This document shows, in pieces, positions 1 through 64,000 of a DNA stretch of 64,000 nucleotides. Position numbers and translations under genes: made by a program. Within the stretch, counting starts at the first letter, position 1. Each line of letters starts with the position of its first letter. The notes beneath the pieces were generated by a model. It did no database searches and was not told where the DNA came from. It saw only the letters and a program-made list of their open reading frames with translations. The DNA is from an uncultured Shimia sp. (GTDB lineage Bacteria; Pseudomonadota; Alphaproteobacteria; Rhodobacterales; Rhodobacteraceae), in assembly GCF_947493595.1 (NCBI RefSeq), contig NZ_CANLRL010000003.1, positions 248,001 through 312,000 of the forward strand, read 5' to 3'.

Positions 1-1
1 C

Positions 2-703
2 AGTCTGGCAGACCCGACAACGCGGTTTGAGTTGCGCGAGATTGCGGAGGGCGAGGCGCTGGAGGTTGTGTCGTTGGACGCTGGGTTGCAGGCCAATGAA
101 AGGTTTCAGGAGTTTCTGGTGATTGGCATGTTGGCGCGCATTCAGAGCATCACGCGGCAGGACACGCGACCGACGCGGGTGGTGTTCAAACATGCGGTGC
201 TTGGGGACGTGCGGGCTTATGAACGGATTGCGGGTTGCCCGGTGCAGTTTGGCGGCGGGTTTAATGGGCTGCGGTTTGCGCAGGGCGTGCCGGATGTGCC
301 GCTGGGGGAGCATGACCCGGATTTGGTGGGCCATCTGACGCGGCTGGCAGAGGCGCAGCTGCGTGAAGTGGATGTTGACGACGGACGTCTGTGGGACAGG
401 GTGGAGCGTATGCTGGTGCAGGCCTTGCCGGAGCGGTTTTTGACGGCGGATGAGGTGGCAGAGCAGCTGGGCATCACGCGGCGCACGTTGACACGGCGGC
501 TTGGCGCAGAAGGCGGGAGCTATCGTGATTTGTGCAATGGGCTGCGCTACCGGCTGGCCAAGGCACATCTGCGGGATGGGCGGTCGGTCACGGAGACCAC
601 ATTTTTGCTGGCCTACAAAGATCAGGCCAGCTTTTCGACCGCGTTTAAAGGCTGGAGTGGCGCGGCGCCCAGTGCCTTTGTGGCTGCGCTGGACGCCTCT
701 TAG
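2..703 (+). CDS. AraC-family transcriptional regulator (5' end outside window)
   Basis: The frame is open from the first bases, so the true start lies upstream. The visible part has a substrate-binding type N-terminal region, as in AraC regulators of the arabinose-binding-domain class. A C-terminal AraC double helix-turn-helix fills roughly the last 95 residues. Helix LTADEVAEQLGITRRTLTRR is the first HTH, and the second ends in YKDQASFSTAFKGWSG, which is typical of the family. It is probably a DNA-binding activator responding to a small ligand. The target is unknown. It converges with the LysE-type gene that follows, with only 5 bases between the stops. Confidence 0.85.
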   Translation, partial: SLADPTTRFELREIAEGEALEVVSLDAGLQANERFQEFLVIGMLARIQSITRQDTRPTRVVFKHAVLGDVRAYERIAGCPVQFGGGFNGLRFAQGVPDVPLGEHDPDLVGHLTRLAEAQLREVDVDDGRLWDRVERMLVQALPERFLTADEVAEQLGITRRTLTRRLGAEGGSYRDLCNGLRYRLAKAHLRDGRSVTETTFLLAYKDQASFSTAFKGWSGAAPSAFVAALDAS

Positions 704-708
704 AGGGC

Positions 709-1335
709 TTAGCGCTCGGCGGTGACCAGTTTCATGGCCAAGGCGATGAACACGACACCAGCGAGGCGATTGAGCCAGATTTGCGCGGTGGGTGAGTTTT
801 TCAGCCAATCACCCAGCCAACCTGCCGCCAGTGCGACGGAGCCGAACACCAGCAGCGTGGCGATGATCATCAGGAAGCCAAGTTGGTAAAACTGCAGCAC
901 CAGGGGGCCGTTGGCCGAGTTCACAAACTGTGGCAGGAAGGCGAGGAAGAAGATCGTCACCTTGGGGTTGGCGATGTTCATGATCAGGCCGCGTGTGTAT
1001 TGCTTGGCTGACGTCTCGGGTGCTGGGGCGTCCCCGTCCAGATTGGATTTGGCAGCGGTAAACGACTTATACGCCAGATACGCCAGATAGGCCGCGCCGA
1101 TGTATTTCAGGATGGCAAACGCCACTTGTGAGGTTTGAAAGATCACCGCGACACCCAGCGCCACGGCGGTGGTGTGAAAGATCAAGCCGCTTGCGAGACC
1201 GAGTGTCACCGTGAGGCCCGCGACACGGCCATGCAGGGCGGATTGGGTCAGCACAAAGATGTTGTCCGGCCCCGGCACCAAGGCCAGGGCAATGGCCGCG
1301 CCCATAAACAGGATCGCTACGTCAACAGGTATCAT
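709..1335 (-). CDS. LysE/RhtB-family amino acid exporter
   Basis: A 208-residue inner-membrane protein of normal length for the LysE family, which exports amino acids or their derivatives. Hydrophobic segments run along its whole length and the family motif PGPDNIFVL sits at about residues 21-29 after the first membrane helix. I chose the ATG at 1335 because a strong ribosome site (GGGAGGAG) lies just upstream, although the frame stays open for a further 39 codons. The substrate cannot be read from sequence. It stands alone, between an unrelated regulator and a gene for an exported protein. Confidence 0.88.
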   Translation of the reverse strand: MIPVDVAILFMGAAIALALVPGPDNIFVLTQSALHGRVAGLTVTLGLASGLIFHTTAVALGVAVIFQTSQVAFAILKYIGAAYLAYLAYKSFTAAKSNLDGDAPAPETSAKQYTRGLIMNIANPKVTIFFLAFLPQFVNSANGPLVLQFYQLGFLMIIATLLVFGSVALAAGWLGDWLKNSPTAQIWLNRLAGVVFIALAMKLVTAER

Positions 1336-1448
1336 GATTACTCCTCCCAAAGTGTGCGCTTTGGCAGTGAGGCTGAGCGCGGTGGTTGAGAAGGTGTAGG
1401 GGAGATGGGGGCGGGAGGGAAGAGTGCGTGGTGACGTGTCACACACAG

Positions 1449-2066
1449 TCACTCCTCTTTGGCCTCTGTTTCTTGCGCAGCATTCTTGCCAATCAACTCC
1501 AGAGCGGCTGGAGAAGGAGTCTCCAACCGGATGGCTGCCAGTGTTGTAAAGCCATTCACAACTTCGGCATTGTGGTTTAGCGCGAGTTGCAGCACGCCAC
1601 CATCCTCCAACTCCAATACTAGAAAGGCGCCTGCGCGATGGGTGGAGCCGGAGGACTCCTCCAATTCAGTTGGACCTAAAAATGTGCCATCTAGGGATTG
1701 TCGCCAAGCGGGGTAGGCCTCCTTTAACGCGGTTAAATCGGAGTTGAAGCTAAACAAGAAACAGAAGTCATGAACACTTTCATAAGTCTGAATGGCAAAT
1801 TCAGAAGAGCGCGTCTCCCATAGTACTGTGTCTTCGCGCGCATTGTTGGCTTTGATGAATTGCTGGGTGATGCCGTCGTTGATCTTTCGGACACCGTCGT
1901 ATTCAGGAGCGGTTTGCGTGTTCAGCAACGGAAGGCAGAATCCATTGAAGTCTTCCAGTGCAAGAGAAGGGTCTGCCCGTAGGCCGTTTGCCAGTAGAGG
2001 GGTGGCGAGGCACGCTGATGTGGCCAGCACCAGAACGGATTTTGGGTGGAAAGTGGTAAAAAACAT
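1449..2066 (-). CDS. Exported protein of unknown function
   Basis: A 205-residue protein that I do not recognise. It begins with a likely Sec signal peptide (hydrophobic stretch around residues 10-26, cleavage near ANG-LRA), so it is probably periplasmic. The rest is soluble and contains two or three cysteines. The C-terminus is acidic (ETEAKEE). The ribosome site before the ATG at 2066 is weak. It lies divergent to the rpmC promoter, and thus at a break in the ribosomal cluster where rplP would normally be found next to rpmC. Confidence 0.6.
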   Translation of the reverse strand: MFFTTFHPKSVLVLATSACLATPLLANGLRADPSLALEDFNGFCLPLLNTQTAPEYDGVRKINDGITQQFIKANNAREDTVLWETRSSEFAIQTYESVHDFCFLFSFNSDLTALKEAYPAWRQSLDGTFLGPTELEESSGSTHRAGAFLVLELEDGGVLQLALNHNAEVVNGFTTLAAIRLETPSPAALELIGKNAAQETEAKEE

Positions 2067-2161
2067 GCAGGTTTCACGAAAGCGATTTGGTCGGGGCTAT
2101 AGAGCCGGCACGCTAACCGCGAGTTGGCTGGCCGTCTAGTTGCGAATTCCCCAGCTTTCGC

Positions 2162-2190
2162 TTGCCATCCCTGCGACTCCCCCGTATAGA
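2162..2190 (+). promoter_or_regulatory. Sigma-70-type promoter for the rpmC-rpmD block
   Basis: TTGCCA at 2162-2167 and TATAGA at 2185-2190 are separated by exactly 17 bases, and the spacer is C-rich. It lies 118 bases before the rpmC start and is the first promoter-like sequence on the plus strand after the minus-strand gene. The rplO and rpsM promoters have the same design. Confidence 0.6.
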
Positions 2191-2308
2191 GCGCCATCTC
2201 ATGGATTCCGTGTATGCGGGATTCGTGTGTTTTGTATTTGTCCATCAGGCAAAAGGGTCACCCCGCACATACTCGGGCGCCTTCTGATGTATGAGAAAGG
2301 AAAAGGCG

Positions 2309-2509
2309 ATGAACGCCAACGAACTGCGTGATAAAACGCCGGATCAGCTCCGTGAGGAACTGGCCAATCTTAAGAAAGAATCGTTCAACCTTCGTTTCCA
2401 AGCGGCCACCGGCCAACTGGAAAACGCGGCCAAGATCCGTGAAGCGCGTCGCAACGCTGCACGTGTGAAGACCATCCTGAACGAAAAAGCCAAAGCGGCA
2501 GCAGAGTAA
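2309..2509 (+). CDS. rpmC: 50S ribosomal protein L29
   Basis: A 66-residue two-helix protein of the large subunit, located near the exit tunnel where SRP and trigger factor dock. [20 protein letters not shown] is the usual start of alphaproteobacterial L29. I chose the ATG at 2309 rather than the one 18 bases upstream because it has an AAAGGAAAA ribosome site and fits the family start. It is the first gene of this block. Its usual upstream neighbour rplP is not in the window. Confidence 0.97.
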
Positions 2510-2523
2510 GAGGAGCCTTAAAG

Positions 2524-2754
2524 ATGCCCAAACGTATCCTGACTGGCACCGTTACTTCGGACGCCAACGCCCAAACAGTCACCGTGTCCGTAGAGCGTCG
2601 CTTTACACACCCGGTTCTGAAGAAAACCATCCGTAAGTCCAAAAAGTACCGGGCTCACGATGAAAAGAACGCTTTCAAGGTCGGCGATCAAGTACGCATC
2701 ATCGAATGCGCGCCGAAATCGAAAACGAAACGCTGGGAAGTTCTGGAAGCCTAA
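2524..2754 (+). CDS. rpsQ: 30S ribosomal protein S17
   Basis: A 76-residue primary 16S rRNA-binding protein with an OB fold, needed early in 30S assembly. [21 protein letters not shown] is the conserved N-terminus, and the basic [12 protein letters not shown] segment is the usual rRNA contact. It begins 14 bases after rpmC with an AGAGGAG ribosome site, so the two are translated from one transcript. A 98-base spacer with a hairpin follows before rplN. Confidence 0.97.
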
Positions 2755-2772
2755 GAGTCTCGTAAGAGACTC
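2755..2772 (+). promoter_or_regulatory. Hairpin in the rpsQ-rplN spacer
   Basis: GAGTCTC, a GTAA tetraloop (GNRA class) and GAGACTC form a perfect 7-bp hairpin directly after the rpsQ stop. No T-run follows, so it is more likely a processing, stability or protein-binding element than a terminator. Confidence 0.5.
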
Positions 2773-2852
2773 CTGGCGACTAGACTTAACAGTCAGTCGA
2801 AACCCTGGGGGATACACCACGCATCGGTGCCCCATAGGTCGGGAGAAACCAC

Positions 2853-3221
2853 ATGATCCAGATGCAAACCAACCTGGATGTTGCTGACAACTCCGGCGCT
2901 CGCCGAGTTCAGTGCATCAAGGTTCTGGGTGGTTCCAAGCGTAAATACGCATCCGTAGGCGACATCATTGTTGTCTCGGTTAAGGAAGCCATTCCACGCG
3001 GTCGCGTTAAGAAAGGGGACGTCCGTAAGGCCGTCGTCGTACGCACCGCTAAAGAAGTCCGTCGTGAAGATGGCACTGCAATCCGCTTTGACCGGAACGC
3101 AGCTGTAATCCTGAACAACTCCAACGAGCCAGTGGGTACACGTATCTTTGGCCCAGTTGTTCGTGAGCTTCGCGCAAAAGGCATGATGAAAATCGTCTCG
3201 CTCGCGCCGGAGGTGCTGTAA
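2853..3221 (+). CDS. rplN: 50S ribosomal protein L14
   Basis: A 122-residue protein at the subunit interface that helps form bridge B8. The conserved start [19 protein letters not shown] and the basic [20 protein letters not shown] segment identify it, and the length is the family standard. A GGGAGAAACC ribosome site precedes the ATG. The spacer after rpsQ is long for this operon. rplX begins directly behind it. Confidence 0.97.
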
Positions 3222-3222
3222 G

Positions 3223-3534
3223 ATGGCTGCTAAGCTGAAAAAAGGCGACAAGGTCGTCGTTCTGGCCGGTAAGGACAAAGGCAAAGAGGGCACGATCTCC
3301 TCTGTTGACCCCAAAGCCGGTAAAGCTGTTGTGGACGGCATCAACATTGCCATCCGTCACACCAAGCAAAGCCAAACCGCACAGGGCGGTCGCATCCCTC
3401 AGGCGATGCCGATCGAACTGTCTAACCTGGCATTCCTGGACAAAAACGGCAAAGCAACCCGCGTTGGCTTCCGCATGGAAGGCGACAAAAAGGTTCGCTT
3501 CGCAAAGACCACAGGGGACGTGATTGATGCTTGA
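3223..3534 (+). CDS. rplX: 50S ribosomal protein L24
   Basis: A 103-residue KOW-domain protein that binds 23S rRNA early in 50S assembly. The KOW motif [18 protein letters not shown] is at residues 6-23. The start lies one base after the rplN stop, so translation is probably coupled. Its 3' end overlaps the rplE start by 8 bases. Confidence 0.97.
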
Positions 3535-4087
3535 TAATGCAGATTACACACCACGTCTGAAGTCGCTCTATGCGGATTCCATCCGCGCCGCTCTGAAAGA
3601 AGAGTTCGGTTACAAGAACGACATGCAGATCCCTAAGCTGGAAAAGATCGTGCTGAACATCGGCTGTGGCCGTGCAGCCGTGAAAGACAGCAAGAAAGCC
3701 AAGTCGGCACAGGCTGATCTGACCGCGATTGCGGGCCAGAAGGCGCTGACCACCGTGGCGAAGAACTCCATTGCTGGCTTCCGCGTTCGCGAAGGCATGC
3801 CAATGGGTGCCAAGGTGACCCTGCGTGGCGACCGTATGTACGAATTCCTCGATCGTCTGATCACCGTTGCGATGCCACGCATCCGCGACTTCCGTGGTGT
3901 GAAGCCGAGCTTTGACGGCCGTGGCAACTTCGCCACCGGTTTGAAAGAGCACATCGTGTTCCCAGAAATCGACTTTGATAAAGTGGATGAGAACTGGGGC
4001 ATGGATATCGTCATCGCCACCGATGCTGAAACCGACGCCGAAGCGCAGAGCCTGTTGAAGCATTTCAACATGCCCTTCACCGCGTAA
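3527..4087 (+). CDS. rplE: 50S ribosomal protein L5
   Basis: A 186-residue protein of the central protuberance that contacts 5S rRNA and P-site tRNA. The start [15 protein letters not shown] and the segment [17 protein letters not shown] are typical of L5. I take the ATG at 3527. A TTG three bases earlier is also in frame but less likely. It overlaps the end of rplX by 8 bases, which suggests coupled translation. Confidence 0.97.
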
Positions 4088-4105
4088 GGCTGAGAGGATT
4101 ACGAC

Positions 4106-4411
4106 ATGGCTAAAAAAGCAATGATCGAACGCGAAAAGAAGCGGGAACGTCTGGTAGCGAAATACGCTGCTAAGCGCGCCGAGCTGAAAGAAATCGCAGC
4201 CGATGAGTCCAAGCCAATGGAAGAGCGTTTCAAAGCGCGTCTGAAACTGGCGAAACTGCCGCGCAACAGCTCGGCAACCCGTCTTCACAACCGGTGCCAG
4301 CTCACCGGCCGTCCACACGCTTACTACCGTAAGCTGAAGGTCAGCCGTATTGCGCTGCGCGAGCTGGGTTCTGCTGGTCAGATCCCTGGCATGGTCAAAT
4401 CTAGCTGGTAA
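4106..4411 (+). CDS. rpsN: 30S ribosomal protein S14 (long, zinc-free type)
   Basis: A 101-residue protein of the 30S head. It is the long form lacking the CXXC pairs of the zinc-binding type: only one cysteine is seen, in the segment [15 protein letters not shown]. The N-terminus [16 protein letters not shown] is conserved. It sits in standard order between rplE and rpsH. Confidence 0.97.
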
Positions 4412-4423
4412 GGAGAGAGAATT

Positions 4424-4813
4424 ATGAACGATCCTATCGGTGATATGCTGACCCGTATCCGTAACGGCCAAATGCGTGGCAAGTCCGTGGTTTCTACCCC
4501 GGCGTCCAAGCTGCGTGGTTGGGTTCTGGATGTTCTGGCCGACGAAGGCTACATCCGCGGTTACGAAGCGTCTGAAGAGAACGGCCACGCGGCCTTCGAA
4601 ATCAGCCTGAAGTACTACGAAGGCACTCCTGTTATTCGCGAACTGAAGCGGGTCTCCAAACCTGGTCGTCGCGTGTACATGGGCGCTGAAGACATCCCAA
4701 CCGTCCGTCAGGGCCTGGGTGTGTCGATTGTCTCCACCTCTAAAGGTGTGATGTCGGATGCAAGTGCACGCTCCAACAAAGTTGGCGGCGAAGTACTCTG
4801 CACGGTCTTCTAA
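4424..4813 (+). CDS. rpsH: 30S ribosomal protein S8
   Basis: A 129-residue primary binder of 16S rRNA helix 21. In enterobacteria S8 also represses its own spc operon by binding a leader structure. [16 protein letters not shown] and the C-terminal [20 protein letters not shown] are diagnostic. It has a strong AAGGAGAG ribosome site and a 10-base gap to rplF. Whether S8 autoregulation exists here cannot be seen. Confidence 0.97.
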
Positions 4814-4823
4814 GGAGAGCTTG

Positions 4824-5357
4824 ATGTCTCGTATTGGTAAAAAACCGGTCGAGCTGCCCAGCGGCGTTAGCGCTTCTGTCTCCGGCCAGACCATCGAAAT
4901 CAAAGGCCCGAAGGACACTCAGTCCTTCACCGCTACTGACGACGTAAACCTTGCAGTTGAAGAGAACAAAGTTGTTGTTACTCCTCGCGGCAAGTCCAAG
5001 CGCGCCCGTCAGCAGTGGGGCATGTCCCGCACCATCGTTGCCAACATGGTAACCGGTGTGACTGCAGGCTTCAAAAAAGAACTCGAGATCAACGGTGTTG
5101 GTTATCGTGCGCAGATGCAGGGTACTACTCTGAAACTGTCGCTCGGTCTCTCTCACGAAGTGAACTTCGAAGTGCCAGCGGGTATCACCGTGACCACACC
5201 GAAGAACACCCAGATCATCGTGGAAGGTACTGACAGCCAACTGGTTGGCCAGGTTGCGGCAAACATCCGCGAATGGCGCAAACCAGAGCCTTATAAAGGC
5301 AAGGGTATCAAGTACGTGGACGAATATATCTTCCGTAAGGAAGGTAAGAAGAAGTAA
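4824..5357 (+). CDS. rplF: 50S ribosomal protein L6
   Basis: A 177-residue protein with two similar domains near the factor-binding site. [15 protein letters not shown] at the start and the C-terminal [16 protein letters not shown] are conserved. The frame is open 66 bases further upstream inside rpsH. The ATG at 4824 is chosen because TAAGGAGAG at the rpsH stop is its ribosome site. Confidence 0.97.
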
Positions 5358-5368
5358 GGACCAGTTAG

Positions 5369-5731
5369 ATGGCAAACAGCAAACGGGATCTGTTCCTCAA
5401 GCGCCGCCTGCGCGTCCGGAACAAACTTCGCAAGGTCAATGGCGATCGCAAGATGCGCCTGTCCGTGCACCGCAGCAACAAGAACATCAGCGTTCAGCTG
5501 ATCGACGATCGCAACGGTGTCACAGTGGCGTCCGCTTCCACTCTGGAAAAAGACTTGGGCCTGATCGGCAAAAACAACGTCGAAGCAGCCACCAAAGTGG
5601 GTGCGGCGATTGCCGAACGTGCGAACAAAGCAGGCGTGACCGAAGCATACTTCGACCGCGGCGGCTTCCTCTTCCACGGCAAAGTGAAGGCTCTGGCCGA
5701 AGCTGCGCGTGAAGGTGGCTTGAAAGTCTAA
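5369..5731 (+). CDS. rplR: 50S ribosomal protein L18
   Basis: A 120-residue 5S rRNA-binding protein of the central protuberance. The basic N-terminal tail ([14 protein letters not shown]) and the C-terminal [20 protein letters not shown] segment are typical. It begins 11 bases after rplF. A 115-base spacer with a strong hairpin separates it from rpsE, so the transcript may be processed there. Confidence 0.97.
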
Positions 5732-5738
5732 GACTTGT

Positions 5739-5758
5739 GGGGGACGTCCGCGTCCCCC
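5739..5758 (+). promoter_or_regulatory. Hairpin in the rplR-rpsE spacer
   Basis: GGGGGACG, loop TCCG and CGTCCCCC form a perfect 8-bp GC-rich hairpin just after rplR. No T-run follows. It probably acts in mRNA processing or partial attenuation. Confidence 0.5.
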
Positions 5759-5846
5759 CGATGATCCGGGAGGTCCGGCCTATGGTCGGGCTTCACTGGG
5801 ATTGAGTATATCAGGCGCCAAGCGCCAGTAGATAAAGGAATGCCAA

Positions 5847-6410
5847 ATGGCAGAACGTGAAAACCGCCGGGGCCGTGGTCGCAACCGCGAAGAAGAAACC
5901 CCGGAATTCGCTGATCGTCTCGTTGCGATCAACCGTGTTTCCAAGACCACCAAAGGTGGTAAGAACTTTGGCTTCGCAGCTCTGGTTGTTGTTGGTGACC
6001 AAAAAGGCCGTGTAGGCTTCGGTAAAGGTAAAGCGAAAGAGGTCCCTGAGGCCATCCGCAAAGCCACCGAGCAAGCCAAGCGTCAGATGATCCGCGTGCC
6101 TCTGCGCGAAGGTCGTACCCTGCACCACGACATGGAAGGCCGTCACGGCGCCGGTAAAGTGGTTATGCGCACCGCGCCAGAAGGTACCGGGATCATCGCC
6201 GGTGGTCCAATGCGTGCCGTTTTCGAAATGCTCGGCGTCAAAGACGTTGTTTCGAAATCCATCGGTTCGCAGAACCCCTACAACATGATCCGCGCCACCA
6301 TCGACGGGCTGAAGAAAGAAGCCAGCCCACGTCAGGTTGCGGCTCGCCGTGGCAAGAAAGTTGCTGACATCCTGCGCAAGGATGAAGCACCTGCCGAAGC
6401 TGCAGAGTAA
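5847..6410 (+). CDS. rpsE: 30S ribosomal protein S5
   Basis: A 187-residue protein that influences decoding accuracy at the mRNA entry site. It has the N-terminal double-stranded RNA-binding domain ([19 protein letters not shown], about residues 28-46) followed by the S5 C-terminal domain ([18 protein letters not shown]). An ATAAAGGA ribosome site lies before the ATG at 5847. rpmD begins 13 bases after its stop. Confidence 0.97.
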
Positions 6411-6423
6411 GGAGTAACGACCA

Positions 6424-6612
6424 ATGGCAAAAACCATCGTTGTAAAACAGGTCGGTTCGCCGATCCGTCGCCCACAAGACCAGCGTGCCACGCTGATCGG
6501 TCTGGGTCTGAACAAAATGAACCGGACCCGTGAGCTGGAGGACACTCCTTCGGTACGCGGCATGATTCGCAAGGTTTCCCACATGGTGGAGATCATCGAA
6601 GAGCGCGACTAA
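6424..6612 (+). CDS. rpmD: 50S ribosomal protein L30
   Basis: A 62-residue protein, the standard bacterial length. The motif [20 protein letters not shown] and the [12 protein letters not shown] segment are typical. It is the last gene of this block: a clear Rho-independent terminator follows 24 bases later. rplO, normally next, is about 4.1 kb away. Confidence 0.96.
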
Positions 6613-6636
6613 GCCTTTTTGATCGACAAAATTGAA

Positions 6637-6670
6637 AACGCCCTCGGACTTTCCGGGGGCGTTTTTGTTT
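6637..6670 (+). terminator. Rho-independent terminator after rpmD
   Basis: AACGCCCTCGG and CCGGGGGCGTT form an 11-bp stem with one G-T pair and a 5-base loop, followed by TTTGTTT. It ends the first ribosomal block before rplO, whereas in many bacteria transcription continues. Confidence 0.85.
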
Positions 6671-6770
6671 GCATTGTCCGGAACTTCTTAAGGCTTTGGT
6701 AACTGGGCGATAGAGCCTGCACGGCGCCAGGCTAAATCTAGGGGCAGGAGAGGGATTTGGCCCCAAGTAT

Positions 6771-6791
6771 ATCATTCCAGAATGGAATGAT
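6771..6791. promoter_or_regulatory. 21-bp perfect dyad upstream of the first DUF1127 gene
   Basis: ATCATTCCA, GAA and TGGAATGAT form a perfect 9-bp inverted repeat with a 3-base centre, 151 bases before the DUF1127 start at 6942. It lacks a T-run and looks like a dimeric repressor site. The 329-base stretch 6613-6941 holds this, the rpmD terminator and no gene that I can see. Confidence 0.5.
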
Positions 6792-6941
6792 TAACATCGC
6801 TTTCATCGATATTCGCAAAGTGCATATCTGGGATGCTTTCTTGGGCCTACCACGCTGCAAACTTGGGCACTAAATGGACCGCATGAACAGATAATGCGCG
6901 TCAAGCCGAAGTGGCGCATCGGCACTTGAAGGATTTAACTC

Positions 6942-7157
6942 ATGCAACATGCTCCAACTCTGCACATCGAAGCCGTAGACATCGTAGGCCGTTTCACCCG
7001 TTTGGTTGAGAACTGGCTGCTGACACGCAAGCGCGACGCGTCTTTTGCCAAAACTGTTAAAGAGCTGAATAAGCTCACCAACCGTGAACTGGCAGACATT
7101 GGCCTGAACCGCGGCGACATCGAAGATGTTGCGCGCAAAGGCGCTCTGGCCCTGTAA
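6942..7157 (+). CDS. DUF1127 small protein (copy 1)
   Basis: A 71-residue protein ending in a DUF1127 domain (about residues 33-67: FAKTVKELNKLTNRELADIG then LNRGDIEDVAR). DUF1127 proteins are small, basic alphaproteobacterial proteins. In Rhodobacter sphaeroides one (CcaF1) is reported to act on small RNAs and stress mRNAs, so an RNA-binding role is possible but not proven here. It is a single-gene unit with its own terminator, inside the gap of the ribosomal cluster. Copies 2 and 3 follow. Confidence 0.88.
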   Translation: MQHAPTLHIEAVDIVGRFTRLVENWLLTRKRDASFAKTVKELNKLTNRELADIGLNRGDIEDVARKGALAL

Positions 7158-7184
7158 TCAGCAGGATTACCAGACACTCCCCTG

Positions 7185-7216
7185 AAAGGCCTCGGAGATC
7201 GCTCCGGGGCCTTTTT
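7185..7216 (+). terminator. Rho-independent terminator of DUF1127 copy 1
   Basis: AAGGCCTCGGA and TCCGGGGCCTT form an 11-bp stem with one G-T pair, followed by TTTTT. It makes copy 1 a monocistronic unit. Confidence 0.85.
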
Positions 7217-7391
7217 GCGTGTGGCGGGAATTCGCAAAACCTTGTCCGGAATGCATAGGAGATAGTCACTTGCTTTCGTTGAAAGCGACGGCGTGAAGAC
7301 TTTTATCTGTGGGGTAACACAGACCCACATATGACTGACACAAAACAGCGCTATCCGAAGGTGGATTGGCGCCCCAAGGAGGACTTGTCTG

Positions 7392-7607
7392 ATGGCCTAT
7401 TTGAACACACCACCCTCGCGCAGCATTGGTATGGGCGCACGCATCTATGATGCCTGGTCCACCTACCGTGGTGAACAGCGGCAAAACGCTTTGTACCGTG
7501 AAACAACCCGCCAGCTGGGTGGGTTGAGTGACCGGCAATTGGAGGACATTGGCGTGTCTCGCCATGACATCGAACAGCTGGCGAGAGACCACACCATGCG
7601 GCGGTGA
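7392..7607 (+). CDS. DUF1127 small protein (copy 2)
   Basis: A 71-residue paralogue of the neighbouring DUF1127 genes. The domain occupies the C-terminal half, LYRETTRQLGGLSDRQLEDI then GVSRHDIEQLARDH. The N-terminal 30 residues differ from the other copies and contain AYLNTPPSRSIGMGARIYDA. A CCAAGGAGG ribosome site gives a confident start. It is followed by its own terminator, so it is expressed separately from copies 1 and 3. Confidence 0.88.
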   Translation: MAYLNTPPSRSIGMGARIYDAWSTYRGEQRQNALYRETTRQLGGLSDRQLEDIGVSRHDIEQLARDHTMRR

Positions 7608-7630
7608 GAGACGTTACAAACCGACTTACC

Positions 7631-7657
7631 AAGCCTCGGCGCATGCCGGGGCTTTTT
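7631..7657 (+). terminator. Rho-independent terminator of DUF1127 copy 2
   Basis: AAGCCTCGGC and GCCGGGGCTT enclose a GCAT loop, forming a 10-bp stem with one G-T pair, followed by a T-run. Confidence 0.85.
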
Positions 7658-7679
7658 GGTTTCTGAGAGGTAAAGAGCC

Positions 7680-7763
7680 ATGACAAAGATGCATATCGGG
7701 CAGATCAATCTGGCAATTGTTGGCGCTAACGGGTGTGCCTATGTTGAGGGCACCAGAAGGTAA
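7680..7763 (+). CDS. Possible 27-codon leader ORF before DUF1127 copy 3
   Basis: ATG at 7680 follows a reasonable ribosome site (GAGAGGTAAAGAGCC). It opens 27 codons (MTKMHIGQINLAIVGANGCA then YVEGTRR) ending 55 bases before copy 3. A hairpin (7775-7794, 7-bp stem GCCGAAA/TTTCGGC) lies between them. This could be a translated leader controlling copy 3, or chance. No homologue is known to me. Confidence 0.25.
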   Translation: MTKMHIGQINLAIVGANGCAYVEGTRR

Positions 7764-7818
7764 AACAGAAAAACGCCGAAAAATGCGTTTCGGCACAGAA
7801 AGATAAGGAGCCACCTCC

Positions 7819-8031
7819 ATGGCATTTGTTCAAACCGCCCAGTCCGCCCGCATCGACCTTTTTGCATCCCTGCGCGCGTCGATTGAAGACTTCAAAGCAG
7901 CCCGTGCGCTGCGTCAGAAATATAACACCACTGTTCGGGAATTGGCTCGCATGAGTGATCGCGAGTTGAACGATATTGGTGTTGATCGCTACGACATCCA
8001 CAGCATTGCATCCCAGCATGTTTATGGCTGA
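7819..8031 (+). CDS. DUF1127 small protein (copy 3)
   Basis: A 70-residue third paralogue. The C-terminal domain reads YNTTVRELARMSDRELNDIG then VDRYDIHSIASQ. The N-terminal helix is basic and amphipathic. An AAGGAG ribosome site precedes the ATG at 7819. Its mRNA seems to have a structured leader with a hairpin at 7775-7794. It ends in a strong terminator that also serves the convergent SRPBCC gene. Confidence 0.88.
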   Translation: MAFVQTAQSARIDLFASLRASIEDFKAARALRQKYNTTVRELARMSDRELNDIGVDRYDIHSIASQHVYG

Positions 8032-8051
8032 GTGATCTCACAAGATAAATG

Positions 8052-8088
8052 AAACGCCCCTGCCTGATCCGCAGGGGCGTTTTTGTTT
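8052..8088. terminator. Bidirectional terminator between DUF1127 copy 3 and the SRPBCC gene
   Basis: AAACGCCCCTGC and GCAGGGGCGTTT form a perfect 12-bp stem with a 7-base loop. T-rich tracts lie on both strands, fitting its place between convergent genes. Confidence 0.85.
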
Positions 8089-8089
8089 G

Positions 8090-8563
8090 TCAGAACGGCT
8101 GCGGTATGGCTGAGGCATGACCCGTAACGTGGTCGTTGAGCCCCCGGAGGTTGCCGTTTAGCACCTTGCGCAATTGCGGCTTCATCAGGATAGCGCCCAT
8201 GAGCCAGCCAAGCGGGCCGAACTTCGGCTGATAGTCGATGCTCCAATGGACGTTGGTTTTTCCGGCGCTTGTTGGGGTTAAGCGAATCTCGGCTTGTGCG
8301 GTCTTGAATGGAATTTTGCCCATCTCAAGCATGGCAGCGCGGTAGCCAAGCCCCTCGTTCCAGGTGATGGCCTCTTCGACCAGGGAGGTGCCGTTTGGGA
8401 AGTGGCAGCGGCGTTTGGCGCCAAGACCGGTGGTGTTTTCTGAGAGAACGTCCACTTTCACAACCTCCGGCGCAATGACATCTATCGCCATATAATCTGC
8501 CAAGGCCGCCCAGACAGTGGCTGGTGCAGCGGAGATGGTTCGGGTGCTTTGGACGTGCAACAT
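8090..8563 (-). CDS. SRPBCC-family (START-like) protein
   Basis: A 157-residue protein of the SRPBCC/polyketide cyclase superfamily, a helix-grip fold that holds a hydrophobic ligand. The start RTISAAPATVWAALADY and the strand MGKIPFKTAQAEIRLTPT fit the fold. It has no signal peptide, so it is likely cytoplasmic. The ligand is unknown. It is divergent from a WYL regulator across a 98-base region with a perfect dyad, so that regulator probably controls it. Confidence 0.8.
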   Translation of the reverse strand: MLHVQSTRTISAAPATVWAALADYMAIDVIAPEVVKVDVLSENTTGLGAKRRCHFPNGTSLVEEAITWNEGLGYRAAMLEMGKIPFKTAQAEIRLTPTSAGKTNVHWSIDYQPKFGPLGWLMGAILMKPQLRKVLNGNLRGLNDHVTGHASAIPQPF

Positions 8564-8617
8564 TTGGTAGGTCTCTTTCAGAATAAGTAAATGTGTCGAG
8601 ATTGGTCTAAGGTTGCC

Positions 8618-8641
8618 CTGCTGACAGCGTTATGTCAGCAG
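8618..8641. promoter_or_regulatory. Operator-like dyad in the SRPBCC/WYL divergent region
   Basis: CTGCTGACA, six bases and TGTCAGCAG form a perfect 9-bp inverted repeat. It sits 21 bases before the regulator start and 55 bases before the SRPBCC start, where one bound dimer could control both. The adjacent WYL protein is the natural candidate to bind it. Confidence 0.6.
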
Positions 8642-8661
8642 TGTGGCAGCAGGGGTGAAAA

Positions 8662-9357
8662 ATGCGTCGCACGGAACGGCTATTCCAGATTATCCAAGTT
8701 TTGCGCGCGGCCCGTGGACCGGTGACAGGGCGGGAGCTGGCTGACGAATTGGAAGTCTCCCTGCGCACGCTCTATCGCGATATGGCGGAGTTGATTGCGC
8801 AGCGGGTGCCCATCACTGGCGAGGCCGGGATGGGGTATGTTCTGGATGAGGGCTATGACATGCCACCCCTGATGTTGAAGGCGGATGAGTTGGAAGCAGC
8901 CGTGTTGGGCGCGGGTCTGGTGGCGGGGCAGGCGGATCCAACCTTGGCGCGGGCGGCACGAGATTTGGTAGTCAAGCTGACCGAGGCGATCCCCGAAGAG
9001 CTACGGCCGGTGGTGCTGGATGCCAGTTCGCGGGCGATTGTTGCCAAAGGTCCAAAGGCGGAACGGTTTGACGGGGCGCGGCTGCGAGTTGCCATTCGAG
9101 AACGGTTCAAGCTGCGGGTTGTTTATCGGGATGGCGGAGGACGTGAGAGCAGTCGCGTAATCTGGCCCCTGTTGATCGCCTATTTCGTCGGCGATCGGTT
9201 TATTGTGGCCTGGTGTGAGACGCGGCAGGACTATCGCCATTTCCGCACAGATCGGGTTGCCGCGTTGGACGTGTTGAATGAGGTTTACTCGGGACGGCGT
9301 GCAGAGTTGATCAAGGGCTGGGAGGAGCTGATGGCGAAGCGGAAAGGGGCGCCTTGA
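8662..9357 (+). CDS. YafY-type HTH/WYL transcriptional regulator
   Basis: A 231-residue regulator. An N-terminal HTH_11 winged helix (RTERLFQIIQVLRAARGPVT then GRELADELEVSLRTLYRDMA) is followed by a WYL ligand-sensing domain around residues 135-205. The WYL domain is recognised by VYRDGGGRESSRVIWPLLIA and YRHFRTDRV. Members of this family bind small ligands or nucleic acids and often repress a divergent gene. The dyad in its own upstream region supports autoregulation and control of the SRPBCC gene. Confidence 0.88.
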   Translation: MRRTERLFQIIQVLRAARGPVTGRELADELEVSLRTLYRDMAELIAQRVPITGEAGMGYVLDEGYDMPPLMLKADELEAAVLGAGLVAGQADPTLARAARDLVVKLTEAIPEELRPVVLDASSRAIVAKGPKAERFDGARLRVAIRERFKLRVVYRDGGGRESSRVIWPLLIAYFVGDRFIVAWCETRQDYRHFRTDRVAALDVLNEVYSGRRAELIKGWEELMAKRKGAP

Positions 9358-9496
9358 GGCTTTTCCTTTTTGGCTATCGATCCTCGCGACAGCTGCTCAC
9401 AATATCCAGAAATTCGGGCAAAATGATCGCAAAGCTTTGTTATGCCTTTGTGTGGGGCGCGTCGCCTCGACAAGACCTTCATAAGGAGCGCTTTTG

Positions 9497-10621
9497 ATGC
9501 TGGATCTCACATCGTTTCGCCGCGACATACATAGCCACCCTGAGGCGGGATTTGATCTGGAGCGCACGCCGCGCCTGATCGGAGACTTATTAGAAGGCGC
9601 AGGTCTTGAAGTTGTGCAAGGCGTCGGGCGCTGCGGTGTTGTGGCCACCCTGAAGCGGGGGCCGGATGAAACGGCAATTGGCTTGCGGGCTGATATGGAC
9701 GCGCTCCCGATCCAGGAAGCTAATGGCTTCTCTTACCGGTCAAAGCAGGATGGGCTTTTCCATGGATGTGGGCATGACGGGCACAGCACCATGTTGCTCG
9801 GAGCGGCGCTCAAGTTGGCGGAGGATTCGACGCTAAAGCGAACCGTGCACTTTATCTTTCAGCCGGATGAGGAAAACGGTAACGGCGCTGCCGCGATGAT
9901 TGCGGACGGTTTGTTTGAGCGGTTTCCCATGGCGGCGATTTATGGACTGCACAACATGCCGGGCATGGCGCTTGGGCATTTTGCCACGCAATCCGGACCG
10001 TTTTGTGCGTTTGAAGATAATTTTGAGATCACAATTGAGGGCCAGGGCGGACATGCTTCAATGCCCGAGAAAGGGGTTGATCCGATTGTGGCTGGCTCAG
10101 CCATCGTGATGCAGTTGCAGTCCATCATCTCGCGCAATGTGCCGCCGCGCGATCATGCGGTTGTTTCCGTTACAGAGTTTGTGACCGATGGGGGCCGCAA
10201 TATTCTGCCCAGCAATGTGACCTTGCGCGGCGATTGCCGGGGGTTTTCGCAGGAGGTTTCCCAAACCATTAAGAGCCGCATGCGTGCAATCGTGGAAGGG
10301 GTTTGTACTGCTCAGGGAGCAAAGGGGCAGGTTTCTTATTCGACCTCTTTCCGGCCCTTGGTGAATGACGGGCGTGCCACTGAAAGTATTGCTGCGGCGG
10401 CGCGTAGCGTCGGGACGGTTGATGCAACTTACGGACGGGTTGGGTTTTCTGAGGACTTTGCGGAGTTCCTGTCTCATAGACCAGGGGCCTTCATTTTGAT
10501 GGGCAATGGGCTCGGCGGGAACAATGCCATGCCGCTGCACAATCCGTCGTATGATTTTAATGATGACGCCATTGCGCATGGTGTGAACTATTGGGTTCGG
10601 CTGGCGCATCAAGGGCTATAG
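9497..10621 (+). CDS. M20-family amidohydrolase (IAA-amino acid/hippurate hydrolase type)
   Basis: A 374-residue zinc-dependent amidohydrolase of the M20D class, which cleaves N-acyl amino acids and related amides. Metal-binding and catalytic motifs are present: RDIHSHPEAGFD, HGCGHDGHSTMLLGAA, QPDEENGNGAAAMI and GLHNMPGM. The ATG at 9497 is preferred to the TTG three bases earlier, with ATAAGGAG as ribosome site. It is the last unrelated gene before the rplO block. The substrate cannot be assigned. Confidence 0.9.
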   Translation: MLDLTSFRRDIHSHPEAGFDLERTPRLIGDLLEGAGLEVVQGVGRCGVVATLKRGPDETAIGLRADMDALPIQEANGFSYRSKQDGLFHGCGHDGHSTMLLGAALKLAEDSTLKRTVHFIFQPDEENGNGAAAMIADGLFERFPMAAIYGLHNMPGMALGHFATQSGPFCAFEDNFEITIEGQGGHASMPEKGVDPIVAGSAIVMQLQSIISRNVPPRDHAVVSVTEFVTDGGRNILPSNVTLRGDCRGFSQEVSQTIKSRMRAIVEGVCTAQGAKGQVSYSTSFRPLVNDGRATESIAAAARSVGTVDATYGRVGFSEDFAEFLSHRPGAFILMGNGLGGNNAMPLHNPSYDFNDDAIAHGVNYWVRLAHQGL

Positions 10622-10650
10622 TTGCCACCCAAAACTACACATCTTCCACA

Positions 10651-10679
10651 TTGCAAACCCTCCCCCAAGGGTCTATACG
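10651..10679 (+). promoter_or_regulatory. Sigma-70-type promoter for rplO
   Basis: TTGCAA at 10651-10656 and TATACG at 10674-10679 are separated by a 17-base, mostly C spacer. It lies 97 bases before the rplO ATG, and its layout matches the rpmC promoter. Confidence 0.6.
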
Positions 10680-10776
10680 CCCCCGGTGGCGCTTTGCGTC
10701 ATGAGAATCAAAACCAAGAAAAGCCGTGTTTGGCCCGAAGACGCTTCGTGGGTCAGTTCCGGCAAGGAGAAGCGAT

Positions 10777-11250
10777 ATGAAACTGCACGAACTGAGCGAC
10801 AATCCTGGCGCAACCAAAAAACGCATGCGCGTTGGCCGTGGCCCTGGCTCCGGCAAGGGTAAAATGGGTGGCCGTGGTATCAAAGGTCAAAAGTCCCGTT
10901 CGGGTGTGGCGATCAACGGCTACGAAGGTGGCCAGATGCCATTGTACCAGCGTCTGCCAAAGCGTGGCTTCAACAAGCCAAACCGCAAGGCATTTGCTGT
11001 GATCAACCTGGGCCTGATCCAAAAATTTGTTGATGAGAAAAAACTGGACGCCTCTGCTGCGATCACCGAAGACGCGCTGATCGCGTCCGGTCTGGTGCGT
11101 CGCAAAAAAGACGGCATCCGTGTTCTGGCAAAAGGCGAAGTTTCCGCCAAGCTGAACATCGAAGTGACTGGCGCTTCCAAAGCTGCTGTTGAAGCAGTTG
11201 AAAAAGCGGGTGGCTCTCTGACAGTCAAATCCGCGCCAGCGGCTGAATAA
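10777..11250 (+). CDS. rplO: 50S ribosomal protein L15
   Basis: A 157-residue protein that binds 23S rRNA late in 50S assembly. [20 protein letters not shown] and the glycine-rich [20 protein letters not shown] are diagnostic. The start at 10777 has a GGCAAGGAGAAG ribosome site, though the frame runs 51 bases further upstream. A hairpin with a T-run follows before secY, so the amount of secY message may be set by partial termination. Confidence 0.97.
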
Positions 11251-11300
11251 GAGGTTGTGAGCGGGCGGATGTCCGCTTACATATCCTTCCAAGTTTTCCT

Positions 11301-11339
11301 AACGCCGCCAAACCGGAAAACGGTTCTGGCGGCGTTTTT
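11301..11339 (+). terminator. Terminator or attenuator between rplO and secY
   Basis: AACGCCGCCA plus AACCG pair with CGGTT plus TGGCGGCGTT. This gives a 15-bp stem with a single bulged base and a 5-base loop, followed by TTTTTA. Because secY begins only 20 bases later, read-through must occur or secY must have its own promoter, which I do not see. Confidence 0.75.
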
Positions 11340-11358
11340 AGTCTAAGAGAGATCCTAA

Positions 11359-12723
11359 ATGGTATCTGCAGCAGAGCAAATGGCGGCCAACACCAGCTGG
11401 TCCGCACTTGGAAAAGCCACCGATCTGCGCAATCGCATCCTGTTCACATTAGGTTTGTTGATTGTGTATCGCCTTGGCACATGGATTCCGGTTCCGGGCA
11501 TCGACGGTGTTGCCCTCCGTGAGTTTATGGAAGAGGCCGGCGCAGGCATTGGCGGCATCCTGTCCATGTTCACCGGCGGTGCGCTGGGACGGATGGGCAT
11601 CTTCGCTCTGGGCATCATGCCGTATATCTCTGCGAGCATTATTGTTCAGCTCTTGGGCTCTATGGTTCCGGCACTGGAACAGCTTAAGAAAGAAGGCGAA
11701 CAAGGCCGCAAAAAGATGAACCAATACACCCGCTATGGCACGGTGGCATTGGCAACGCTGCAGGCCTATGGCCTTGCCGTCAGCTTGGAGGCCGGTGAGC
11801 TGGTCACCGATCCGGGCCTGTTCTTCCGCTTCAGCTGTCTTGTGACGCTGGTGGGCGGCACCATGTTCCTGATGTGGCTGGGTGAACAGATCACCGCACG
11901 CGGCATCGGCAACGGCATCTCCCTGATCATCTTCGTTGGCATCGTGGCCGAACTTCCCGCCGCGCTGGCACAGTTCTTTGTTTCCGGTCGCACCGGTGCG
12001 ATCAGCGAAGCGGTGATTGTTGCGGTGATTGTGATGGTGATTGCTACCATCGCCTTTGTGGTCTTCATGGAGCGGGCGCTGCGTAAGATCCACATCCAAT
12101 ACCCGCGTCGCCAAGTTGGTATGAAAGTATATGACGGCGGCTCCTCTCACCTGCCGGTGAAAGTGAACCCAGCGGGCGTGATCCCGGCGATTTTCGCAAG
12201 TTCCCTGCTGCTGCTGCCAACCACCATCGCGACCTTCTCCGGTAGCCAAACCGGCCCAATCATGTCGACCCTGCTGGCCTACTTCGGTCCGGGACAGCCG
12301 CTGTACCTGCTGTTCTTCGTGTCCATGATTGTGTTCTTTGCCTACTTCTACACCTTCAACGTCAGCTTCAAACCTGACGATGTGGCCGACAACCTTAAGA
12401 ACCAGAACGGCTTTGTGCCAGGCATCCGCCCGGGCAAGCGCACCGCAGAATACCTTGAATATGTGGTCAACCGTATCCTGGTTCTGGGTTCTGCATATCT
12501 TGCGGCAGTTTGTCTCCTTCCGGAGATCCTGCGTGGACAGTTTGCGATCCCGTTCTACTTTGGCGGCACCTCGGTTCTGATTGTGGTCTCCGTGACCATG
12601 GACACCATCCAGCAAGTTCAGAACCATCTGCTGGCGCACCAGTACGAAGGGCTTATTGAAAAGTCCCAGCTGTCTGGTAAAGGCCGGAACAAACGCAAAC
12701 GCAAAGGACCTGCTCGTCGATGA
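11359..12723 (+). CDS. secY: SecYEG translocon subunit SecY
   Basis: A 454-residue integral membrane protein forming the protein-conducting channel with SecE and SecG. About ten membrane helices are visible. The plug region near [15 protein letters not shown], the [16 protein letters not shown] segment and the cytoplasmic [19 protein letters not shown] loop are typical. The basic tail [11 protein letters not shown] is in place. It overlaps adk by four bases (ATGA), so the two are translationally coupled. Confidence 0.97.
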
Positions 12724-13295
12724 ACATTATTCTGCTTGGCCCGCCCGGTGCCGGTAAAGGAACCCAGGCTGGCCGTCTCGTAGAGAAGCGCGACATGATC
12801 CAGCTTTCTACGGGCGACATGCTGCGCGCCGCCAAAACCTCCGGTACGGAGATGGGCAAGAAGGTTGCCGAGGTCATGGACCGTGGTGAGCTGGTCACCG
12901 ATGAGATCGTGATTGGCCTGATCCGCGAGCAGCTGGAAGGCGACAAAAAGGGCGGTTTCATCTTTGACGGCTTCCCGCGCACCTTGGCGCAAGCAGATGC
13001 ATTGGCAGAGCTTTTGGCAGACTGTGGCGAAAAGCTCGACGCCGTGATTGAGATGCAGGTGAACGATGAGGTTCTGGTGGAACGCATCGTGGGCCGCGCC
13101 AAAGAGGCAGTCGCCAACGGTGGCGAGGCCCGTGCGGATGACAATGCAGAAAGCCTGAAAGTTCGCCTGATGGCGTATTACAAGCAGACCGCGCCACTCA
13201 TTGGTTACTACCATGCCAAAGGCAACCTGACCTCGATTGATGGTCTGGCCTCGATGGATGAGGTTGAGGCCTCTGTGGCAGGCGTTTTGGGTTAA
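12720..13295 (+). CDS. adk: Adenylate kinase (short type)
   Basis: A 191-residue kinase that converts AMP and ATP to two ADP. The P-loop [10 protein letters not shown] is at residues 7-16, and the AMP site [14 protein letters not shown] and the Arg-Ala-Asp-Asp-Asn hinge are visible. It lacks the roughly 25-residue LID insertion of the long bacterial form and has no zinc cysteines, so it is the short variant. The secY-adk pairing is conserved in bacteria. Confidence 0.96.
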
Positions 13296-13319
13296 GCCGA
13301 GCTTTTGAGAATTTGAGAA

Positions 13320-13346
13320 CGGAGCGCCTTTGGGCGCTCCGTTTTG
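13320..13346 (+). terminator. Rho-independent terminator after adk
   Basis: CGGAGCGCC and GGCGCTCCG form a 9-bp stem with a TTT(G) loop, followed by TTTTG. It lies between adk and the convergent outer-membrane gene and ends the rplO-secY-adk unit. Confidence 0.8.
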
Positions 13347-13355
13347 TTTTGGGAC

Positions 13356-14030
13356 TTAGAACGAGACACGTACGCCGTAGCTGATTCGGTCGATGTCCAG
13401 ACTGTTGGCATTCACCCGACCGGTACCACCGGCGACTTCGGGCAGGCCGTTGAAATTTACGTCTGTGACCTTGGTGTAATCGGCAAAGAGAGACACGCGG
13501 TCATTCACGGCATACAGCGCACCAAGGCCAAGAGAGACCCCACCTTCGGTAAAACCGGCATCGCGCGTGGGCGGCGCGAAGGTGTAGGAATTGTGCACGT
13601 CAAAATCCAGCTGGGTGTAGCCGACGTGGCCGTAAAGGCTGAACTTTTGGGTCACATTCACGCCGCCAATGAGGCGGGCGCCGTAGCTTGAGTTCAGATT
13701 GATGTCTGTGCCCAAGACTCCGACAATGTTACGCGTGCTGGCGTTTTCATGGTTATAGAATGCCTCGCCACCAACAAAGTAATTGTTGTTGGTGAAGTTG
13801 TGGTGATAGCCCACGGCCAGACCGATGCTGGCGTCATCGGATTGCACGTGTGAAATGCCTGCGGAGTCCGGCACGGGCAATCCGGCGGTGGCCTCGTTAC
13901 GTTCCAGCGTGTGGCCAAGTGAAGTCAGGCCGATATTGCCGCTGACATAGAAACCTTCGGCCATAACAGGTGCCGAGGCAAAGGCGGTAAGGGCGGTGGC
14001 GGCGGCCACCACAGCGGGGATGTGTTTCAT
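13356..14030 (-). CDS. Outer-membrane beta-barrel protein (OmpW/Omp25-like)
   Basis: A 224-residue protein with a Sec signal peptide (residues 1-24, cleavage after VMA). Alternating hydrophobic strands follow and the last residue is Phe (SYGVRVSF), the usual C-terminal signal for the barrel assembly machinery. Segments such as FSLYGHVGYTQLDFDV and LYAVNDRVSLFADYTKV look like those of small eight-strand porin-like proteins. Its cargo is unknown. It interrupts the ribosomal cluster between adk and rpsM. Confidence 0.82.
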   Translation of the reverse strand: MKHIPAVVAAATALTAFASAPVMAEGFYVSGNIGLTSLGHTLERNEATAGLPVPDSAGISHVQSDDASIGLAVGYHHNFTNNNYFVGGEAFYNHENASTRNIVGVLGTDINLNSSYGARLIGGVNVTQKFSLYGHVGYTQLDFDVHNSYTFAPPTRDAGFTEGGVSLGLGALYAVNDRVSLFADYTKVTDVNFNGLPEVAGGTGRVNANSLDIDRISYGVRVSF

Positions 14031-14288
14031 GTTTGTCTCCAGAAGTGTCTGTGCGGGGACAACTTCCGCGAGGGTGCTAGAAATGGAAAATCAACTGCAA
14101 TCACAGCGGCGCGGAGAAACGTGTGTGACTTGACAGGTATTTGAGTTGCGACACCCGCGTTTTGACATTGATGTGAGGGTTCAGGTGGTGCGAGAATTTT
14201 CTGCACTCGACACGTATGGAACGCGTTGTTAGACCGCCGCAGTGATTTGAAGCGCTGTAGTGCGCGCGAGGGCTTGGATTGAAGTCCC

Positions 14289-14317
14289 TTGACACCCCCT
14301 GCAATCCCCCCTATTTC
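14289..14317 (+). promoter_or_regulatory. Sigma-70-type promoter for rpsM
   Basis: TTGACA at 14289-14294 and TATTTC at 14312-14317 are separated by a 17-base C-rich spacer. The -35 is perfect and the -10 is moderate. A leader of about 150 bases follows. The 445-base stretch 14031-14475 holds this promoter, the omp promoter region and leader hairpins, with no gene seen. Confidence 0.55.
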
Positions 14318-14433
14318 ACCCCATCTCTTAACGGAGAATCAATTCTTTGCGCGTGGGTCGCACCCATGTTGCAAGACCACCTGATCAGCTGAGGCCCGGC
14401 CGCACATCGCGTCGGGCTTACGTTGTGAAAAAA

Positions 14434-14453
14434 GGTTCCGGAGCTACGGAACC
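14434..14453 (+). promoter_or_regulatory. Leader hairpin before rpsM
   Basis: GGTTCCG, six bases and CGGAACC form a perfect 7-bp hairpin 22 bases before the rpsM GTG, next to its ribosome site AAAGGAAAG. It could be part of an autoregulatory leader of the alpha operon. That is inference from position only. Confidence 0.4.
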
Positions 14454-14475
14454 GCAACGAAAAGGAAAGTGACAC

Positions 14476-14844
14476 GTGGCACGTATTGCCGGCGTAAACA
14501 TCCCGACCCACAAACGGGTCCCGATCGCCCTGACTTACATCACTGGTATTGGCCCAGCATCCGCAAAAGAAATCTGCGAAAGCGTGAAGATCGACGAAAC
14601 CCGTCGCATCAACGAGCTGTCTGACGCAGAAGTTCTGGCCATCCGTGAGCACATCGATGCGACCTACACCGTTGAAGGTGACTTGCGTCGTGAAGTGCAG
14701 ATGAACATCAAGCGTCTGATGGACCTTGGCTGCTACCGTGGCCTGCGCCACCGTCGCAACCTGCCGGTTCGCGGTCAGCGTACCCACACCAACGCTCGCA
14801 CACGCAAAGGCCCTGCGAAGGCCATTGCTGGTAAGAAGAAATAA
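14476..14844 (+). CDS. rpsM: 30S ribosomal protein S13
   Basis: A 122-residue protein of the 30S head that contacts the 50S subunit and P-site tRNA. The start [20 protein letters not shown] and the basic tail [20 protein letters not shown] are conserved. It begins with GTG, confirmed by an AAAGGAAAG ribosome site. It opens the alpha-type block rpsM-rpsK-rpoA-rplQ. Note that rpsD (S4) is not in this block. Confidence 0.97.
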
Positions 14845-14858
14845 GGGGGTCCTGATCG

Positions 14859-15248
14859 ATGGCACGCGAAAAGACTCGTACGAAGAAAAAAGAGCGTAAG
14901 AATATCGCCACTGGCGTTGCGCACGTGAACTCTTCGTTCAACAACACAAAAATCCTGATCTCCGACGTTCAGGGCAACGCAATTTCCTGGTCCTCTGCTG
15001 GCACCATGGGTTTCAAGGGCTCCCGTAAGTCCACCCCATATGCTGCTCAGATGGCTGCGGAAGATGCAGGCAAAAAAGCTCAGGACCACGGTGTTAAAAC
15101 ACTGGAAGTGGAAGTTCAGGGTCCGGGTTCCGGCCGTGAATCTGCACTGCGCGCTCTGGCTGCAATTGGTTTCAACATCACCTCCATCCGTGACGTGACA
15201 CCAATCGCCCACAACGGCTGCCGCCCACCAAAGCGCCGCCGCGTCTAA
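14859..15248 (+). CDS. rpsK: 30S ribosomal protein S11
   Basis: A 129-residue protein of the 30S platform near the Shine-Dalgarno helix. The [20 protein letters not shown] start region and the C-terminal [20 protein letters not shown] tail are diagnostic. It begins 14 bases after rpsM. A perfect hairpin lies in the spacer before rpoA. Confidence 0.97.
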
Positions 15249-15264
15249 GCGACATTTCTACTAC

Positions 15265-15293
15265 CTGGGGCCGCGTGATCCGCACGGCCCCAG
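15265..15293 (+). promoter_or_regulatory. Hairpin in the rpsK-rpoA spacer
   Basis: CTGGGGCCG, 11 bases and CGGCCCCAG form a perfect 9-bp hairpin shortly after rpsK. It is followed by a mixed tract rather than a T-run, which suggests processing or attenuation rather than full termination. Confidence 0.5.
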
Positions 15294-15362
15294 TTCGTCA
15301 TTTTGAAACCTCGGGCGTCTGGTTCTTTTGGACATGGGAACGAGACAAGAATGGAGGGACGC

Positions 15363-16379
15363 ATGATCCACAAGAATTGGGCAGAATTGATCAAGCCTAC
15401 ACAGCTTGAAGTGAAGCCGGGCAATGACCCTGCGCGCCAAGCCACCGTTGTGGCCGAGCCGCTGGAGCGTGGTTTTGGTCTCACTCTGGGCAACGCGCTG
15501 CGCCGCGTTCTGATGAGCTCGCTGCAAGGCGCGGCCATCACCAGCGTACAGATCGACAACGTATTGCACGAGTTCTCCAGCGTTGCTGGTGTACGCGAAG
15601 ACGTGACCGACATTATCCTGAACCTGAAGGGCGTGTCCCTGCGCATGGAAGTGGAAGGCCCTAAGCGTCTTTCGATCAATGCCAAAGGTCCAGGTGCTGT
15701 GACTGCCGGTGACATCTCCGACAGCGCGGGCATCGAGGTTCTGAACAAAGATCACGTGATCTGCCACCTTGACGATGGCGCCGACCTTTATGTCGAGCTG
15801 ACCGTCAACACCGGCAAAGGCTACGTGTCTGCGGACAAGAACAAGCCAGAAGATGCGCCAATTGGTCTTATTCCAATCGATGCGATCTACTCTCCGGTGA
15901 AGCGCGTGTCTTATGACGTGCAGCCTACCCGCGAAGGTCAGGTTCTGGACTATGACAAGCTGACCATGAAAATCGACACCGATGGCTCCATCACGCCGGA
16001 AGACGCCGTGGCTTATGCTGCGCGTATTCTGCAGGACCAGCTGTCGATCTTCGTGAACTTCGACGAGCCGGAAGCGGCAGGTCGTCAGGAAGAAGACGAT
16101 GGTCTCGAGTTCAACCCACTTCTGCTGAAGAAAGTGGACGAGCTGGAACTGTCTGTACGTTCTGCAAACTGCCTGAAAAACGACAACATCGTTTACATCG
16201 GCGATCTGATCCAGAAGACCGAAGCAGAGATGCTGCGTACGCCAAACTTCGGCCGCAAGTCTTTGAACGAGATCAAAGAAGTGCTGTCCGGCATGGGCCT
16301 GCACCTCGGCATGGACGTCGAGGACTGGCCACCAGACAACATCGAAGATCTGGCCAAGAAGTTCGAAGACAACTTTTAA
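15363..16379 (+). CDS. rpoA: DNA-directed RNA polymerase alpha subunit
   Basis: A 338-residue subunit that nucleates RNA polymerase assembly. The N-terminal dimerisation domain (about residues 1-230) carries [20 protein letters not shown]. The C-terminal domain (about 250-330), which touches UP elements and activators, carries [19 protein letters not shown] and [14 protein letters not shown] use the ATG at 15363 with its GGAGG ribosome site. An upstream in-frame start at 15303 would add 20 unusual residues. Confidence 0.97.
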
Positions 16380-16393
16380 GTCTTGATGATTTT

Positions 16394-16418
16394 GAGCGGG
16401 TCGCATAATGACCCGCTC
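16394..16418 (+). promoter_or_regulatory. Hairpin in the rpoA-rplQ spacer
   Basis: GAGCGGGTC, 7 bases and GACCCGCTC form a perfect 9-bp hairpin 15 bases after rpoA. It lacks a T-run. It is the fourth such hairpin in the long spacers of this ribosomal cluster. Confidence 0.5.
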
Positions 16419-16525
16419 ATTCAATGCCCGGACCTACCGGGGACGATCAGGGCACATGCCCCAAGGAGAGTGGCTGACACGCATCGGCTACCAGACAAAG
16501 CAAAAACGCACTTAGGAGAAATACA

Positions 16526-16945
16526 ATGCGTCACGCACGTGGTTACCGCCGCCTGAACCGTACTCATGAGCACCGCAAAGCCCTGTTTTCCAACATGGCC
16601 GGCTCGCTGATTGAGCACGAACAAATCAAAACCACCCTGCCAAAGGCCAAAGAACTGCGCCCGATCATCGAAAAGATGATCACGCTGGCCAAACGTGGTG
16701 ACCTGCACGCGCGCCGTCAGGCCGCTGCACGTCTGAAAGAAGACCAGTACGTTTCCAAACTGTTTGACGTTCTGGGCCCTCGCTACAAAGACCGTCAGGG
16801 TGGCTACGTCCGCATCATGAAAGCCGGTTTCCGTTATGGCGACATGGCACCGATGGCGATCATCGAATTTGTGGATCGCGACGTCGATGCAAAAGGCGCA
16901 GCCGACAAGGCTCGCGTGGCAGCTGAAGAAGCCGCCGAAGAATAA
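16526..16945 (+). CDS. rplQ: 50S ribosomal protein L17
   Basis: A 139-residue protein near the peptide exit. The start [20 protein letters not shown] and [20 protein letters not shown] are conserved. The acidic, alanine-rich C-terminal tail ([15 protein letters not shown]) is an extension often seen in alphaproteobacteria. It ends the ribosomal cluster and is followed by a terminator. Confidence 0.97.
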
Positions 16946-16973
16946 ATCTCCATCTGGATCAACCAGATGCCTG

Positions 16974-17005
16974 GACCCCTGCCAGAATGGCGGGGGTCTT
17001 TTTGT
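16974..17005 (+). terminator. Rho-independent terminator after rplQ
   Basis: GACCCCTGCC and GGCGGGGGTC form a 10-bp stem with one G-T pair, followed by TTTTTGTTTG. It closes the rpsM-rplQ unit. Confidence 0.85.
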
Positions 17006-17092
17006 TTGTCGTGTCGCCTGAGACATTCCGCCGCCTTTTGGATCCAATTGTCCGGTACTACCTCTTGAAAGAACTCAAAAGGTAGCGCGAAC

Positions 17093-17848
17093 ATGACCTC
17101 ATCCCAAACTCCCATCTTCTTTTGCCATGGCGTACCCGGTGGGCCTGACGATGCAACGCTATTGCAAACAGATGACCTGCCAGTTGCCGCGCAAAACCTG
17201 TTTGATTTTTCCACCGGGGACCCGTTGCAACACTTGTTCTGGCAGTATGACGCCGCCTGTGCCGAAACAGAGGGGGGGCAGATGCATGTGGTTGGATTTT
17301 CCATCGGGGCGATGGCGGCGCTTCGTTTGGCGGCCGCTCGACCAGATGCCGTGGCCCGTGTGACGGTGATTTCGCCTGCTGCGCCGTTGCAGCTTGGAGA
17401 TTTTCTGCCGGGGATGGCGGGTGCGCCTGTGTTTAAACTGGCGAGGCAGCGACCCGGAGTGTTGCGCGTATTGACCGCCGTGCAGGGGCTGCTCGCGCGT
17501 GTCGCGCCAGGTTTATTGATCAACCAGTTGTTCGCGAAATGCGGGGCTCAGGAGCAGGCCATGTTGTCGGATCCGAAATTTAGGGCTGCTCTGATTTCCG
17601 GGATGCGCAGCAGTTTTGTAGACCATCGCCAAGGGTATCTGGATTATCTGTCGGCGTATGTGGCGGATTGGTCTGCGGAATTGAGCCAGGTGCGGGCACC
17701 GGTGCAGATTTGGCATGGAGATGGAGACACGTGGTCACCATTGGCGATGTCGGCGGCGATTAAAAAGTTGGTGCCAGCGGGCTGTGAATTGCATGTTGTT
17801 CCGGGGGGGGAACATTACTCAACCTTAAGGGCTGCGCGGTTGGGCTAG
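17093..17848 (+). CDS. Alpha/beta-fold hydrolase
   Basis: A 251-residue serine hydrolase. The oxyanion region FFCHGVPGG is near residue 10, the nucleophile elbow GFSIGAM centres on Ser70, and the acid and base are likely the Asp in HGDGDTWSPL (near 214) and the His in PGGEHYS (near 242). There is no signal peptide. The reaction is unknown. It is followed 47 bases later by an FAD oxidase, and the two may share a transcript. Confidence 0.85.
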   Translation: MTSSQTPIFFCHGVPGGPDDATLLQTDDLPVAAQNLFDFSTGDPLQHLFWQYDAACAETEGGQMHVVGFSIGAMAALRLAAARPDAVARVTVISPAAPLQLGDFLPGMAGAPVFKLARQRPGVLRVLTAVQGLLARVAPGLLINQLFAKCGAQEQAMLSDPKFRAALISGMRSSFVDHRQGYLDYLSAYVADWSAELSQVRAPVQIWHGDGDTWSPLAMSAAIKKLVPAGCELHVVPGGEHYSTLRAARLG

Positions 17849-17895
17849 TACTCAAGGGGGCTGCACGTCATGGTCCCTCCAAGGGAAAAGGGGAA

Positions 17896-19068
17896 ATGAT
17901 GGGTTTTGACGTGGTTGTGGTTGGGGCCGGGCTTTGGGGCAGCGCCTGCGCGCGGCATCTGGCAGAGATGGGCGCGAAAGTTGCGTTGGTGGGACCTTCC
18001 GAGCCGGAACATGCGGCGTCGCATGATGGCGTGTTTGCCAGTCACTACGATCAAGCACGGATTACGCGACGGTTGGCGAGCGACGCGGATTGGTCTCGGG
18101 CCGCTGCGGCTTCAATGGATCGATACGCCAGCATCGAGGCACAAGGTGGTGTGCCGTTCTTTCATCAAGTTGGTGCTTTGATGGCTGGGCCGGAGCAAGG
18201 CGCGGGAAGTGATTACATTCTCAATACAAAAATTGTGGCTGAGGATGCGGGTACAGACCATGATGCGCTACGAGGCGCAGCTTTGCGGGCGCGGTTTCCG
18301 TACTTTGAATTTCCTGAAGGCATCCTTGGTCTGTTTGAGGCAGGTGGCGGTTGGATCAATCCGCGTGCCCATGTGATGGCGGAGATCACTGCGGCACAGG
18401 CCAACGGTGTGACGTTGGTGCGCGACGAGGTTGTTGATGTTCAGGAAAGTTCCGATGGGGTGACCGCGCGCTGCGCTGGTGGCAAAGTGCTACAGGCAGA
18501 GCGAGTGGTTGTGGCCTGTGGGGCGTTTTCCAAGGCTTCTGGGTTGTTGCCAGAGCCCGTGCCGCTCAAGGTTTATGCGCGCACGATTGCTTTTGTGGAG
18601 ATTGATGACAGCGAAGCGGAGCGGCTCAAGGACATGCCGTCGGTGGTGTATTTCTTTCCAAATGGAGCAGGGGATTGCTACCTCCTACCGCCGGTGCGCT
18701 ACCCGAATGGCAAAACCTATCTGAAAATCGGTGGGGATCCGGACGATGTCGAACTGGCTACCGTGGCGGAAATGAAAGAGTGGTTCCGGGGCGGTGGCGA
18801 TCCTGAGGCAGGCAGCTATATGGCGGAGCAGTTGTTTAATCTGATGCCCAGCTTGGCGTCTCAGGGTGTGACGTTTGGCAGCTGTGCCACAAGCTTCACG
18901 CCGCGTGGCAATCCTTTGATTTACGGTCAAACTGAGCGGGTGTTTGCCTTGACCGGTGGCAACGGCGCCGGTGCGAAGTGCGCCGATGAGATTGGGAGAC
19001 TGGGGGCGCTCAGGGTGATGGGCAAGTCTTTGCCGGAAAACATCTATCAGACGAACTTTCTGCCATAG
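17896..19068 (+). CDS. FAD-dependent oxidoreductase of the DAO family
   Basis: A 390-residue flavoprotein. The N-terminal dinucleotide site VVVVGAGLWGSACARHLAEM is at residues 5-24, and the C-terminal FAD contact LTGGNGAGAKCADEIGRLGA is near 360. The middle has the substrate domain of D-amino acid or sarcosine-oxidase-like enzymes. Such enzymes oxidise secondary or primary amines and reduce oxygen. The substrate cannot be read. ATG codons at 17896 and 17899 are both possible starts. Confidence 0.85.
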   Translation: MMGFDVVVVGAGLWGSACARHLAEMGAKVALVGPSEPEHAASHDGVFASHYDQARITRRLASDADWSRAAAASMDRYASIEAQGGVPFFHQVGALMAGPEQGAGSDYILNTKIVAEDAGTDHDALRGAALRARFPYFEFPEGILGLFEAGGGWINPRAHVMAEITAAQANGVTLVRDEVVDVQESSDGVTARCAGGKVLQAERVVVACGAFSKASGLLPEPVPLKVYARTIAFVEIDDSEAERLKDMPSVVYFFPNGAGDCYLLPPVRYPNGKTYLKIGGDPDDVELATVAEMKEWFRGGGDPEAGSYMAEQLFNLMPSLASQGVTFGSCATSFTPRGNPLIYGQTERVFALTGGNGAGAKCADEIGRLGALRVMGKSLPENIYQTNFLP

Positions 19069-19141
19069 CCGCCTTAAGCACTGGCTTGCATTACGCTGGG
19101 CCGCTGCGCATATGCTTGCACTGAACAATTGAGGATGACGC

Positions 19142-20524
19142 ATGATCCGCGCTGTATTGATTTCCCTCACGCTGGGCCTGGCCACCACGGTGTCGGCAGA
19201 GACCAAGGTCCCACAATCGCAAGCCGAGATTTCGATGGGCTTTGCCCCCTTGGTGAAAGAGGCAGCGCCGGCGGTGGTGAACATCTTTGCCAAGCAGATT
19301 GTGCAGGCGCGTCAGAGCCCGTTCACGGGGGATCCGTTTTTTGACCAGCTGTTGCGCGGCTTTGGCACGCCCCAGCCGCGTGTGGAAAACTCGCTGGGGT
19401 CGGGGGTGATCCTGTCTGAGGACGGCATTGTTGTCTCCAACTACCATGTTGTGGGCATGTCAACGGACATCCGGGTGCAACTGAACGATCGCAGCGAATA
19501 CACGGCTGAGGTGCTGTTGGCTGACGAAGGAAGCGATTTGGCGATCCTGCAGCTGAAAGACGCGGAGGGGCTGCCCTTCTTGGAATTCCGAGACAGCGAT
19601 CATGTGGATGTAGGTGAGTTGGTGATGGCAATTGGCAACCCGTTTGGTGTCGGACAAACCGTGACCAGCGGGATCGTGTCTGGGCTGGCGCGCTCTGGCG
19701 TGGCGACGGGAAATGCGCGCGGCTATTTCATTCAGACCGATGCGGCGATCAACCCGGGCAACTCCGGTGGGGCGTTGATTGACATCAACGGCGATTTGAT
19801 TGGCATCAACACCTCGATCCTGACGCGTTCCGGTGGCTCCAACGGCATTGGCTTTGCCATCCCGGCCAATCTGGTGGCGCAGTTTGTCGATCAGGCGCGA
19901 GAAGGCTTTGACGATTTCCAGCGTCCGTGGGCGGGCATGTTTGGCCAGCCGGTGGATGCGGATATGGCGGAAGGCCTGGGGCTGGACCGTGCGGGTGGCA
20001 TTGTGGTGTCCGAATTGCATGACATGAGCCCATTCCTGGCGGCAGGTGTCGAGGCGGGGGACGTGATTGTTGCGCTTGACGGGCAGCCGGTGAACACACC
20101 AGCCGAGATGATTTTCCGCATGTCTGTGGCCGGGCTTGGCAGCGATGTTGCGGTTGAGACTTTGCGGGATGGAGATGTGGTGACGCGCTCCGTGAAAATG
20201 GATGTGGCACCGGATGTGCCGAGCCGCGACACCATTGAGACCGGACGCAAGTCGGCAATCCCCGGAATGGTGATCTCCAATATCAATCCAGCGGTGTTGG
20301 GCGAGTACGGTCTGCCGTTGAGCCTGGAGGGTGTGATGGTGGAAAATCCCGGTGAAATCGGGGCACGTTTGGGTATTGGCCCAGGGGATGTGTTGCGCGT
20401 GATCGACGACACGGAAATCCTCAACACAAAAGACGCGGACAAGGCTTTGCGGGATGCGCGCAAGCGGCTTACGTTGGAGGTCCAGCGCGGCACCCAGAGG
20501 GTGGTGATGCGCTTTAGACTGTAA
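19142..20524 (+). CDS. DegP/HtrA-family periplasmic serine protease
   Basis: A 460-residue Do-like protease that degrades or refolds damaged envelope proteins. It has a signal peptide (residues 1-19) and a trypsin-like domain with the triad His102 (SNYHVVG), Asp132 (EGSDLAIL) and Ser208 (NPGNSGGAL). Two PDZ domains follow (about 245-340 and 370-455). The Q-linker is short, so it is nearer DegQ/DegS than E. coli DegP. It lies 17 bases upstream of rarA. Confidence 0.92.
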   Translation: MIRAVLISLTLGLATTVSAETKVPQSQAEISMGFAPLVKEAAPAVVNIFAKQIVQARQSPFTGDPFFDQLLRGFGTPQPRVENSLGSGVILSEDGIVVSNYHVVGMSTDIRVQLNDRSEYTAEVLLADEGSDLAILQLKDAEGLPFLEFRDSDHVDVGELVMAIGNPFGVGQTVTSGIVSGLARSGVATGNARGYFIQTDAAINPGNSGGALIDINGDLIGINTSILTRSGGSNGIGFAIPANLVAQFVDQAREGFDDFQRPWAGMFGQPVDADMAEGLGLDRAGGIVVSELHDMSPFLAAGVEAGDVIVALDGQPVNTPAEMIFRMSVAGLGSDVAVETLRDGDVVTRSVKMDVAPDVPSRDTIETGRKSAIPGMVISNINPAVLGEYGLPLSLEGVMVENPGEIGARLGIGPGDVLRVIDDTEILNTKDADKALRDARKRLTLEVQRGTQRVVMRFRL

Positions 20525-20541
20525 GGATTTTCTAGCAGACC

Positions 20542-21867
20542 ATGGCCGATCTTTTTGACAGCACGCCTGCGGACATTCCCGCAGTGACACCTGCGGGTGA
20601 GGCACCGCGGCCTTTGGCGGATCGGCTACGGCCGAAATCCCTGCCTGAGGTGATCGGGCAGGAGCAGGTGCTGGGTGCGGAGGCACCTTTGGGGGTGATG
20701 CTGTCGTCAGGGTCTTTATCTTCCCTGATCTTCTGGGGACCGCCCGGTGTTGGCAAGACCACCATTGCGCGCCTGTTGGCGGATGAGACCGAGCTGCATT
20801 TTGTGCAGATCAGCGCGATTTTCACCGGCGTGCCGGAGCTGCGCAAAGTGTTTGAAGCCGCCAAGGTGCGGCGGGCGAATGGCAAAGGCACGTTGTTGTT
20901 TGTGGACGAGATCCATCGCTTCAACAAAGCGCAGCAGGATGGGTTTCTGCCGTACATGGAAGACGGCACCATCCTCCTGGTGGGCGCGACCACAGAGAAC
21001 CCGTCGTTTGAACTCAATGCTGCGGTGTTGTCACGGTCGCAAGTCTTGGTGTTGGAGCGGTTGGCGCTGGCGGATCTGGAGCGTTTGGCGCAGCGGGCTG
21101 AGAAAGAGCTGGACAAGCCTTTGCCCTTGGATGGGCCGGCGCGGGAAGCGCTGTTGGAAATGGCGGATGGTGACGGGCGGGCATTGCTCAACCTGATTGA
21201 ACAGGTCATGGCCTGGAAAGTGGACAGCAAGCTCGACACGGATGCGCTTTCCACACGGCTGATGCGGCGTGCGGCGAAATACGACAAGTCAGGCGATGAG
21301 CATTACAATCTGATTTCTGCGCTGCACAAATCGGTACGCGGGTCTGATCCGGAAGCGGCGCTCTATTGGTATGCGCGGATGCTGGAAGGCGGGGAAGATC
21401 CGCGGTTTCTGGCACGGCGGCTGACGCGGATGGCTTGTGAGGACATTGCCTTGGCGGATCCGCAGGCGCAGAGCGTGTGCCTCAGTGCCTGGGAGACCTA
21501 TGAGCGGTTGGGCAGTCCCGAAGGCGAATTGGCGCTGGCGCAGGCGGTGATCTATCTCGCGCTCGCGCCAAAGACCAATGCGGGTTATGCGGCCTATAAA
21601 GCCGCGCGGGCTTTGGCGAAGAAAACCGGTTCCGAGCCGCCGCCCAAACATATCCTGAACGCGCCAACCTCGCTGATGTCAGAGCAAGGCTATGGTGATG
21701 GCTATCAGTATGACCATGATGCTGAAGATGGGTTTTCCGGGCAGAACTATTTCCCCGAAGGCATCAAGCGGCCGGTGATCTATACGCCGGTAGAGCGGGG
21801 GTACGAGCGTGAGCTCAAGCGCCGCATGGAGTATTTTGCCAAGCTGCGCACCAAGCGCAACGGGTGA
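20542..21867 (+). CDS. rarA: Replication-associated recombination protein A
   Basis: A 441-residue AAA+ ATPase of the RarA/MgsA/WRNIP1 family that acts at stalled replication forks. Walker A GPPGVGKT is at residues 66-73 and Walker B LLFVDEIHRF near 118-127. The sensor segment GATTENPSFELNAAVLSRSQ and the C-terminal tetramerisation region (YWYARMLEGGEDPRFLARRL) are all present. Full length. The degQ-rarA order is common in Rhodobacteraceae. Confidence 0.95.
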   Translation: MADLFDSTPADIPAVTPAGEAPRPLADRLRPKSLPEVIGQEQVLGAEAPLGVMLSSGSLSSLIFWGPPGVGKTTIARLLADETELHFVQISAIFTGVPELRKVFEAAKVRRANGKGTLLFVDEIHRFNKAQQDGFLPYMEDGTILLVGATTENPSFELNAAVLSRSQVLVLERLALADLERLAQRAEKELDKPLPLDGPAREALLEMADGDGRALLNLIEQVMAWKVDSKLDTDALSTRLMRRAAKYDKSGDEHYNLISALHKSVRGSDPEAALYWYARMLEGGEDPRFLARRLTRMACEDIALADPQAQSVCLSAWETYERLGSPEGELALAQAVIYLALAPKTNAGYAAYKAARALAKKTGSEPPPKHILNAPTSLMSEQGYGDGYQYDHDAEDGFSGQNYFPEGIKRPVIYTPVERGYERELKRRMEYFAKLRTKRNG

Positions 21868-21926
21868 GGGGGCCAGCCCCCGTCGTCTGTTGGCGACTCC
21901 CCCGGGATATTTACAGCAAGAAGAAG
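21868..21926. repeat. Extragenic element resembling a common Rhodobacteraceae repeat
   Basis: After the rarA stop lies GGGG-CCAG-CCCC (a possible hairpin), then CTCCCCCGGGATATTT, ACAG and CAAGAAGAAG. From memory, similar CCCCGGGATATTT plus CAAGAAGAAG strings recur between genes in Roseobacter-group genomes. I see only one copy here. Its role is unknown. Confidence 0.4.
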
Positions 21927-21970
21927 CTGAGTTTCTTGACTTTGCGGCTCAAAGCGCAGAGAGACGCGTG

Positions 21971-22360
21971 ATGGTTTTGAACGTGGCATATGTGGCTATG
22001 GGCGGCGCGGTTGGCGCGGCTCTGCGCTATCTGTTGGGCATCGGTGTGGTGCGGCTGGTGGGGCAGGGTTTTGCAAGTGGCTTTCCCGTGGCGATCATCA
22101 CAGTCAATGTGATTGGCTCGTTTCTGATGGGCGCTTTTGTTGTGCTGGCGGCACAGCGTGGGCTGACCCATTTGTCGCCACTGGTGATGACAGGCCTGCT
22201 TGGAGGGTTTACGACGTTTTCGGCGTTTTCGCTTGAGACCGTGAACCTGATGGAGCGCGGGGCCTTTGGCGCGGCGGCGTTTTATGTGGCTGTTTCGGTG
22301 GTTGGCGCGGTGGGCGCGCTGATGCTGGGCATGGCCGTGACAAAAGGATTACTGGCATGA
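21971..22360 (+). CDS. crcB: Fluoride exporter CrcB/Fluc
   Basis: A 129-residue four-helix membrane protein that exports fluoride as a dual-topology dimer. Family motifs GGAVGAALRYLLG, FPVAIITVNVIGSFLMGAFV and GGFTTFSAFSLETVNLME are present. The frame is open further upstream, but ATG 21971 gives the standard length. No fluoride riboswitch is recognised in the short upstream spacer. Its end overlaps the pseudouridine synthase start (ATGA), so the two are coupled. Confidence 0.93.
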   Translation: MVLNVAYVAMGGAVGAALRYLLGIGVVRLVGQGFASGFPVAIITVNVIGSFLMGAFVVLAAQRGLTHLSPLVMTGLLGGFTTFSAFSLETVNLMERGAFGAAAFYVAVSVVGAVGALMLGMAVTKGLLA

Positions 22361-23412
22361 GCCGGGTACAGACAGTGACCGTTGCAGACGGTGAAGGTGA
22401 TCAGCGGCTGGACCGGTGGTTCAAGCGCAAGTTTCCCCATGTGGCCCAAGGACAGATCGAGAAGATGTGTCGCAAAGGTGAGATCCGCGTTGAAGGTGGC
22501 CGTGTCAAAGCCAACACGCGTGTGGAAGAGGGGCAGAGCATTCGTGTGCCGCCTTTGCCGGAGCCACATGAAGTGGCGCAACGCGAACAGTCTCGCGCGG
22601 CAGCCAAGGTCAGCAAGGCAGATGCCAAGCTGATGCTGGACAGCGTGATCTACAAAGATGACGAGATCATTGCGATCAACAAACCGGCGGGTCTGCCCAC
22701 GCAGGGCGGCAGTAAGCAGACCCGGCATGTGGACGGCCTGTCTGTGGCGTTGCAGTTTGACATGGAAGAAAAGCCTCGTCTGGTGCACCGCTTGGACAAA
22801 GACACCTCCGGTGTGTTGCTGCTGGCGCGGACCCGTATGGCGGCCAAAGCGCTGACCGAAGCGATGCGGCACAAGCAGACGCGCAAGATTTACTGGGCTG
22901 TGGTGGCCGGTGTGCCAACGCCATATCTGGGCGAAATCAAATACGGGTTGGTGAAAGCGGGCGGCCATGGGGCGCGTGGCGAAGGCGAGAAGATGATTGC
23001 GGTGCATCCGCGTGAAGTGGATAGCACGCCGGGCGCAAAGCGTGCGATCACGCAATACGCGACTCTCTATCGTGTGGCAGGACGGGCCTCCTGGGTCGCG
23101 ATGGAGCCGATCACAGGCCGCACGCACCAGCTGCGGGCGCATATGGCAGAAATCGGACACCCGATCATTGGTGACGGTAAATATGGTGGCACCGGTCAGG
23201 AAAACCTTGGCGATGGCTGGGGCGCAAAGCTGGGTGGGATGATTTCCAACAAGCTGCACCTGCACGCGCGGTCCATGACCTTTATGCACCCAACCAAAGG
23301 CAAGCCAATCACCGTGACGGCGGAATTGCCAGAGCATATGGCGCATACGTGGGAGACCTTTGGTTGGTCTGAAGATCTGGCAGCAGACGATCCGTTTGAG
23401 AGCCTGCGATAA
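22357..23412 (+). CDS. RluA-family 23S rRNA pseudouridine synthase (RluC-like)
   Basis: A 351-residue enzyme. An N-terminal S4 RNA-binding domain (about residues 16-70) precedes the RluA catalytic domain, with the catalytic Asp147 in HRLDKDTSGVLLLA. Motif GRTHQLRAHMAEIGHPIIGD is near residues 250-270. RluC modifies 23S rRNA positions in the peptidyl transferase region. Assignment to RluC rather than RluD is by general likeness only. It overlaps crcB by four bases. Confidence 0.9.
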   Translation: MSRVQTVTVADGEGDQRLDRWFKRKFPHVAQGQIEKMCRKGEIRVEGGRVKANTRVEEGQSIRVPPLPEPHEVAQREQSRAAAKVSKADAKLMLDSVIYKDDEIIAINKPAGLPTQGGSKQTRHVDGLSVALQFDMEEKPRLVHRLDKDTSGVLLLARTRMAAKALTEAMRHKQTRKIYWAVVAGVPTPYLGEIKYGLVKAGGHGARGEGEKMIAVHPREVDSTPGAKRAITQYATLYRVAGRASWVAMEPITGRTHQLRAHMAEIGHPIIGDGKYGGTGQENLGDGWGAKLGGMISNKLHLHARSMTFMHPTKGKPITVTAELPEHMAHTWETFGWSEDLAADDPFESLR

Positions 23413-23494
23413 AGCCCTTTGGAATTGTTGAGGCCGGACGGCCGCTGCGGGTCTTTCTGTGGTGTCTCATACACATTGGAAACAAGGGGGCCTT

Positions 23495-24172
23495 ATGCGG
23501 CTCAAACTGGTGATTTTTGACGTGGATGGCACGTTGGTGGACAGTCAGGGGCTGATTGTTGAGGCGATGAACCTTGCCTTTGACGGGGAGGGACTTGCGG
23601 CGCCAAGCCGGGCAGACACCTTGTCGATTGTTGGCCTGTCGCTGGATGTGGCGATGTTCAAGCTGATGCCGGAGGCGGATGCGGAGCTGCGGGCGCGCTT
23701 GGTTGAAGGCTATAAACAGGGCTACATGCAACGGCGCGCAGAGACCGGTGTGGCGCAGTCTTCGCCGTTTTTTACAGGCGCACGGGATGTATTGCAGCGA
23801 CTGCACGGACACGATGATGTGCTATTGGGCGTCGCAACAGGGAAATCTCGGCGCGGGCTCGATAAACTGATTGAGGGTCATGGGCTGGATGGTCTGTTTG
23901 TGACCACGCAGGTTGCGGATGATCACCCATCAAAGCCACATCCTTCGATGATCACGACGGCCTTGGCCGAAACCGGCGTTGAGGCGCGGGATGCGGTGAT
24001 GATTGGTGACACCAGTTACGACATGGAAATGGCAGCGTCGGCCGGCGTGGCTGGGATTGGTGTTGGGTGGGGGTATCACGAGACCTCAGCCCTTAGCGCG
24101 GCACGCCATGTTGTTGAGGATTTTGAGGCGCTGGAAGGCGCTTTGGCACAAGTTTTGGAGACTGCATCATGA
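23495..24172 (+). CDS. HAD-superfamily hydrolase (phosphoglycolate phosphatase-like)
   Basis: A 225-residue phosphatase. The nucleophile Asp9 and general acid Asp11 are in VIFDVDGTLVDSQ, motif 2/3 in GVATGKSRRGLDKL, and motif 4 is VMIGDTSYDMEMA. The helical cap between motifs 1 and 2 is of the Gph type. The substrate is unknown. I use ATG 23495, preceded by AAGGGGG. It overlaps the ATP12 gene by four bases. Confidence 0.9.
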   Translation: MRLKLVIFDVDGTLVDSQGLIVEAMNLAFDGEGLAAPSRADTLSIVGLSLDVAMFKLMPEADAELRARLVEGYKQGYMQRRAETGVAQSSPFFTGARDVLQRLHGHDDVLLGVATGKSRRGLDKLIEGHGLDGLFVTTQVADDHPSKPHPSMITTALAETGVEARDAVMIGDTSYDMEMAASAGVAGIGVGWGYHETSALSAARHVVEDFEALEGALAQVLETAS

Positions 24173-24879
24173 GCGGATGGGCCAAAAAACGGTTTTGGAA
24201 AGAGACAACATTTGAAGCCACTGAGGGCGGGTTCAAAGTGCTGTTGGATGGACGCGGTGTAAAAACACCGGCAAAGGCGCCTTTGGTGGTGCCCACCGAA
24301 GCCATGGCGAAAGCCGTGGTGGCGGAATGGGATGCGCAAGAGGGTGAGATAGACCCAACCGGCATGCCAGTGACGCGCTCTGTGAATGCGGCCATTGACA
24401 AAGTGGCGGTCCAACATGCGGAGGTGGCCGACATGTTGGCGGAGTATGGAGGCAGTGATTTGCTCTGCTATCGTGCCACCACTCCCGAAGAATTGATCGT
24501 GCGCCAGGCCGAAGCGTGGGATCCGCTTTTGGACTGGGCAGCAGAGACGTTTACGGCGCGCCTCAAGCCGGTTTCTGGGGTGATGTTTGAAGCGCAAGAC
24601 GCGGATGCGCTGAGCAAGTTAAGCGCGAGCGTACACAGCTTTGACAACTTCGAGTTGGCTGCGTTTCACGATCTGGTTGGCATCTCCGGTTCCTTGATCA
24701 TTGGATTCGCGGCAACCCGTGATTTGCACCCGATCGAAACGCTCTGGAACCTGTCCCGAATCGACGAGCAATGGCAGGAAGATCAATGGGGGCGTGATGA
24801 CGAAGCTGCGGAAGAGGCAGAGAAGAAAAAGCAAGCCTTTTTCCATGCTTACACTTTCTTCAACCTGTGCAAGGGGTGA
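24169..24879 (+). CDS. ATP12-family F1-ATPase assembly chaperone
   Basis: A 236-residue ATP12 homologue. In mitochondria ATP12 binds the F1 alpha subunit until assembly. Bacterial versions are confined mainly to alphaproteobacteria. Segments FKVLLDGRGVKTPAKAPLVV, AVVAEWDAQEGEIDPTGMPV and DLLCYRATTPEELIVRQAEA match the family pattern. It overlaps the HAD gene, and the crcB-rluC-HAD-ATP12 group is probably one transcript. Confidence 0.9.
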   Translation: MSGWAKKRFWKETTFEATEGGFKVLLDGRGVKTPAKAPLVVPTEAMAKAVVAEWDAQEGEIDPTGMPVTRSVNAAIDKVAVQHAEVADMLAEYGGSDLLCYRATTPEELIVRQAEAWDPLLDWAAETFTARLKPVSGVMFEAQDADALSKLSASVHSFDNFELAAFHDLVGISGSLIIGFAATRDLHPIETLWNLSRIDEQWQEDQWGRDDEAAEEAEKKKQAFFHAYTFFNLCKG

Positions 24880-25042
24880 GCGCTTCGCATGTAAAACAAG
24901 GGTGAGAGGCTGTTAACGCAAGCATTGATAGTATTGCGTGATGGACCTCTTGACGTTTGGCGATGAATGCGACCAAACTGAACCTCGATGTGAGGGGGGT
25001 GTAATCTCTGAACATCTACTTTCGGTCTAACATGGCCAAAAA

Positions 25043-25060
25043 CCACCCGGGATAGGGTGG
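25043..25060 (+). promoter_or_regulatory. Hairpin in the aapJ leader
   Basis: CCACCC, GGGATA and GGGTGG form a 6-bp hairpin that ends 7 bases before the AGGAAGAGG ribosome site of aapJ. It may stabilise the 5' end of the abundant binding-protein mRNA. No known riboswitch fold is recognised. Confidence 0.35.
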
Positions 25061-25079
25061 ACAACAGGAAGAGGTAAAA

Positions 25080-26096
25080 ATGAAAAAATCCGTAGTTTTC
25101 GGTGCACTGACAGTTGCTGGTCTCGCGGCCGGCGCAGCTGCTGCTGGCACGCTTGACGATGTTAAAGCGCGCGGCAAGCTGAACTGTGGTGTGACCACTG
25201 GTCTGGTTGGCTTTGCCGCACCAGACGCAAACGGCGAATGGATGGGGTTCGACGTTGGCGTTTGCCGTGCAGTTGCAGCAGCCGTACTGGGCGACCCGAA
25301 AGCGGTTGAGTTTGTTCCGACCACCGGTAAGACCCGCTTCACTGCGCTGGCTTCCGGCGAGATCGACATGCTGGCACGTAACACCACATGGACATTCTCC
25401 CGTGACGTAGACCTGAAGTTCACCTTTGTTGGCGTGAACTACTATGACGGTCAGGGCTTCATGGTTCCAAAAGAACTGGGCGTGTCCTCCGCGAAAGAAC
25501 TGGACGGCGCAACCGTTTGTATTCAGACCGGTACAACCACCGAACTGAACCTGGCGGACTTCTTCCGTTCCAACAACATCAGCTACGAGCCGGTGCCAAT
25601 CGAAACCAATGCTGAAGCACAGCAGCAGTACCTTGCCGGTGCGTGCGATGTGTACACCACAGACGCATCTGGTCTGGCCGCGACACGTGCGACCTTTGAA
25701 GATCCTTCTGCGCACGTTCTGCTGCCAGAAATCATCTCCAAAGAGCCACTCGGCCCACTGGTACGTCACGGTGATGACGCTTGGGGTGACGTAGTTCGCT
25801 GGTCCCTGAACGCTCTGATCACAGCAGAAGAGCTGGGCGTGACTTCCGCAAACATCGGTGAGATGGCTGCAGGCACAAACAACCCAGAAATCAACCGTCT
25901 GCTCGGCACCGAAGGCAACCTGGGCGAGATGCTCGGCCTGAGCGCTGACTGGGGCAAAAACGCTGTAATGGCGGGCGGCAACTACGGTGAGCTGTTTGAA
26001 GGTAACATCGGTGAATCCACTCCGATCGGTCTGGCCCGTGGCCTGAACGCTCAGTGGACCGACGGCGGCCTGATCTACTCCCCGCCTTTCCGCTAA
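25080..26096 (+). CDS. aapJ: General L-amino acid ABC transporter substrate-binding protein
   Basis: A 338-residue periplasmic binding protein. It has a signal peptide (residues 1-23, ending AGAAAAG), then an SBP_bac_3 domain. The start of that domain reads VKARGKLNCGVTTGLVGFA, and FDVGVCRAVAAAVLGDPKAV, TRFTALASGEIDMLARNTTW and the later cysteine pair follow, as in AapJ of Rhizobium. It delivers diverse amino acids to the AapQM permease. A strong terminator-like hairpin separates it from aapQ, giving more binding protein than permease. Confidence 0.95.
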   Translation: MKKSVVFGALTVAGLAAGAAAAGTLDDVKARGKLNCGVTTGLVGFAAPDANGEWMGFDVGVCRAVAAAVLGDPKAVEFVPTTGKTRFTALASGEIDMLARNTTWTFSRDVDLKFTFVGVNYYDGQGFMVPKELGVSSAKELDGATVCIQTGTTTELNLADFFRSNNISYEPVPIETNAEAQQQYLAGACDVYTTDASGLAATRATFEDPSAHVLLPEIISKEPLGPLVRHGDDAWGDVVRWSLNALITAEELGVTSANIGEMAAGTNNPEINRLLGTEGNLGEMLGLSADWGKNAVMAGGNYGELFEGNIGESTPIGLARGLNAQWTDGGLIYSPPFR

Positions 26097-26107
26097 ACAC
26101 ATCACGG

Positions 26108-26136
26108 AAGGGGCGCGGAACACTCCGCGCCCTTTT
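26108..26136 (+). terminator. Attenuator/terminator between aapJ and aapQ
   Basis: GGGCGCGGA and TCCGCGCCC form a 9-bp stem with an ACAC loop, extended by A-T pairs and followed by TTTT. It probably stops most transcripts after aapJ, a common way to raise the binding protein over the permease. Confidence 0.75.
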
Positions 26137-26218
26137 CGCTTTTACGACCCACAACAATAATCGGCCACGGCGCAACGACGCCATAGTTTAACCGGCCGAG
26201 TAACGGGGAAGATCCCAT

Positions 26219-27487
26219 ATGACCACTTTGACCGACCCTCCCAAGGCGTCGTTCCGGCTGTCTATGCTGATCTACGACACACGGTATCGCTCTCTCACGA
26301 TCCAAGCTGTCGCAATGATCGGTTTTATGCTTCTGGCTGCCTGGTTGATCAACAACACGATGACCAACCTGGAAACCCTTGGAAAAACGCCGCAGTTTGG
26401 CTTCTTGTTGGAGCCCGCTGGCTACGACATCAACCAACGTCTGCTTGATTATAACAGCCAGGACACCCACATGCGGGCGTCTTTGCTTGGACTTTTGAAC
26501 ACGCTGCTTGTTGCGGTGATGGGCTGTATCACAGCGACCGTCATCGGTGTGCTTGTTGGTGTTCTGCGCCTGTCCAAAAACTGGATCGTCGCCAAAATCA
26601 TGACGGTCTATGTGGAAATGTTCCGCAACGTGCCGGTGCTGCTCTGGATTGTATTGGCGATGGCCATCCTGATTGAGAGTCTACCTGCACCGCGTGCCTT
26701 CCGTGGAGAAAATCCGGAAGCCACGATGAACCTGTTTGATACAGTCGCGGTGACAAACCGGGGTATCTACGTACCGGAACCCCTGTTTTCCAACAGCTTG
26801 GGAAATATTCACCTTTTGGGTCAGTCGTCTCTACGGTTTGATGTGTCGGTGGATCTGATTGCAATCCTGATTGTGTTCGGCTTGAGCATATTTGGCATCA
26901 CAAAGGTCAATGCCCGTGCCAAACGCATCCAGGAAGCGACCGGTGATCGTCCCAACACACTGTGGACCAACCTGGGTTTGTTCTTTGTACCAACTGGCAT
27001 TCTGCTGGCTGCACTAGGGTTCCATCTGGGTTACCCGGAGTTGAAAGGCTTCAACTTCAAAGGCGGGACGCATATGCGAAACTCGCTGATTGCTTTGTGG
27101 TTGGCACTGAGCCTCTACACCGCAGCCTTTATTGCTGAAATCGTGCGCGGCGGTATTTTGGCGGTGAGCCACGGCCAAACGGAAGCCGCAAATGCGTTGG
27201 GCATGCGTCCGGGCCGCACCATGCGTCTCGTTATTCTGCCGCAAGCACTGCGGGTGATTATTCCACCAATGATCTCCAACTACCTGAACCTGACCAAAAA
27301 CTCCTCGCTCGCCATTGCGGTGGGCTACATGGATATCACGGGCACTTTGGGTGGTATCACCATGAACCAGACCGGCCGGGAGCTTGAGACAGTTCTGATG
27401 CTGATGCTGTGTTACCTGACGATCTCTCTGAGCATCTCGATGGTGATGAACTGGTACAACAACCGCGTCAAATTGGTGGAGAGATAA
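26219..27487 (+). CDS. aapQ: General L-amino acid ABC transporter permease AapQ
   Basis: A 422-residue membrane protein, long as usual for AapQ. It has an N-terminal helix, a periplasmic stretch, and a second half with the permease EAA loop (EAANALGMRPGRTMRLVILP). That loop docks on AapP. The start LLNTLLVAVMGCITATVIGV of the transport domain is typical. It lies one base before aapM, so expression is coupled. Confidence 0.95.
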   Translation: MTTLTDPPKASFRLSMLIYDTRYRSLTIQAVAMIGFMLLAAWLINNTMTNLETLGKTPQFGFLLEPAGYDINQRLLDYNSQDTHMRASLLGLLNTLLVAVMGCITATVIGVLVGVLRLSKNWIVAKIMTVYVEMFRNVPVLLWIVLAMAILIESLPAPRAFRGENPEATMNLFDTVAVTNRGIYVPEPLFSNSLGNIHLLGQSSLRFDVSVDLIAILIVFGLSIFGITKVNARAKRIQEATGDRPNTLWTNLGLFFVPTGILLAALGFHLGYPELKGFNFKGGTHMRNSLIALWLALSLYTAAFIAEIVRGGILAVSHGQTEAANALGMRPGRTMRLVILPQALRVIIPPMISNYLNLTKNSSLAIAVGYMDITGTLGGITMNQTGRELETVLMLMLCYLTISLSISMVMNWYNNRVKLVER

Positions 27488-27488
27488 A

Positions 27489-28835
27489 ATGAGCGACGTT
27501 TCTTTTGTCCGCACCGAAATGCTGCCTGAGAAGGAGCCGCCCGGTTCCTCCGTGGGCGTCATCGGCTGGATGCGAGCCAATCTGTTTGATGGGGTGATCA
27601 ACTCGATCCTCACCATCTTGAGCCTGATCTTCTGCTACTTTGTGTTGGAAGGCCTGTTGTCCTGGACGTTCCAATCTGTCTGGAACGCAAGTTCCTTGAC
27701 CGAATGCCGCGAAGTGATGGTGGCCACCTGGGGCAAGACTCATGGGCACGCCTGCTGGGCAGTGATCAATGATCGTTGGTTGCAGTTGCTGTATGGTTTC
27801 TACCCACCTTACCCAGCTGAAGCTGGCGTGAACTTTGGTGAAGGAACCGGATCTTGGCCTGCCTATTTCCGTCCAAACCTCTCGTTTGTGCTGTTGCTGA
27901 TTGCTGTTGCTCCGGTGCTGTTTGACAAGTTGCCACGGAAACTGCTGATCGTGACCGCAGTCTACCCATTCCTGATGCCTTGGCTGATGTGGGGCGGCTC
28001 ACTTTGGGGCCCGCTGATGGTTGCCGCGGGCTTTGGTATTGGCCTTCTGGCCTATCGCCTTCTGACGCCTGTCATAGGTGGCCTGGGCGGCATTATTGTC
28101 GCTATCGCGCTCCCTGTGATCTGGTGGTTGTTCCTTGTTGGGTCCGTGGCCGCTGGCCTGGAATCGGTTGTTTCGATTTCCATTCCAGAAGTGGAAAGCC
28201 GGAAGTTTGGTGGTTTCATGCTGTCTATTCTGATTGGTGTTGTGGCCATTGGCTGCTCGCTGCCAATCGGGATTGTTCTGGCCCTTGGCCGTCAGTCTGA
28301 CCTGATGATCGTGAAAACACTTTGTGTGGGCTTTATCGAGTTCATCCGGGGTGTGCCGCTGATCACACTGTTGTTTGTGGCGTCGGTTCTGCTGAACATC
28401 TTCCTGCCGCCAGGCACGGAATTTGACATCATCTTGCGGGTTCTGATCATGGTAACGCTGTTTGCCTCTGCCTATATGGCGGAAGTTGTACGCGGCGGTC
28501 TCGCTGCGCTGCCAAAAGGCCAATATGAGGGTGCTGACTCTCTCGGGCTGAACTACTGGCAGTCACAGCGTTTGATCATCATGCCTCAGGCACTGAAGAT
28601 CTCCATTCCCGGGATCGTGTCGACCTTTATCGGGGTGTTCAAAGACACCACGCTTGTGTCGATCATTGGCCTTCTCGACCCGCTGGGTCTGTCCAATGCG
28701 ATCCGTGCGGATGCGGCCTGGAACGGCATCTATTGGGAGCTGTTTGCTTTCATCGCCTTCCTGTTCTTCGTCTTCTGCTTCGGCATGTCCCGCTATTCCA
28801 TGTACCTGGAGCGCAAGCTCCACAAAGGTCACTAA
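27489..28835 (+). CDS. aapM: General L-amino acid ABC transporter permease AapM
   Basis: A 448-residue partner of AapQ with extra N-terminal helices. The conserved permease loop EGADSLGLNYWQSQRLIIMP is near residue 345. Hydrophobic segments account for most of the length. It begins one base after the aapQ stop and ends 15 bases before aapP. Together the two permeases form the inner-membrane channel of the Aap system. Confidence 0.95.
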   Translation: MSDVSFVRTEMLPEKEPPGSSVGVIGWMRANLFDGVINSILTILSLIFCYFVLEGLLSWTFQSVWNASSLTECREVMVATWGKTHGHACWAVINDRWLQLLYGFYPPYPAEAGVNFGEGTGSWPAYFRPNLSFVLLLIAVAPVLFDKLPRKLLIVTAVYPFLMPWLMWGGSLWGPLMVAAGFGIGLLAYRLLTPVIGGLGGIIVAIALPVIWWLFLVGSVAAGLESVVSISIPEVESRKFGGFMLSILIGVVAIGCSLPIGIVLALGRQSDLMIVKTLCVGFIEFIRGVPLITLLFVASVLLNIFLPPGTEFDIILRVLIMVTLFASAYMAEVVRGGLAALPKGQYEGADSLGLNYWQSQRLIIMPQALKISIPGIVSTFIGVFKDTTLVSIIGLLDPLGLSNAIRADAAWNGIYWELFAFIAFLFFVFCFGMSRYSMYLERKLHKGH

Positions 28836-28850
28836 TAAGGAGTTCATCAA

Positions 28851-29642
28851 ATGTCTGAACTGATGACCGACCGCCAAATCGACCGATCGAAGATGCAAGT
28901 CTCCGATCAGGTTGCAATTGAAATCCGCAACATGAACAAGTGGTACGGTTCGTTCCACGTGCTGCGCGATATCAACCTCACCGTCAACGAAGGCGAACGC
29001 ATCGTGATTGCGGGGCCTTCGGGCTCCGGCAAATCGACGCTGATCCGCTGTATCAACCGTCTGGAAGAGCACCAGTCCGGTGACATCATCGTCGACGGCA
29101 CTGAGCTGTCCAGCGATCTCAAGAACATCGATAAGATCCGCTCCGAAGTTGGCATGTGCTTTCAGCACTTCAACCTCTTCCCGCATCTGACGATCCTTGA
29201 GAACTGTACGCTTGCGCCGATCTGGGTGCGTAAGACACCTCGTAAAGAGGCCGAAGAGACCGCGATGCACTTCCTTGAGAAAGTGAAGATCCCGGATCAG
29301 GCTCTGAAGTATCCGGGCCAGCTCTCCGGTGGTCAGCAACAGCGTGTGGCGATTGCCCGCTCGCTTTGCATGAAGCCACGCATCATGCTGTTTGACGAAC
29401 CTACGTCTGCGCTTGACCCAGAGATGATCAAAGAGGTGCTCGACACCATGATCGAACTGGCGGAAGAGGGCATGACCATGTTGTGCGTGACCCACGAGAT
29501 GGGCTTTGCCCGTCAGGTGGCAAACCGCGTGATCTTCATGGACCAAGGTCAGATTGTGGAGCAAAACGAGCCGGAAGAGTTCTTCAACAACCCGAAGAGC
29601 GAGCGGACCAAGTTGTTCCTAAGCCAAATCCTGGGACACTGA
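28851..29642 (+). CDS. aapP: General L-amino acid ABC transporter ATPase AapP
   Basis: A 263-residue ABC ATPase. Walker [10 protein letters not shown] is near residues 55-63, the signature [15 protein letters not shown] near 158-172, and Walker [15 protein letters not shown] just after it. All catalytic motifs are intact. It is the last gene of aapJQMP and is followed by a terminator. Confidence 0.96.
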
Positions 29643-29663
29643 TCCCAAACACAGATCAAAAAG

Positions 29664-29689
29664 AAGGCCGGGCATCTGCCCGGCCTTTT
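29664..29689. terminator. Bidirectional terminator between aapP and the DUF411 gene
   Basis: AAGGCCGGGCA and TGCCCGGCCTT form a perfect 11-bp stem with a 2-4 base loop. TTTTG follows on the plus strand and CTTTTTG on the minus strand. Confidence 0.85.
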
Positions 29690-29693
29690 GCGT

Positions 29694-30143
29694 TTAGCTA
29701 TGGCTTTCAAACACTTCCGTCCGGCCATCCGGGTGGATCAGCAGGGTGTCATAAGGCTCCACCTCGCCGCCCATTTCCATGCCGGGAGAGCCCATTGGCA
29801 TGCCGGGAACGGTGATGCCGCGTGCAGGGGGGCGCTCGGCCAATAGGCGGCGGATGTCGGATGCTGGCACGTGGCCTTCTACCAAATAGCCGTCGATCAG
29901 CCCGGTGTGGCAGGAGGAGGTTTCATCCGTCAGGCCTAGGCGGGCTTTCATATCCCAAAGCTGTTCATCCGGAATGGCGTGGCTTTCGACAGCGAAACCT
30001 TCCTCGCGCAGATGCTCTTCCCAGGCACCGCAGCAGCCACAGGTGGGCGATTTCACAACTTTGATGGTGGAGGTGTCGGCCAGAGCAGGAAGAGTGACCA
30101 TGGGTAGGCTGACGGTCGCCAGAAGGAAGGCGCGGCGGTGCAT
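29694..30143 (-). CDS. DUF411 metal-binding periplasmic protein
   Basis: A 149-residue protein. A twin-Arg-free signal peptide (MHRRAFLLATVSLPMVTLPA, cleavage after ALA) leads into a DUF411 domain with the SPTCGCCGAW cysteine motif and the CHTGLIDGYLVEGHVPASDI segment. DUF411 proteins are often found with copper resistance genes and bind metals, but no copper genes are adjacent here. I chose ATG 30143 for its GGAGCC ribosome site and signal peptide. Confidence 0.85.
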   Translation of the reverse strand: MHRRAFLLATVSLPMVTLPALADTSTIKVVKSPTCGCCGAWEEHLREEGFAVESHAIPDEQLWDMKARLGLTDETSSCHTGLIDGYLVEGHVPASDIRRLLAERPPARGITVPGMPMGSPGMEMGGEVEPYDTLLIHPDGRTEVFESHS

Positions 30144-30218
30144 GAGAGGCTCCTTGAATGCTGTTGGTGGACAGATAGGCAGCGGCAAGCGGAGCTGCAA
30201 TGCGCTGGATCAAGTGGC

Positions 30219-30725
30219 CTACGGTTGCGTTGCGATGACTTCGCGGGGGATGGCAAAATCCACAATGGTCCCTTGGGAGAATTGAACATCTGCCCAATTT
30301 GCAGCGTCAAAGCGGATCACAGTTGTGGCGCAGGTTGGGTAGTCGGAGAAGCGTGGGTGGTTGGCTGGTTTTTCTGCTAGCATTTCAGCGAAGTAGGCAG
30401 TGCCCGGGTTGTGGCCCAGCATCAGGATGGTGTTAGCCTGTGCGGTTTGCAGAATACGCAGCATGATGTCCGCACCGGCGTGATAGAGGGCATCTTCATA
30501 GCGGGTTTTAGCGGCGGTGATGCCGAGTCGGGCATAGGTCTCGCGGGTGCGCTCTGCGGTGGAGCAGAGCAGCTCGTCGGGCAGGTAGTTGTTGTTTTTG
30601 AGCCACTTGCCCATCGCAGCGGCGGAGGTGCGGCCGCGCGCGTTGAGGGGGCGGGCGTGGTCCGGTTGCATAAAGTCGTTCCAGCTTGATTTGGCGTGGC
30701 GCATCAGGATCAGGGTGCTGCTCAT
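30219..30725 (-). CDS. SixA-like histidine phosphatase
   Basis: A 168-residue phosphohistidine phosphatase. The catalytic His10 is in LILMRHAKSSW, and a second His in MLGHNPGTAYFAEML completes the site. SixA in E. coli removes phosphate from a histidine-containing phosphotransfer domain or PTS protein. The target here is unknown. The start at 30725 overlaps the stop of the upstream ferredoxin-like gene by four bases, so the two are coupled. Confidence 0.88.
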   Translation of the reverse strand: MSSTLILMRHAKSSWNDFMQPDHARPLNARGRTSAAAMGKWLKNNNYLPDELLCSTAERTRETYARLGITAAKTRYEDALYHAGADIMLRILQTAQANTILMLGHNPGTAYFAEMLAEKPANHPRFSDYPTCATTVIRFDAANWADVQFSQGTIVDFAIPREVIATQP

Positions 30726-31348
30726 GGATGAAAGGACCTCATATGCAATGCGGATTGCGCGTCGGCGCGCTCGGCTTTGCTTGAGTGTGGACAGGCGCGG
30801 CGGGCAATGCAACCGCGGGACATGCAGTCGGAGCCATCCCTAGTGTCTAGGAATGTGTGGCAGTCGGCAACGCTGTATCCGGATTCTGCACTGAGGGCGT
30901 CCACCGGACAGGCCGTGGTGCATAGTGCGTCACAGGTGAGGCAGGGAGATTGCGTATCCTGTTGAGGCATTGGGATTTCTGTCGGCAAGATCAGCGCGCC
31001 ACGTAGGGAGATCATCAGGCCCACTTCGGGGTGCACCATCATGCCTACGGGGCTTTGGAAGAACTGTCCGCTGTCCAAGGCCCAACGTATGAACGGTGGA
31101 TAGGGCGGACCGTCGGAGGGGAATTGGCATGTGCCGTCAAAGGTTTGGGCGAGATATCCGACGATGCGTTTGGACCACCGATCGACGGGGTGTTTCTCGC
31201 CATCCAGAAATTCCGGCGACGTGCTAAATGCGGCCCAAAAAGCCGGGCCGGTGCCAAAGAGCACTATGGTTTTGCCGTCCTCATTCAGCGCGCCCATTGT
31301 CTGTAGGCCCGCGTTTGCGGCCGCGGCTTGAATGTCGTCCAGCGTCAT
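30722..31348 (-). CDS. 4Fe-4S ferredoxin-like protein of unknown substrate
   Basis: A 208-residue protein with an N-terminal domain of unknown fold and a C-terminal cysteine region. That region holds CLTCDALCTTACP (C-x2-C-x3-C-x3-CP) and then CHTFLDTRDGSDCMSRGC and ACPHS. The pattern resembles the iron-sulphur part of QueG-like proteins. The electron partner is unknown. It overlaps by four bases with both neighbours, so the three minus-strand genes 30219-32139 are one operon. Confidence 0.75.
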   Translation of the reverse strand: MTLDDIQAAAANAGLQTMGALNEDGKTIVLFGTGPAFWAAFSTSPEFLDGEKHPVDRWSKRIVGYLAQTFDGTCQFPSDGPPYPPFIRWALDSGQFFQSPVGMMVHPEVGLMISLRGALILPTEIPMPQQDTQSPCLTCDALCTTACPVDALSAESGYSVADCHTFLDTRDGSDCMSRGCIARRACPHSSKAERADAQSALHMRSFHP

Positions 31349-32139
31349 TTTGCGCGGAACGGGAGGCGCAGGCTCCAGGAAAATTTGGTGGGGCGGGTGT
31401 CCTGCCACTCTAGTCCGATGGTCATCTTATCATGTCCTGCACGAGGTTGCGCGATATAGGTTCCCAGCGCACGGTCCCAGATCGACAAGGCAAAGCCATA
31501 GTTGCTGTCGTGCTCGTCCCGATGCACCGAATGATGCACACGATGCATGTCCGGCGTGACCAAAACAAGCCGGATCAGACGGTCGAGTTTGGCGGGCAGG
31601 CGGATGTTGGCATGGTTGAACAGCGCGGTGCCATTGAGCAGGATTTCAAACACCAGAACGGCAATGGCGGCGGGGCCAAGCAGGTAAATCAGGGCAATTT
31701 TCAAGCCCATCGACAGGGCGATTTCCACCGGATGGAAGCGGATGGCCGTGGTGACGTCAAAGTCGGGGTCAGCATGGTGGACCCGGTGCAGCCGCCACAG
31801 GAGTGGGATCTTGTGGGTGATAAGGTGTTGCAACCAAATGGCAAAATCGAGGGCCAGGATTGCCAGGATGAATTCGATTGCGACGGGCAATTCCAGAATG
31901 TTGAACAGGCCCCAGCCGTTGGATTGCGCATCGGAGGCGGCGCCCACGGCAAGCAAGGGCAAAGCGACAGCCAGCGCGCGCAGGGTCAGCGTGTTGAGGA
32001 AAGACAGCCCCCAGTTGGTCAGCCAGCGTCTGGATTTGGACCAGTTGAGTGGGCGGCGCGGGGCCAAAGTTTCAATCCCGGCAAGCACGATGAAGAGACC
32101 GAAAAAAATGCCGAGACGGATCAGAAACTCGTATTGCAT
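31345..32139 (-). CDS. Sterol desaturase/fatty acid hydroxylase-family membrane protein
   Basis: A 264-residue membrane protein with histidine clusters that bind a di-iron centre: HLITHKIPLLWRLHRVHHADPD, then FNHANIRLP and HRVHHSVHRDEHDSNYG. Helices lie near residues 7-25, 50-68 and 80-100. Such enzymes hydroxylate or desaturate lipids. The substrate is unknown. It is coupled to the ferredoxin-like gene, which could supply electrons, and a short inverted repeat overlaps its start codon. Confidence 0.85.
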   Translation of the reverse strand: MQYEFLIRLGIFFGLFIVLAGIETLAPRRPLNWSKSRRWLTNWGLSFLNTLTLRALAVALPLLAVGAASDAQSNGWGLFNILELPVAIEFILAILALDFAIWLQHLITHKIPLLWRLHRVHHADPDFDVTTAIRFHPVEIALSMGLKIALIYLLGPAAIAVLVFEILLNGTALFNHANIRLPAKLDRLIRLVLVTPDMHRVHHSVHRDEHDSNYGFALSIWDRALGTYIAQPRAGHDKMTIGLEWQDTRPTKFSWSLRLPFRAK

Positions 32140-32171
32140 TGAGAGAGCATCCTTGCTGATGGCCTCTCAAT
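32138..32171 (-). promoter_or_regulatory. Inverted repeat overlapping the desaturase start codon
   Basis: ATTGAGAG at 32138-32145 and CTCTCAAT at 32164-32171 are perfect 8-base arms. The ATG at 32139-32137 overlaps one arm, and the loop holds the AAGGA ribosome site. Folding would tend to hide translation start. It may be chance. Confidence 0.3.
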
Positions 32172-32200
32172 GTATTTATTTTTCAGAATATGAAAAGGGG

Positions 32201-33064
32201 TTAGTCTGCCCGGATCAGCGACCCTGCACCGTGTTCCGTGAACAGCTCCAGCAGGCAGGCGTTGGGCGCGCGACCGTCCAGAATGACTACAGCGCGGACA
32301 CCGTTTTCGATGGCGGCGAGCGCGGTTTCTGTCTTGGGAATCATCCCGCCCGCAATCACGCCCTCTTCGGTAAGGTCTCGGATTTGTTGGGCTTTTAGCT
32401 CTGTCAGAACTTCGCCTTCACCGTTCTTCACACCGGCTACGTCGGTCAACAGAAGCAGACGATCCGCTTCCAAGGCTCCGGCGATTGCGCCGGCGGCGGT
32501 GTCGCCGTTGATGTTGAAGGTTTCGCCATTGCGGCCAGCACCCAAGGGCGCGATCACAGGGATTGTGTCGTTGGCAAAGAGTTCGTGCAGAATCGCCGGG
32601 TTCATGTCGGCAGGGGAGCCGACAAATCCGAGGTCGGGGTTGGTCTGATCACAAACAATCAGGTTGGCGTCTTTGCCGGACAGGCCAACCGCTTTGCCGC
32701 CCTGACGGTTGATCGCCTGCACAATGCGCTTGTTCACGACGCCGGACAAAACCATCTCCACCACTTCGACCGTGGCGGCGTCAGTGACGCGTTTGCCGTT
32801 TACAAAATCCGATTTGATTTCAAGACGTTCCAACATCGCGTTGATCATCGGGCCGCCGCCATGCACGATCACCGGATTGATGCCAACCTGGCGCATCAGA
32901 ACAACGTCACGGGCAAAATCATCCATGGCTTCGTCGCTGCCCATGGCGTGTCCGCCAAGTTTAATGACCACGGTCGCACCAGTGTAGCGCTGCAGGTAGG
33001 GCAGGGCTTGGGACAGGGTACGGGCGGTGGCGATCCAATCGCGATTCATTTCTTGTGTCTTCAT
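32201..33064 (-). CDS. argB: Acetylglutamate kinase
   Basis: A 287-residue amino-acid kinase that phosphorylates N-acetylglutamate in arginine synthesis. Motifs [34 protein letters not shown] and [20 protein letters not shown], and the nucleotide site LTDVAGVKN, are intact. The frame runs 39 codons further upstream, but ATG 33064 fits the family and has a GAGGCC ribosome site. No other arg gene is adjacent. Confidence 0.95.
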
Positions 33065-33243
33065 GTTGCTGGCCTCTTTGTCAGAGCGTGTTAACCGCTC
33101 TTTAGAGGAGTGCCAAGACGTAGTGGAGGAATGAAGCGCCGAATTGGTAAAAAAGGTCAAAATTATCCCGATATGGAACATCGGTATTGCATCGGTATCA
33201 CGGCTGTTTTGCGGAGGTGGGGCAGTTTGTTAACAGCGATGTG

Positions 33244-33564
33244 TTAACGGGCGTGCACAGAGGGCGCGGCGGCGGGGACAAAATGCGGAGTCAGCTCTTT
33301 GATCACCAGATCGGTGACACCGTCCGCAAACAGATCTTGAAAGGCGTGTAGTGCATCGCTGTTGAGGAAGAGTTGCCAGTCGCGGCGGTTCTCCCAGCGG
33401 TGAAAAAGGATGAACTGTCCGGGATCGTCGGCTCCGGTGTGGATGTCAAAGCGCAGGCAGTTTTGCTCGTTGAGCACCCTTTGGGCAAGTTGCAACAAGC
33501 CCTCACGCACGCGGGTGCGGTTGGGGGAGTCGAGATAAAAAGACGCCATAATGGTGACTGTCAT
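33244..33564 (-). CDS. ABM-type quinol monooxygenase-like protein (copy A)
   Basis: A 106-residue dimeric alpha/beta-barrel protein of the antibiotic biosynthesis monooxygenase family. VLNEQNCLRFDIHTGADDP and ILFHRWENRRDWQLFLNSDA match the pattern, including the WEN-x-x-x-W segment. A start at 33549 is also possible. It resembles its neighbour 33703-34023 (WEN, YLNSDA, FQ), so the two are paralogues. Its substrate and cofactor are unknown. Confidence 0.75.
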   Translation of the reverse strand: MTVTIMASFYLDSPNRTRVREGLLQLAQRVLNEQNCLRFDIHTGADDPGQFILFHRWENRRDWQLFLNSDALHAFQDLFADGVTDLVIKELTPHFVPAAAPSVHAR

Positions 33565-33702
33565 CTGAAAGCCTTTGCCGTTTCCTTGCAGTCAGCGGTA
33601 ATAGGCAAAGCCTGCGCTGCAAAAGTTTACTTAACAGTGAAAGAATTTTGCAGTTTGAGGTTTTATGCAGCGAAAATACTGGGTGCCGTGTCAGTCGGCG
33701 TC

Positions 33703-34023
33703 TCAGCCGGCCAATGCGAGGCAGGTGGGGCGGCGGGGCCGCAGCGGGGCTTGTTTGGCAACCGTCAGCTCCGACAGCATACCAAACACAGAGGTTTGAA
33801 ACTCAAAATGGGCGTCCGAGTTGAGGTAAGCCCGCCATGTTGAGGCATTTTCCCATTTTTGCCGGATGTGAAATTCTGACGGGGAGTCCTCAAGTGTTGT
33901 GGCGGCGTAGCTGATGCAACCGCGCATGTTGGAGGCGCGCGCGGCCAGCGTTTTTAGGGCGCTGGCGACGTGATCTGCGTCACGCTCGTCTGTTGAGAAG
34001 GAGACCACCACTGTCTCTCTCAT
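33703..34023 (-). CDS. ABM-type quinol monooxygenase-like protein (copy B)
   Basis: A 106-residue paralogue of the next gene, with RGCISYAATTLEDSPSEFHI and QKWENASTWRAYLNSDAHFE. The start at 34023 gives the standard length, although the frame is open 26 codons upstream. The C-terminal RPRRPTCLALAG is not conserved in copy A. It lies 138 bases upstream of copy A on the same strand, perhaps co-transcribed. Confidence 0.72.
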   Translation of the reverse strand: MRETVVVSFSTDERDADHVASALKTLAARASNMRGCISYAATTLEDSPSEFHIRQKWENASTWRAYLNSDAHFEFQTSVFGMLSELTVAKQAPLRPRRPTCLALAG

Positions 34024-34177
34024 TGATCCACTCCATACCAATAAAAAAACGGTTTCACCCCGAAACACATTCCATGGGGTGGATATAAAATTCGTATACA
34101 AATGGTAAAGACACAGAGTGCCTTAGATTTTAGGCAATCTGTCTATAGTTTTGGGAAAGCCTTTGGCGCCCAGAGAC

Positions 34178-34624
34178 TTACTTGCGTGGCGTGTGCAATT
34201 TACGCAACGCCCATTTCAGATCGCCCTGGAGGGTTTTGAAGTCGCGCGCGTCGGTTTCGTTTTTGCGGCCGATCAAAACGTAGTCCCAGCCGGGCTGCCC
34301 AAAGGTCGGGAGAATCGCGCGGGCCACTTCGCGCATTCGGCGTTTGGCGCGGTTGCGGGCGACGGCGTTGCCAACTTTTTTGGAACAGGTGAAGCCCACG
34401 CGTACAAGCGATGGATCAACGGCTTCATCGTCGCGGCGTTTGCGGGCCTGGATCATCATCGCCTTGGTACCCTGTTTGCGGGCGCGGGAGGCGGCGAGAA
34501 AGTCACTGCGTTTTTTCAGGACGGGCAGCGCGCCGTCCGTTTTGTGGACCAGACAAACGGAAACCGCCGGAGACGATGTCCCGTTGGTGGCTGTGCCATC
34601 CGTGGGGGTCTCCGGCGGTGTCAT
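34178..34624 (-). CDS. rnpA: Ribonuclease P protein component
   Basis: A 148-residue basic protein that assists the RNase P RNA in 5' maturation of tRNA. The RNR motif is in VGNAVARNRAKRRMREVARA, and RVGFTCSKK is the beta-strand before it. The N-terminal 30 residues are proline- and threonine-rich and longer than in E. coli, so the true start may be a few codons inside (for example near the LKKRSDFLAA segment). It lies 21 bases after rpmH. Confidence 0.93.
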   Translation of the reverse strand: MTPPETPTDGTATNGTSSPAVSVCLVHKTDGALPVLKKRSDFLAASRARKQGTKAMMIQARKRRDDEAVDPSLVRVGFTCSKKVGNAVARNRAKRRMREVARAILPTFGQPGWDYVLIGRKNETDARDFKTLQGDLKWALRKLHTPRK

Positions 34625-34645
34625 TCCGTCAAACGGTCGGTGAGC

Positions 34646-34780
34646 TTATGCGCTCAGCGACTTACGACCGCGTGCGCGGCGTGCGTTCAGGATTTTGCGG
34701 CCAGCTTTGGTGGCCATGCGCGCACGGAAACCGTGGCGGCGTTTACGAACCAGGTTCGAAGGTTGGTAGGTGCGTTTCAT
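34646..34780 (-). CDS. rpmH: 50S ribosomal protein L34
   Basis: A 44-residue protein, the smallest of the 50S subunit. I read [20 protein letters not shown], then [20 protein letters not shown] and SLSA, from ATG 34780 to TAA 34646 on the minus strand. It is too short for many gene callers. The order rpmH-rnpA is conserved in bacteria, often near dnaA, but dnaA is not in this window. Confidence 0.96.
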
Positions 34781-35187
34781 CGCTCCGTCTCCGTCATGTT
34801 GTTTCAGCGGGCCCCGGCGCGAGATTCGCGAAGCCTATCTATTCGAAGACCGGTCTTTAGACCTGCCTGCCGAATAAGTCAAACGTCAGATGCGGGATTT
34901 TTGGCAAAAAGGCAATGCTTGGAAAGGAAACCGTGTGAATGAGGCGCCGCTTCCTTTAATCGGCGGCATTTTGCGTGGTTTTATGCCTTTCCAAAAGGGG
35001 GCTCTGAAACAATCGACCGCTTTTTGAGCGCCTTACAAGCGACAATATTACAGGTCCTAAGCGCCATTGTTACGGTTAACCAAGAATCGCTCACGAAACG
35101 TGGCGTTGCGATCAAGCGCCCGTGAGGTCTCTGTTGTTTTGGCGGTTCGTCGGCCATGTTGGAGGGAGACCAAGAAACGGATCAAAG
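34781..35187. other. Intergenic region with the rpmH promoter
   Basis: This 407-base stretch has no gene that I can see. It divides the minus-strand rpmH-rnpA unit from the plus-strand TVP38 gene. The rpmH promoter lies at 34854-34882. Further right only short mixed sequence is seen. Confidence 0.6.
34854..34882 (-). promoter_or_regulatory. Sigma-70-type promoter for rpmH-rnpA
   Basis: On the minus strand TTGACT (34882-34877) and TAAAGA (34859-34854) are separated by 17 bases. It lies 74 bases before the rpmH start. The elements match the canonical spacing of the ribosomal promoters at 2162, 10651 and 14289. Confidence 0.6.
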
Positions 35188-35928
35188 ATGTCTGACGTGA
35201 CTGATACACCTCAAGAAACCAAATCAAAATGGGCGCGCATGTTGCCGCTGGTGGCGCTTGTTGTGGGCGCTGTGCTTGGTGCCTATGCGCTGGGAGATTA
35301 CCTGAGTTTTGAAGCGCTGCGGGACAATCGCGAAGTGTTGATTGCCTATCGAGATGCGCACTACGCGCTGGCGGTGGTGGTGTTCATGGCGATCTATGTG
35401 GTGATTGCCGGATTTTCGTTGCCTGGGGCCACGATTGCCACGCTGACCGGCGGCTTTTTGTTTGGCACCTTTCCGGGCGTGCTGTTCAACGTCGGTGCCG
35501 CGACGATTGGGGCCACGGTGGTGTTTTTGGCCGCCCGTTGGGGGCTTGGCGATCGGTTGGCGGCGAAGATGGATGCCGGTGAAGGTAAGATCAAAGCCAT
35601 CAAAGACGGGATAGATGAGAACCAGTGGTCGATGCTGTTCATCATCCGGCTGGTGCCATTGGTGCCGTTCTTTGTGGCAAACCTGATCCCGGCGTTGGTG
35701 GGCGTGTCGCTGTGGCGCTATGTGGCGTCCACTTTCATTGGCATTATTCCCGGTGGGTTGGTTTACACGTCGGTGGGCGCGGGGCTGGGCGAAGTGTTTG
35801 CCCGTGGCGAGACGCCGGATTTGGGCATCATCTTTGAGCCACATGTGTTGCTGCCGATCCTTGGCCTGGCGGTGCTGGCGTTCTTGCCGGTTGTGCTCAA
35901 ACTCATTCGCGGCAAAGAGGCGCTTTAA
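35188..35928 (+). CDS. TVP38/TMEM64 (DedA-like) membrane protein
   Basis: A 246-residue membrane protein with the VTT domain (about residues 65-205). FSLPGATIATLTGGFLFGTF and IIRLVPLVPFFVANLIPALV are typical re-entrant segments of this family, whose members act in lipid scrambling or envelope upkeep. The ATG at 35188 is chosen. The frame is open a further 22 codons upstream without a ribosome site. A flavoprotein begins 3 bases after the stop, so they are coupled. Confidence 0.85.
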   Translation: MSDVTDTPQETKSKWARMLPLVALVVGAVLGAYALGDYLSFEALRDNREVLIAYRDAHYALAVVVFMAIYVVIAGFSLPGATIATLTGGFLFGTFPGVLFNVGAATIGATVVFLAARWGLGDRLAAKMDAGEGKIKAIKDGIDENQWSMLFIIRLVPLVPFFVANLIPALVGVSLWRYVASTFIGIIPGGLVYTSVGAGLGEVFARGETPDLGIIFEPHVLLPILGLAVLAFLPVVLKLIRGKEAL

Positions 35929-35931
35929 ATC

Positions 35932-37350
35932 ATGGAACAGATCAAGACGGATGTGCTGGTCATCGGGGCTGGCTCTGGTGGGTTGTCTGTGGCGGCTGGG
36001 GCAAGCCAGATGGGGGCCAGCGTGGTGCTGCTGGAAGGCCATAAGATGGGCGGCGATTGCCTGAACTTTGGCTGTGTGCCCAGTAAGGCGCTGCTGGCGA
36101 GTGCCAAGATGGCGCATCAGCAAACCAAAGGCCAAGCATTTGGCGTGTCCGATCAGGTGCCGCAGGTGGATTATGCCGCGGCCAAGGCACATGTGGCGGA
36201 TGTGATATCGCAGATTGAGCCGATGGACAGCGTGGAGCGGTTTGAAGGCTTTGGTGTGCGAGTGATCCAGGAATACGGGCATTTCATCAGCCAGTCGGTG
36301 GTGCAGGCCGGGGATCATCAGATCACGGCGCGGCGTGTGGTGATTGCCACCGGCTCCAGCCCGCTGGTGCCGCCGATTCCCGGGTTGGATCAGGTGGACT
36401 ACCTGACCAATGAAACCCTGTTTGAGATGATGGAAACGCCGGAGCACCTGTTGATCATTGGTGGCGGTCCCATTGGGATGGAGATGGCGCAGGCGCATGT
36501 GCGGTTGGGCATCAAGGTCACGGTGATCGAGGGCGCCAAGGCGCTGGGGAGGGATGACCCGGAGATGGCGGCGATCGTGTTGGAGCGGCTGCGCGGCGAA
36601 GGCGTGGAGATTGCCGAAGGCGCGATGGCGAAGGCGGTGACGCAGAAGGATGGCGTTGTTACAGTTGAGGCGCAGGATGGGCGCAGCTTTAGTGGATCAC
36701 ATCTGTTGGTGGCCGTGGGGCGCAAGGCCAATATGGAACGGCTCAATCTGGAGGCCGCTGGGATTGAGACTCACAAGACCGGGATTTCGGTGGATGCCTC
36801 ACTCAAGACCAGCAACAAGAAGGTCTATGCGATTGGCGATGTCGCGGGTGGGGCGCAGTTCACCCATGTGGCGGGCTACCAGGCAGGGGTGATCATCCGC
36901 TCCATGCTGTTTGGGCTGCCTGCCAAGGCGCGCACGGATCACATCCCTTATGCGACCTATACCGACCCAGAGTTGGCGCAGGTTGGGCTGACTGAAGCCG
37001 AAGCGCGGGCGCAGTATGGCGATAAGCTCACCGTGACGCGGTTTGAGAGCCATCACAACGACCGGCTGATTGCCGAGCGTAATGCCTATGGGCTGATCAA
37101 AGCGATGGTGGTGAAAGGCCGCCCTGTGGGTGTTTCGATTGTGGGGCCGCAGGCTGGCGAACTGGTGAACTTGTGGTCGTTGGTGATCGCCAATAAGCTG
37201 AAGATGAGCGCCGTGGCGGGCATGGTGTCGCCCTATCCCACGGTGGGCGAAATCAACAAGCGGGTTGCAGGGGCCTATTTCTCGCCGCATCTGTTTGATA
37301 ATCCTAAGGTGAAACGGGTGGTTGGCTTGGTGCAACGCTGGCTGCCGTAA
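35932..37350 (+). CDS. Mercuric reductase-like FAD oxidoreductase
   Basis: A 472-residue class-I pyridine nucleotide-disulphide oxidoreductase. The FAD site VIGAGSGGLSVAAGASQMGA is at residues 10-29, the redox pair Cys43/Cys48 in GGDCLNFGCVPSKAL, an NADPH site in IIGGGPIGMEMAQAHVRLGI, and a dimer domain at the end. The position of the usual catalytic His is Tyr (SPYPTVGE), as in MerA. The MerA C-terminal Cys-Cys is absent. It is not a proven mercury enzyme. The TVP38-flavoprotein pairing is conserved in many bacteria. Confidence 0.85.
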   Translation: MEQIKTDVLVIGAGSGGLSVAAGASQMGASVVLLEGHKMGGDCLNFGCVPSKALLASAKMAHQQTKGQAFGVSDQVPQVDYAAAKAHVADVISQIEPMDSVERFEGFGVRVIQEYGHFISQSVVQAGDHQITARRVVIATGSSPLVPPIPGLDQVDYLTNETLFEMMETPEHLLIIGGGPIGMEMAQAHVRLGIKVTVIEGAKALGRDDPEMAAIVLERLRGEGVEIAEGAMAKAVTQKDGVVTVEAQDGRSFSGSHLLVAVGRKANMERLNLEAAGIETHKTGISVDASLKTSNKKVYAIGDVAGGAQFTHVAGYQAGVIIRSMLFGLPAKARTDHIPYATYTDPELAQVGLTEAEARAQYGDKLTVTRFESHHNDRLIAERNAYGLIKAMVVKGRPVGVSIVGPQAGELVNLWSLVIANKLKMSAVAGMVSPYPTVGEINKRVAGAYFSPHLFDNPKVKRVVGLVQRWLP

Positions 37351-37368
37351 CCAGAACGGTCGCGAAAT

Positions 37369-38757
37369 ATGCTCAACACGCTTTCAGGTCGGTTCCTGAT
37401 CCTGACGGTCATCTTTGTGATGCTGGCGGAAGTCCTGATCTTTGTGCCGTCGATTGCACGGTATCGGGAGGATTACCTGTTGCTGCGGCTGGAGCGGGCG
37501 CAGATTGCCTCGCTCGCGCTTCTGGCGGATGACATGATTGATGTCGAGCTGGAGCAGGAACTCTTGAAAAACGCGGGCGTTTTTAACGTGGTGTTGCGGC
37601 GCGATGAGATGCGGCAGCTGATTCTGAGCTCTCCCATCCCCGAACCCATCAGCGCGACCTATGACATGCGCAACGCCACGGCGAGCGTGTTGATCAAAGA
37701 CGCGATGATGCAGCTGTTTGAGACCAAGAATCGCGTGGTGCGGGTGATTGGGGCACCGGTACAGGACGCCGGGCTGCTGATTGAGGTGACGATGGACACC
37801 GAAGAGCTGCGCATGTCGATGATTGACTACGGCGTGCGCATTCTTGCGTTGTCGGCGGTGATCTCGGTGGTCACGGCGTTTTTGCTGTTTCTGGCGGTGC
37901 GGGCGATTCTGGTGCGCCCGATCAAAGGCGTGGTTGGCTATATGCAGACCTATGCCGCTGCTCCGGAAGATGCGCGCAGTCTGATCAAGCCGCAAGCCGG
38001 CGTGACGGAGTTGCGCGAAGCGGAAGAGGCCTTGCTGGCGTTGCAGACCGAATTGACCGCGTCGCTGAAGCAGCGCGAGCGGTTGGCACAATTGGGGGGC
38101 GCGGTGGCCAAGGTGAGTCACGATCTGCGTAATATCCTGACCTCGGCGCAGCTGTTCACCGACCGCATTGAAAGTAGTGAAGACCCGCTAGTGCGGCGGC
38201 TGGCGCCCAAACTGGTGAATTCGATCACCCGTGCGGTGCACCTTTGCGAAAGCACCTTGGCCTTTGGCAAAGCGGAAGAGCCCGCGCCAACACTCACGCG
38301 ATTTGCGTTGAGCGAGATGGTGGCGGATGTGATTGCCTCTGAACGGCTGGCGGTTGGTGACTTCGATCTCAGCTTTGGTGAGGACATTCCGGCGGGCATG
38401 ATGGTGCGCGCCGATCCGGAGCAAATGTACCGTGTGGTGAGCAATCTGGTGCGCAACGCGCGTCAGGCGATTGTGGCGAGCGGGCAGTCCGGGGAAATTG
38501 CGGTGAGCGCCTCCGAAAATGACGACTCATGGCTGATCACAGTGAAGGACACCGGGCCGGGCTTACCTCCCAAGGCCCAGGAGCACCTGTATCAGCCGTT
38601 CCAGGGGGGGATTCGCAAAGGCGGGTCCGGTTTGGGGCTGGCAATTTCACAAGAATTGGTGCGCGGACACGGCGGAATGCTGACTCTTTCAGAGACCGGC
38701 GCGGCCGGAACCACCTTTGAAATATGCCTCCCAAAAGGCGAAGTTGCAGTAATCTGA
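37369..38757 (+). CDS. Membrane sensor histidine kinase
   Basis: A 462-residue kinase. Two membrane helices (about residues 5-27 and 158-185) enclose a periplasmic sensor domain, then a HAMP-like linker. The HisKA domain has His251 in SHDLRNILTSAQLF, and the HATPase_c domain has N (NLVRNARQAI), G1 (DTGPGLPP) and G2 (GSGLGLAISQEL). No response regulator is adjacent, so it is orphan. It lies 18 bases after the flavoprotein and may sense the redox state that it affects. Confidence 0.88.
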   Translation: MLNTLSGRFLILTVIFVMLAEVLIFVPSIARYREDYLLLRLERAQIASLALLADDMIDVELEQELLKNAGVFNVVLRRDEMRQLILSSPIPEPISATYDMRNATASVLIKDAMMQLFETKNRVVRVIGAPVQDAGLLIEVTMDTEELRMSMIDYGVRILALSAVISVVTAFLLFLAVRAILVRPIKGVVGYMQTYAAAPEDARSLIKPQAGVTELREAEEALLALQTELTASLKQRERLAQLGGAVAKVSHDLRNILTSAQLFTDRIESSEDPLVRRLAPKLVNSITRAVHLCESTLAFGKAEEPAPTLTRFALSEMVADVIASERLAVGDFDLSFGEDIPAGMMVRADPEQMYRVVSNLVRNARQAIVASGQSGEIAVSASENDDSWLITVKDTGPGLPPKAQEHLYQPFQGGIRKGGSGLGLAISQELVRGHGGMLTLSETGAAGTTFEICLPKGEVAVI

Positions 38758-38819
38758 TTTTTCTTTGATTTTGCTCTTGCGCCCCCTGAGTGTTCACATT
38801 AAACCGCCCCACATAACGC

Positions 38820-38896
38820 GCTCTGGTAGCTCAGCTGGATAGAGTACCTGACTACGAATCAGGGGGTCGGGGGTTCGAATCCTCCCCAGAGCGCCA
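38820..38896 (+). tRNA. tRNA-Arg(ACG)
   Basis: A complete cloverleaf. The acceptor stem GCTCTGG pairs with CCAGAGC, the D arm is GCTC-AGCTGGATA-GAGT, and the anticodon arm is CCTGA-CTACGAA-TCAGG with anticodon ACG. The T arm is GGGGG-TTCGAAT-CCTCC, then discriminator G and an encoded CCA. It is a likely integrase target in general, but no element flanks it here. Confidence 0.97.
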
Positions 38897-38997
38897 CTAC
38901 CTTCCTTCCGGTATAGTGAAATATCCAGCTCCCACTTTTGATGTTTTGGCCTTGTTTTGCAGGCGCTTTGGCCTGTGAATGGCGTGGTTGTTGACGT

Positions 38998-39906
38998 CTA
39001 GGGCAAATCCACCTCAGGAATCATCTGTTTCAGCCGCTCTCCTGCAAAATCCAGAAAAGCGCGGACTTTGGGGGCGACAAGCTTACTCTGCGGGTAGACC
39101 AGATGCACCGCCTCTGGCGGCGGCATGTAGGTGGGGAGAATCGGCACGAGCTCGCCGCGTTTGAGCTGATCTGCGACCATATACGAGAGCGCCATGGTGA
39201 TGCCTTCGCCGGCGGTGGCGGCGGCAAGGGCGGTGGTGGCGTCGTTGACCTCAAAGCGTGGGGTGAGCTGCACATGGCCACGGGTGCTGCCGGATTTATA
39301 ATGCCAGTCGTGGCCGGGCATAATGCTGGTGAAGCCGATCATAGCGTGCAGTTTCAGGTCCGCCGGTTCATTGGGCGTGCCGCGTCTGGCCAGATAGTCT
39401 GGGTTGGCGACAAACAGGCGGCGTACGTGGCCGAGACGTTTGGCCATCAGGTTGGAGTCCGGCAGGTTGCCGATGCGGATGGCCACGTCTATGCCTTCCT
39501 CCACGAGATTGGTGACCCGATCCACGGCGATCAGGGACACGGACATGCGCGGGTGGGCCTCCAGAAAGGCGCGCACCACGGGACCGGCGATCAGGCGGCT
39601 GAAGGTCATAGAGGAAGACACCGTGAGGTGGCCCTGGGCGATGCCCATTTGCCCCACGGCCTGTTTTTCCGCGTCGTCTATTTCCGAGAGCAGGCGGCGG
39701 GTGGCCTCCAGAAAGCTGCTGCCTGCGTCGGTCAAGGAGAGTTGGCGGGTGGAGCGGGTCAGTAATTGCACGCCCAGGCGGACCTCCAGTGCGTTCATGG
39801 TGCGGGTCACGGCGGGTGGGGACATGCGCAACTTGTTGGCAGCCTGCACAAAGCTGCCGGTGTCATTGATGGCCGCGAAGACCTCCATCTGTAGAATGCG
39901 ATCCAT
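38998..39906 (-). CDS. LysR-family transcriptional regulator
   Basis: A 302-residue regulator. The N-terminal winged helix-turn-helix (about residues 2-60) reads MEVFAAINDTGSFVQAANKL and RMSPPAVTRTMNALEVRLGV, and a LysR substrate-binding domain follows. The GNLPDSNLMAKRL segment is usual in the CrgA-like group. It is divergent from the hydrolase gene at 40039 with 132 bases between. The palindromic TATTC-N5-GAATA at 39946-39960 is a candidate binding site. Confidence 0.88.
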   Translation of the reverse strand: MDRILQMEVFAAINDTGSFVQAANKLRMSPPAVTRTMNALEVRLGVQLLTRSTRQLSLTDAGSSFLEATRRLLSEIDDAEKQAVGQMGIAQGHLTVSSSMTFSRLIAGPVVRAFLEAHPRMSVSLIAVDRVTNLVEEGIDVAIRIGNLPDSNLMAKRLGHVRRLFVANPDYLARRGTPNEPADLKLHAMIGFTSIMPGHDWHYKSGSTRGHVQLTPRFEVNDATTALAAATAGEGITMALSYMVADQLKRGELVPILPTYMPPPEAVHLVYPQSKLVAPKVRAFLDFAGERLKQMIPEVDLP

Positions 39907-39945
39907 TTATTCCACTTTTTGCAATAGTGACTTTCAGGATTGGCA

Positions 39946-39960
39946 TATTCTTCCGGAATA
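39946..39960. promoter_or_regulatory. LysR-type palindrome in the divergent region
   Basis: TATTC, TTCCG and GAATA form a perfect 5-bp dyad, 40 bases from the regulator start and 79 bases from the hydrolase. LysR proteins usually bind such AT-flanked dyads between divergent genes. Confidence 0.4.
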
Positions 39961-40038
39961 GCAAGGCCGCTATCTGTCCTCTTGTCGAAAGCGACACCGC
40001 CACAACCTGGCGCAGCGTTCATAACGAGGGACACAGAT

Positions 40039-41031
40039 ATGAAACGGAATGATCTAAAACAGACTTTGCTCACCGGCCTGATCACACTTGGCCTGGGGGC
40101 GCAGTTGACGTCTTTGCCAACCTTGGCGCAGGCAGGGCAACCACCGCAGGCCGAGGCCGCAAACGCCGTGCGCTACAACGCGGTCACCATCGAGGGTCAA
40201 GAGATATTCTACCGCGAGGCCGGTGAGGCAGACGCACCGGTTGTGCTTTTGCTGCATGGTTTTCCAACCTCTTCTCAGCAGTACCGCAACCTGATCCCCG
40301 AGTTGGCGGAAGAGTATCGGGTGATTGCGCCGGACTATCCGGGATTTGGCGCCAGTGCGATGCCGGATCGGACAACGTTTGACTACAGCTTTGCCACCTA
40401 TGCTTCGCTGATGGATGGGTTCACCGATGCTTTGGCGTTGGATAATTACAGCCTCTACGTGATGGATTACGGCGCGCCGGTGGGCTACCGGCTGGCGTTG
40501 AAGGAACCGGATGCGGTTGAGGCTCTGATTATTCAGAATGGCAATGCCTATGACGAGGGCTTGCTGGAGTTTTGGGATGTATTCCGCACCTATTGGGCAG
40601 ACGGTGGCTCTGAGACACGCGAACCGTTGCGGGATTTTCTGAACGTGACAGCAACAGAATGGCAGTACACCCATGGGGTGCCGCAGAGCCATGCGCATCG
40701 TGTGAGCCCGGATGCGTGGATGCTGGATCAGGCCTATCTGGATCGACCGGGCAATCAGGAGATCCAGCTGGATCTGTTTTATGACTATCGCACCAATGTC
40801 GATCTTTATCCGGAGTTCCAGGCCTATTTCCGTGCGTATCAGCCGCCCACGCTGATTGTCTGGGGGGAGAATGACTATATCTTCCCGGCGGAAGGGGCTG
40901 CGCCTTATTTGCGCGATCTGCCGGAGGCCGAGTTGCACATGATTGATGCGGGGCACTTCATTCTGGAATCGCACGGGCCGGAAGTGGCCGGGCTGATCCG
41001 CGACTTTCTCGACAAAGAAATCCAAGACTAA
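40039..41031 (+). CDS. Exported alpha/beta hydrolase (haloalkane dehalogenase/epoxide hydrolase type)
   Basis: A 330-residue protein with a Sec signal peptide (residues 1-36, ending AQA), so it is periplasmic. The nucleophile is Asp143 in [10 protein letters not shown], as in haloalkane dehalogenases and epoxide hydrolases. The oxyanion region is [11 protein letters not shown] and a late catalytic His lies in [11 protein letters not shown]. The substrate is unknown. It heads an operon with an NTF2-like protein and a PNPOx-like protein and is divergent from a LysR gene that probably controls it. Confidence 0.87.
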
Positions 41032-41096
41032 CCCAACGCGGCGCGGGGGGAGCCTCTCGCGTCGCATTTCTTTCCCCTGCACAAAGGACTGATCCT

Positions 41097-41564
41097 ATGA
41101 CAACCCGCCCCCCATTGCCGCCGTTTTCCCGTGAAGATGCCCTCCAGAAGGTGCGTCTGGCGGAAGATGGTTGGAACACCCGCAATCCTGAGAAAGTCTC
41201 GCTGGCCTATACGCCGGAGACGCGCTGGCGCAATCGGTCGACGTTTTTGACAGGCCGCGCCGAGGTGCAGGCGTTTTTGAAAGAGAAATGGTCCAAGGAG
41301 CGGGAATACCGGCTGATCAAGGAGTTGTGGGCCTTTACTGACAATCGGATTGCGGTGCGCTTTGCTTATGAGTGGCAGGACATGGAAGGGCGCTGGTTCC
41401 GGGCCTATGGCAATGAAAATTGGGAATTTGACGAGAACGGGCTGATGCGCGAACGGCATGCCAGCATCAATGATCTGCCGATCAACGAGGCGGACCGGCT
41501 GTTTCATTGGCCGCAGGGGCGGCGTCCGGACGATCATCCCAGCCTGTCCGATTTGGGTCTGTAA
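41097..41564 (+). CDS. NTF2-like protein (DUF1348)
   Basis: A 155-residue protein with the cone-shaped NTF2 fold. [20 protein letters not shown] and [20 protein letters not shown] are the DUF1348 signature. Members are single-domain and their activity is unknown. It lies 65 bases after the hydrolase and 29 bases before the PNPOx-like gene, so a shared pathway is likely. Confidence 0.85.
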
Positions 41565-41593
41565 CCTGTCACTGTCAGAGAAAGGTCCGAAAC

Positions 41594-42181
41594 ATGGGAC
41601 ATAAGTTTGCAGAGATTGCCTTTACCGAGGCGGTGAAGCGGCACCAGGAGGAGGCTGGATCGCGGGCGTCTTATGCGCGGATGGACGCGCGGGAAGACTA
41701 CAATAACCGGTTGGGCCCGCATGAGGCGCAGTTTATCGCGGCGCGGGACAGCTTTTATATGGCGACGGTCAGCGAGACAGGCTGGCCGTACATGCAGCAT
41801 CGCGGCGGGCCGGTGGGGTTCCTGAAGGTGCTGGATGAGCAGAGGCTGGCGTTTGCAGATTACCGTGGCAACCGGCAATACGTGAGCCTTGGTAACCTCA
41901 GCCAAAATGACCGTGTGTCTTTGTTTTTTATGGATTATCCCAATCAAACACGGCTGAAACTGTTGGGGCGGGTACGGGTGATTGCACCGGAGGAGGAGGC
42001 GCTTCTGGCGCGGCTGTCACCGGATGAGGGCTATCGCGCCCGGGTTGAGCGTGGGTTTGAGATCACGGTGGCCGGGTTCGACTGGAACTGTCCGCAACAC
42101 ATAACACCACGTTATTCCCGCGCCGAAGTGGAAGGCGAGTTTCTGCGGCTTCAGAACCGGATTCGCGAACTGGAAGAATAA
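41594..42181 (+). CDS. Pyridoxamine 5'-phosphate oxidase-like flavin protein
   Basis: A 195-residue FMN-binding split-barrel protein. FYMATVSETGWPYMQHRGGP and NDRVSLFFMDYPNQTRLKLL correspond to the flavin-binding strands, and FDWNCPQHITPRYS is typical of the YwrO/PNPOx-related group. It is not the PdxH enzyme. I chose ATG 41594 since the longer frame overlaps the previous gene and lacks a ribosome site. It ends an operon closed by a terminator. Confidence 0.85.
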   Translation: MGHKFAEIAFTEAVKRHQEEAGSRASYARMDAREDYNNRLGPHEAQFIAARDSFYMATVSETGWPYMQHRGGPVGFLKVLDEQRLAFADYRGNRQYVSLGNLSQNDRVSLFFMDYPNQTRLKLLGRVRVIAPEEEALLARLSPDEGYRARVERGFEITVAGFDWNCPQHITPRYSRAEVEGEFLRLQNRIRELEE

Positions 42182-42209
42182 TTGGCGGGATCTTAAAGTT
42201 TGCGATGTG

Positions 42210-42239
42210 GGCCGGTGGCGAAAGTCACCGGCCTTTTTT
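42210..42239 (+). terminator. Rho-independent terminator after the PNPOx-like gene
   Basis: GGCCGGTG and CACCGGCC form a perfect 8-bp stem with an 8-base loop, followed by TTTTTTA. It ends the operon that starts at 40039 and lies beside the stop of the convergent LysR gene. Confidence 0.85.
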
Positions 42240-43155
42240 ATCCGCGTTTTACCTCTTTGGCGGAGGCCACATAGGGTTGCAGGCTTTCGATAAAGGCGTC
42301 GACAAAATCCAGCACGACGGGGGAGGTTGGTCCGGAGGCGGGTTGGAGGATCGAGAGGCGGTGGAACAGCTGTGGCTTGAACGGGCGGATCACGATGCCG
42401 GTGGCGCGGTAGGCTTCGGCGTCCAGTGCGCTGACCACAGAGGCGCCCATGCCCTGGGCCACCATGGTGCAGGCGGTGGTGAACTGGCGCACTTCGATCA
42501 GGCTGTTGAGTTCCACACCATCTTCAGAAAAGGCGCGCGAGAGGTGCTGGTAAAACCGGCTGTCACGGCGGGTGTGGATCAGACGCTCTTGGGCAAGGTC
42601 GCGTGGGGTGATGTGATCCTGATCCGCCAGCGGGTGGCCAGCAGGCAGGATGCAGGAAGATTTGATGTGCAGATCCTGACTGCGGGTGGCGGGGTGGCCG
42701 AGGAAACCATCGGTGATGCCGCAGTCATATTGTTCGCCGATAATCCATTCCAGAATGCGCTCCGGGCGGTCCGGCTCTAGGGTTACGGTGACGTTTGGGC
42801 GCTCCTTTAGGAAGTTGACCAAAACGCCGGGCAGGTGGCTGGTGGCGAAGCCGGGCAGGCAGGCAATGCGGACGTGGCCACCGGTGCGCTCAATCAGGTC
42901 GCGGCGCAGATCGTCGAGGTGATCCAACCCGTCCAGAATGCGCTGTACCTCGGCCAAAAGGTAGCGCGAGTCACTGGTGGGTTCGAGCACGCCGCGGTGG
43001 CGGGTGAAAAGTTCAATACCGGCAGATTGGGAAAAATCGGAGAGCAAACGGCTAACCGCTGGCTGTGAAACGCCCATGCGTTTGGCAGCCTTGGTCATAT
43101 TGCCGGTTTCGGCCACGGCACGGAAGGCTTCGAGTTGTCTTAGTTGGAATTTCAA
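42238..43155 (-). CDS. LysR-family transcriptional regulator (likely ugp control)
   Basis: A 305-residue regulator with the N-terminal HTH (FQLRQLEAFRAVAETGNMTK then AAKRMGVSQPAVSRLLSDF) and a standard LysR ligand domain. It is divergent from ugpB, with an AT-rich 149-base region between. By position it probably controls the ugp operon, but the ligand is not known. It is unrelated in sequence to the LysR gene at 38998. Confidence 0.88.
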   Translation of the reverse strand: MKFQLRQLEAFRAVAETGNMTKAAKRMGVSQPAVSRLLSDFSQSAGIELFTRHRGVLEPTSDSRYLLAEVQRILDGLDHLDDLRRDLIERTGGHVRIACLPGFATSHLPGVLVNFLKERPNVTVTLEPDRPERILEWIIGEQYDCGITDGFLGHPATRSQDLHIKSSCILPAGHPLADQDHITPRDLAQERLIHTRRDSRFYQHLSRAFSEDGVELNSLIEVRQFTTACTMVAQGMGASVVSALDAEAYRATGIVIRPFKPQLFHRLSILQPASGPTSPVVLDFVDAFIESLQPYVASAKEVKRG

Positions 43156-43304
43156 TGGCTTACCTCGCGTTTGCCGCGACGCGGCATGTTTACTCTTTGG
43201 TTAAACTATAACATGCCATTATGAGTTTTGTTATAAATTCTTCACTTGCATTATGATCTAAACTTTTAAATGATCTGCGCAGCACAGCAGACGGAGGAAA
43301 TTCT

Positions 43305-44612
43305 GTGACTCATTTCAAAACAGTTTTGTTTGGTGCCTTGGCTGCCGGTATGACCGCCGGCGTGGCTTCTGCACAGACCGAAATTAACTGGTGGCACGCC
43401 ATGGGCGGCACCAACGGCGAGCGCGTGGACAAGATTGCGGCGGATTTCAACGCCAGCCAGTCCGAGTACAAAATCGTGCCGTCCTACAAAGGCAACTACA
43501 CTGAAACCATGACCGCTGCTGTGGCGGCGTTCCGCGCCAAAGAGCACCCACATCTGGTGCAGGTGTTTGAAGTGGGCACCGCAACCATGATGGCCGCCAA
43601 AGGCGCGATCTATCCGGTTGAGCAGATGATGAAAGACGCCGGCGAGAGCTTTGACAAAGGCGACTACCTGCCAGCGGTTATTTCTTACTATCAGACGTCC
43701 GAAGGCGAGTTGCTGTCGATGCCGTTCAACAGCTCCACGCCGGTTCTGTGGTACAACGCCGACGCGCTGAAAGCAGCCGGTGTTGACGCACCTAAGACCT
43801 GGGATGACGTGAAAACCGTTTCCAAGGCGCTGGTCGACAATGGCATGGATTGTGGTGTGAGCTTTGGTTGGCAGTCCTGGGTGATGCTGGAGAACTATTC
43901 CTCCTGGCACAACATGGAAATGGGCACCAAAGAGAACGGTTTTGCCGGTTTCGACACCGAGTTCACCTTCAGCAAGAACGACAAGCTGGCCGCGCGTCTG
44001 GATGACGTGGCTGCGATGTCTGAAGGCAATCTGTTCAAATATGGCGGTCGTCGTGGCGACTCCCTACCGATGTTCACCAACGGTGAGTGCGGCATGTGGA
44101 TGAACTCCTCCGCATACTACGGCTCGATCAAATCTCAGGCTGAGTTTGAGTTTGGTCAGACCATGCTGCCGCTGGACACCGCCGCTGCGGATGCGCCACA
44201 GAACTCCATCATTGGTGGTGCAACCCTGTGGGCGCTGGCCGGTCACGAGTCTGAAGAGTACAAAGGTCTGGCTCAGTTCATGACCTACCTGTCTTCCCCA
44301 GAAGTGCAGGCGTGGTGGCACCAGGAAACTGGCTATGTGCCAATCACCACAGCGGCTTGGGAATTGTCCAAGGATCAGGGTTTCTATGACAGCAACCCAG
44401 GGACTGACACAGCGATCAAACAGCTGAGCCTGAACACCCCAACTGCCAACTCCCGCGGCATCCGTTTTGGTAACTTCGTGCAGGTGCGCGACGTGATCAA
44501 CGAAGAGATGGAAGCGCTGTGGGCCGGTGACAAGACCGCTCAGGAAGCACTGGACGCCGCCGCCGAGCGTGGCAACGCCCTGCTGCGTAAGTTTGAGCGT
44601 TCCGCCAAATAA
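43305..44612 (+). CDS. ugpB: sn-Glycerol-3-phosphate ABC transporter substrate-binding protein
   Basis: A 435-residue periplasmic binding protein. It has a signal peptide (residues 1-23, ending ASA) and a cluster B SBP_bac_1 fold. EINWWHAMGGTNGERVDKIA, FNSSTPVLWYNADALKAAGV and YVPITTAAWELSK are the usual UgpB segments. The start is GTG at 43305 with a strong GGAGGAAA ribosome site. It captures glycerol-3-phosphate, probably as a phosphate source. A hairpin follows before ugpA. Confidence 0.92.
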   Translation: MTHFKTVLFGALAAGMTAGVASAQTEINWWHAMGGTNGERVDKIAADFNASQSEYKIVPSYKGNYTETMTAAVAAFRAKEHPHLVQVFEVGTATMMAAKGAIYPVEQMMKDAGESFDKGDYLPAVISYYQTSEGELLSMPFNSSTPVLWYNADALKAAGVDAPKTWDDVKTVSKALVDNGMDCGVSFGWQSWVMLENYSSWHNMEMGTKENGFAGFDTEFTFSKNDKLAARLDDVAAMSEGNLFKYGGRRGDSLPMFTNGECGMWMNSSAYYGSIKSQAEFEFGQTMLPLDTAAADAPQNSIIGGATLWALAGHESEEYKGLAQFMTYLSSPEVQAWWHQETGYVPITTAAWELSKDQGFYDSNPGTDTAIKQLSLNTPTANSRGIRFGNFVQVRDVINEEMEALWAGDKTAQEALDAAAERGNALLRKFERSAK

Positions 44613-44625
44613 GTGACACTCCCCT

Positions 44626-44664
44626 GCGCCCGGCGGACCTTAGGTGTTTGCCGGGCGCGTTTCT
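44626..44664 (+). terminator. Attenuator between ugpB and ugpA
   Basis: GCGCCCGGC and GCCGGGCGC form a perfect 9-bp stem with a 15-base loop, followed by GTTTCT. The T-run is short, so termination is probably partial. It would favour binding protein over permease, like the aapJ-aapQ hairpin. Confidence 0.6.
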
Positions 44665-44696
44665 GTCTAACGACCCCACCCTGACTTGAGGGCCGC

Positions 44697-45578
44697 ATGC
44701 TCAAACGCGTCCACTTTCCCACATCTGTCTTGCCCTACCTGTTGGTGGCGCCGCAGATTATCATCACGCTGATCTTCTTTATCTGGCCCGCCAGCCAGGC
44801 GGTGTATCAGTCTTTCCTGATCGAAGATGCCTTTGGGCTGTCTACCGAATTTGTCTGGTTCGAGAATTTCCAGATCCTGTTTGAGGACTCGCAGTATCTC
44901 GAGACCTTCTGGCGCACGATCATCTTCTCCGCTGCCGTGGCGGTGCTGTCGATGGGCTCGGCCCTGATCCTGGCGGCCTTTGCCGACCGTGTGGTGCGCG
45001 GTGCCACAACCTACCGCACGCTGATGATCTGGCCTTATGCGGTTGCGCCTGTGCTGGCCGGTGCGCTTTGGGTGTTTATGTTCAACCCGACCTTGGGCAT
45101 CTTCCCTTACATTCTTGAATTCATTGGCATCGACTGGAACCATTACCTGAACGGCTCCCAAGCAATGCTGCTGGTGATTTTTGCCGCGGCGTGGAAGCAG
45201 ATTGCCTATAACTTCCTGTTCTACCTTGCGGCGATGCAATCCATCCCGCGCTCGTTGATCGAAGCGGCGGCGATTGACGGAGCAGGGCCGGTACGCCGGT
45301 TCTGGGATCACATTTTCCCGCTGATTTCGCCGACCACTTTCTTCCTGTTGGTGATCAACGCGGTTTACGCCTTCTTTGACACCTTTGGCATCATCCACGC
45401 GGTGACCCAAGGTGGTCCGGCCAACAGCACCACAATCCTTGTCTACAAGGTGTTCAACGACGGCTTTGTGGGCCTCGACCTTGGCGGATCGGCGGCACAG
45501 TCGGTGATCTTGATGATCCTTGTGATCGCAATGACGGTGGTTCAATTCCGCTATGTCGAAAGAAAGGTGGAATACTGA
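44697..45578 (+). CDS. ugpA: sn-Glycerol-3-phosphate ABC transporter permease UgpA
   Basis: A 293-residue membrane permease with about six helices. The ABC coupling loop [20 protein letters not shown] is near residue 190, and the N-terminal segment [20 protein letters not shown] is typical. Its last base is the first base of ugpE (TGATG), so they are translationally coupled. It pairs with UgpE in the channel. Confidence 0.93.
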
Positions 45579-46429
45579 TGGTTGAAAATCGTCGTATCCT
45601 AGGGATCATTTCCCACATCGTTCTGATCCTTGGTGTGATCATGGTGGCTTTGCCGATCTGGATCACCTTTGTGGCCAGCACCCATGACGCGGTGCGCATG
45701 ACGCAGGCGCCGATCCCGATGCTGCCGGGCACGCATTTCTTTGAGAACTTCAAACAGACGCTGTTTGGCGCTGGCCTCTCCGGGTCAGAAGGCGCACCGG
45801 TATGGCGGATGCTTTTGAACTCATTGGCGATGGCCTTGATGATTGCCTTTGGCAAGATCGCGATTTCGCTGCTCTCGGCCTTTGCGATTGTGTACTTCAA
45901 GTTCCCATTCCGCATGGGGTTCTTCTGGATGATCTTCATCACCCTGATGTTGCCGGTAGAAGTGCGGATTTTGCCGACCTTTGAGGTGGTGGCGAACCTC
46001 GGCATGCTCAACAGCTATTGGGGCTTGTCGATCCCGCTGATCGCATCTGCCACGGCCACATTTATGTTCCGGCAGGTGTTTTTGACCATTCCGGATGAGA
46101 TGCTGGAAAGCGCGCGGATTGATGGGGCGGGGCCGCTGCGGTTCTTCTGGGACATCCTGATCCCACTCAGCCGGACCAATATTGCCGCGCTGTTTGTGAT
46201 CCTCTTCATCTACGGCTGGAACCAATACCTCTGGCCGCTCCTGATCACCACCGACACAGACATGACCACCATTGTGATGAGCATCAAACAGATGCTGGAG
46301 GCGGCCGAGCAATCGCCGCAGTGGAACATCATCATGATGACCGCGCTTTTGGCGATGATCCCGCCCGTGTTTGTGGTTGTTGGCATGCAAAGGCTCTTTG
46401 TGCAGGGCCTCACTGAAACTGATAAATAA
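45578..46429 (+). CDS. ugpE: sn-Glycerol-3-phosphate ABC transporter permease UgpE
   Basis: A 283-residue membrane permease and partner of UgpA. The coupling loop [20 protein letters not shown] is near residue 180, with helices before and after. [13 protein letters not shown]-like residues occur near the end. It starts within the ugpA stop and ends 14 bases before ugpC. Confidence 0.93.
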
Positions 46430-46443
46430 CGGGGATCCTGAGA

Positions 46444-47495
<1,052 letters not shown>

Positions 47496-47499
<4 letters not shown>

Positions 47500-48461
47500 C
47501 GCAGTTTCCTCAGTTAAATGGTTTTTGTGGTGCGCCGGGCTTGGTTCGGCTGATCGGGCACCGTGGCGCGCGTGGTGTGATGCCGGAGAACACACTTGAG
47601 GGGTTTGAGTTCACCGTGCGGTCCGGCGTTGTGGCGTTGGAATTTGATGTGGTGCTGACGCAAGATCAGGTGCCTGTGGTGACGCACAATCATCATCTGC
47701 TTAATGCGGCGACGCGGGGGGCGGACGGCAAATGGCTGGTCGGGGACGAGCTTAAAGTGTCCGAACTTCCTCTGGCCAAACTACAGACCTTTGATGTGGG
47801 CGGTTTGGACGGGCGGACCGTGTATGGGCAGCGCTTTCCGGATCAGGTGTTTATGTCCGGCCTTCGAGTGCCGACGCTGGGCGAGTTGCTGGATATGGGG
47901 CTCGCGCCACAGGGGGCGGAGATGCTGTTCCTTTTGGAAATGAAGTCTGACCCGGCGTTTGCGGGGGACACTGCTGCTGCGGAGGCTTTGGTTTCTGAAG
48001 CGGTGAAAGCGGTGCGGGCGCGAAAGTTGGAACAGCGCACGGTCTTGCACAGCTTTGATTGGAACCTGCTTGAGGTGTGTGGGCGTATTGCGCCGGACAT
48101 GCCGCGGTCCTTCCTCACCAAATTGCCAGAGAATGCCGGTGAGCTTGGCGAAGATTCTTCCCGATCTGTGGCTCCAGATTTTGCAAGTTTGGGCATGCCG
48201 GTGCCGAAAGCTGTGGCCGAGGCCGGTGGTCAGATGTGGTGCCCCTTTTATGCGGATGTGACACCGGAGTCGGTGGCGCTGGCCCATGAGCTGGGCTTGT
48301 TGGTGTCGACTTGGACCGTGAACGAAGTGGATGACATGCACCGCGTGATTGACGCGGGTGTGGACGGGATTGTCACGGACTATCCAGGGCGCGCACAGCG
48401 GGTGTTGCTCGAGCGCGGGCTGGTCTGGAGTGAAGACGTGGCGCAGATGGTGGCAGAGTAA
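47496..48461 (+). CDS. ugpQ: Cytoplasmic glycerophosphodiester phosphodiesterase
   Basis: A 321-residue GDPD-family enzyme that cleaves glycerophosphodiesters to glycerol-3-phosphate and an alcohol. The catalytic region [20 protein letters not shown] is at residues 20-39, and [20 protein letters not shown] holds the metal-binding Glu and His. No signal peptide, so it acts inside, on diesters imported by Ugp. The overlap with ugpC supports the name. Confidence 0.9.
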
Positions 48462-48658
48462 TCTGCCATCACTCTCCCAATTGCGGGCCGGTCTTGGCGC
48501 GCAAGGTGCCGGTTTGTGACCGCGCGTGATCTCGTAAAGCGGGTATTTATGTTGGATAATGCCCACTTAGAACGGGCAGGCGGTTTTGCGGGACGGGACA
48601 ATACCCCGGCCGAGCGCAGGCCCGACCCAATAAGAAGAAGTGGACGAAGACACATATT

Positions 48659-50305
48659 ATGCTCCTATTCCTGATTAACATTGCAGGTGCTGCGGCGCTT
48701 TTGATTTGGGCGGTGCGGTTGGTGCGCACTGGAATGGAGCGGGCCTTTGCGGTGCAACTCAGGCTGTGGTTGCGGCGGTCTTCAAAAAACCGAGGGCTCG
48801 CAGCAAGCGCGGGGCTGGTGGTGTCGATGCTGCTGCAAAGCTCGACCGCCGTGGCGATGTTGGTGTCCAACTTTGCCGCCAACGGTGCGGTGGCGGTCCC
48901 GGTTGGGTTGGCGATTATTCTTGGCGCTGATGTGGGCTCCGCATTGGTGGCGCAGGTGCTTTTGGTGCGGCAAACTTGGTTGATCCCCTTGTTATTGGTG
49001 ATTGGCACCGGGTTGTTTCTGCGTGGGCAGCAGCGACGGGTGCGGCAGACAGGGCGTATCTTGATCGGTCTGGCACTGATCTTTGTGTCGCTGGATATGC
49101 TGCGGGCGGCGACGGCGCCGGTGATGGAAAGCGAAGCGGCGTTGCGGATGCTGTCCTATCTGGGGGCAGACCTGTTTGCAGCCTTTGTGATTGGGGCGAT
49201 TTTTGCCTGGATGGTGCATTCCAGCGTGGCGGCAGTCTTGTTGTTTGTGACCCTGGTGGCGCAGGGCGCGTTGCCAACGGAAGCCGCAATGGCGATGGTG
49301 CTGGGGGCCAACCTTGGCGGGGCGATGATTGCCTATGTGCTGACCTTGGCCGCAGAACCGGAGGCCCGGCGGATTGTGGTGGCCAATCTGGCGCTGCGCG
49401 GCGGCGGGGCAGTGTTGGTGCTGTTGGGGCTGCGTTTTGTGGAGGTGGATTTGGCGTGGCTGGGCGGTTCGGCCGCGACACAAACCATCAACCTGCATCT
49501 GGTGTTCAACGCGGTGCTTTGTGTGCTGGCGCTGCCGTTTGTTGATTTGTTTGCCAAAATCGCAGGCCGGTTTGTGGCCGCGCCGGTGGCGGATGAAGCG
49601 GCGATTGCCTCCGCTCTGGACCCAAGTGCGCTGGATACGCCGGCGCGGGCGCTGGCCAATGCCTCTCGTGAGATGATGCGCATGGGCGAGCGGGTGGAAA
49701 CCATGTTGATCGCGGGGCAGCGGCTGTTTGACACATGGAGTGATGCCAGTGCAGACGCCATCCGCGCCAATGATGCGGAAGTGCGCAAGACCCATCAGGA
49801 GATCAAGCTCTATCTGGCGGAATTGAACCGGCATGAGTTGGACAAGGCGACCGTAAAGGGCGCGATGGAACTGTCGTTGCTGGCCTCTAACCTTGAGGCG
49901 GCGTCAGATGTACTGGCGCGCAATTTGGTGGAATTGGCGCGGCGGATGGACCTGGAAGGGTTGAATTTCTCCAGCGCTGGGCGGCAGGAGATTTGTGATT
50001 TCCATGATCGCGTTTTGGCAAATGTGCAGCTGGCGTTGAGCGTGATGATGGCGGGGCAGCCGGATGACGCCCGTGAGTTGGTGGCGCAGAAAGAAAAGGT
50101 GCGCGGCGTGGAGCAGAAGCTGCAGCGCAAGCATCTGAAACGTCTGCATGAGGGGCTGTCCGAAAGCATCGAGACCAGCAATATTCATCAGGAAACGCTG
50201 CGGGTTCTGAAGCAGGTGAACACGTCCTTTGCTATGGTGGGTTACCCCATTTTGGCAGAGACCGGTGATTTGCTGTCGAGCCGCCTGTCACCCGCTGAGG
50301 GGTGA
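48659..50305 (+). CDS. Na/Pi cotransporter-family protein with PhoU-like domain
   Basis: A 548-residue protein. Eight or so helices fill the first 330 residues. A canonical QSST motif (LLQSSTAVAMLV) lies in the first repeat, while the second has HSSV in place of QSS (MVHSSVAAVLLFVTLVAQGA). The soluble C-terminal part (about 360-540) is a helical PhoU-like domain. It is a phosphate carrier candidate downstream of ugp, so the region may handle phosphorus as a group. Confidence 0.88.
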   Translation: MLLFLINIAGAAALLIWAVRLVRTGMERAFAVQLRLWLRRSSKNRGLAASAGLVVSMLLQSSTAVAMLVSNFAANGAVAVPVGLAIILGADVGSALVAQVLLVRQTWLIPLLLVIGTGLFLRGQQRRVRQTGRILIGLALIFVSLDMLRAATAPVMESEAALRMLSYLGADLFAAFVIGAIFAWMVHSSVAAVLLFVTLVAQGALPTEAAMAMVLGANLGGAMIAYVLTLAAEPEARRIVVANLALRGGGAVLVLLGLRFVEVDLAWLGGSAATQTINLHLVFNAVLCVLALPFVDLFAKIAGRFVAAPVADEAAIASALDPSALDTPARALANASREMMRMGERVETMLIAGQRLFDTWSDASADAIRANDAEVRKTHQEIKLYLAELNRHELDKATVKGAMELSLLASNLEAASDVLARNLVELARRMDLEGLNFSSAGRQEICDFHDRVLANVQLALSVMMAGQPDDARELVAQKEKVRGVEQKLQRKHLKRLHEGLSESIETSNIHQETLRVLKQVNTSFAMVGYPILAETGDLLSSRLSPAEG

Positions 50306-50456
50306 GCGCCAAAAGGCTGGACAGGGACCGCCCGACTTTTTAAGCAGGGGCATGGAATTTTGGGTATTCAAAACGAAGAGCATTAGCTGCCCGGTCTGAT
50401 TGGTCGGGCCGGGATAGTGTGTCGTTTTCCAATTCCATTTTGACAGGGGAGATCCC

Positions 50457-50951
50457 ATGTCTAAGTCTTCCTTAAAATATCACCTTGTGTGCGGCTATGC
50501 CGCTTCAGGGAAATCCACGTTAGCAAAACAGCTGGCGCAGGCGCATGGCGCGGTTGTGTTGTCTGAAGACCAATTGCTCGCCGCCCTTTATGCGGACGAG
50601 TTGCAGGGGCTGTCAGACTATCTGCGATCCACCAGGCGCTTGCGCGCAGCGATTGGGCCACATGTGGTGGCCTTGTTACAGGCGGGCCAAGCCGTGGTGA
50701 TGGATTTTGCCGCCAATACAGTGGAGGCGCGGCGGTGGCTGATCGGGCTTGCGCGGCAAGCTGAGGTGCCCGTCACGTTGCATCACCTGACTGTTTCAAA
50801 GCAGCTCTGTTGGCAGCGTGCTTTGGCGCGTAATCAAACAGGCCAACATGAATTTCAGCTGTCTCAAGCCCAATTTGAGCAATTGGCCGCACATTTTGAG
50901 CCCCCGGATGCGGCGGAAGGGTTTGCTTTGGTGCGGCACCAAAATGGATAG
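50457..50951 (+). CDS. Small P-loop ATPase/kinase-like protein
   Basis: A 164-residue AAA-type nucleotide-binding protein with a Walker A GYAASGKST at residues 13-21 and a DFAAN segment near 87-91. It resembles zeta-toxin-like or polynucleotide-kinase-like small kinases used in uncharacterised metabolic roles. I see no antitoxin partner. It lies 151 bases after the Na/Pi gene. The substrate is unknown. Confidence 0.75.
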   Translation: MSKSSLKYHLVCGYAASGKSTLAKQLAQAHGAVVLSEDQLLAALYADELQGLSDYLRSTRRLRAAIGPHVVALLQAGQAVVMDFAANTVEARRWLIGLARQAEVPVTLHHLTVSKQLCWQRALARNQTGQHEFQLSQAQFEQLAAHFEPPDAAEGFALVRHQNG

Positions 50952-51391
50952 CTTCAAGGGCGGCGGCGCGACGTCACAGGGTTTCTGAAACTGTTGCGAG
51001 AAGAAAAACGCTGGTCCATAGTCCGCGCGACAGCGCCTAGAATGGGCGAAATGAGAGTCGCAATCGTGTTTTTTGGCTGCGTTTTGAGAGGGTTCAAGGC
51101 GCCTGCAGCTTGCGTGTTTGTAAGGTGCCAGGTGAGTCGCCAAGGAAGCGCCAACAAGAAAAAGACAAAAAAAGGGGAGAGGTTAGGGACACATTGTCTC
51201 CGGTCGCACAGCGGTCAGATTGGTTTTAGTTTCGGTATTGCCCAAGTGGGGCGCCCTAAAAACAAGGCGTTCCTTGCGGCGGTGTGATCCGCGCGTTCAT
51301 GACTTAGATGGAAATGCGGTGCGTCAGCGAATGTTAACCATTTGGAGGCTTTACTCTCACGCGAAAGCGGAGCCGTAGCCTGAACATCCAC
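50952..51391. other. 440-base intergenic region
   Basis: I see no convincing gene here. A 97-codon frame from 50994 exists, but its composition and lack of ribosome site argue against it. An A-rich stretch (ACAAGAAAAAGACAAAAAAA) lies near 51155-51175. The promoter of the hybrid kinase at 51392 must lie in this region or nearer its start, but I cannot mark it. Confidence 0.5.
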
Positions 51392-53671
51392 ATGAAAGAC
51401 ACTTCCACCGTATTTAGCCCGATTGCGAGGCCCTCGGCGCAGGAGTCCGACCTGCGCACGCGGCGCAAGCTGTTGCTGTCTTATGCGGATGAGCGCGTCA
51501 GTCGGCTGTCAGTCCGACTGGTGCTCTACACGCTGGGCTGTTCAATTGGCTACTACGCGGTGGATTTTATTCCTGCGCTGCTCAGCTACATCATTCTGCT
51601 GACAGGCGATGCGGTGGACTGTCTGGTCTTGCGGACCATTGTGCGACGCCAAGCTCTGGTTGGCAGCCTGAAGCGGGGACAGCGTTGGGCCACGATCACC
51701 AGTGCCTTGCAAGGCATAAGTGTGGTGGCCGGGGTGTCCGTCTACTATTTTAAACTCGGAGATGACGCCAATATTCTGTTTGTGATTGGAGCGTTGGGAT
51801 TAGGGGCCGTGAATGCGGCCATTGTTCTACCCAAGAACCCGCAAGCGGCGTTTACGCGACTGACTTTCTATATATTGGCGCCCTTCTTATATGTGGGGCT
51901 GCAGGCGCTTTGGGCAAACAGCTGGACGCCCTTTGTCATGATGGATGTGGCGGGCACCATGTTGGTGTTCTGTATGCTGTATATGTTTTTGGCTTTCACC
52001 AAATCGGGGTTGAACAATTTCCGGATCACGCAGGATCTGGAACGTCAAAAAGCCGAGATGAAGGCCATGTATGCGCGGATGGACCGCCATCAAACAGAGT
52101 TACAGCAACTGTCTCTGGTGGCGCGGCATGCCAATGACAGTGTGATCATCACTGACCGAGAGCGGCGGATCGTCTGGGTCAACGATGCATTCACGCGCGT
52201 GACCGGGTTTTCCTTCGCAGAGGCAAAAGGCAACATCATTGTCGACTTGCTGACGGGCATGGATCAGGCGCTGAAAGCGATCAACACAATTGATTTGGCG
52301 GTGGAGGCGGGGCAGCCGTTTCGCGGCGAGGTGCAGAATGTCACTCGGGACGGACGCCGGATTTGGTTGGACGTGAACCTGTTTCCAATTGCCGATGCCG
52401 AGGGTGAACCTGAGTTTTTTGTGTCTATTGAGCGGGATGTGACGGAGTCGCGCAAACTGGCAGAACAAATGGGCAAAGCACGGCAAGCGGCGGAAGAGGG
52501 CGCGCGGGCCAAAGCAGAGTTTCTGGCCAATATGAGCCACGAAATTCGAACGCCGCTGACCGGTGTGATTGGCATGGCTGATCTGTTGTCAGAAACCGAT
52601 CTGGACGCGGATCAGGGGCGGTATACAGACACTATCCGCGGGTCGTCTCAGGCGCTGATGGCGATCATCAATGATATTTTGGACCTGTCCAAACTGGACG
52701 CAGGCCGGATGGAGCTACATCCGGTCAGTTTTGCGCCGCGCGCCTGTATCCAGGAGACGCTGGACCTGTTGACGCCGGCGGCGCGCAGCAAGGGGCTGGA
52801 ATTGAGTTGTCACGTGGACGATGCGGCACCGGAGTTCATCAAGGCCGACGACGGGCGCTTGCGGCAGGTGGTGACCAATATCGTTGGGAACGCGATCAAG
52901 TTCACCGAGGAAGGTGGGGTGTATCTGACGCTGAGCCATGAGGTGGATGAGACAGGCAACCGGCTGATTTGTGAGGTGGCGGACACGGGGATTGGTATCT
53001 CCGAGGAGAACCAAGCGCATATTTTTGATCACTTCACTCAAGCCGAGGCGGCGACCACCCGCAAGTTTGGTGGGACGGGGCTTGGGTTGTCGATTTCCAA
53101 ACATATTCTGGATGTGATGGGCGGGGCGATTTCCGTAACTTCTGTAGAAGGGGAAGGCGCGACGTTCCGTATGGTGTTTCCCTATGAAGAGGCTGAAGCC
53201 TCTCTGGAGGCACCGGGACAGTCCAGTGCCGAAACTCCCACAGCCTTGGTCCCTGGCCTGCGGGTGCTTGTGGCGGAAGACAACAAGACCAATCGCTTCC
53301 TGTTGAAGAAATACATGGCGGAACAACCCATTGAGCTGGCCTTTGCCAAAGACGGGGTTGAGGCGGTGGAGCAAGTGCAGAGTTTTGAGCCGGATCTGGT
53401 GTTTATGGACATGTCGATGCCGCGCATGAGCGGGATTGAGGCAACGCAAGAAATTCGCGGCCTGAACATTGTGCAGCCGTCCATTGTGGCGCTGACCGCA
53501 CATGCTTTTGATGAGGAGATGCAGGCCTGCCTGGATGCGGGCATGGATGACTTCCTGACCAAACCCATTCGCAAGGCCGCATTGCTTGAGTGGATGGTGC
53601 GTTTTCAGGTGCAGCTTCTAGATGAGGCGGCCGCTGAGCTGGTGGTTCCTCCGATTGAAGGGGCTGCCTAA
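51392..53671 (+). CDS. Hybrid sensor histidine kinase/response regulator
   Basis: A 759-residue hybrid kinase. Several membrane helices fill residues 40-205 and there is a coiled linker (about 215-240). A PAS domain (about 245-365: NDSVIITDRERRIVWVNDAF) comes next. HisKA has His383 in FLANMSHEIRTPLTGV, HATPase_c has GGTGLGLSISKHI, and a receiver domain has Asp673 in VFMDMSMPRMSG. No HPt domain is present. It precedes an RTX gene, but a link is not shown. Confidence 0.92.
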   Translation: MKDTSTVFSPIARPSAQESDLRTRRKLLLSYADERVSRLSVRLVLYTLGCSIGYYAVDFIPALLSYIILLTGDAVDCLVLRTIVRRQALVGSLKRGQRWATITSALQGISVVAGVSVYYFKLGDDANILFVIGALGLGAVNAAIVLPKNPQAAFTRLTFYILAPFLYVGLQALWANSWTPFVMMDVAGTMLVFCMLYMFLAFTKSGLNNFRITQDLERQKAEMKAMYARMDRHQTELQQLSLVARHANDSVIITDRERRIVWVNDAFTRVTGFSFAEAKGNIIVDLLTGMDQALKAINTIDLAVEAGQPFRGEVQNVTRDGRRIWLDVNLFPIADAEGEPEFFVSIERDVTESRKLAEQMGKARQAAEEGARAKAEFLANMSHEIRTPLTGVIGMADLLSETDLDADQGRYTDTIRGSSQALMAIINDILDLSKLDAGRMELHPVSFAPRACIQETLDLLTPAARSKGLELSCHVDDAAPEFIKADDGRLRQVVTNIVGNAIKFTEEGGVYLTLSHEVDETGNRLICEVADTGIGISEENQAHIFDHFTQAEAATTRKFGGTGLGLSISKHILDVMGGAISVTSVEGEGATFRMVFPYEEAEASLEAPGQSSAETPTALVPGLRVLVAEDNKTNRFLLKKYMAEQPIELAFAKDGVEAVEQVQSFEPDLVFMDMSMPRMSGIEATQEIRGLNIVQPSIVALTAHAFDEEMQACLDAGMDDFLTKPIRKAALLEWMVRFQVQLLDEAAAELVVPPIEGAA

Positions 53672-53835
53672 CGCCAATGGCGACCTTTAAAATAAGGGGT
53701 TCAACCTTAGGTCGGCGCCATCAAAAATCTTCCAAAAATTGAATTTGTTTTGCCCAAAACCGCACCGAATTTCTTGCCGGTGAATTAACGGGAAGCCTCT
53801 AGATCGAGAATCAAACAAGATTCTGGAGCCCGGTT

Positions 53836-56205
53836 ATGGCCACAACTTTTGATGTTTTTTACCTTGGCGTCTTTGCGGACCTCGATCCTGTCGAGGGCAA
53901 TTATTCTGCCGAAAATGCCGAGAGCTTGGTTGGCTCCACTATTGGAGCGGCCGAAGCTCCGTTGTCTGGAAATCTGGTCACGATGAACCAGTACAACTCA
54001 GACTATGGGGAATATTACATTAATAACGCTGAAGGTAATGACCAATTTCAGATTGATGGCAGCGCGGCGCTGACCTTTGACAGCTTGGTCGAGTACAGCG
54101 CAACCATCACATACACGGATGGCACCACGGCGAATATTACAGCTGTGGTTTTCCAGTCCACAGATGGGCAGACTTTCCTTGCGCCAGAATACGAAGCCAA
54201 TGCCGATCAGGACGCGCTTGAGGCCAAAGCGATTCAGTCGCTAACTCTGAACAGCGTCGTCACGGCTGGCGACGACATGTACAGCAGCCGTATGGATGGC
54301 GACTATGTTGTCGAAGATGGCGTTGTGGGCGGCACGGAGACCGGAGACGACGTGTCTGCAGGTTATACAGACTCTGACGGCGATCAGGTCACCGATGGTG
54401 CCGACAGTATCAGTGCCGCAGGTGGAGATGACACGATCTACGCTGGTGACGGGGACGACACGATTGATGCCGGCACTGGCAATGACGCGGTCTGGGCCGA
54501 AGAGGGCCACGATTCCGTGCTTGGGGGCGACGGTCTCGACACGCTCTATGGGATGTCTGGAGATGACACGATCAGCGCAGGCGATGGCCAAGACGTTGTC
54601 TATGGCGGCTTAGGCGCAGACGCCATTGAAGGCGGGGCTGGTGCTGACTTTCTCTCCGGTGGCGGCGACAATGACACGATTTTTGGGGACTCCGACAGTA
54701 ATCCATCCGAAGATTGGCAGATCCATTCAAGCTGGAATGCGTACTACCTTGGCACAGCTGGGGACATGGATGGGGATGAGAGCGCTGGTTACACCAATAA
54801 CGCGGCGAACATACTTGGCAGCTACGGCGAGGCTGACGATCCTTTGTCCGGCCATGTTGTGCGCGTGGATATCAATGACCTCGACGGGGATGGCGGCGTT
54901 GATGAAAATGACGAGATGGCTGTCGGCGCCACCTCGGAGATGTCGATTGATGGTGCGCAGCAGGTCATGGATTCCAATGCCGGATACCATGCGACTGTAA
55001 CGTTTGAGGATGGATCCACGGGGACATTTACAGCGGTTGTCTTCCAAACGGTGGACGGGAACTTCTACCTCGCGCCTGAGTACAGCAACAACGCCGATAT
55101 GGAGTTGTTGTCGAGCAAACCGATTCAGTCAATCTCGCTGGACAGTGTCTATACGGACGACAACTATCTGGTGGCGGAACGCTGGGACGAAATTGACCCA
55201 GAAGCGGGCGGGGACGACACCATTTACGCCGGTGAAGGCGACGATGTTGCTTACGGCGAAGCCGGGAATGACACGATTTTTGGTGAATCCGGGAACGACA
55301 CGCTGGATGGCGGAGTTGGCGATGACAAGCTGCTGGGCGGGACCGGAGATGATGTGTTTGTCGTCAGTGGCGGCAATGACACCATCGGCGATTTCAACAC
55401 TGGTAATACCGGCGCGCTCAACGATGGGGACAGCAGCAACAATGATTTTGTTGATCTGAGCGGGCATTACGATTCCATGCATGAGCTGCATGCGGATATG
55501 GCCGATGATGGCCTTCTCAATCAGTCCAACTCGCTGGATGCCAAAGGCAACGCGGTCGACTATTCCGACAACACGCAGTTTGGCGATGGCAGTCTGAGTT
55601 TCACCGGAAATGTGCAGCTGACAGCGGACAACACCGGTGTGGTGTGCTTCACCACCGGCACGATGATCCTGACGCCGCAGGGGGAGCGGCCGATCGATAG
55701 CCTGAAGCCGGGCGACATGGTCACCACGATGGACAACGGGCCGCAGCCGATTGTGTGGATTGGCAGCACGTCCCTGTCGAGCCATCAGCTGCGCGCGCAG
55801 CCGAAGTTGCGGCCAATCCATATCAATGCCGGTGTCCTTGGCGCGGATCGACCATTGTTGGTGTCGCCGCAGCATGGTGTGCTTTTGCCGGGCAGTGACA
55901 TTCTGGTGCGGGCGACCCATTTGCATCGCTTTATCAGTGGCACGCGGGTGGCGCTGGGCAAACAAGAGGTGACCTACTTCCACATGATGTTTGAGCGCCA
56001 TCAGATTGTGTTTTCCAACGGCAGCCCCAGCGAGAGCCTTTATCCGGGGCCAATGGCCTTGCAGGCGATGAACGCGGAGGCGCGGGCCGAAATCGACACG
56101 CTGTTCCCCGGCGTGTTGGGCGTGTCCGTGCGGGACAAGGTGGCGCAGCTTTATGGCGAGACCGTCCGCGAAGTGGTGCGCAAGCCGGGGCGCGACGTGG
56201 CTTGA
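53836..56205 (+). CDS. RTX calcium-binding protein with a C-terminal Hint domain
   Basis: A 789-residue acidic protein with no signal peptide, as expected for type I secretion. It has two copies of an unrecognised domain of about 150 residues (5-158 and 298-455), each followed by RTX GGxGxDxxx nonapeptides (185-280 and 460-545). A Hint_2 domain runs from Cys604 (VCFTTGTMILTPQGERPIDS) to about 740. Hint domains can self-splice or autocleave. No HlyB/HlyD-like genes are nearby. A 15-bp terminator separates it from the convergent RTX gene. Confidence 0.85.
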   Translation: MATTFDVFYLGVFADLDPVEGNYSAENAESLVGSTIGAAEAPLSGNLVTMNQYNSDYGEYYINNAEGNDQFQIDGSAALTFDSLVEYSATITYTDGTTANITAVVFQSTDGQTFLAPEYEANADQDALEAKAIQSLTLNSVVTAGDDMYSSRMDGDYVVEDGVVGGTETGDDVSAGYTDSDGDQVTDGADSISAAGGDDTIYAGDGDDTIDAGTGNDAVWAEEGHDSVLGGDGLDTLYGMSGDDTISAGDGQDVVYGGLGADAIEGGAGADFLSGGGDNDTIFGDSDSNPSEDWQIHSSWNAYYLGTAGDMDGDESAGYTNNAANILGSYGEADDPLSGHVVRVDINDLDGDGGVDENDEMAVGATSEMSIDGAQQVMDSNAGYHATVTFEDGSTGTFTAVVFQTVDGNFYLAPEYSNNADMELLSSKPIQSISLDSVYTDDNYLVAERWDEIDPEAGGDDTIYAGEGDDVAYGEAGNDTIFGESGNDTLDGGVGDDKLLGGTGDDVFVVSGGNDTIGDFNTGNTGALNDGDSSNNDFVDLSGHYDSMHELHADMADDGLLNQSNSLDAKGNAVDYSDNTQFGDGSLSFTGNVQLTADNTGVVCFTTGTMILTPQGERPIDSLKPGDMVTTMDNGPQPIVWIGSTSLSSHQLRAQPKLRPIHINAGVLGADRPLLVSPQHGVLLPGSDILVRATHLHRFISGTRVALGKQEVTYFHMMFERHQIVFSNGSPSESLYPGPMALQAMNAEARAEIDTLFPGVLGVSVRDKVAQLYGETVREVVRKPGRDVA

Positions 56206-56219
56206 TCTGAAGCAGACGC

Positions 56220-56253
56220 AAAACGGGCGGCCTTGGAAAAGGCCGCCCGTTTT
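56220..56253. terminator. Perfect bidirectional terminator between two RTX genes
   Basis: AAAACGGGCGGCCTT and AAGGCCGCCCGTTTT form a perfect 15-bp stem with a GGAA tetraloop. The flanking A and T tracts serve both directions. It lies 14 bases after the Hint gene stop and 22 bases before the stop of the convergent gene. Confidence 0.92.
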
Positions 56254-56275
56254 GGTTTCGCGCTACAGAAAGCGC

Positions 56276-58549
56276 CTACAACTGAATGAAGTCATCGTTG
56301 CCAATGAGCGAATAGTAGATGTCCTCAAAGGTCAGCACCTGGCCATTGTCAAAGCGGACTTCGACGGTGAAGTAGCCAAGTCTCCAAATCGTGGCATAGT
56401 TGCCATCGCCGTCGAGGTCGCGGAAGCCATCCGCCTCGACCTTGTCTATGCCGTTTTCGAAGTCAGTGATGGTGTCGTTGCCATCGCCCACGTTAAAGTG
56501 GAACACATCGGCGCCGGACCCACCATAAAGATTGTCGTTGTTAGAACCACCGTCGATGAAATCATCACCGCTGTCTCCGCGAAGCGTGTCGTTACCGCTG
56601 CCGCCAAACAGGCGATCCTTGCCGCTGCCGCCGTAAAGGTTGTCGCCCGAGGTGCCGCCATAAAGGGTGTCGTTGCCTGAGCCGCCATAGAGCCGGTCGT
56701 TGCCGCTGCCGCCGTCGAGCCGGTCGTTGCCGGAGCCGCCGTCGAGTTTGTCGCTCCCGCTGCGGCCATAGAGCCGGTCGTTACCGCCATAGCTTTTCAG
56801 AGTGTTGGACCCGTCGGTGCCGTACATTGTGTCAGACCCGGTGCGTGACCCAGAAGCGCCTTCGAAGTTGCGGATTGTGTCGTTTTCGCCCCAAGATCCG
56901 GAAACGGTGTTGGCCCGCAGGTCGATGTTGATGCCATTTTTGCTGTCGTAGTAGCTGATGTAGTCCGTTCCGGAGCCGCCATCGAAGCTTTCTTTGCCGC
57001 CGCCAACTTTCACATAGTCATTGCCAGAGCCCAGGTCGACGGTGTCGTTGCCGCCCCCCGCATAGACTTTGTCGTTGCCGCCGCCGGAAAAAATCTTGTC
57101 ATTGCCACCGTAGGTTTTGATCTTGTTGGCGCCTGAGTTGCCATAAATGGAGTCATGCCCGGTTTTGGAGCCGGAGACGTTTTCAAAACCGCTGATCACA
57201 TCGTTGTTGGCCCAGGAGCCGGACACCGCATTGGTTGACAGATTCACGGTCACGCCGTTGGCGCTGTCGTAGTAGCTGAGATAGTCGATGCCATTGCCGC
57301 CGTGGAATTCTTCTTTGCCGCCTCCGGCTTTGACATAATCGTTGCCGTCGCCGAGGTAGACTTTGTCGGCGCCTTTGCCGGCGTAGACTTTGTCATTGCC
57401 GCCATAGGTCTTGATGGTGTTGGCGCCGGAGGTGCCATAGATGCGGTCATCACCGGTACGGGAGCCAGACACGCTTTCAAAGCCGCTGATGGTGTCGTTG
57501 GCAGCCCAGGAGCCAGACACCTCATTGGTGGCGAGGTTGATCGTCACCCCGTTCTTACTGTCGTAGTAGCTGATGTAGTCTTTGCCTGCGCCACCGTGGA
57601 ATTCTTCGCGGCCGCCGCCAACGCGGACGTAGTCATTGCCGTCCCCAAGATGCACAACGTCGTTGCCTTTGCGAGCGTAGACCTTGTCGTTGCCGCCGGC
57701 GGCATGAATGACATCGGCTTGGCTGGTACCGTTAATGGTTTGGTTGGTGTCGTCGCCAAAGATTTCGCCCGCGGCGGTCACCATCGCGGTGTAAGAGCCG
57801 AGGTGGGTCAGATTCAACTCGTCTTCGCCATATCCCCACCGATGTTCCACAGACACGTAGTAGGTCGCGGTCTCGGAGATGGTGAGTTCAATCCTGTTCA
57901 ATGAGGAGGCGCTGGTGCGGGCAATGACATTGCCGTCTGCGTCCAGAATCGACAAGGGGATGTAGTCCAGGCCGTCACCGTCGCCAGGCGTCACATCGAT
58001 GGAGTAAGTCTCGCCGGCGGTCAGGGTCACGGCAAACATGTCGACATCGTAGCGATAGTCGATGCTGCCAGAGAACTCGGTGCCCACTTCAGTGGCGGTT
58101 GCCTCGGCAATTGTCCCGCCAAGGTCGTCAAAGATCTCATTCACAGTGAAGGTGTAGTCGACCGGTTCGTTGATCGACCAAGAGAAGTGCCGTGCGCTGA
58201 TGTAATATGTGTCTGTGACATCTGCCAGCAGGGGAATATTTGCCCCTTCTGTCTCATACCACTCTTCTCGGGTATAGGTGTCGGTGTCCGCGTTGTAGCT
58301 GTAGCGGTACAGGTCGGTCTTAAAGGTGTAGTAGTTCAGGATCGTGTGGCCGGAATCATCCGTATAGTCAAAGCTGAATTCATAGATCTTGCCAGCTTCC
58401 AAGGTGACGGCAAACATATCGGAATCACGTTCTTCAAACGTGCTGGTGACGGTTTCGCCGATATCAATTGCCTGCGCAGTCGCCGGGGTGTTGCCAATGT
58501 CCGGAGCGGGCGCGTTCAGGGGGGCGGCCGAAATATTTTCAAGAGTCAT
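56276..58549 (-). CDS. RTX calcium-binding protein with PPC-like domains
   Basis: A 757-residue acidic protein without an N-terminal signal peptide. Two pre-peptidase C-terminal-like beta domains lie at the start (about 20-135 and 140-255). Three long tandem repeats of about 100 residues follow (near 320-625; each SYYD-x-x-NGV, VSGSW, SGxxTG and YGGNDKVYAG), and then many classic GGSGND nonapeptides up to about 715. The end (DVFHFNVGDGNDTITDFENG) is typical of type I secreted proteins. No protease motif is seen, so it may be adhesive or matrix-like. Confidence 0.85.
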   Translation of the reverse strand: MTLENISAAPLNAPAPDIGNTPATAQAIDIGETVTSTFEERDSDMFAVTLEAGKIYEFSFDYTDDSGHTILNYYTFKTDLYRYSYNADTDTYTREEWYETEGANIPLLADVTDTYYISARHFSWSINEPVDYTFTVNEIFDDLGGTIAEATATEVGTEFSGSIDYRYDVDMFAVTLTAGETYSIDVTPGDGDGLDYIPLSILDADGNVIARTSASSLNRIELTISETATYYVSVEHRWGYGEDELNLTHLGSYTAMVTAAGEIFGDDTNQTINGTSQADVIHAAGGNDKVYARKGNDVVHLGDGNDYVRVGGGREEFHGGAGKDYISYYDSKNGVTINLATNEVSGSWAANDTISGFESVSGSRTGDDRIYGTSGANTIKTYGGNDKVYAGKGADKVYLGDGNDYVKAGGGKEEFHGGNGIDYLSYYDSANGVTVNLSTNAVSGSWANNDVISGFENVSGSKTGHDSIYGNSGANKIKTYGGNDKIFSGGGNDKVYAGGGNDTVDLGSGNDYVKVGGGKESFDGGSGTDYISYYDSKNGINIDLRANTVSGSWGENDTIRNFEGASGSRTGSDTMYGTDGSNTLKSYGGNDRLYGRSGSDKLDGGSGNDRLDGGSGNDRLYGGSGNDTLYGGTSGDNLYGGSGKDRLFGGSGNDTLRGDSGDDFIDGGSNNDNLYGGSGADVFHFNVGDGNDTITDFENGIDKVEADGFRDLDGDGNYATIWRLGYFTVEVRFDNGQVLTFEDIYYSLIGNDDFIQL
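56790..57690 (-). repeat. Three tandem units of about 300 bases in the PPC/RTX gene
   Basis: The coding units SYYD-x-x-NG recur at about 57560-57580, 57265-57287 and 56945-56965, giving spacings near 297 and 324 bases (99 and 108 codons). Unit boundaries are approximate. Such long near-identical repeats can change copy number by recombination and are prone to assembly error. Confidence 0.65.
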
Positions 58550-59005
58550 GGGGAGCCTGGATCAGTTACGTTCTTTAAAAGTGTTTTCGCGCGCCGTTCT
58601 AGCGGGCTTCTTGGCGGCGGAGAGTTTGCGCCGCACCAATCACCCGCAAGATGATCTCTGCGGTCGCTGATTACAAGGTTAATAGATGGTTAACGGAGCG
58701 GCAAAAAAGGGAAATGTGGCGAAATACCGCGCGTTGAGGTCTTGAAAACGGGTGTGCTTGTTGTGGGAGCCTTGTTTTCGCGTGGCCAGGGAGGCGCTGT
58801 GCTGAGATTCGTTTCTTGAGGACGCGGAAGGGCCTTGCCGTTTGCTGCTCTCAATAGGCGATTCTATGCGGTTTGTCGGATGGCCGGGATATGGAAGTTT
58901 GCCAATCGGGTTGACGTATGGGGTTTGCTCATACATCCATAGCGCGAATTAAGCTCGCTTTCAAATACGGGCACCCATTTTTTATATACAGTGATTGGCG
59001 TTACG
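58550..59005. other. 456-base divergent intergenic region
   Basis: This separates the minus-strand RTX gene from the plus-strand glycerophosphotransferase. No gene is seen. The base composition is lower in GC than the flanks near 58930-59005, and a TTTTTTATATACAG tract at 58978-58991 may hold a -10 element for the plus gene. Weak frames exist on both strands but none has a ribosome site. Confidence 0.5.
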
Positions 59006-60421
59006 ATGAAGATTTGCAGTGATCCAAAGACTATTGAAACACTGCTCTCGTTTTATGAGGGCGACTTACGGGAGGCCTTAAAAAGCGATCTTTCCGCTTT
59101 GGCTGTACAGGAAATCCCAGCCAAAAAGAGCGCGGCCGCCAGTCTTCTGAATATGTATCTCTTTGGACCAGAAGTTGCTTATGTATGGGGCGGTGTGCTT
59201 GCCTTTTCTCAGTTGGATATTTATCGGCCCTATATCGCGCATTCTCGGCGAAAAAGCGTTATTATTTGCAAAGGTTTAAAGGGACGGGTTATCAGCAAGT
59301 TTGCCCCCAAAGGGGTGCCGGTTTTCCATTTCGAAGACGGCTTTACACCCCATCAGTATATGGCGGCTTGTGAGCATTTACACACCGCAATTTACGCAAC
59401 AAACAAGGTTGATAACGTCAAATACCTACGTGAGAATCCTCGGATGGTGCACATTCTTGGCTTGCACGGAGATTCGGATAAGCCGTCCTCTGTCACGCGA
59501 TTGAGCTCGATGTATGATTATGTGCTGGCGGCGGATGCCAACGCCACCAATCGGGTGTTGAATTCCAAGCTTCAAATTCAAGCAGACCGGGTTCTGGTTG
59601 TTGGTGGATCGCCAATTGAAGGCGTCGAGACAATAAAAGCGCGCCGACCGATCAAGAACATTCTCTACGCGCCAACTTGGGAAGGGTATCAAAACCTCGG
59701 CAATTTCAGCTCGCTGAAATCCGTGGCACCGTTGATGCAAGACTATAGTGCAACAGGAAACGTTTTGCGCTTTCGCCCACATCCCGGCACCGGGGCGCAC
59801 GACAAGCAGTACAAAGTTATCGCAAAAGAGTTGAAGCAGGTTGCCAAGACCAAAGGAAAGGTTGCGGATTTCAACTGGTCGGATGTGCTGATTGCTGACG
59901 TCTCCGGTGTGATCTCCGAATATGTTTACTCCCGCAAGCCTGTTGTGGTGCCAGTGGATTTGGAAAACCCAAAAATTCTGGAATACATCAATAAGACCAG
60001 TATTCCGGACTATTGTTATCTTTGGGATTTCCGTAGCGTGCCTTTGGCTGAATTCTTGGATAGTATTTCGGCGGATCCTTTGTGGGAAAAGCGGATGGAA
60101 AAGCGTGAAAACGCGTATTTCGGTGCCGAAACGCAAGCAGATGTGGCCAACCTTTTTGAGCAGAAGCTCGATCTGTGTGAATCGATCTGGAAAAATCGAC
60201 TGATGCAAAAAGGGTATCAGCCTTGGATGGGCCGGTCGGAGGCAGACCGAATTCGGTTGCCTGAGGACGGTGCGTTGGCGGAATTGGTGAAATCGGTGAT
60301 GGCAGGCGAAACAATGCTGGAGTTGCGCGAGCGGCGGCTTGTGCGCAAGGGCGGCATTCGCAAGCGCTCCGCGGCCGCTTTGACCCGTTTGGGCAAACGT
60401 GTGTCCAAGGTGCTGAGCTAA
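59006..60421 (+). CDS. CDP-glycerol glycerophosphotransferase-family (TagB-like) protein
   Basis: A 471-residue protein. The C-terminal half has the TagB/GT-B pattern: NILYAPTWEGYQNL near residue 217, RFRPHPGTGAHDKQ near 255, and WSDVLIADVSGVISEYVYSR near 291. That pattern is used by polymerases of glycerol phosphate in wall or capsule. The N-terminal half is unusual. It stands alone with no capsule genes in the window, so its polymer is unknown. It is just left of the island boundary. Confidence 0.75.
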   Translation: MKICSDPKTIETLLSFYEGDLREALKSDLSALAVQEIPAKKSAAASLLNMYLFGPEVAYVWGGVLAFSQLDIYRPYIAHSRRKSVIICKGLKGRVISKFAPKGVPVFHFEDGFTPHQYMAACEHLHTAIYATNKVDNVKYLRENPRMVHILGLHGDSDKPSSVTRLSSMYDYVLAADANATNRVLNSKLQIQADRVLVVGGSPIEGVETIKARRPIKNILYAPTWEGYQNLGNFSSLKSVAPLMQDYSATGNVLRFRPHPGTGAHDKQYKVIAKELKQVAKTKGKVADFNWSDVLIADVSGVISEYVYSRKPVVVPVDLENPKILEYINKTSIPDYCYLWDFRSVPLAEFLDSISADPLWEKRMEKRENAYFGAETQADVANLFEQKLDLCESIWKNRLMQKGYQPWMGRSEADRIRLPEDGALAELVKSVMAGETMLELRERRLVRKGGIRKRSAAALTRLGKRVSKVLS

Positions 60422-60641
60422 GCCCGAGAGGTGGTTCGGCCATACATGCCGCGGGCGAGGCCCGAGAAAGATGTGCGCGGGTAACGGCGTTGGTGATGTG
60501 ACAGCGAAACTGGCGCCGGGCTGTGTCGCGCAGATTTGCTTATGAACTGAGGTCTTTCAGCCTCGGACGCCGCCTGTGCGCCCATCAAGGCAAGGGGGTA
60601 CATGCCAAAATGCAATCGGAAGCGCAATAGATACAGCGAAG

Positions 60642-60689
60642 TGGAGGCGAGTACCGGAATCGAACCGGTGTACACGGATTTGCAATCCG
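60642..60689 (-). other. Displaced 3' fragment of tRNA-Cys (GCA), putative attachment site
   Basis: The minus strand reads CGGA, the TTGCAAA anticodon loop (GCA), TCCGT, the T arm ACCGG-TTCGATT-CCGGT, then ACTCGCC, T73 and an encoded CCA. All of the molecule from about position 28 to the 3' end is intact. The 5' half (acceptor and D arm) is missing: identity stops at 60689 and unrelated AT-rich sequence follows. The U73 discriminator fits tRNA-Cys. This is what an integrated element leaves at its distal end. Confidence 0.85.
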
Positions 60690-60778
60690 GAAAATTTCGT
60701 TGATTTTAAAGGGGAAAATTGTAAACGGACTTGTTTCGTTCAGGGTCACTTTTCAAGAGGTTACGAGGCCCAAGTAAA

Positions 60779-60825
60779 CGGTTTTTCACCGGCTTTTCCT
60801 CTGGTGAAAAGGCAAAGAAAAACCG
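60779..60825 (+). promoter_or_regulatory. Competing inverted repeats in the leader of the replication-type gene
   Basis: CGGTTTTTC (60779-60787) can pair with GAAAAACCG (60817-60825). The overlapping TTTTCACC (60783-60790) can instead pair with GGTGAAAA (60803-60810). The two folds exclude each other. It could be an RNA switch, or an integrase arm site by its place near att. The rest of 60422-60925 (504 bases) holds no gene that I trust. Confidence 0.35.
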
Positions 60826-60925
60826 CTGAGGGGGCGGCCACCCACCTCAACGGCATAGAAGAATATTTCCATCTCCAAACATATGGCATTTCCGGTCTGA
60901 CCTCAACCCAATTGGCGGTGAGATC

Positions 60926-61789
60926 ATGAGCTGGCGCATCGCGAACGAATGCGCCGAGCGCCGCTTTGGCAGTGCTGCGCGCAAGCAGATCATCATGTTC
61001 TTGGCCGACAAGGCGAGCGATGACGGCTCTGGGATCTGGTGCTCCAAGGGGACGATCCAGCGTCACACCGAGCTTAGTGAGAGCACGGTGAAGCGCACCA
61101 TCATCGACTTCCTGCGTGAAGGCATTCTGATGGAGACTGGGCGTCGACACTGCAAGAACGGCTACACCGTCATCTACCGCATCGTTCTGGAGCGCGTGGC
61201 CGCGCTCGAACCCACGGCCGAGCCCGAGATTGAGACGGGGGTCACTGTGAACCCCGTCCAGCCTGAACCCGGTACGGGGTCCACGGTGAACGGGGTACGG
61301 GGTTCACGGTGGACCCCAAACCATCCTAAAACCATCCATAAACCACCTACGCGCAGGCGCGAGGCGGCGGAGGAGGTTGAAGATCTTGAAGCTGAGAAGA
61401 TCTTGGCGGCCTATCCAGAGGACAGGATCCGAGACCGGCGGACCAGTCTGCGCTTGATCGCAGCAGCTGTGAAGGCCGGAGTGGAGCCCGATGACCTGAA
61501 GCAGGCGGTCAAAGCCTATGCCAAGGAAAGCGAGGGCTACACGCGCAGCAAGGTCTGTTTCTCGGACAACTGGTTCAAGATGCGCCGATGGGAAAAGGGG
61601 CTTGCCCAGATACAGGCGGACCGCGAGAAGGCACGAGAGGCCGAAGCCAAGGGGCGTGCCAGCCTCGCCGAGTGGATCCACGAGCGCCACCCCCTCTGCC
61701 GCCACATCACCAACCGGCAGATCGAGGACTTGATTGCATCAAGGCTGGTGACGCCTGAGCAGGTTCGCGCTGCGGGACTGCAGGCGTGA
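60926..61789 (+). CDS. HTH replication-initiator-type protein
   Basis: A 287-residue protein with an HTH_36-type winged helix at residues 20-75 (IWCSKGTIQRHTELSESTVK then RTIIDFLREGILMET), as in phage and plasmid replication proteins. A low-complexity linker at about 95-150 coincides with an iteron-like DNA cluster. The C-terminal domain has DNWFKMRRWEKGLAQI and an arginine-rich helix. It has the layout of a lambda O-like protein: DNA binding at the start, partner binding at the end. The function is inferred. Confidence 0.65.
   Translation: MSWRIANECAERRFGSAARKQIIMFLADKASDDGSGIWCSKGTIQRHTELSESTVKRTIIDFLREGILMETGRRHCKNGYTVIYRIVLERVAALEPTAEPEIETGVTVNPVQPEPGTGSTVNGVRGSRWTPNHPKTIHKPPTRRREAAEEVEDLEAEKILAAYPEDRIRDRRTSLRLIAAAVKAGVEPDDLKQAVKAYAKESEGYTRSKVCFSDNWFKMRRWEKGLAQIQADREKAREAEAKGRASLAEWIHERHPLCRHITNRQIEDLIASRLVTPEQVRAAGLQA
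61247..61350. repeat. Iteron-like cluster plus AT-rich segment inside the HTH gene
   Basis: Five TGAACCCCGTAC-like elements lie at 61247-61257 (+), 61263-61275 (+), 61272-61286 (-), 61284-61297 (+) and 61295-61309 (-). Two form a near-perfect 16-base inverted repeat with a 10-base loop (GGGGTCCACGGTGAAC with GTTCACGGTGGACCCC). An AT-rich tract (CCAAACCATCCTAAAACC onwards) follows at 61315-61345. Repeats plus AT-rich DNA within an initiator gene is how lambda ori is built. Confidence 0.45.
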
Positions 61790-61980
61790 GTGAAGAGATG
61801 ATCGCAGGCGATGCGGTTTGGCTCGGAATTCGAGCTCGTCCCGTGGCGAGAGGCTTAACCAACCTCGGAAGATTTTCATTTTGTGAACGAACTGTTGGTT
61901 GCATTTACGTTTATTTCGTTTATTTTGAATATTGCGAATGGGGCGCAAGATCCCGTCGTGTGAAAAGGAGAGAACTCGTG

Positions 61981-62442
61981 ATGATGCAAGCAAAAGAAGC
62001 GTTCGCAGAACGTTTGCCGGATCAGGTCGAAATTGAAAATGCTGACAGTCTTCGCCGCATCCTTGCCTCGCAAGTGAACGGTGATGAGGCAGTGGAGCTA
62101 CGTCTGGCTCTTGGCGGAAAGCAGATCGAACCAGTGACGCTGGCCCCAGCCCTCGCGGCATCCTTGATGGAGTTGTTGCGGTTGGTTTCAAGCGGCAGAG
62201 GGTTCCGGATGATCCCTGTGGATGCAGAGCTGACGACCCAGCAAGCGGCCGATTTGTTGAATGTGTCGCGCCCACACCTGGTGAAGCTTCTAGAAGATGG
62301 GGAAATCGCTTTCTTCAAGACAGGTCGGCATCGCCGTGTGAAAGCAGCAGATCTGTTTGAATACAAAAAGAAACGCGACACTGATCGCTCTGACGCACTG
62401 TCTGACCTCGCGGCAATGGACATGGAGAACGATCTTTTATGA
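61981..62442 (+). CDS. Excisionase-type HTH antitoxin (VapB50-like) of a PIN pair
   Basis: A 153-residue protein with an N-terminal region of unknown fold (about 1-70) and a MerR/excisionase-type HTH at 83-128 (ELTTQQAADLLNVSRPHLVK then LLEDGEIAFFKTGRHRRVKA). It probably represses the pair and blocks the PIN toxin. An AAGGAGAG ribosome site supports a start here, with GTG at 61978 or ATG at 61984 also possible. The frame is open upstream to 61786. Its end overlaps the toxin by four bases. Confidence 0.8.
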   Translation: MMQAKEAFAERLPDQVEIENADSLRRILASQVNGDEAVELRLALGGKQIEPVTLAPALAASLMELLRLVSSGRGFRMIPVDAELTTQQAADLLNVSRPHLVKLLEDGEIAFFKTGRHRRVKAADLFEYKKKRDTDRSDALSDLAAMDMENDLL

Positions 62443-63014
62443 GTGACTATGCCGACCGTTTCACGGCGCTGATTGACGCAAATGTCCTGGCGTGCGCAAT
62501 GCGCAGAAACATAATCTTGTCGTTGGCCGAGGCCGGTTTTTTCCGGCCCCGGTGGAGCGATAGAATTATGGATGAAACTGCCGGTGCAATCGCTAAGATC
62601 ACGAAGGGGGGCGCTGACACAATCAAGCAGAGTTCCGCTATGGAGCGCGCTTTCCCTGAGGCATGCGTTACTGGGTATGCTGGGCTTGAAGCGGGTCTGG
62701 AGTTGCCCGATCCTGATGACCGGCATGTTCTTGCTGCGGCGATCACAACATCCGCTCAGGTAATTGTCACGGAAAACCTTAAGGATTTCCCAAGCGAAGC
62801 ACTCGCGCCTTTTGACATCGATGCAATCTCGGCCGACGAGTTTATTTCTGATGCCATCGAACTTGACCCACTCGCGGCTGTGGTTGCGCTGCGGAGAATG
62901 CGTGAGCGGTTCAAAAATCCTGATATGGATGCCGAAGCATTATTACAGCGGATCAAGGCTCGAAAACTATTTCAAACCGCTGAAATTTTGCACCAATTCG
63001 TAGAACTTCTGTAG
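62439..63014 (+). CDS. PIN-domain ribonuclease toxin (VapC50-like)
   Basis: A 191-residue PIN_3 protein. Acidic residues Asp13 (ALIDANVL), Glu46 (DRIMDE) and Asp91/Asp93/Asp94 (PDPDDRHV) form the metal site, and TENLKDFP follows at about 111-118. Its C-terminal helical part is longer than in VapC of 130 residues. PIN toxins cut tRNA or rRNA. The ATGA overlap with the HTH gene is the normal layout of a toxin-antitoxin pair. Confidence 0.85.
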   Translation: MSDYADRFTALIDANVLACAMRRNIILSLAEAGFFRPRWSDRIMDETAGAIAKITKGGADTIKQSSAMERAFPEACVTGYAGLEAGLELPDPDDRHVLAAAITTSAQVIVTENLKDFPSEALAPFDIDAISADEFISDAIELDPLAAVVALRRMRERFKNPDMDAEALLQRIKARKLFQTAEILHQFVELL

Positions 63015-63069
63015 CCTGAATAGCCGAGTCGTTCGCACAGAAGATGGCCCCAAGCGAACACGTTGATAT

Positions 63070-63666
63070 CTATCTACGCTCTAAGATCTGTTGCACGACG
63101 GGGTGCATCCATGCAGGGACGTGCCTGCTTTGCTTTGCCAAGAGCTTCCGATCATTGTCGTCCAGTGCGCGTGCAAGCCGGTCGACGATTTGACTATCCA
63201 CACGGTCCTTGCCGACATAACGCAGTGCCTGGAAGACAACCCCGGTTTTATGGCCTGCGCCGACGAGCGTCTTGGAGGACGCGTTCCGGAATTGGATGAC
63301 TTGCCGTCCAACTTTTTTGGTGCGGGTCGGGCCGTCGGTCATATAGGTCGGCTTGGAGGGTACCTGCGTGGAAAGGCCTAATTGATTGGCAGCCATCGAA
63401 GGAGAAGGTTGCAAGATCTGACCATCCTTTCGAGCAATAGCCTTTGCTATGTCTTCGCCGGAAGGCGACAGAAATCCGAAGCGCGGGCTCTTCTTCGGGT
63501 AGTCATACAGCCCCCGCATCAGTCGCCGGATCACACCCTGATTTGTAAGGCGTGATAGGGCCTGATCCACGCTTGCGCGGGATCCTATGTCGAGAAAATC
63601 GCTCGGTGCATAGATTGCGCCGCGATCTCTTCCGATGATGCGTTGCTTGATGTTTGACGTAATCAT
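63070..63666 (-). CDS. AbiEi-like antitoxin/DUF6088 protein, with no adjacent toxin
   Basis: A 198-residue protein with an N-terminal winged helix (IYAPSDFLDIGSRASVDQAL then SRLTNQGVIRRLMRGLYDYP) and a C-terminal domain as in DUF6088/AbiEi antitoxins. In AbiE systems the nucleotidyltransferase toxin AbiEii follows directly. Here the stop is 55 bases from the convergent PIN gene and no toxin gene fits between. It is either orphan or paired with a gene elsewhere. An AAGGAG ribosome site supports the start. Confidence 0.82.
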   Translation of the reverse strand: MITSNIKQRIIGRDRGAIYAPSDFLDIGSRASVDQALSRLTNQGVIRRLMRGLYDYPKKSPRFGFLSPSGEDIAKAIARKDGQILQPSPSMAANQLGLSTQVPSKPTYMTDGPTRTKKVGRQVIQFRNASSKTLVGAGHKTGVVFQALRYVGKDRVDSQIVDRLARALDDNDRKLLAKQSRHVPAWMHPVVQQILERR

Positions 63667-63680
63667 GCTCGAACTCCTTG

Positions 63681-63706
63681 TCAGAAAAAATGGTATGTTT
63701 TTCTGA
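63681..63706. promoter_or_regulatory. Inverted repeat upstream of the AbiEi-like gene
   Basis: TCAGAAAAA (63681-63689) and TTTTTCTGA (63698-63706) are perfect 9-base arms around ATGGTATG. The dyad lies 14 bases before the antitoxin start. AbiEi proteins bind inverted repeats in their own promoters, so this is a strong candidate for its operator. Confidence 0.55.
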
Positions 63707-63780
63707 AAGTCAATGGACCATAAAGTAACCCATGGGTAGGTGCGACTGGCATAGGGCTAAGAGAAGCGCTGGTGGGAAAT

Positions 63781-63823
63781 TTACGCTGCAGCGCAAAATT
63801 TGGAAAATTACGCCGCAGCGTAA
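63781..63823. promoter_or_regulatory. Two TTACGC-GCAGCG repeats
   Basis: TTACGCTGCAGCGCAA (63781-63796) and TTACGCCGCAGCGTAA (63808-63823) are direct repeats that are each near-palindromic, 27 bases apart. They lie in the same divergent region as the other dyads, between the AbiEi-like and HipB-like genes. The spacing (about 2.6 helical turns) would place bound dimers roughly half a turn out of phase. Confidence 0.5.
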
Positions 63824-63844
63824 GTTGTCGCGGACTAGACTGCC

Positions 63845-63899
63845 GCTCCTATGATCTTTAGATCATACAGAGGCATTATGATCTAAAGATCATAGGAGC
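63845..63899. promoter_or_regulatory. Perfect 22-bp inverted repeat before the HipB-like gene
   Basis: The arm at 63845-63866 (GCTCCTATGATCTTTAGATC followed by AT) is the exact reverse complement of the arm at 63878-63899, with an 11-base spacer. Each arm is itself almost palindromic (ATGATC-N4-GATCAT). A TATGAT hexamer lies in each arm (63850-63855 and 63877-63882) and could be a -10 covered by the repressor. It lies 12 bases before the HipB start, so the autorepressor probably binds here. Confidence 0.65.
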
Positions 63900-63910
63900 A
63901 GGAGGCAGGC

Positions 63911-64000
63911 TTGCAGAATTTCGTTCGAATTCCCAGAGATCTTGGGCATGCGGTCCGTCAGGCTCGTCGAGAGAAGAACTGGACGCAGTCCGATCTCGCC
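63911..64000 (+). CDS. HipB-like XRE-family antitoxin (3' end outside window)
   Basis: A TTG start at 63911 with a GGAGGCAGGC ribosome site opens 30 codons to the window edge: MQNFVRIPRDLGHAVRQARR then EKNWTQSDLA. This is the start of an XRE/Cro helix-turn-helix as in HipB-type antitoxins. The kinase partner HipA would be expected next. Because only 30 residues are seen, the class is likely but not certain. Confidence 0.65.
   Translation, partial: MQNFVRIPRDLGHAVRQARREKNWTQSDLA

Follow-up and report, generated by a model that had tools for sequence, protein, structure and literature searches.

Lone 3′ fragments of tRNA genes arising from the integration of mobile elements are described and widespread, the accessible text of PMC9897764 dealing mainly with Thermococcaceae and giving Pseudomonas fluorescens SBW25 as the bacterial example. 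For P. fluorescens Pf-5, class IA sites are documented for PFGI-1 in tRNA-Lys and for a defective prophage in tRNA-Cys, and ICEs in tRNA genes are already known (PMC2647930). Similarly, the exchange of integration modules is known from streptococcal ICEs, in which related conjugation modules are found with unrelated integrases, including two rpmG-targeting integrase groups that share 21 % identity (PMC4701971). The tRNA targets of Rhodobacteraceae prophages are given without Cys in the accessible text of PMC8224337, and integration hot spots of Sinorhizobium meliloti are the topic of PMC11476347.

The locus analysed here lies in a window of 64,000 nt from a genome of the genus Shimia (the host, G000; contig C3:248001–312000). 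Like the fragments of PMC9897764, it carries a partial tRNA duplicate from mobile-element integration, in this case in a marine alphaproteobacterium and in tRNA-Cys. As at the Pf-5 sites in the accessible parts of PMC2647930, the repeat extends over the anticodon and T loops and, as for PFGI-1, an integrase stands beside the tRNA; however, host and integrase are different, PFGI-1 occupies another tRNA, and the tRNA-Cys element of Pf-5 is a 2.6-kb phage remnant whereas ours is an ICE. The combination of related conjugation modules with unrelated integrases is shared with the streptococcal ICEs, although there, as far as the accessible text of PMC4701971 goes, a single conjugation family is directed to many targets and the rpmG sites are at different locations, whilst here two integrase types use the same tRNA-Cys core and the differing segment holds both att flanks. 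Conjugative plasmids of the Roseobacter group (Leisingera sp. M658, Ruegeria sp. YS9) encode a VirB4 76 % identical, and a VirD2-type relaxase 51–52 % identical, to those of the ICE, but these are plasmid records, whereas the element described here is chromosomal, with an integrase and att sites. No description of this ICE was found among titles and abstract openings of the literature on tRNA-Cys integration, Rhodobacteraceae or Roseobacter ICEs, module exchange and Shimia islands. Thus, what is new is this ICE, its kind and tRNA-fragment scars being already known, and its most interesting aspect is the apparent exchange of a cassette at a fixed address.

A lone tRNA-Cys fragment and its intact counterpart

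The first-pass annotation, made from the letters of the window, had noted 48 bases of tRNA-Cys, from anticodon stem to CCA, standing on the minus strand without a 5′ half, and had read them as the end of an integrated element.

60642..60689, minus strand: attachment-site core copy, the lone 3′ part of tRNA-Cys (48 nt, 48/48 identity), at the left junction of the ICE

This observation is confirmed to the base, as all 48 bases equal positions 27–74 of the intact tRNA-Cys(GCA), with the local alignment starting at tRNA base 27 and ending exactly at CCA. Neither ARAGORN nor Rfam (gathering threshold) called a tRNA at this position, and thus no 5′ half is present there. When the 101 bases around the fragment were compared with the host's own genome (4.28 Mb, 23 contigs; E ≤ 0.001), only two places were matched, namely the fragment itself and the intact tRNA-Cys (E 8.6e-19); additionally, 12-mers of the 48-bp core were absent from both strands of the island interior and of the 20 kb left of the fragment. 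The fragment is therefore not a chance match.

The intact gene, expected beyond position 64000 in the same orientation and next to an integrase, was found 57 kb to the right, at C3:365775–365848 (minus strand; 117775–117848 in window numbering, outside the window), with its 3′ end facing the island. Beside it, a tyrosine integrase gene (C3:364453–365712, 419 aa; PF00589, E 1.4e-11) ends 62 bp from the CCA. The distance between core copies is 57,133 bp counting one core, with the right limit at C3:365822 (117822 in window numbering). As the 48-bp repeat spans tRNA positions 27–74 it covers both the anticodon and T loops, like the repeats of class IA sites in Williams' scheme, as cited in PMC2647930. 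In relatives, the repeat starts 44–48 bases from the CCA.

Empty sites and the left flank

Each of the 25 genus genomes examined has a tRNA-Cys. In G009, G021 and G011, three relatives that lack the island, this gene is uninterrupted, as anticipated, with a single tRNA-Cys match each, no fragment and the left-flank genes of the window beside it. The longest flank blocks next to tRNA-Cys in these genomes are 14.7 kb at 81.6 %, 8.1 kb at 78.6 % and 11.4 kb at 83.8 % identity, respectively; the adjoining flank begins with an RTX-like gene in G009 and G021, and one gene further in (53836–56205) in G011. For the other 21 of 24 relatives there was no long match to the window flank in the fetched downstream stretch, which was < 2 kb in six of them owing to contig ends, and short matches at most (G001, G012, G013); hence, the empty-site test rests on three genomes.

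56276..58549, minus strand: RTX-like gene (named by eye from its repeats), chromosomal flank matched beside the uninterrupted tRNA-Cys in G009 and G021

58704..60641, no strand assigned: DNA specific to the strain, to the left of the core and beyond the delimited ICE, not found in relatives

Two long genes in the region 53836–58549 were classed by eye as RTX-like; their repeats produce multiple matches in G009 and G021, which suggests a local duplication.

The fragment had been proposed as an objective left border for the island. It does bound the ICE, but not all strain-specific DNA, as the stretch at ∼58704–60641 was likewise not found in relatives. Directly left of the core is a Glyphos_transf-type gene (58991–60421, plus strand). 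The DNA at 58800–60641 had no match in the 24 other genomes of the genus, nor did the Glyphos_transf-type protein in 148 other genomes of the family; two weak relatives of it (32 % and 36 %) exist elsewhere in the host genome. Alignment with G009 and G021 resumes weakly at ∼58704, with local scores of 32–45 versus 9.5–11 for the 400 bases nearest the core. For G011 there is no clear alignment, and scores of 18.5–20 were obtained in both places, so that values of this size represent noise. The GC content is 0.515 in the 1.9 kb left of the core compared with 0.569 in the window left of the fragment. This extra ∼1.9 kb may have been left behind by an earlier element or may stem from an unrelated insertion.

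With these sites in hand, the possibility that no element is involved, and that the fragment is a tRNA-Cys pseudogene formed by local duplication or a tRNA-like match arising by chance, can be judged. Such an origin would agree with the absent 5′ half, and only with that; it is ruled out by the exact boundaries, the integrase next to the intact copy and the empty sites, and we regard its probability as negligible.

Gene content of the element

Gene content changes to the right of 60689, as the first-pass annotation had stated, with a phage-like replication initiator followed by toxin–antitoxin-like genes. The features of the ICE that fall within the window are as follows.

60690..64000, no strand assigned: left 3.3 kb of the 57,133-bp ICE, the remainder lying beyond the window (delimited by core repeat, gene content and blocks in relatives)

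60926..61789, plus strand: phage-like replication initiation protein, first ICE gene at the left end (phrog_270, E 2.6e-17)

61786..62442, plus strand: HTH_17 protein, probable antitoxin partner of the PIN protein (Pfam HTH_17, E 4.2e-13)

62439..63014, plus strand: PIN-domain protein, probable toxin (Pfam PIN_3, E 5.4e-11)

63070..63666, minus strand: AbiEi-like protein (DUF6088; Pfam and PADLOC)

The initiator had no Pfam match at E 0.001, and its DNA is matched in five related elements at 84–93 %. The HTH_17 and PIN proteins are presumed to form a pair because their frames overlap. From left to right, the AbiEi-like gene is followed by HTH/HipA genes, a uracil-DNA-glycosylase-family protein, type I restriction-modification genes, an N6-methylase/specificity fusion, a PDC-S14 candidate defence protein, a VirD2-like relaxase (E 8.6e-14), a VirD4-type coupling protein (T4SS-DNA_transf, E 5e-87), a 1072-aa protein and DruE. 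Next are VirB6-, VirB11-, VirB10-, VirB9- and VirB5-type proteins, an SLT protein, VirB4, VirB3 and a second SLT protein, whilst the right end is made up of an autotransporter, small genes and the integrase. The mating-pair formation genes (VirB3, VirB4, VirB5, VirB6, VirB9, VirB10 and VirB11 kinds, and the two SLT proteins) were assigned by a Pfam scan that covered part of the island frames, candidates for VirB2 and VirB8 falling outside it. Five features by which an ICE is recognized in sequence were found: att direct repeats, a recombinase at one end, a relaxase and coupling protein, a VirB4-containing apparatus and an uninterrupted site in relatives. Judged from its sequence, the gene set between the core copies is that of an ICE. 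A prophage was rejected, as no phage structural gene was seen among the Pfam-scanned island proteins and no integrase relative was confirmed in viral contigs by pattern scan.

The DruE-like protein (1977 aa), encoded in the interval that separates the coupling protein from the VirB genes, is preceded by the 1072-aa protein (L004:6536–15657; C3:332536–341657). The latter had no Pfam, NCBIfam or PADLOC match, and as PADLOC gave none even at E 0.1, its candidacy as the DruH partner of DruE was rejected. In G020, the equivalent slot is occupied by different candidate defence genes (PDC-S06, LmuB-like, WYL), and this position may be a cargo slot of the ICE family.

Related elements share the backbone

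The same backbone blocks were found in the same order, save for a ∼170 bp repeat, in five relatives. We compared DNA identity to the host for VirB4 and for a chromosomal gene situated 8.7 kb away from the host tRNA-Cys, and on a contig other than that of the tRNA in G007 and G022. The values for VirB4 and the chromosomal gene, respectively, were 93 and 72 % in G007, 92 and 86 % in G020, 89 and 72 % in G001, 88 and 69 % in G023, and 87 and 73 % in G022. That VirB4 is 87–93 % identical in all five whilst the chromosomal gene is only 69–86 % identical argues for mobility of the element. Three relatives of the host VirB4 occur in G007 alone (93 %, 80 % and 70 %, on C7, C20 and C8), which suggests that this genome holds several conjugative elements.

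Taking together the 48-bp direct repeat, the intact tRNA-Cys with its integrase, the replication and conjugation genes, the empty sites and the shared backbone, the fragment is almost certainly the left att junction of an ICE integrated into the host tRNA-Cys by tyrosine-integrase recombination; the earlier reading of it as the end of an integrated element is supported. Crossover would have taken place inside the anticodon stem-loop, such that, at the right end, tRNA-Cys is now completed by the 3′ part brought in with the element, whilst the original one stayed behind at 60642–60689; excision would restore both. The ICE would transfer by its own machinery.

A more restrictive version of this explanation, and one that does not compete with it, holds that the element is dead or only mobilizable, that is, integrated but no longer excising or self-transferring. 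The several large cargo insertions that set the host ICE apart from its relatives would fit such a state; however, long open frames encode the integrase, relaxase, coupling protein and VirB4, each with its main domains, the core copies do not differ from one another, and an arm motif is present on both sides (see below). We therefore consider loss of mobility rather unlikely, albeit deserving of some weight.

Relatives of the host integrase, here termed type A, were sought with a pattern scan that reaches close relatives, and were found at 43 loci in named genomes, with 56–98 % identity. One locus is in a record titled Alteromonadaceae; the remaining record names we take to be Rhodobacterales. 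A tRNA-Cys core (≥ 43/48) lies ≤ 100 bp from the matched integrase end at 36 of the 43 loci, and exactly 65 bp away at 30; the tRNA at these 36 is whole (≥ 65/74) in 30, reduced to the core in five and cut by a contig end in one. The other seven have no such core within 100 bp: three end ∼110 bp past the match at a contig edge (two with part of tRNA-Cys), one matches only in part and has the tRNA at a distance of 1 kb, and three show no tRNA-Cys. In Octadecabacter ascidiaceicola (NZ_FXYD01000002.1; L158 and L161), two type A relatives (86 % and 56 %) are separated by ∼7 kb; a whole tRNA-Cys accompanies one of them and a lone core the other, which makes another stack of the kind described below.

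tRNA-Cys as an integration hot spot

Within the genus, integrases beside tRNA-Cys or its core fall into the following types.

Type A: host; second element of G022; G007 (by contig overlap)

Type B (343 aa): G001, G010, G020 and G023; cut short in G016 by a contig end; truncated in G019

Type C (334 aa): G018 and G024

Type D (361 aa): first element of G022

All four match PF00589. Types B, C and D share 27–40 % identity with one another, and type A had no BLASTP match to any of them at 1e-6. A raw count gives 24 extra core copies, spread over 16 of the 25 genomes, and ∼20 in 15 once likely repeats across contig ends are removed; the four copies so removed (two in G007, one each in G014 and G015) were identified by sequence overlap for G007 and G015, and by contig ends only for G014. 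Tandem arrangements are seen in G022, with an 11-kb element (type D), a core, a 61.5-kb element (type A) and a core, and in G001, with a 71-kb element (type B), a core and then a short remnant of a type A integrase. In G007, contigs appear to join at cores, which points to a stack in this genome too. As far as comparative sequence can tell, tRNA-Cys is thus a hot spot of integration in Shimia, used by at least four integrase types and holding tandem stacks. In a family-wide search with type B, a tRNA-Cys core (≥ 40/48) was present at 22 of 30 fetched loci and at none of the other eight.

That such stacks exist in the genus raises the question of whether the 57 kb of the host might itself be a stack of at least two elements that has lost its inner cores, with the fragment as the end of the outermost. 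This we consider highly improbable, as no core piece of ≥ 12 bases is left inside, and the blocks follow the order seen in five relatives, of which four have their own cores as limits and one is limited by contig ends, with the replication gene and the integrase at opposite ends.

A differing segment around the core

Although the backbone is shared, the relatives divide according to integrase type. In the type A genomes G007 and G022, the match to the host element starts at the core, takes in the integrase and reaches the core at the far end as well. With the type B genomes G020, G001 and G023, the match begins only ∼1.7–1.8 kb beyond the core and, at the far end, stops 236 bp short of the core copy there. 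The two differing stretches adjoin in the circular form, and thus make up one segment around the core.

60642..60925, minus strand: far-end part of the attP–integrase segment, 284 bp including the core (aligned in G007 and G022; core alone in G020, G001 and G023)

60720..60727, minus strand: CGTTTACA, putative integrase arm site 38 bp from the core (motif and spacing shared with the G007 and G022 far ends)

60773..60780, minus strand: CGTTTACT, second putative integrase arm site 91 bp from the core (by motif)

The CGTTTACA motif was absent from the three type B far ends examined. For motif counts, type A rows comprised the host, G007, G022 and the 36 loci that have a core close to the integrase (L129 and L145 among them duplicate G007 and G022, hence 37 distinct), and type B rows comprised four genomes of the genus plus 13 of the 30 fetched loci; the 17 dropped loci were eight without a core and nine with a core but only a 35–43 % integrase match. 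G007 C41, G016 and G019 were left out, and nine hand-picked genomes provided integrase-free flanks. GTTTACA occurs ≤ 130 bp from the core in 39/39 type A integrase-side flanks (37 distinct), with two or more copies in 36, and in 0/17 of type B. At the far ends, CGTTTAC is found at −91 and −38 in 3/3 of type A and 0/3 of type B. Type B has repeats of its own, with TTGAAAC within 130 bp of the core in 16/17 flanks and TGAAACTTTCGC at −79 in 3/3 far ends. Neither set of repeats was found in the other type or in the nine integrase-free flanks. The simplest reading is that these type-specific repeats, including the GTTTACA repeats on both sides of the host element, are integrase arm sites, and that arms and integrase move together.

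Sequence following the tRNA was also compared with the IHF consensus WATCAANNNNTTR. Allowing ≤ 1 mismatch, an IHF-like site is present in the 30 bases after the CCA (in the host, L005:19745–19774) in 35/39 type A, 16/17 type B and 2/9 integrase-free flanks, against a background of 0.45 %; exact sites number 9/39, 11/17 and 0/9, respectively. At the far ends, the same consensus is matched, inverted, in 3/3 of type B and 0/3 of type A. There is hence a hint of an IHF-like site after the tRNA in both integrase types.

When the host ICE is set against its backbone-sharing relatives, it looks like an attP–integrase cassette has been exchanged whilst the target stayed unchanged. Counting against a cassette is the finding that the first ∼25 bases after the core are similar in types A and B. 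On balance, we lean towards the broader proposal that ICEs of the Roseobacter group swap one contiguous cassette of ∼2 kb (far arm, core, near arm and integrase), either in the circular state or when stacked at a single site. Two integrase types with separate arm repeats, and with no link between them by BLASTP, would then converge on the same 48 bases of tRNA-Cys, such that the integration system changes and the address is kept, with stacking at the shared core bringing the partners together.

Conclusions

These analyses set exact ends for a 57-kb conjugative element, and point to the use of one tRNA gene by several integrase types within a single marine genus. Moreover, the occurrence of similar backbones with different integrases at the same core would allow a direct test of att–integrase cassette exchange.
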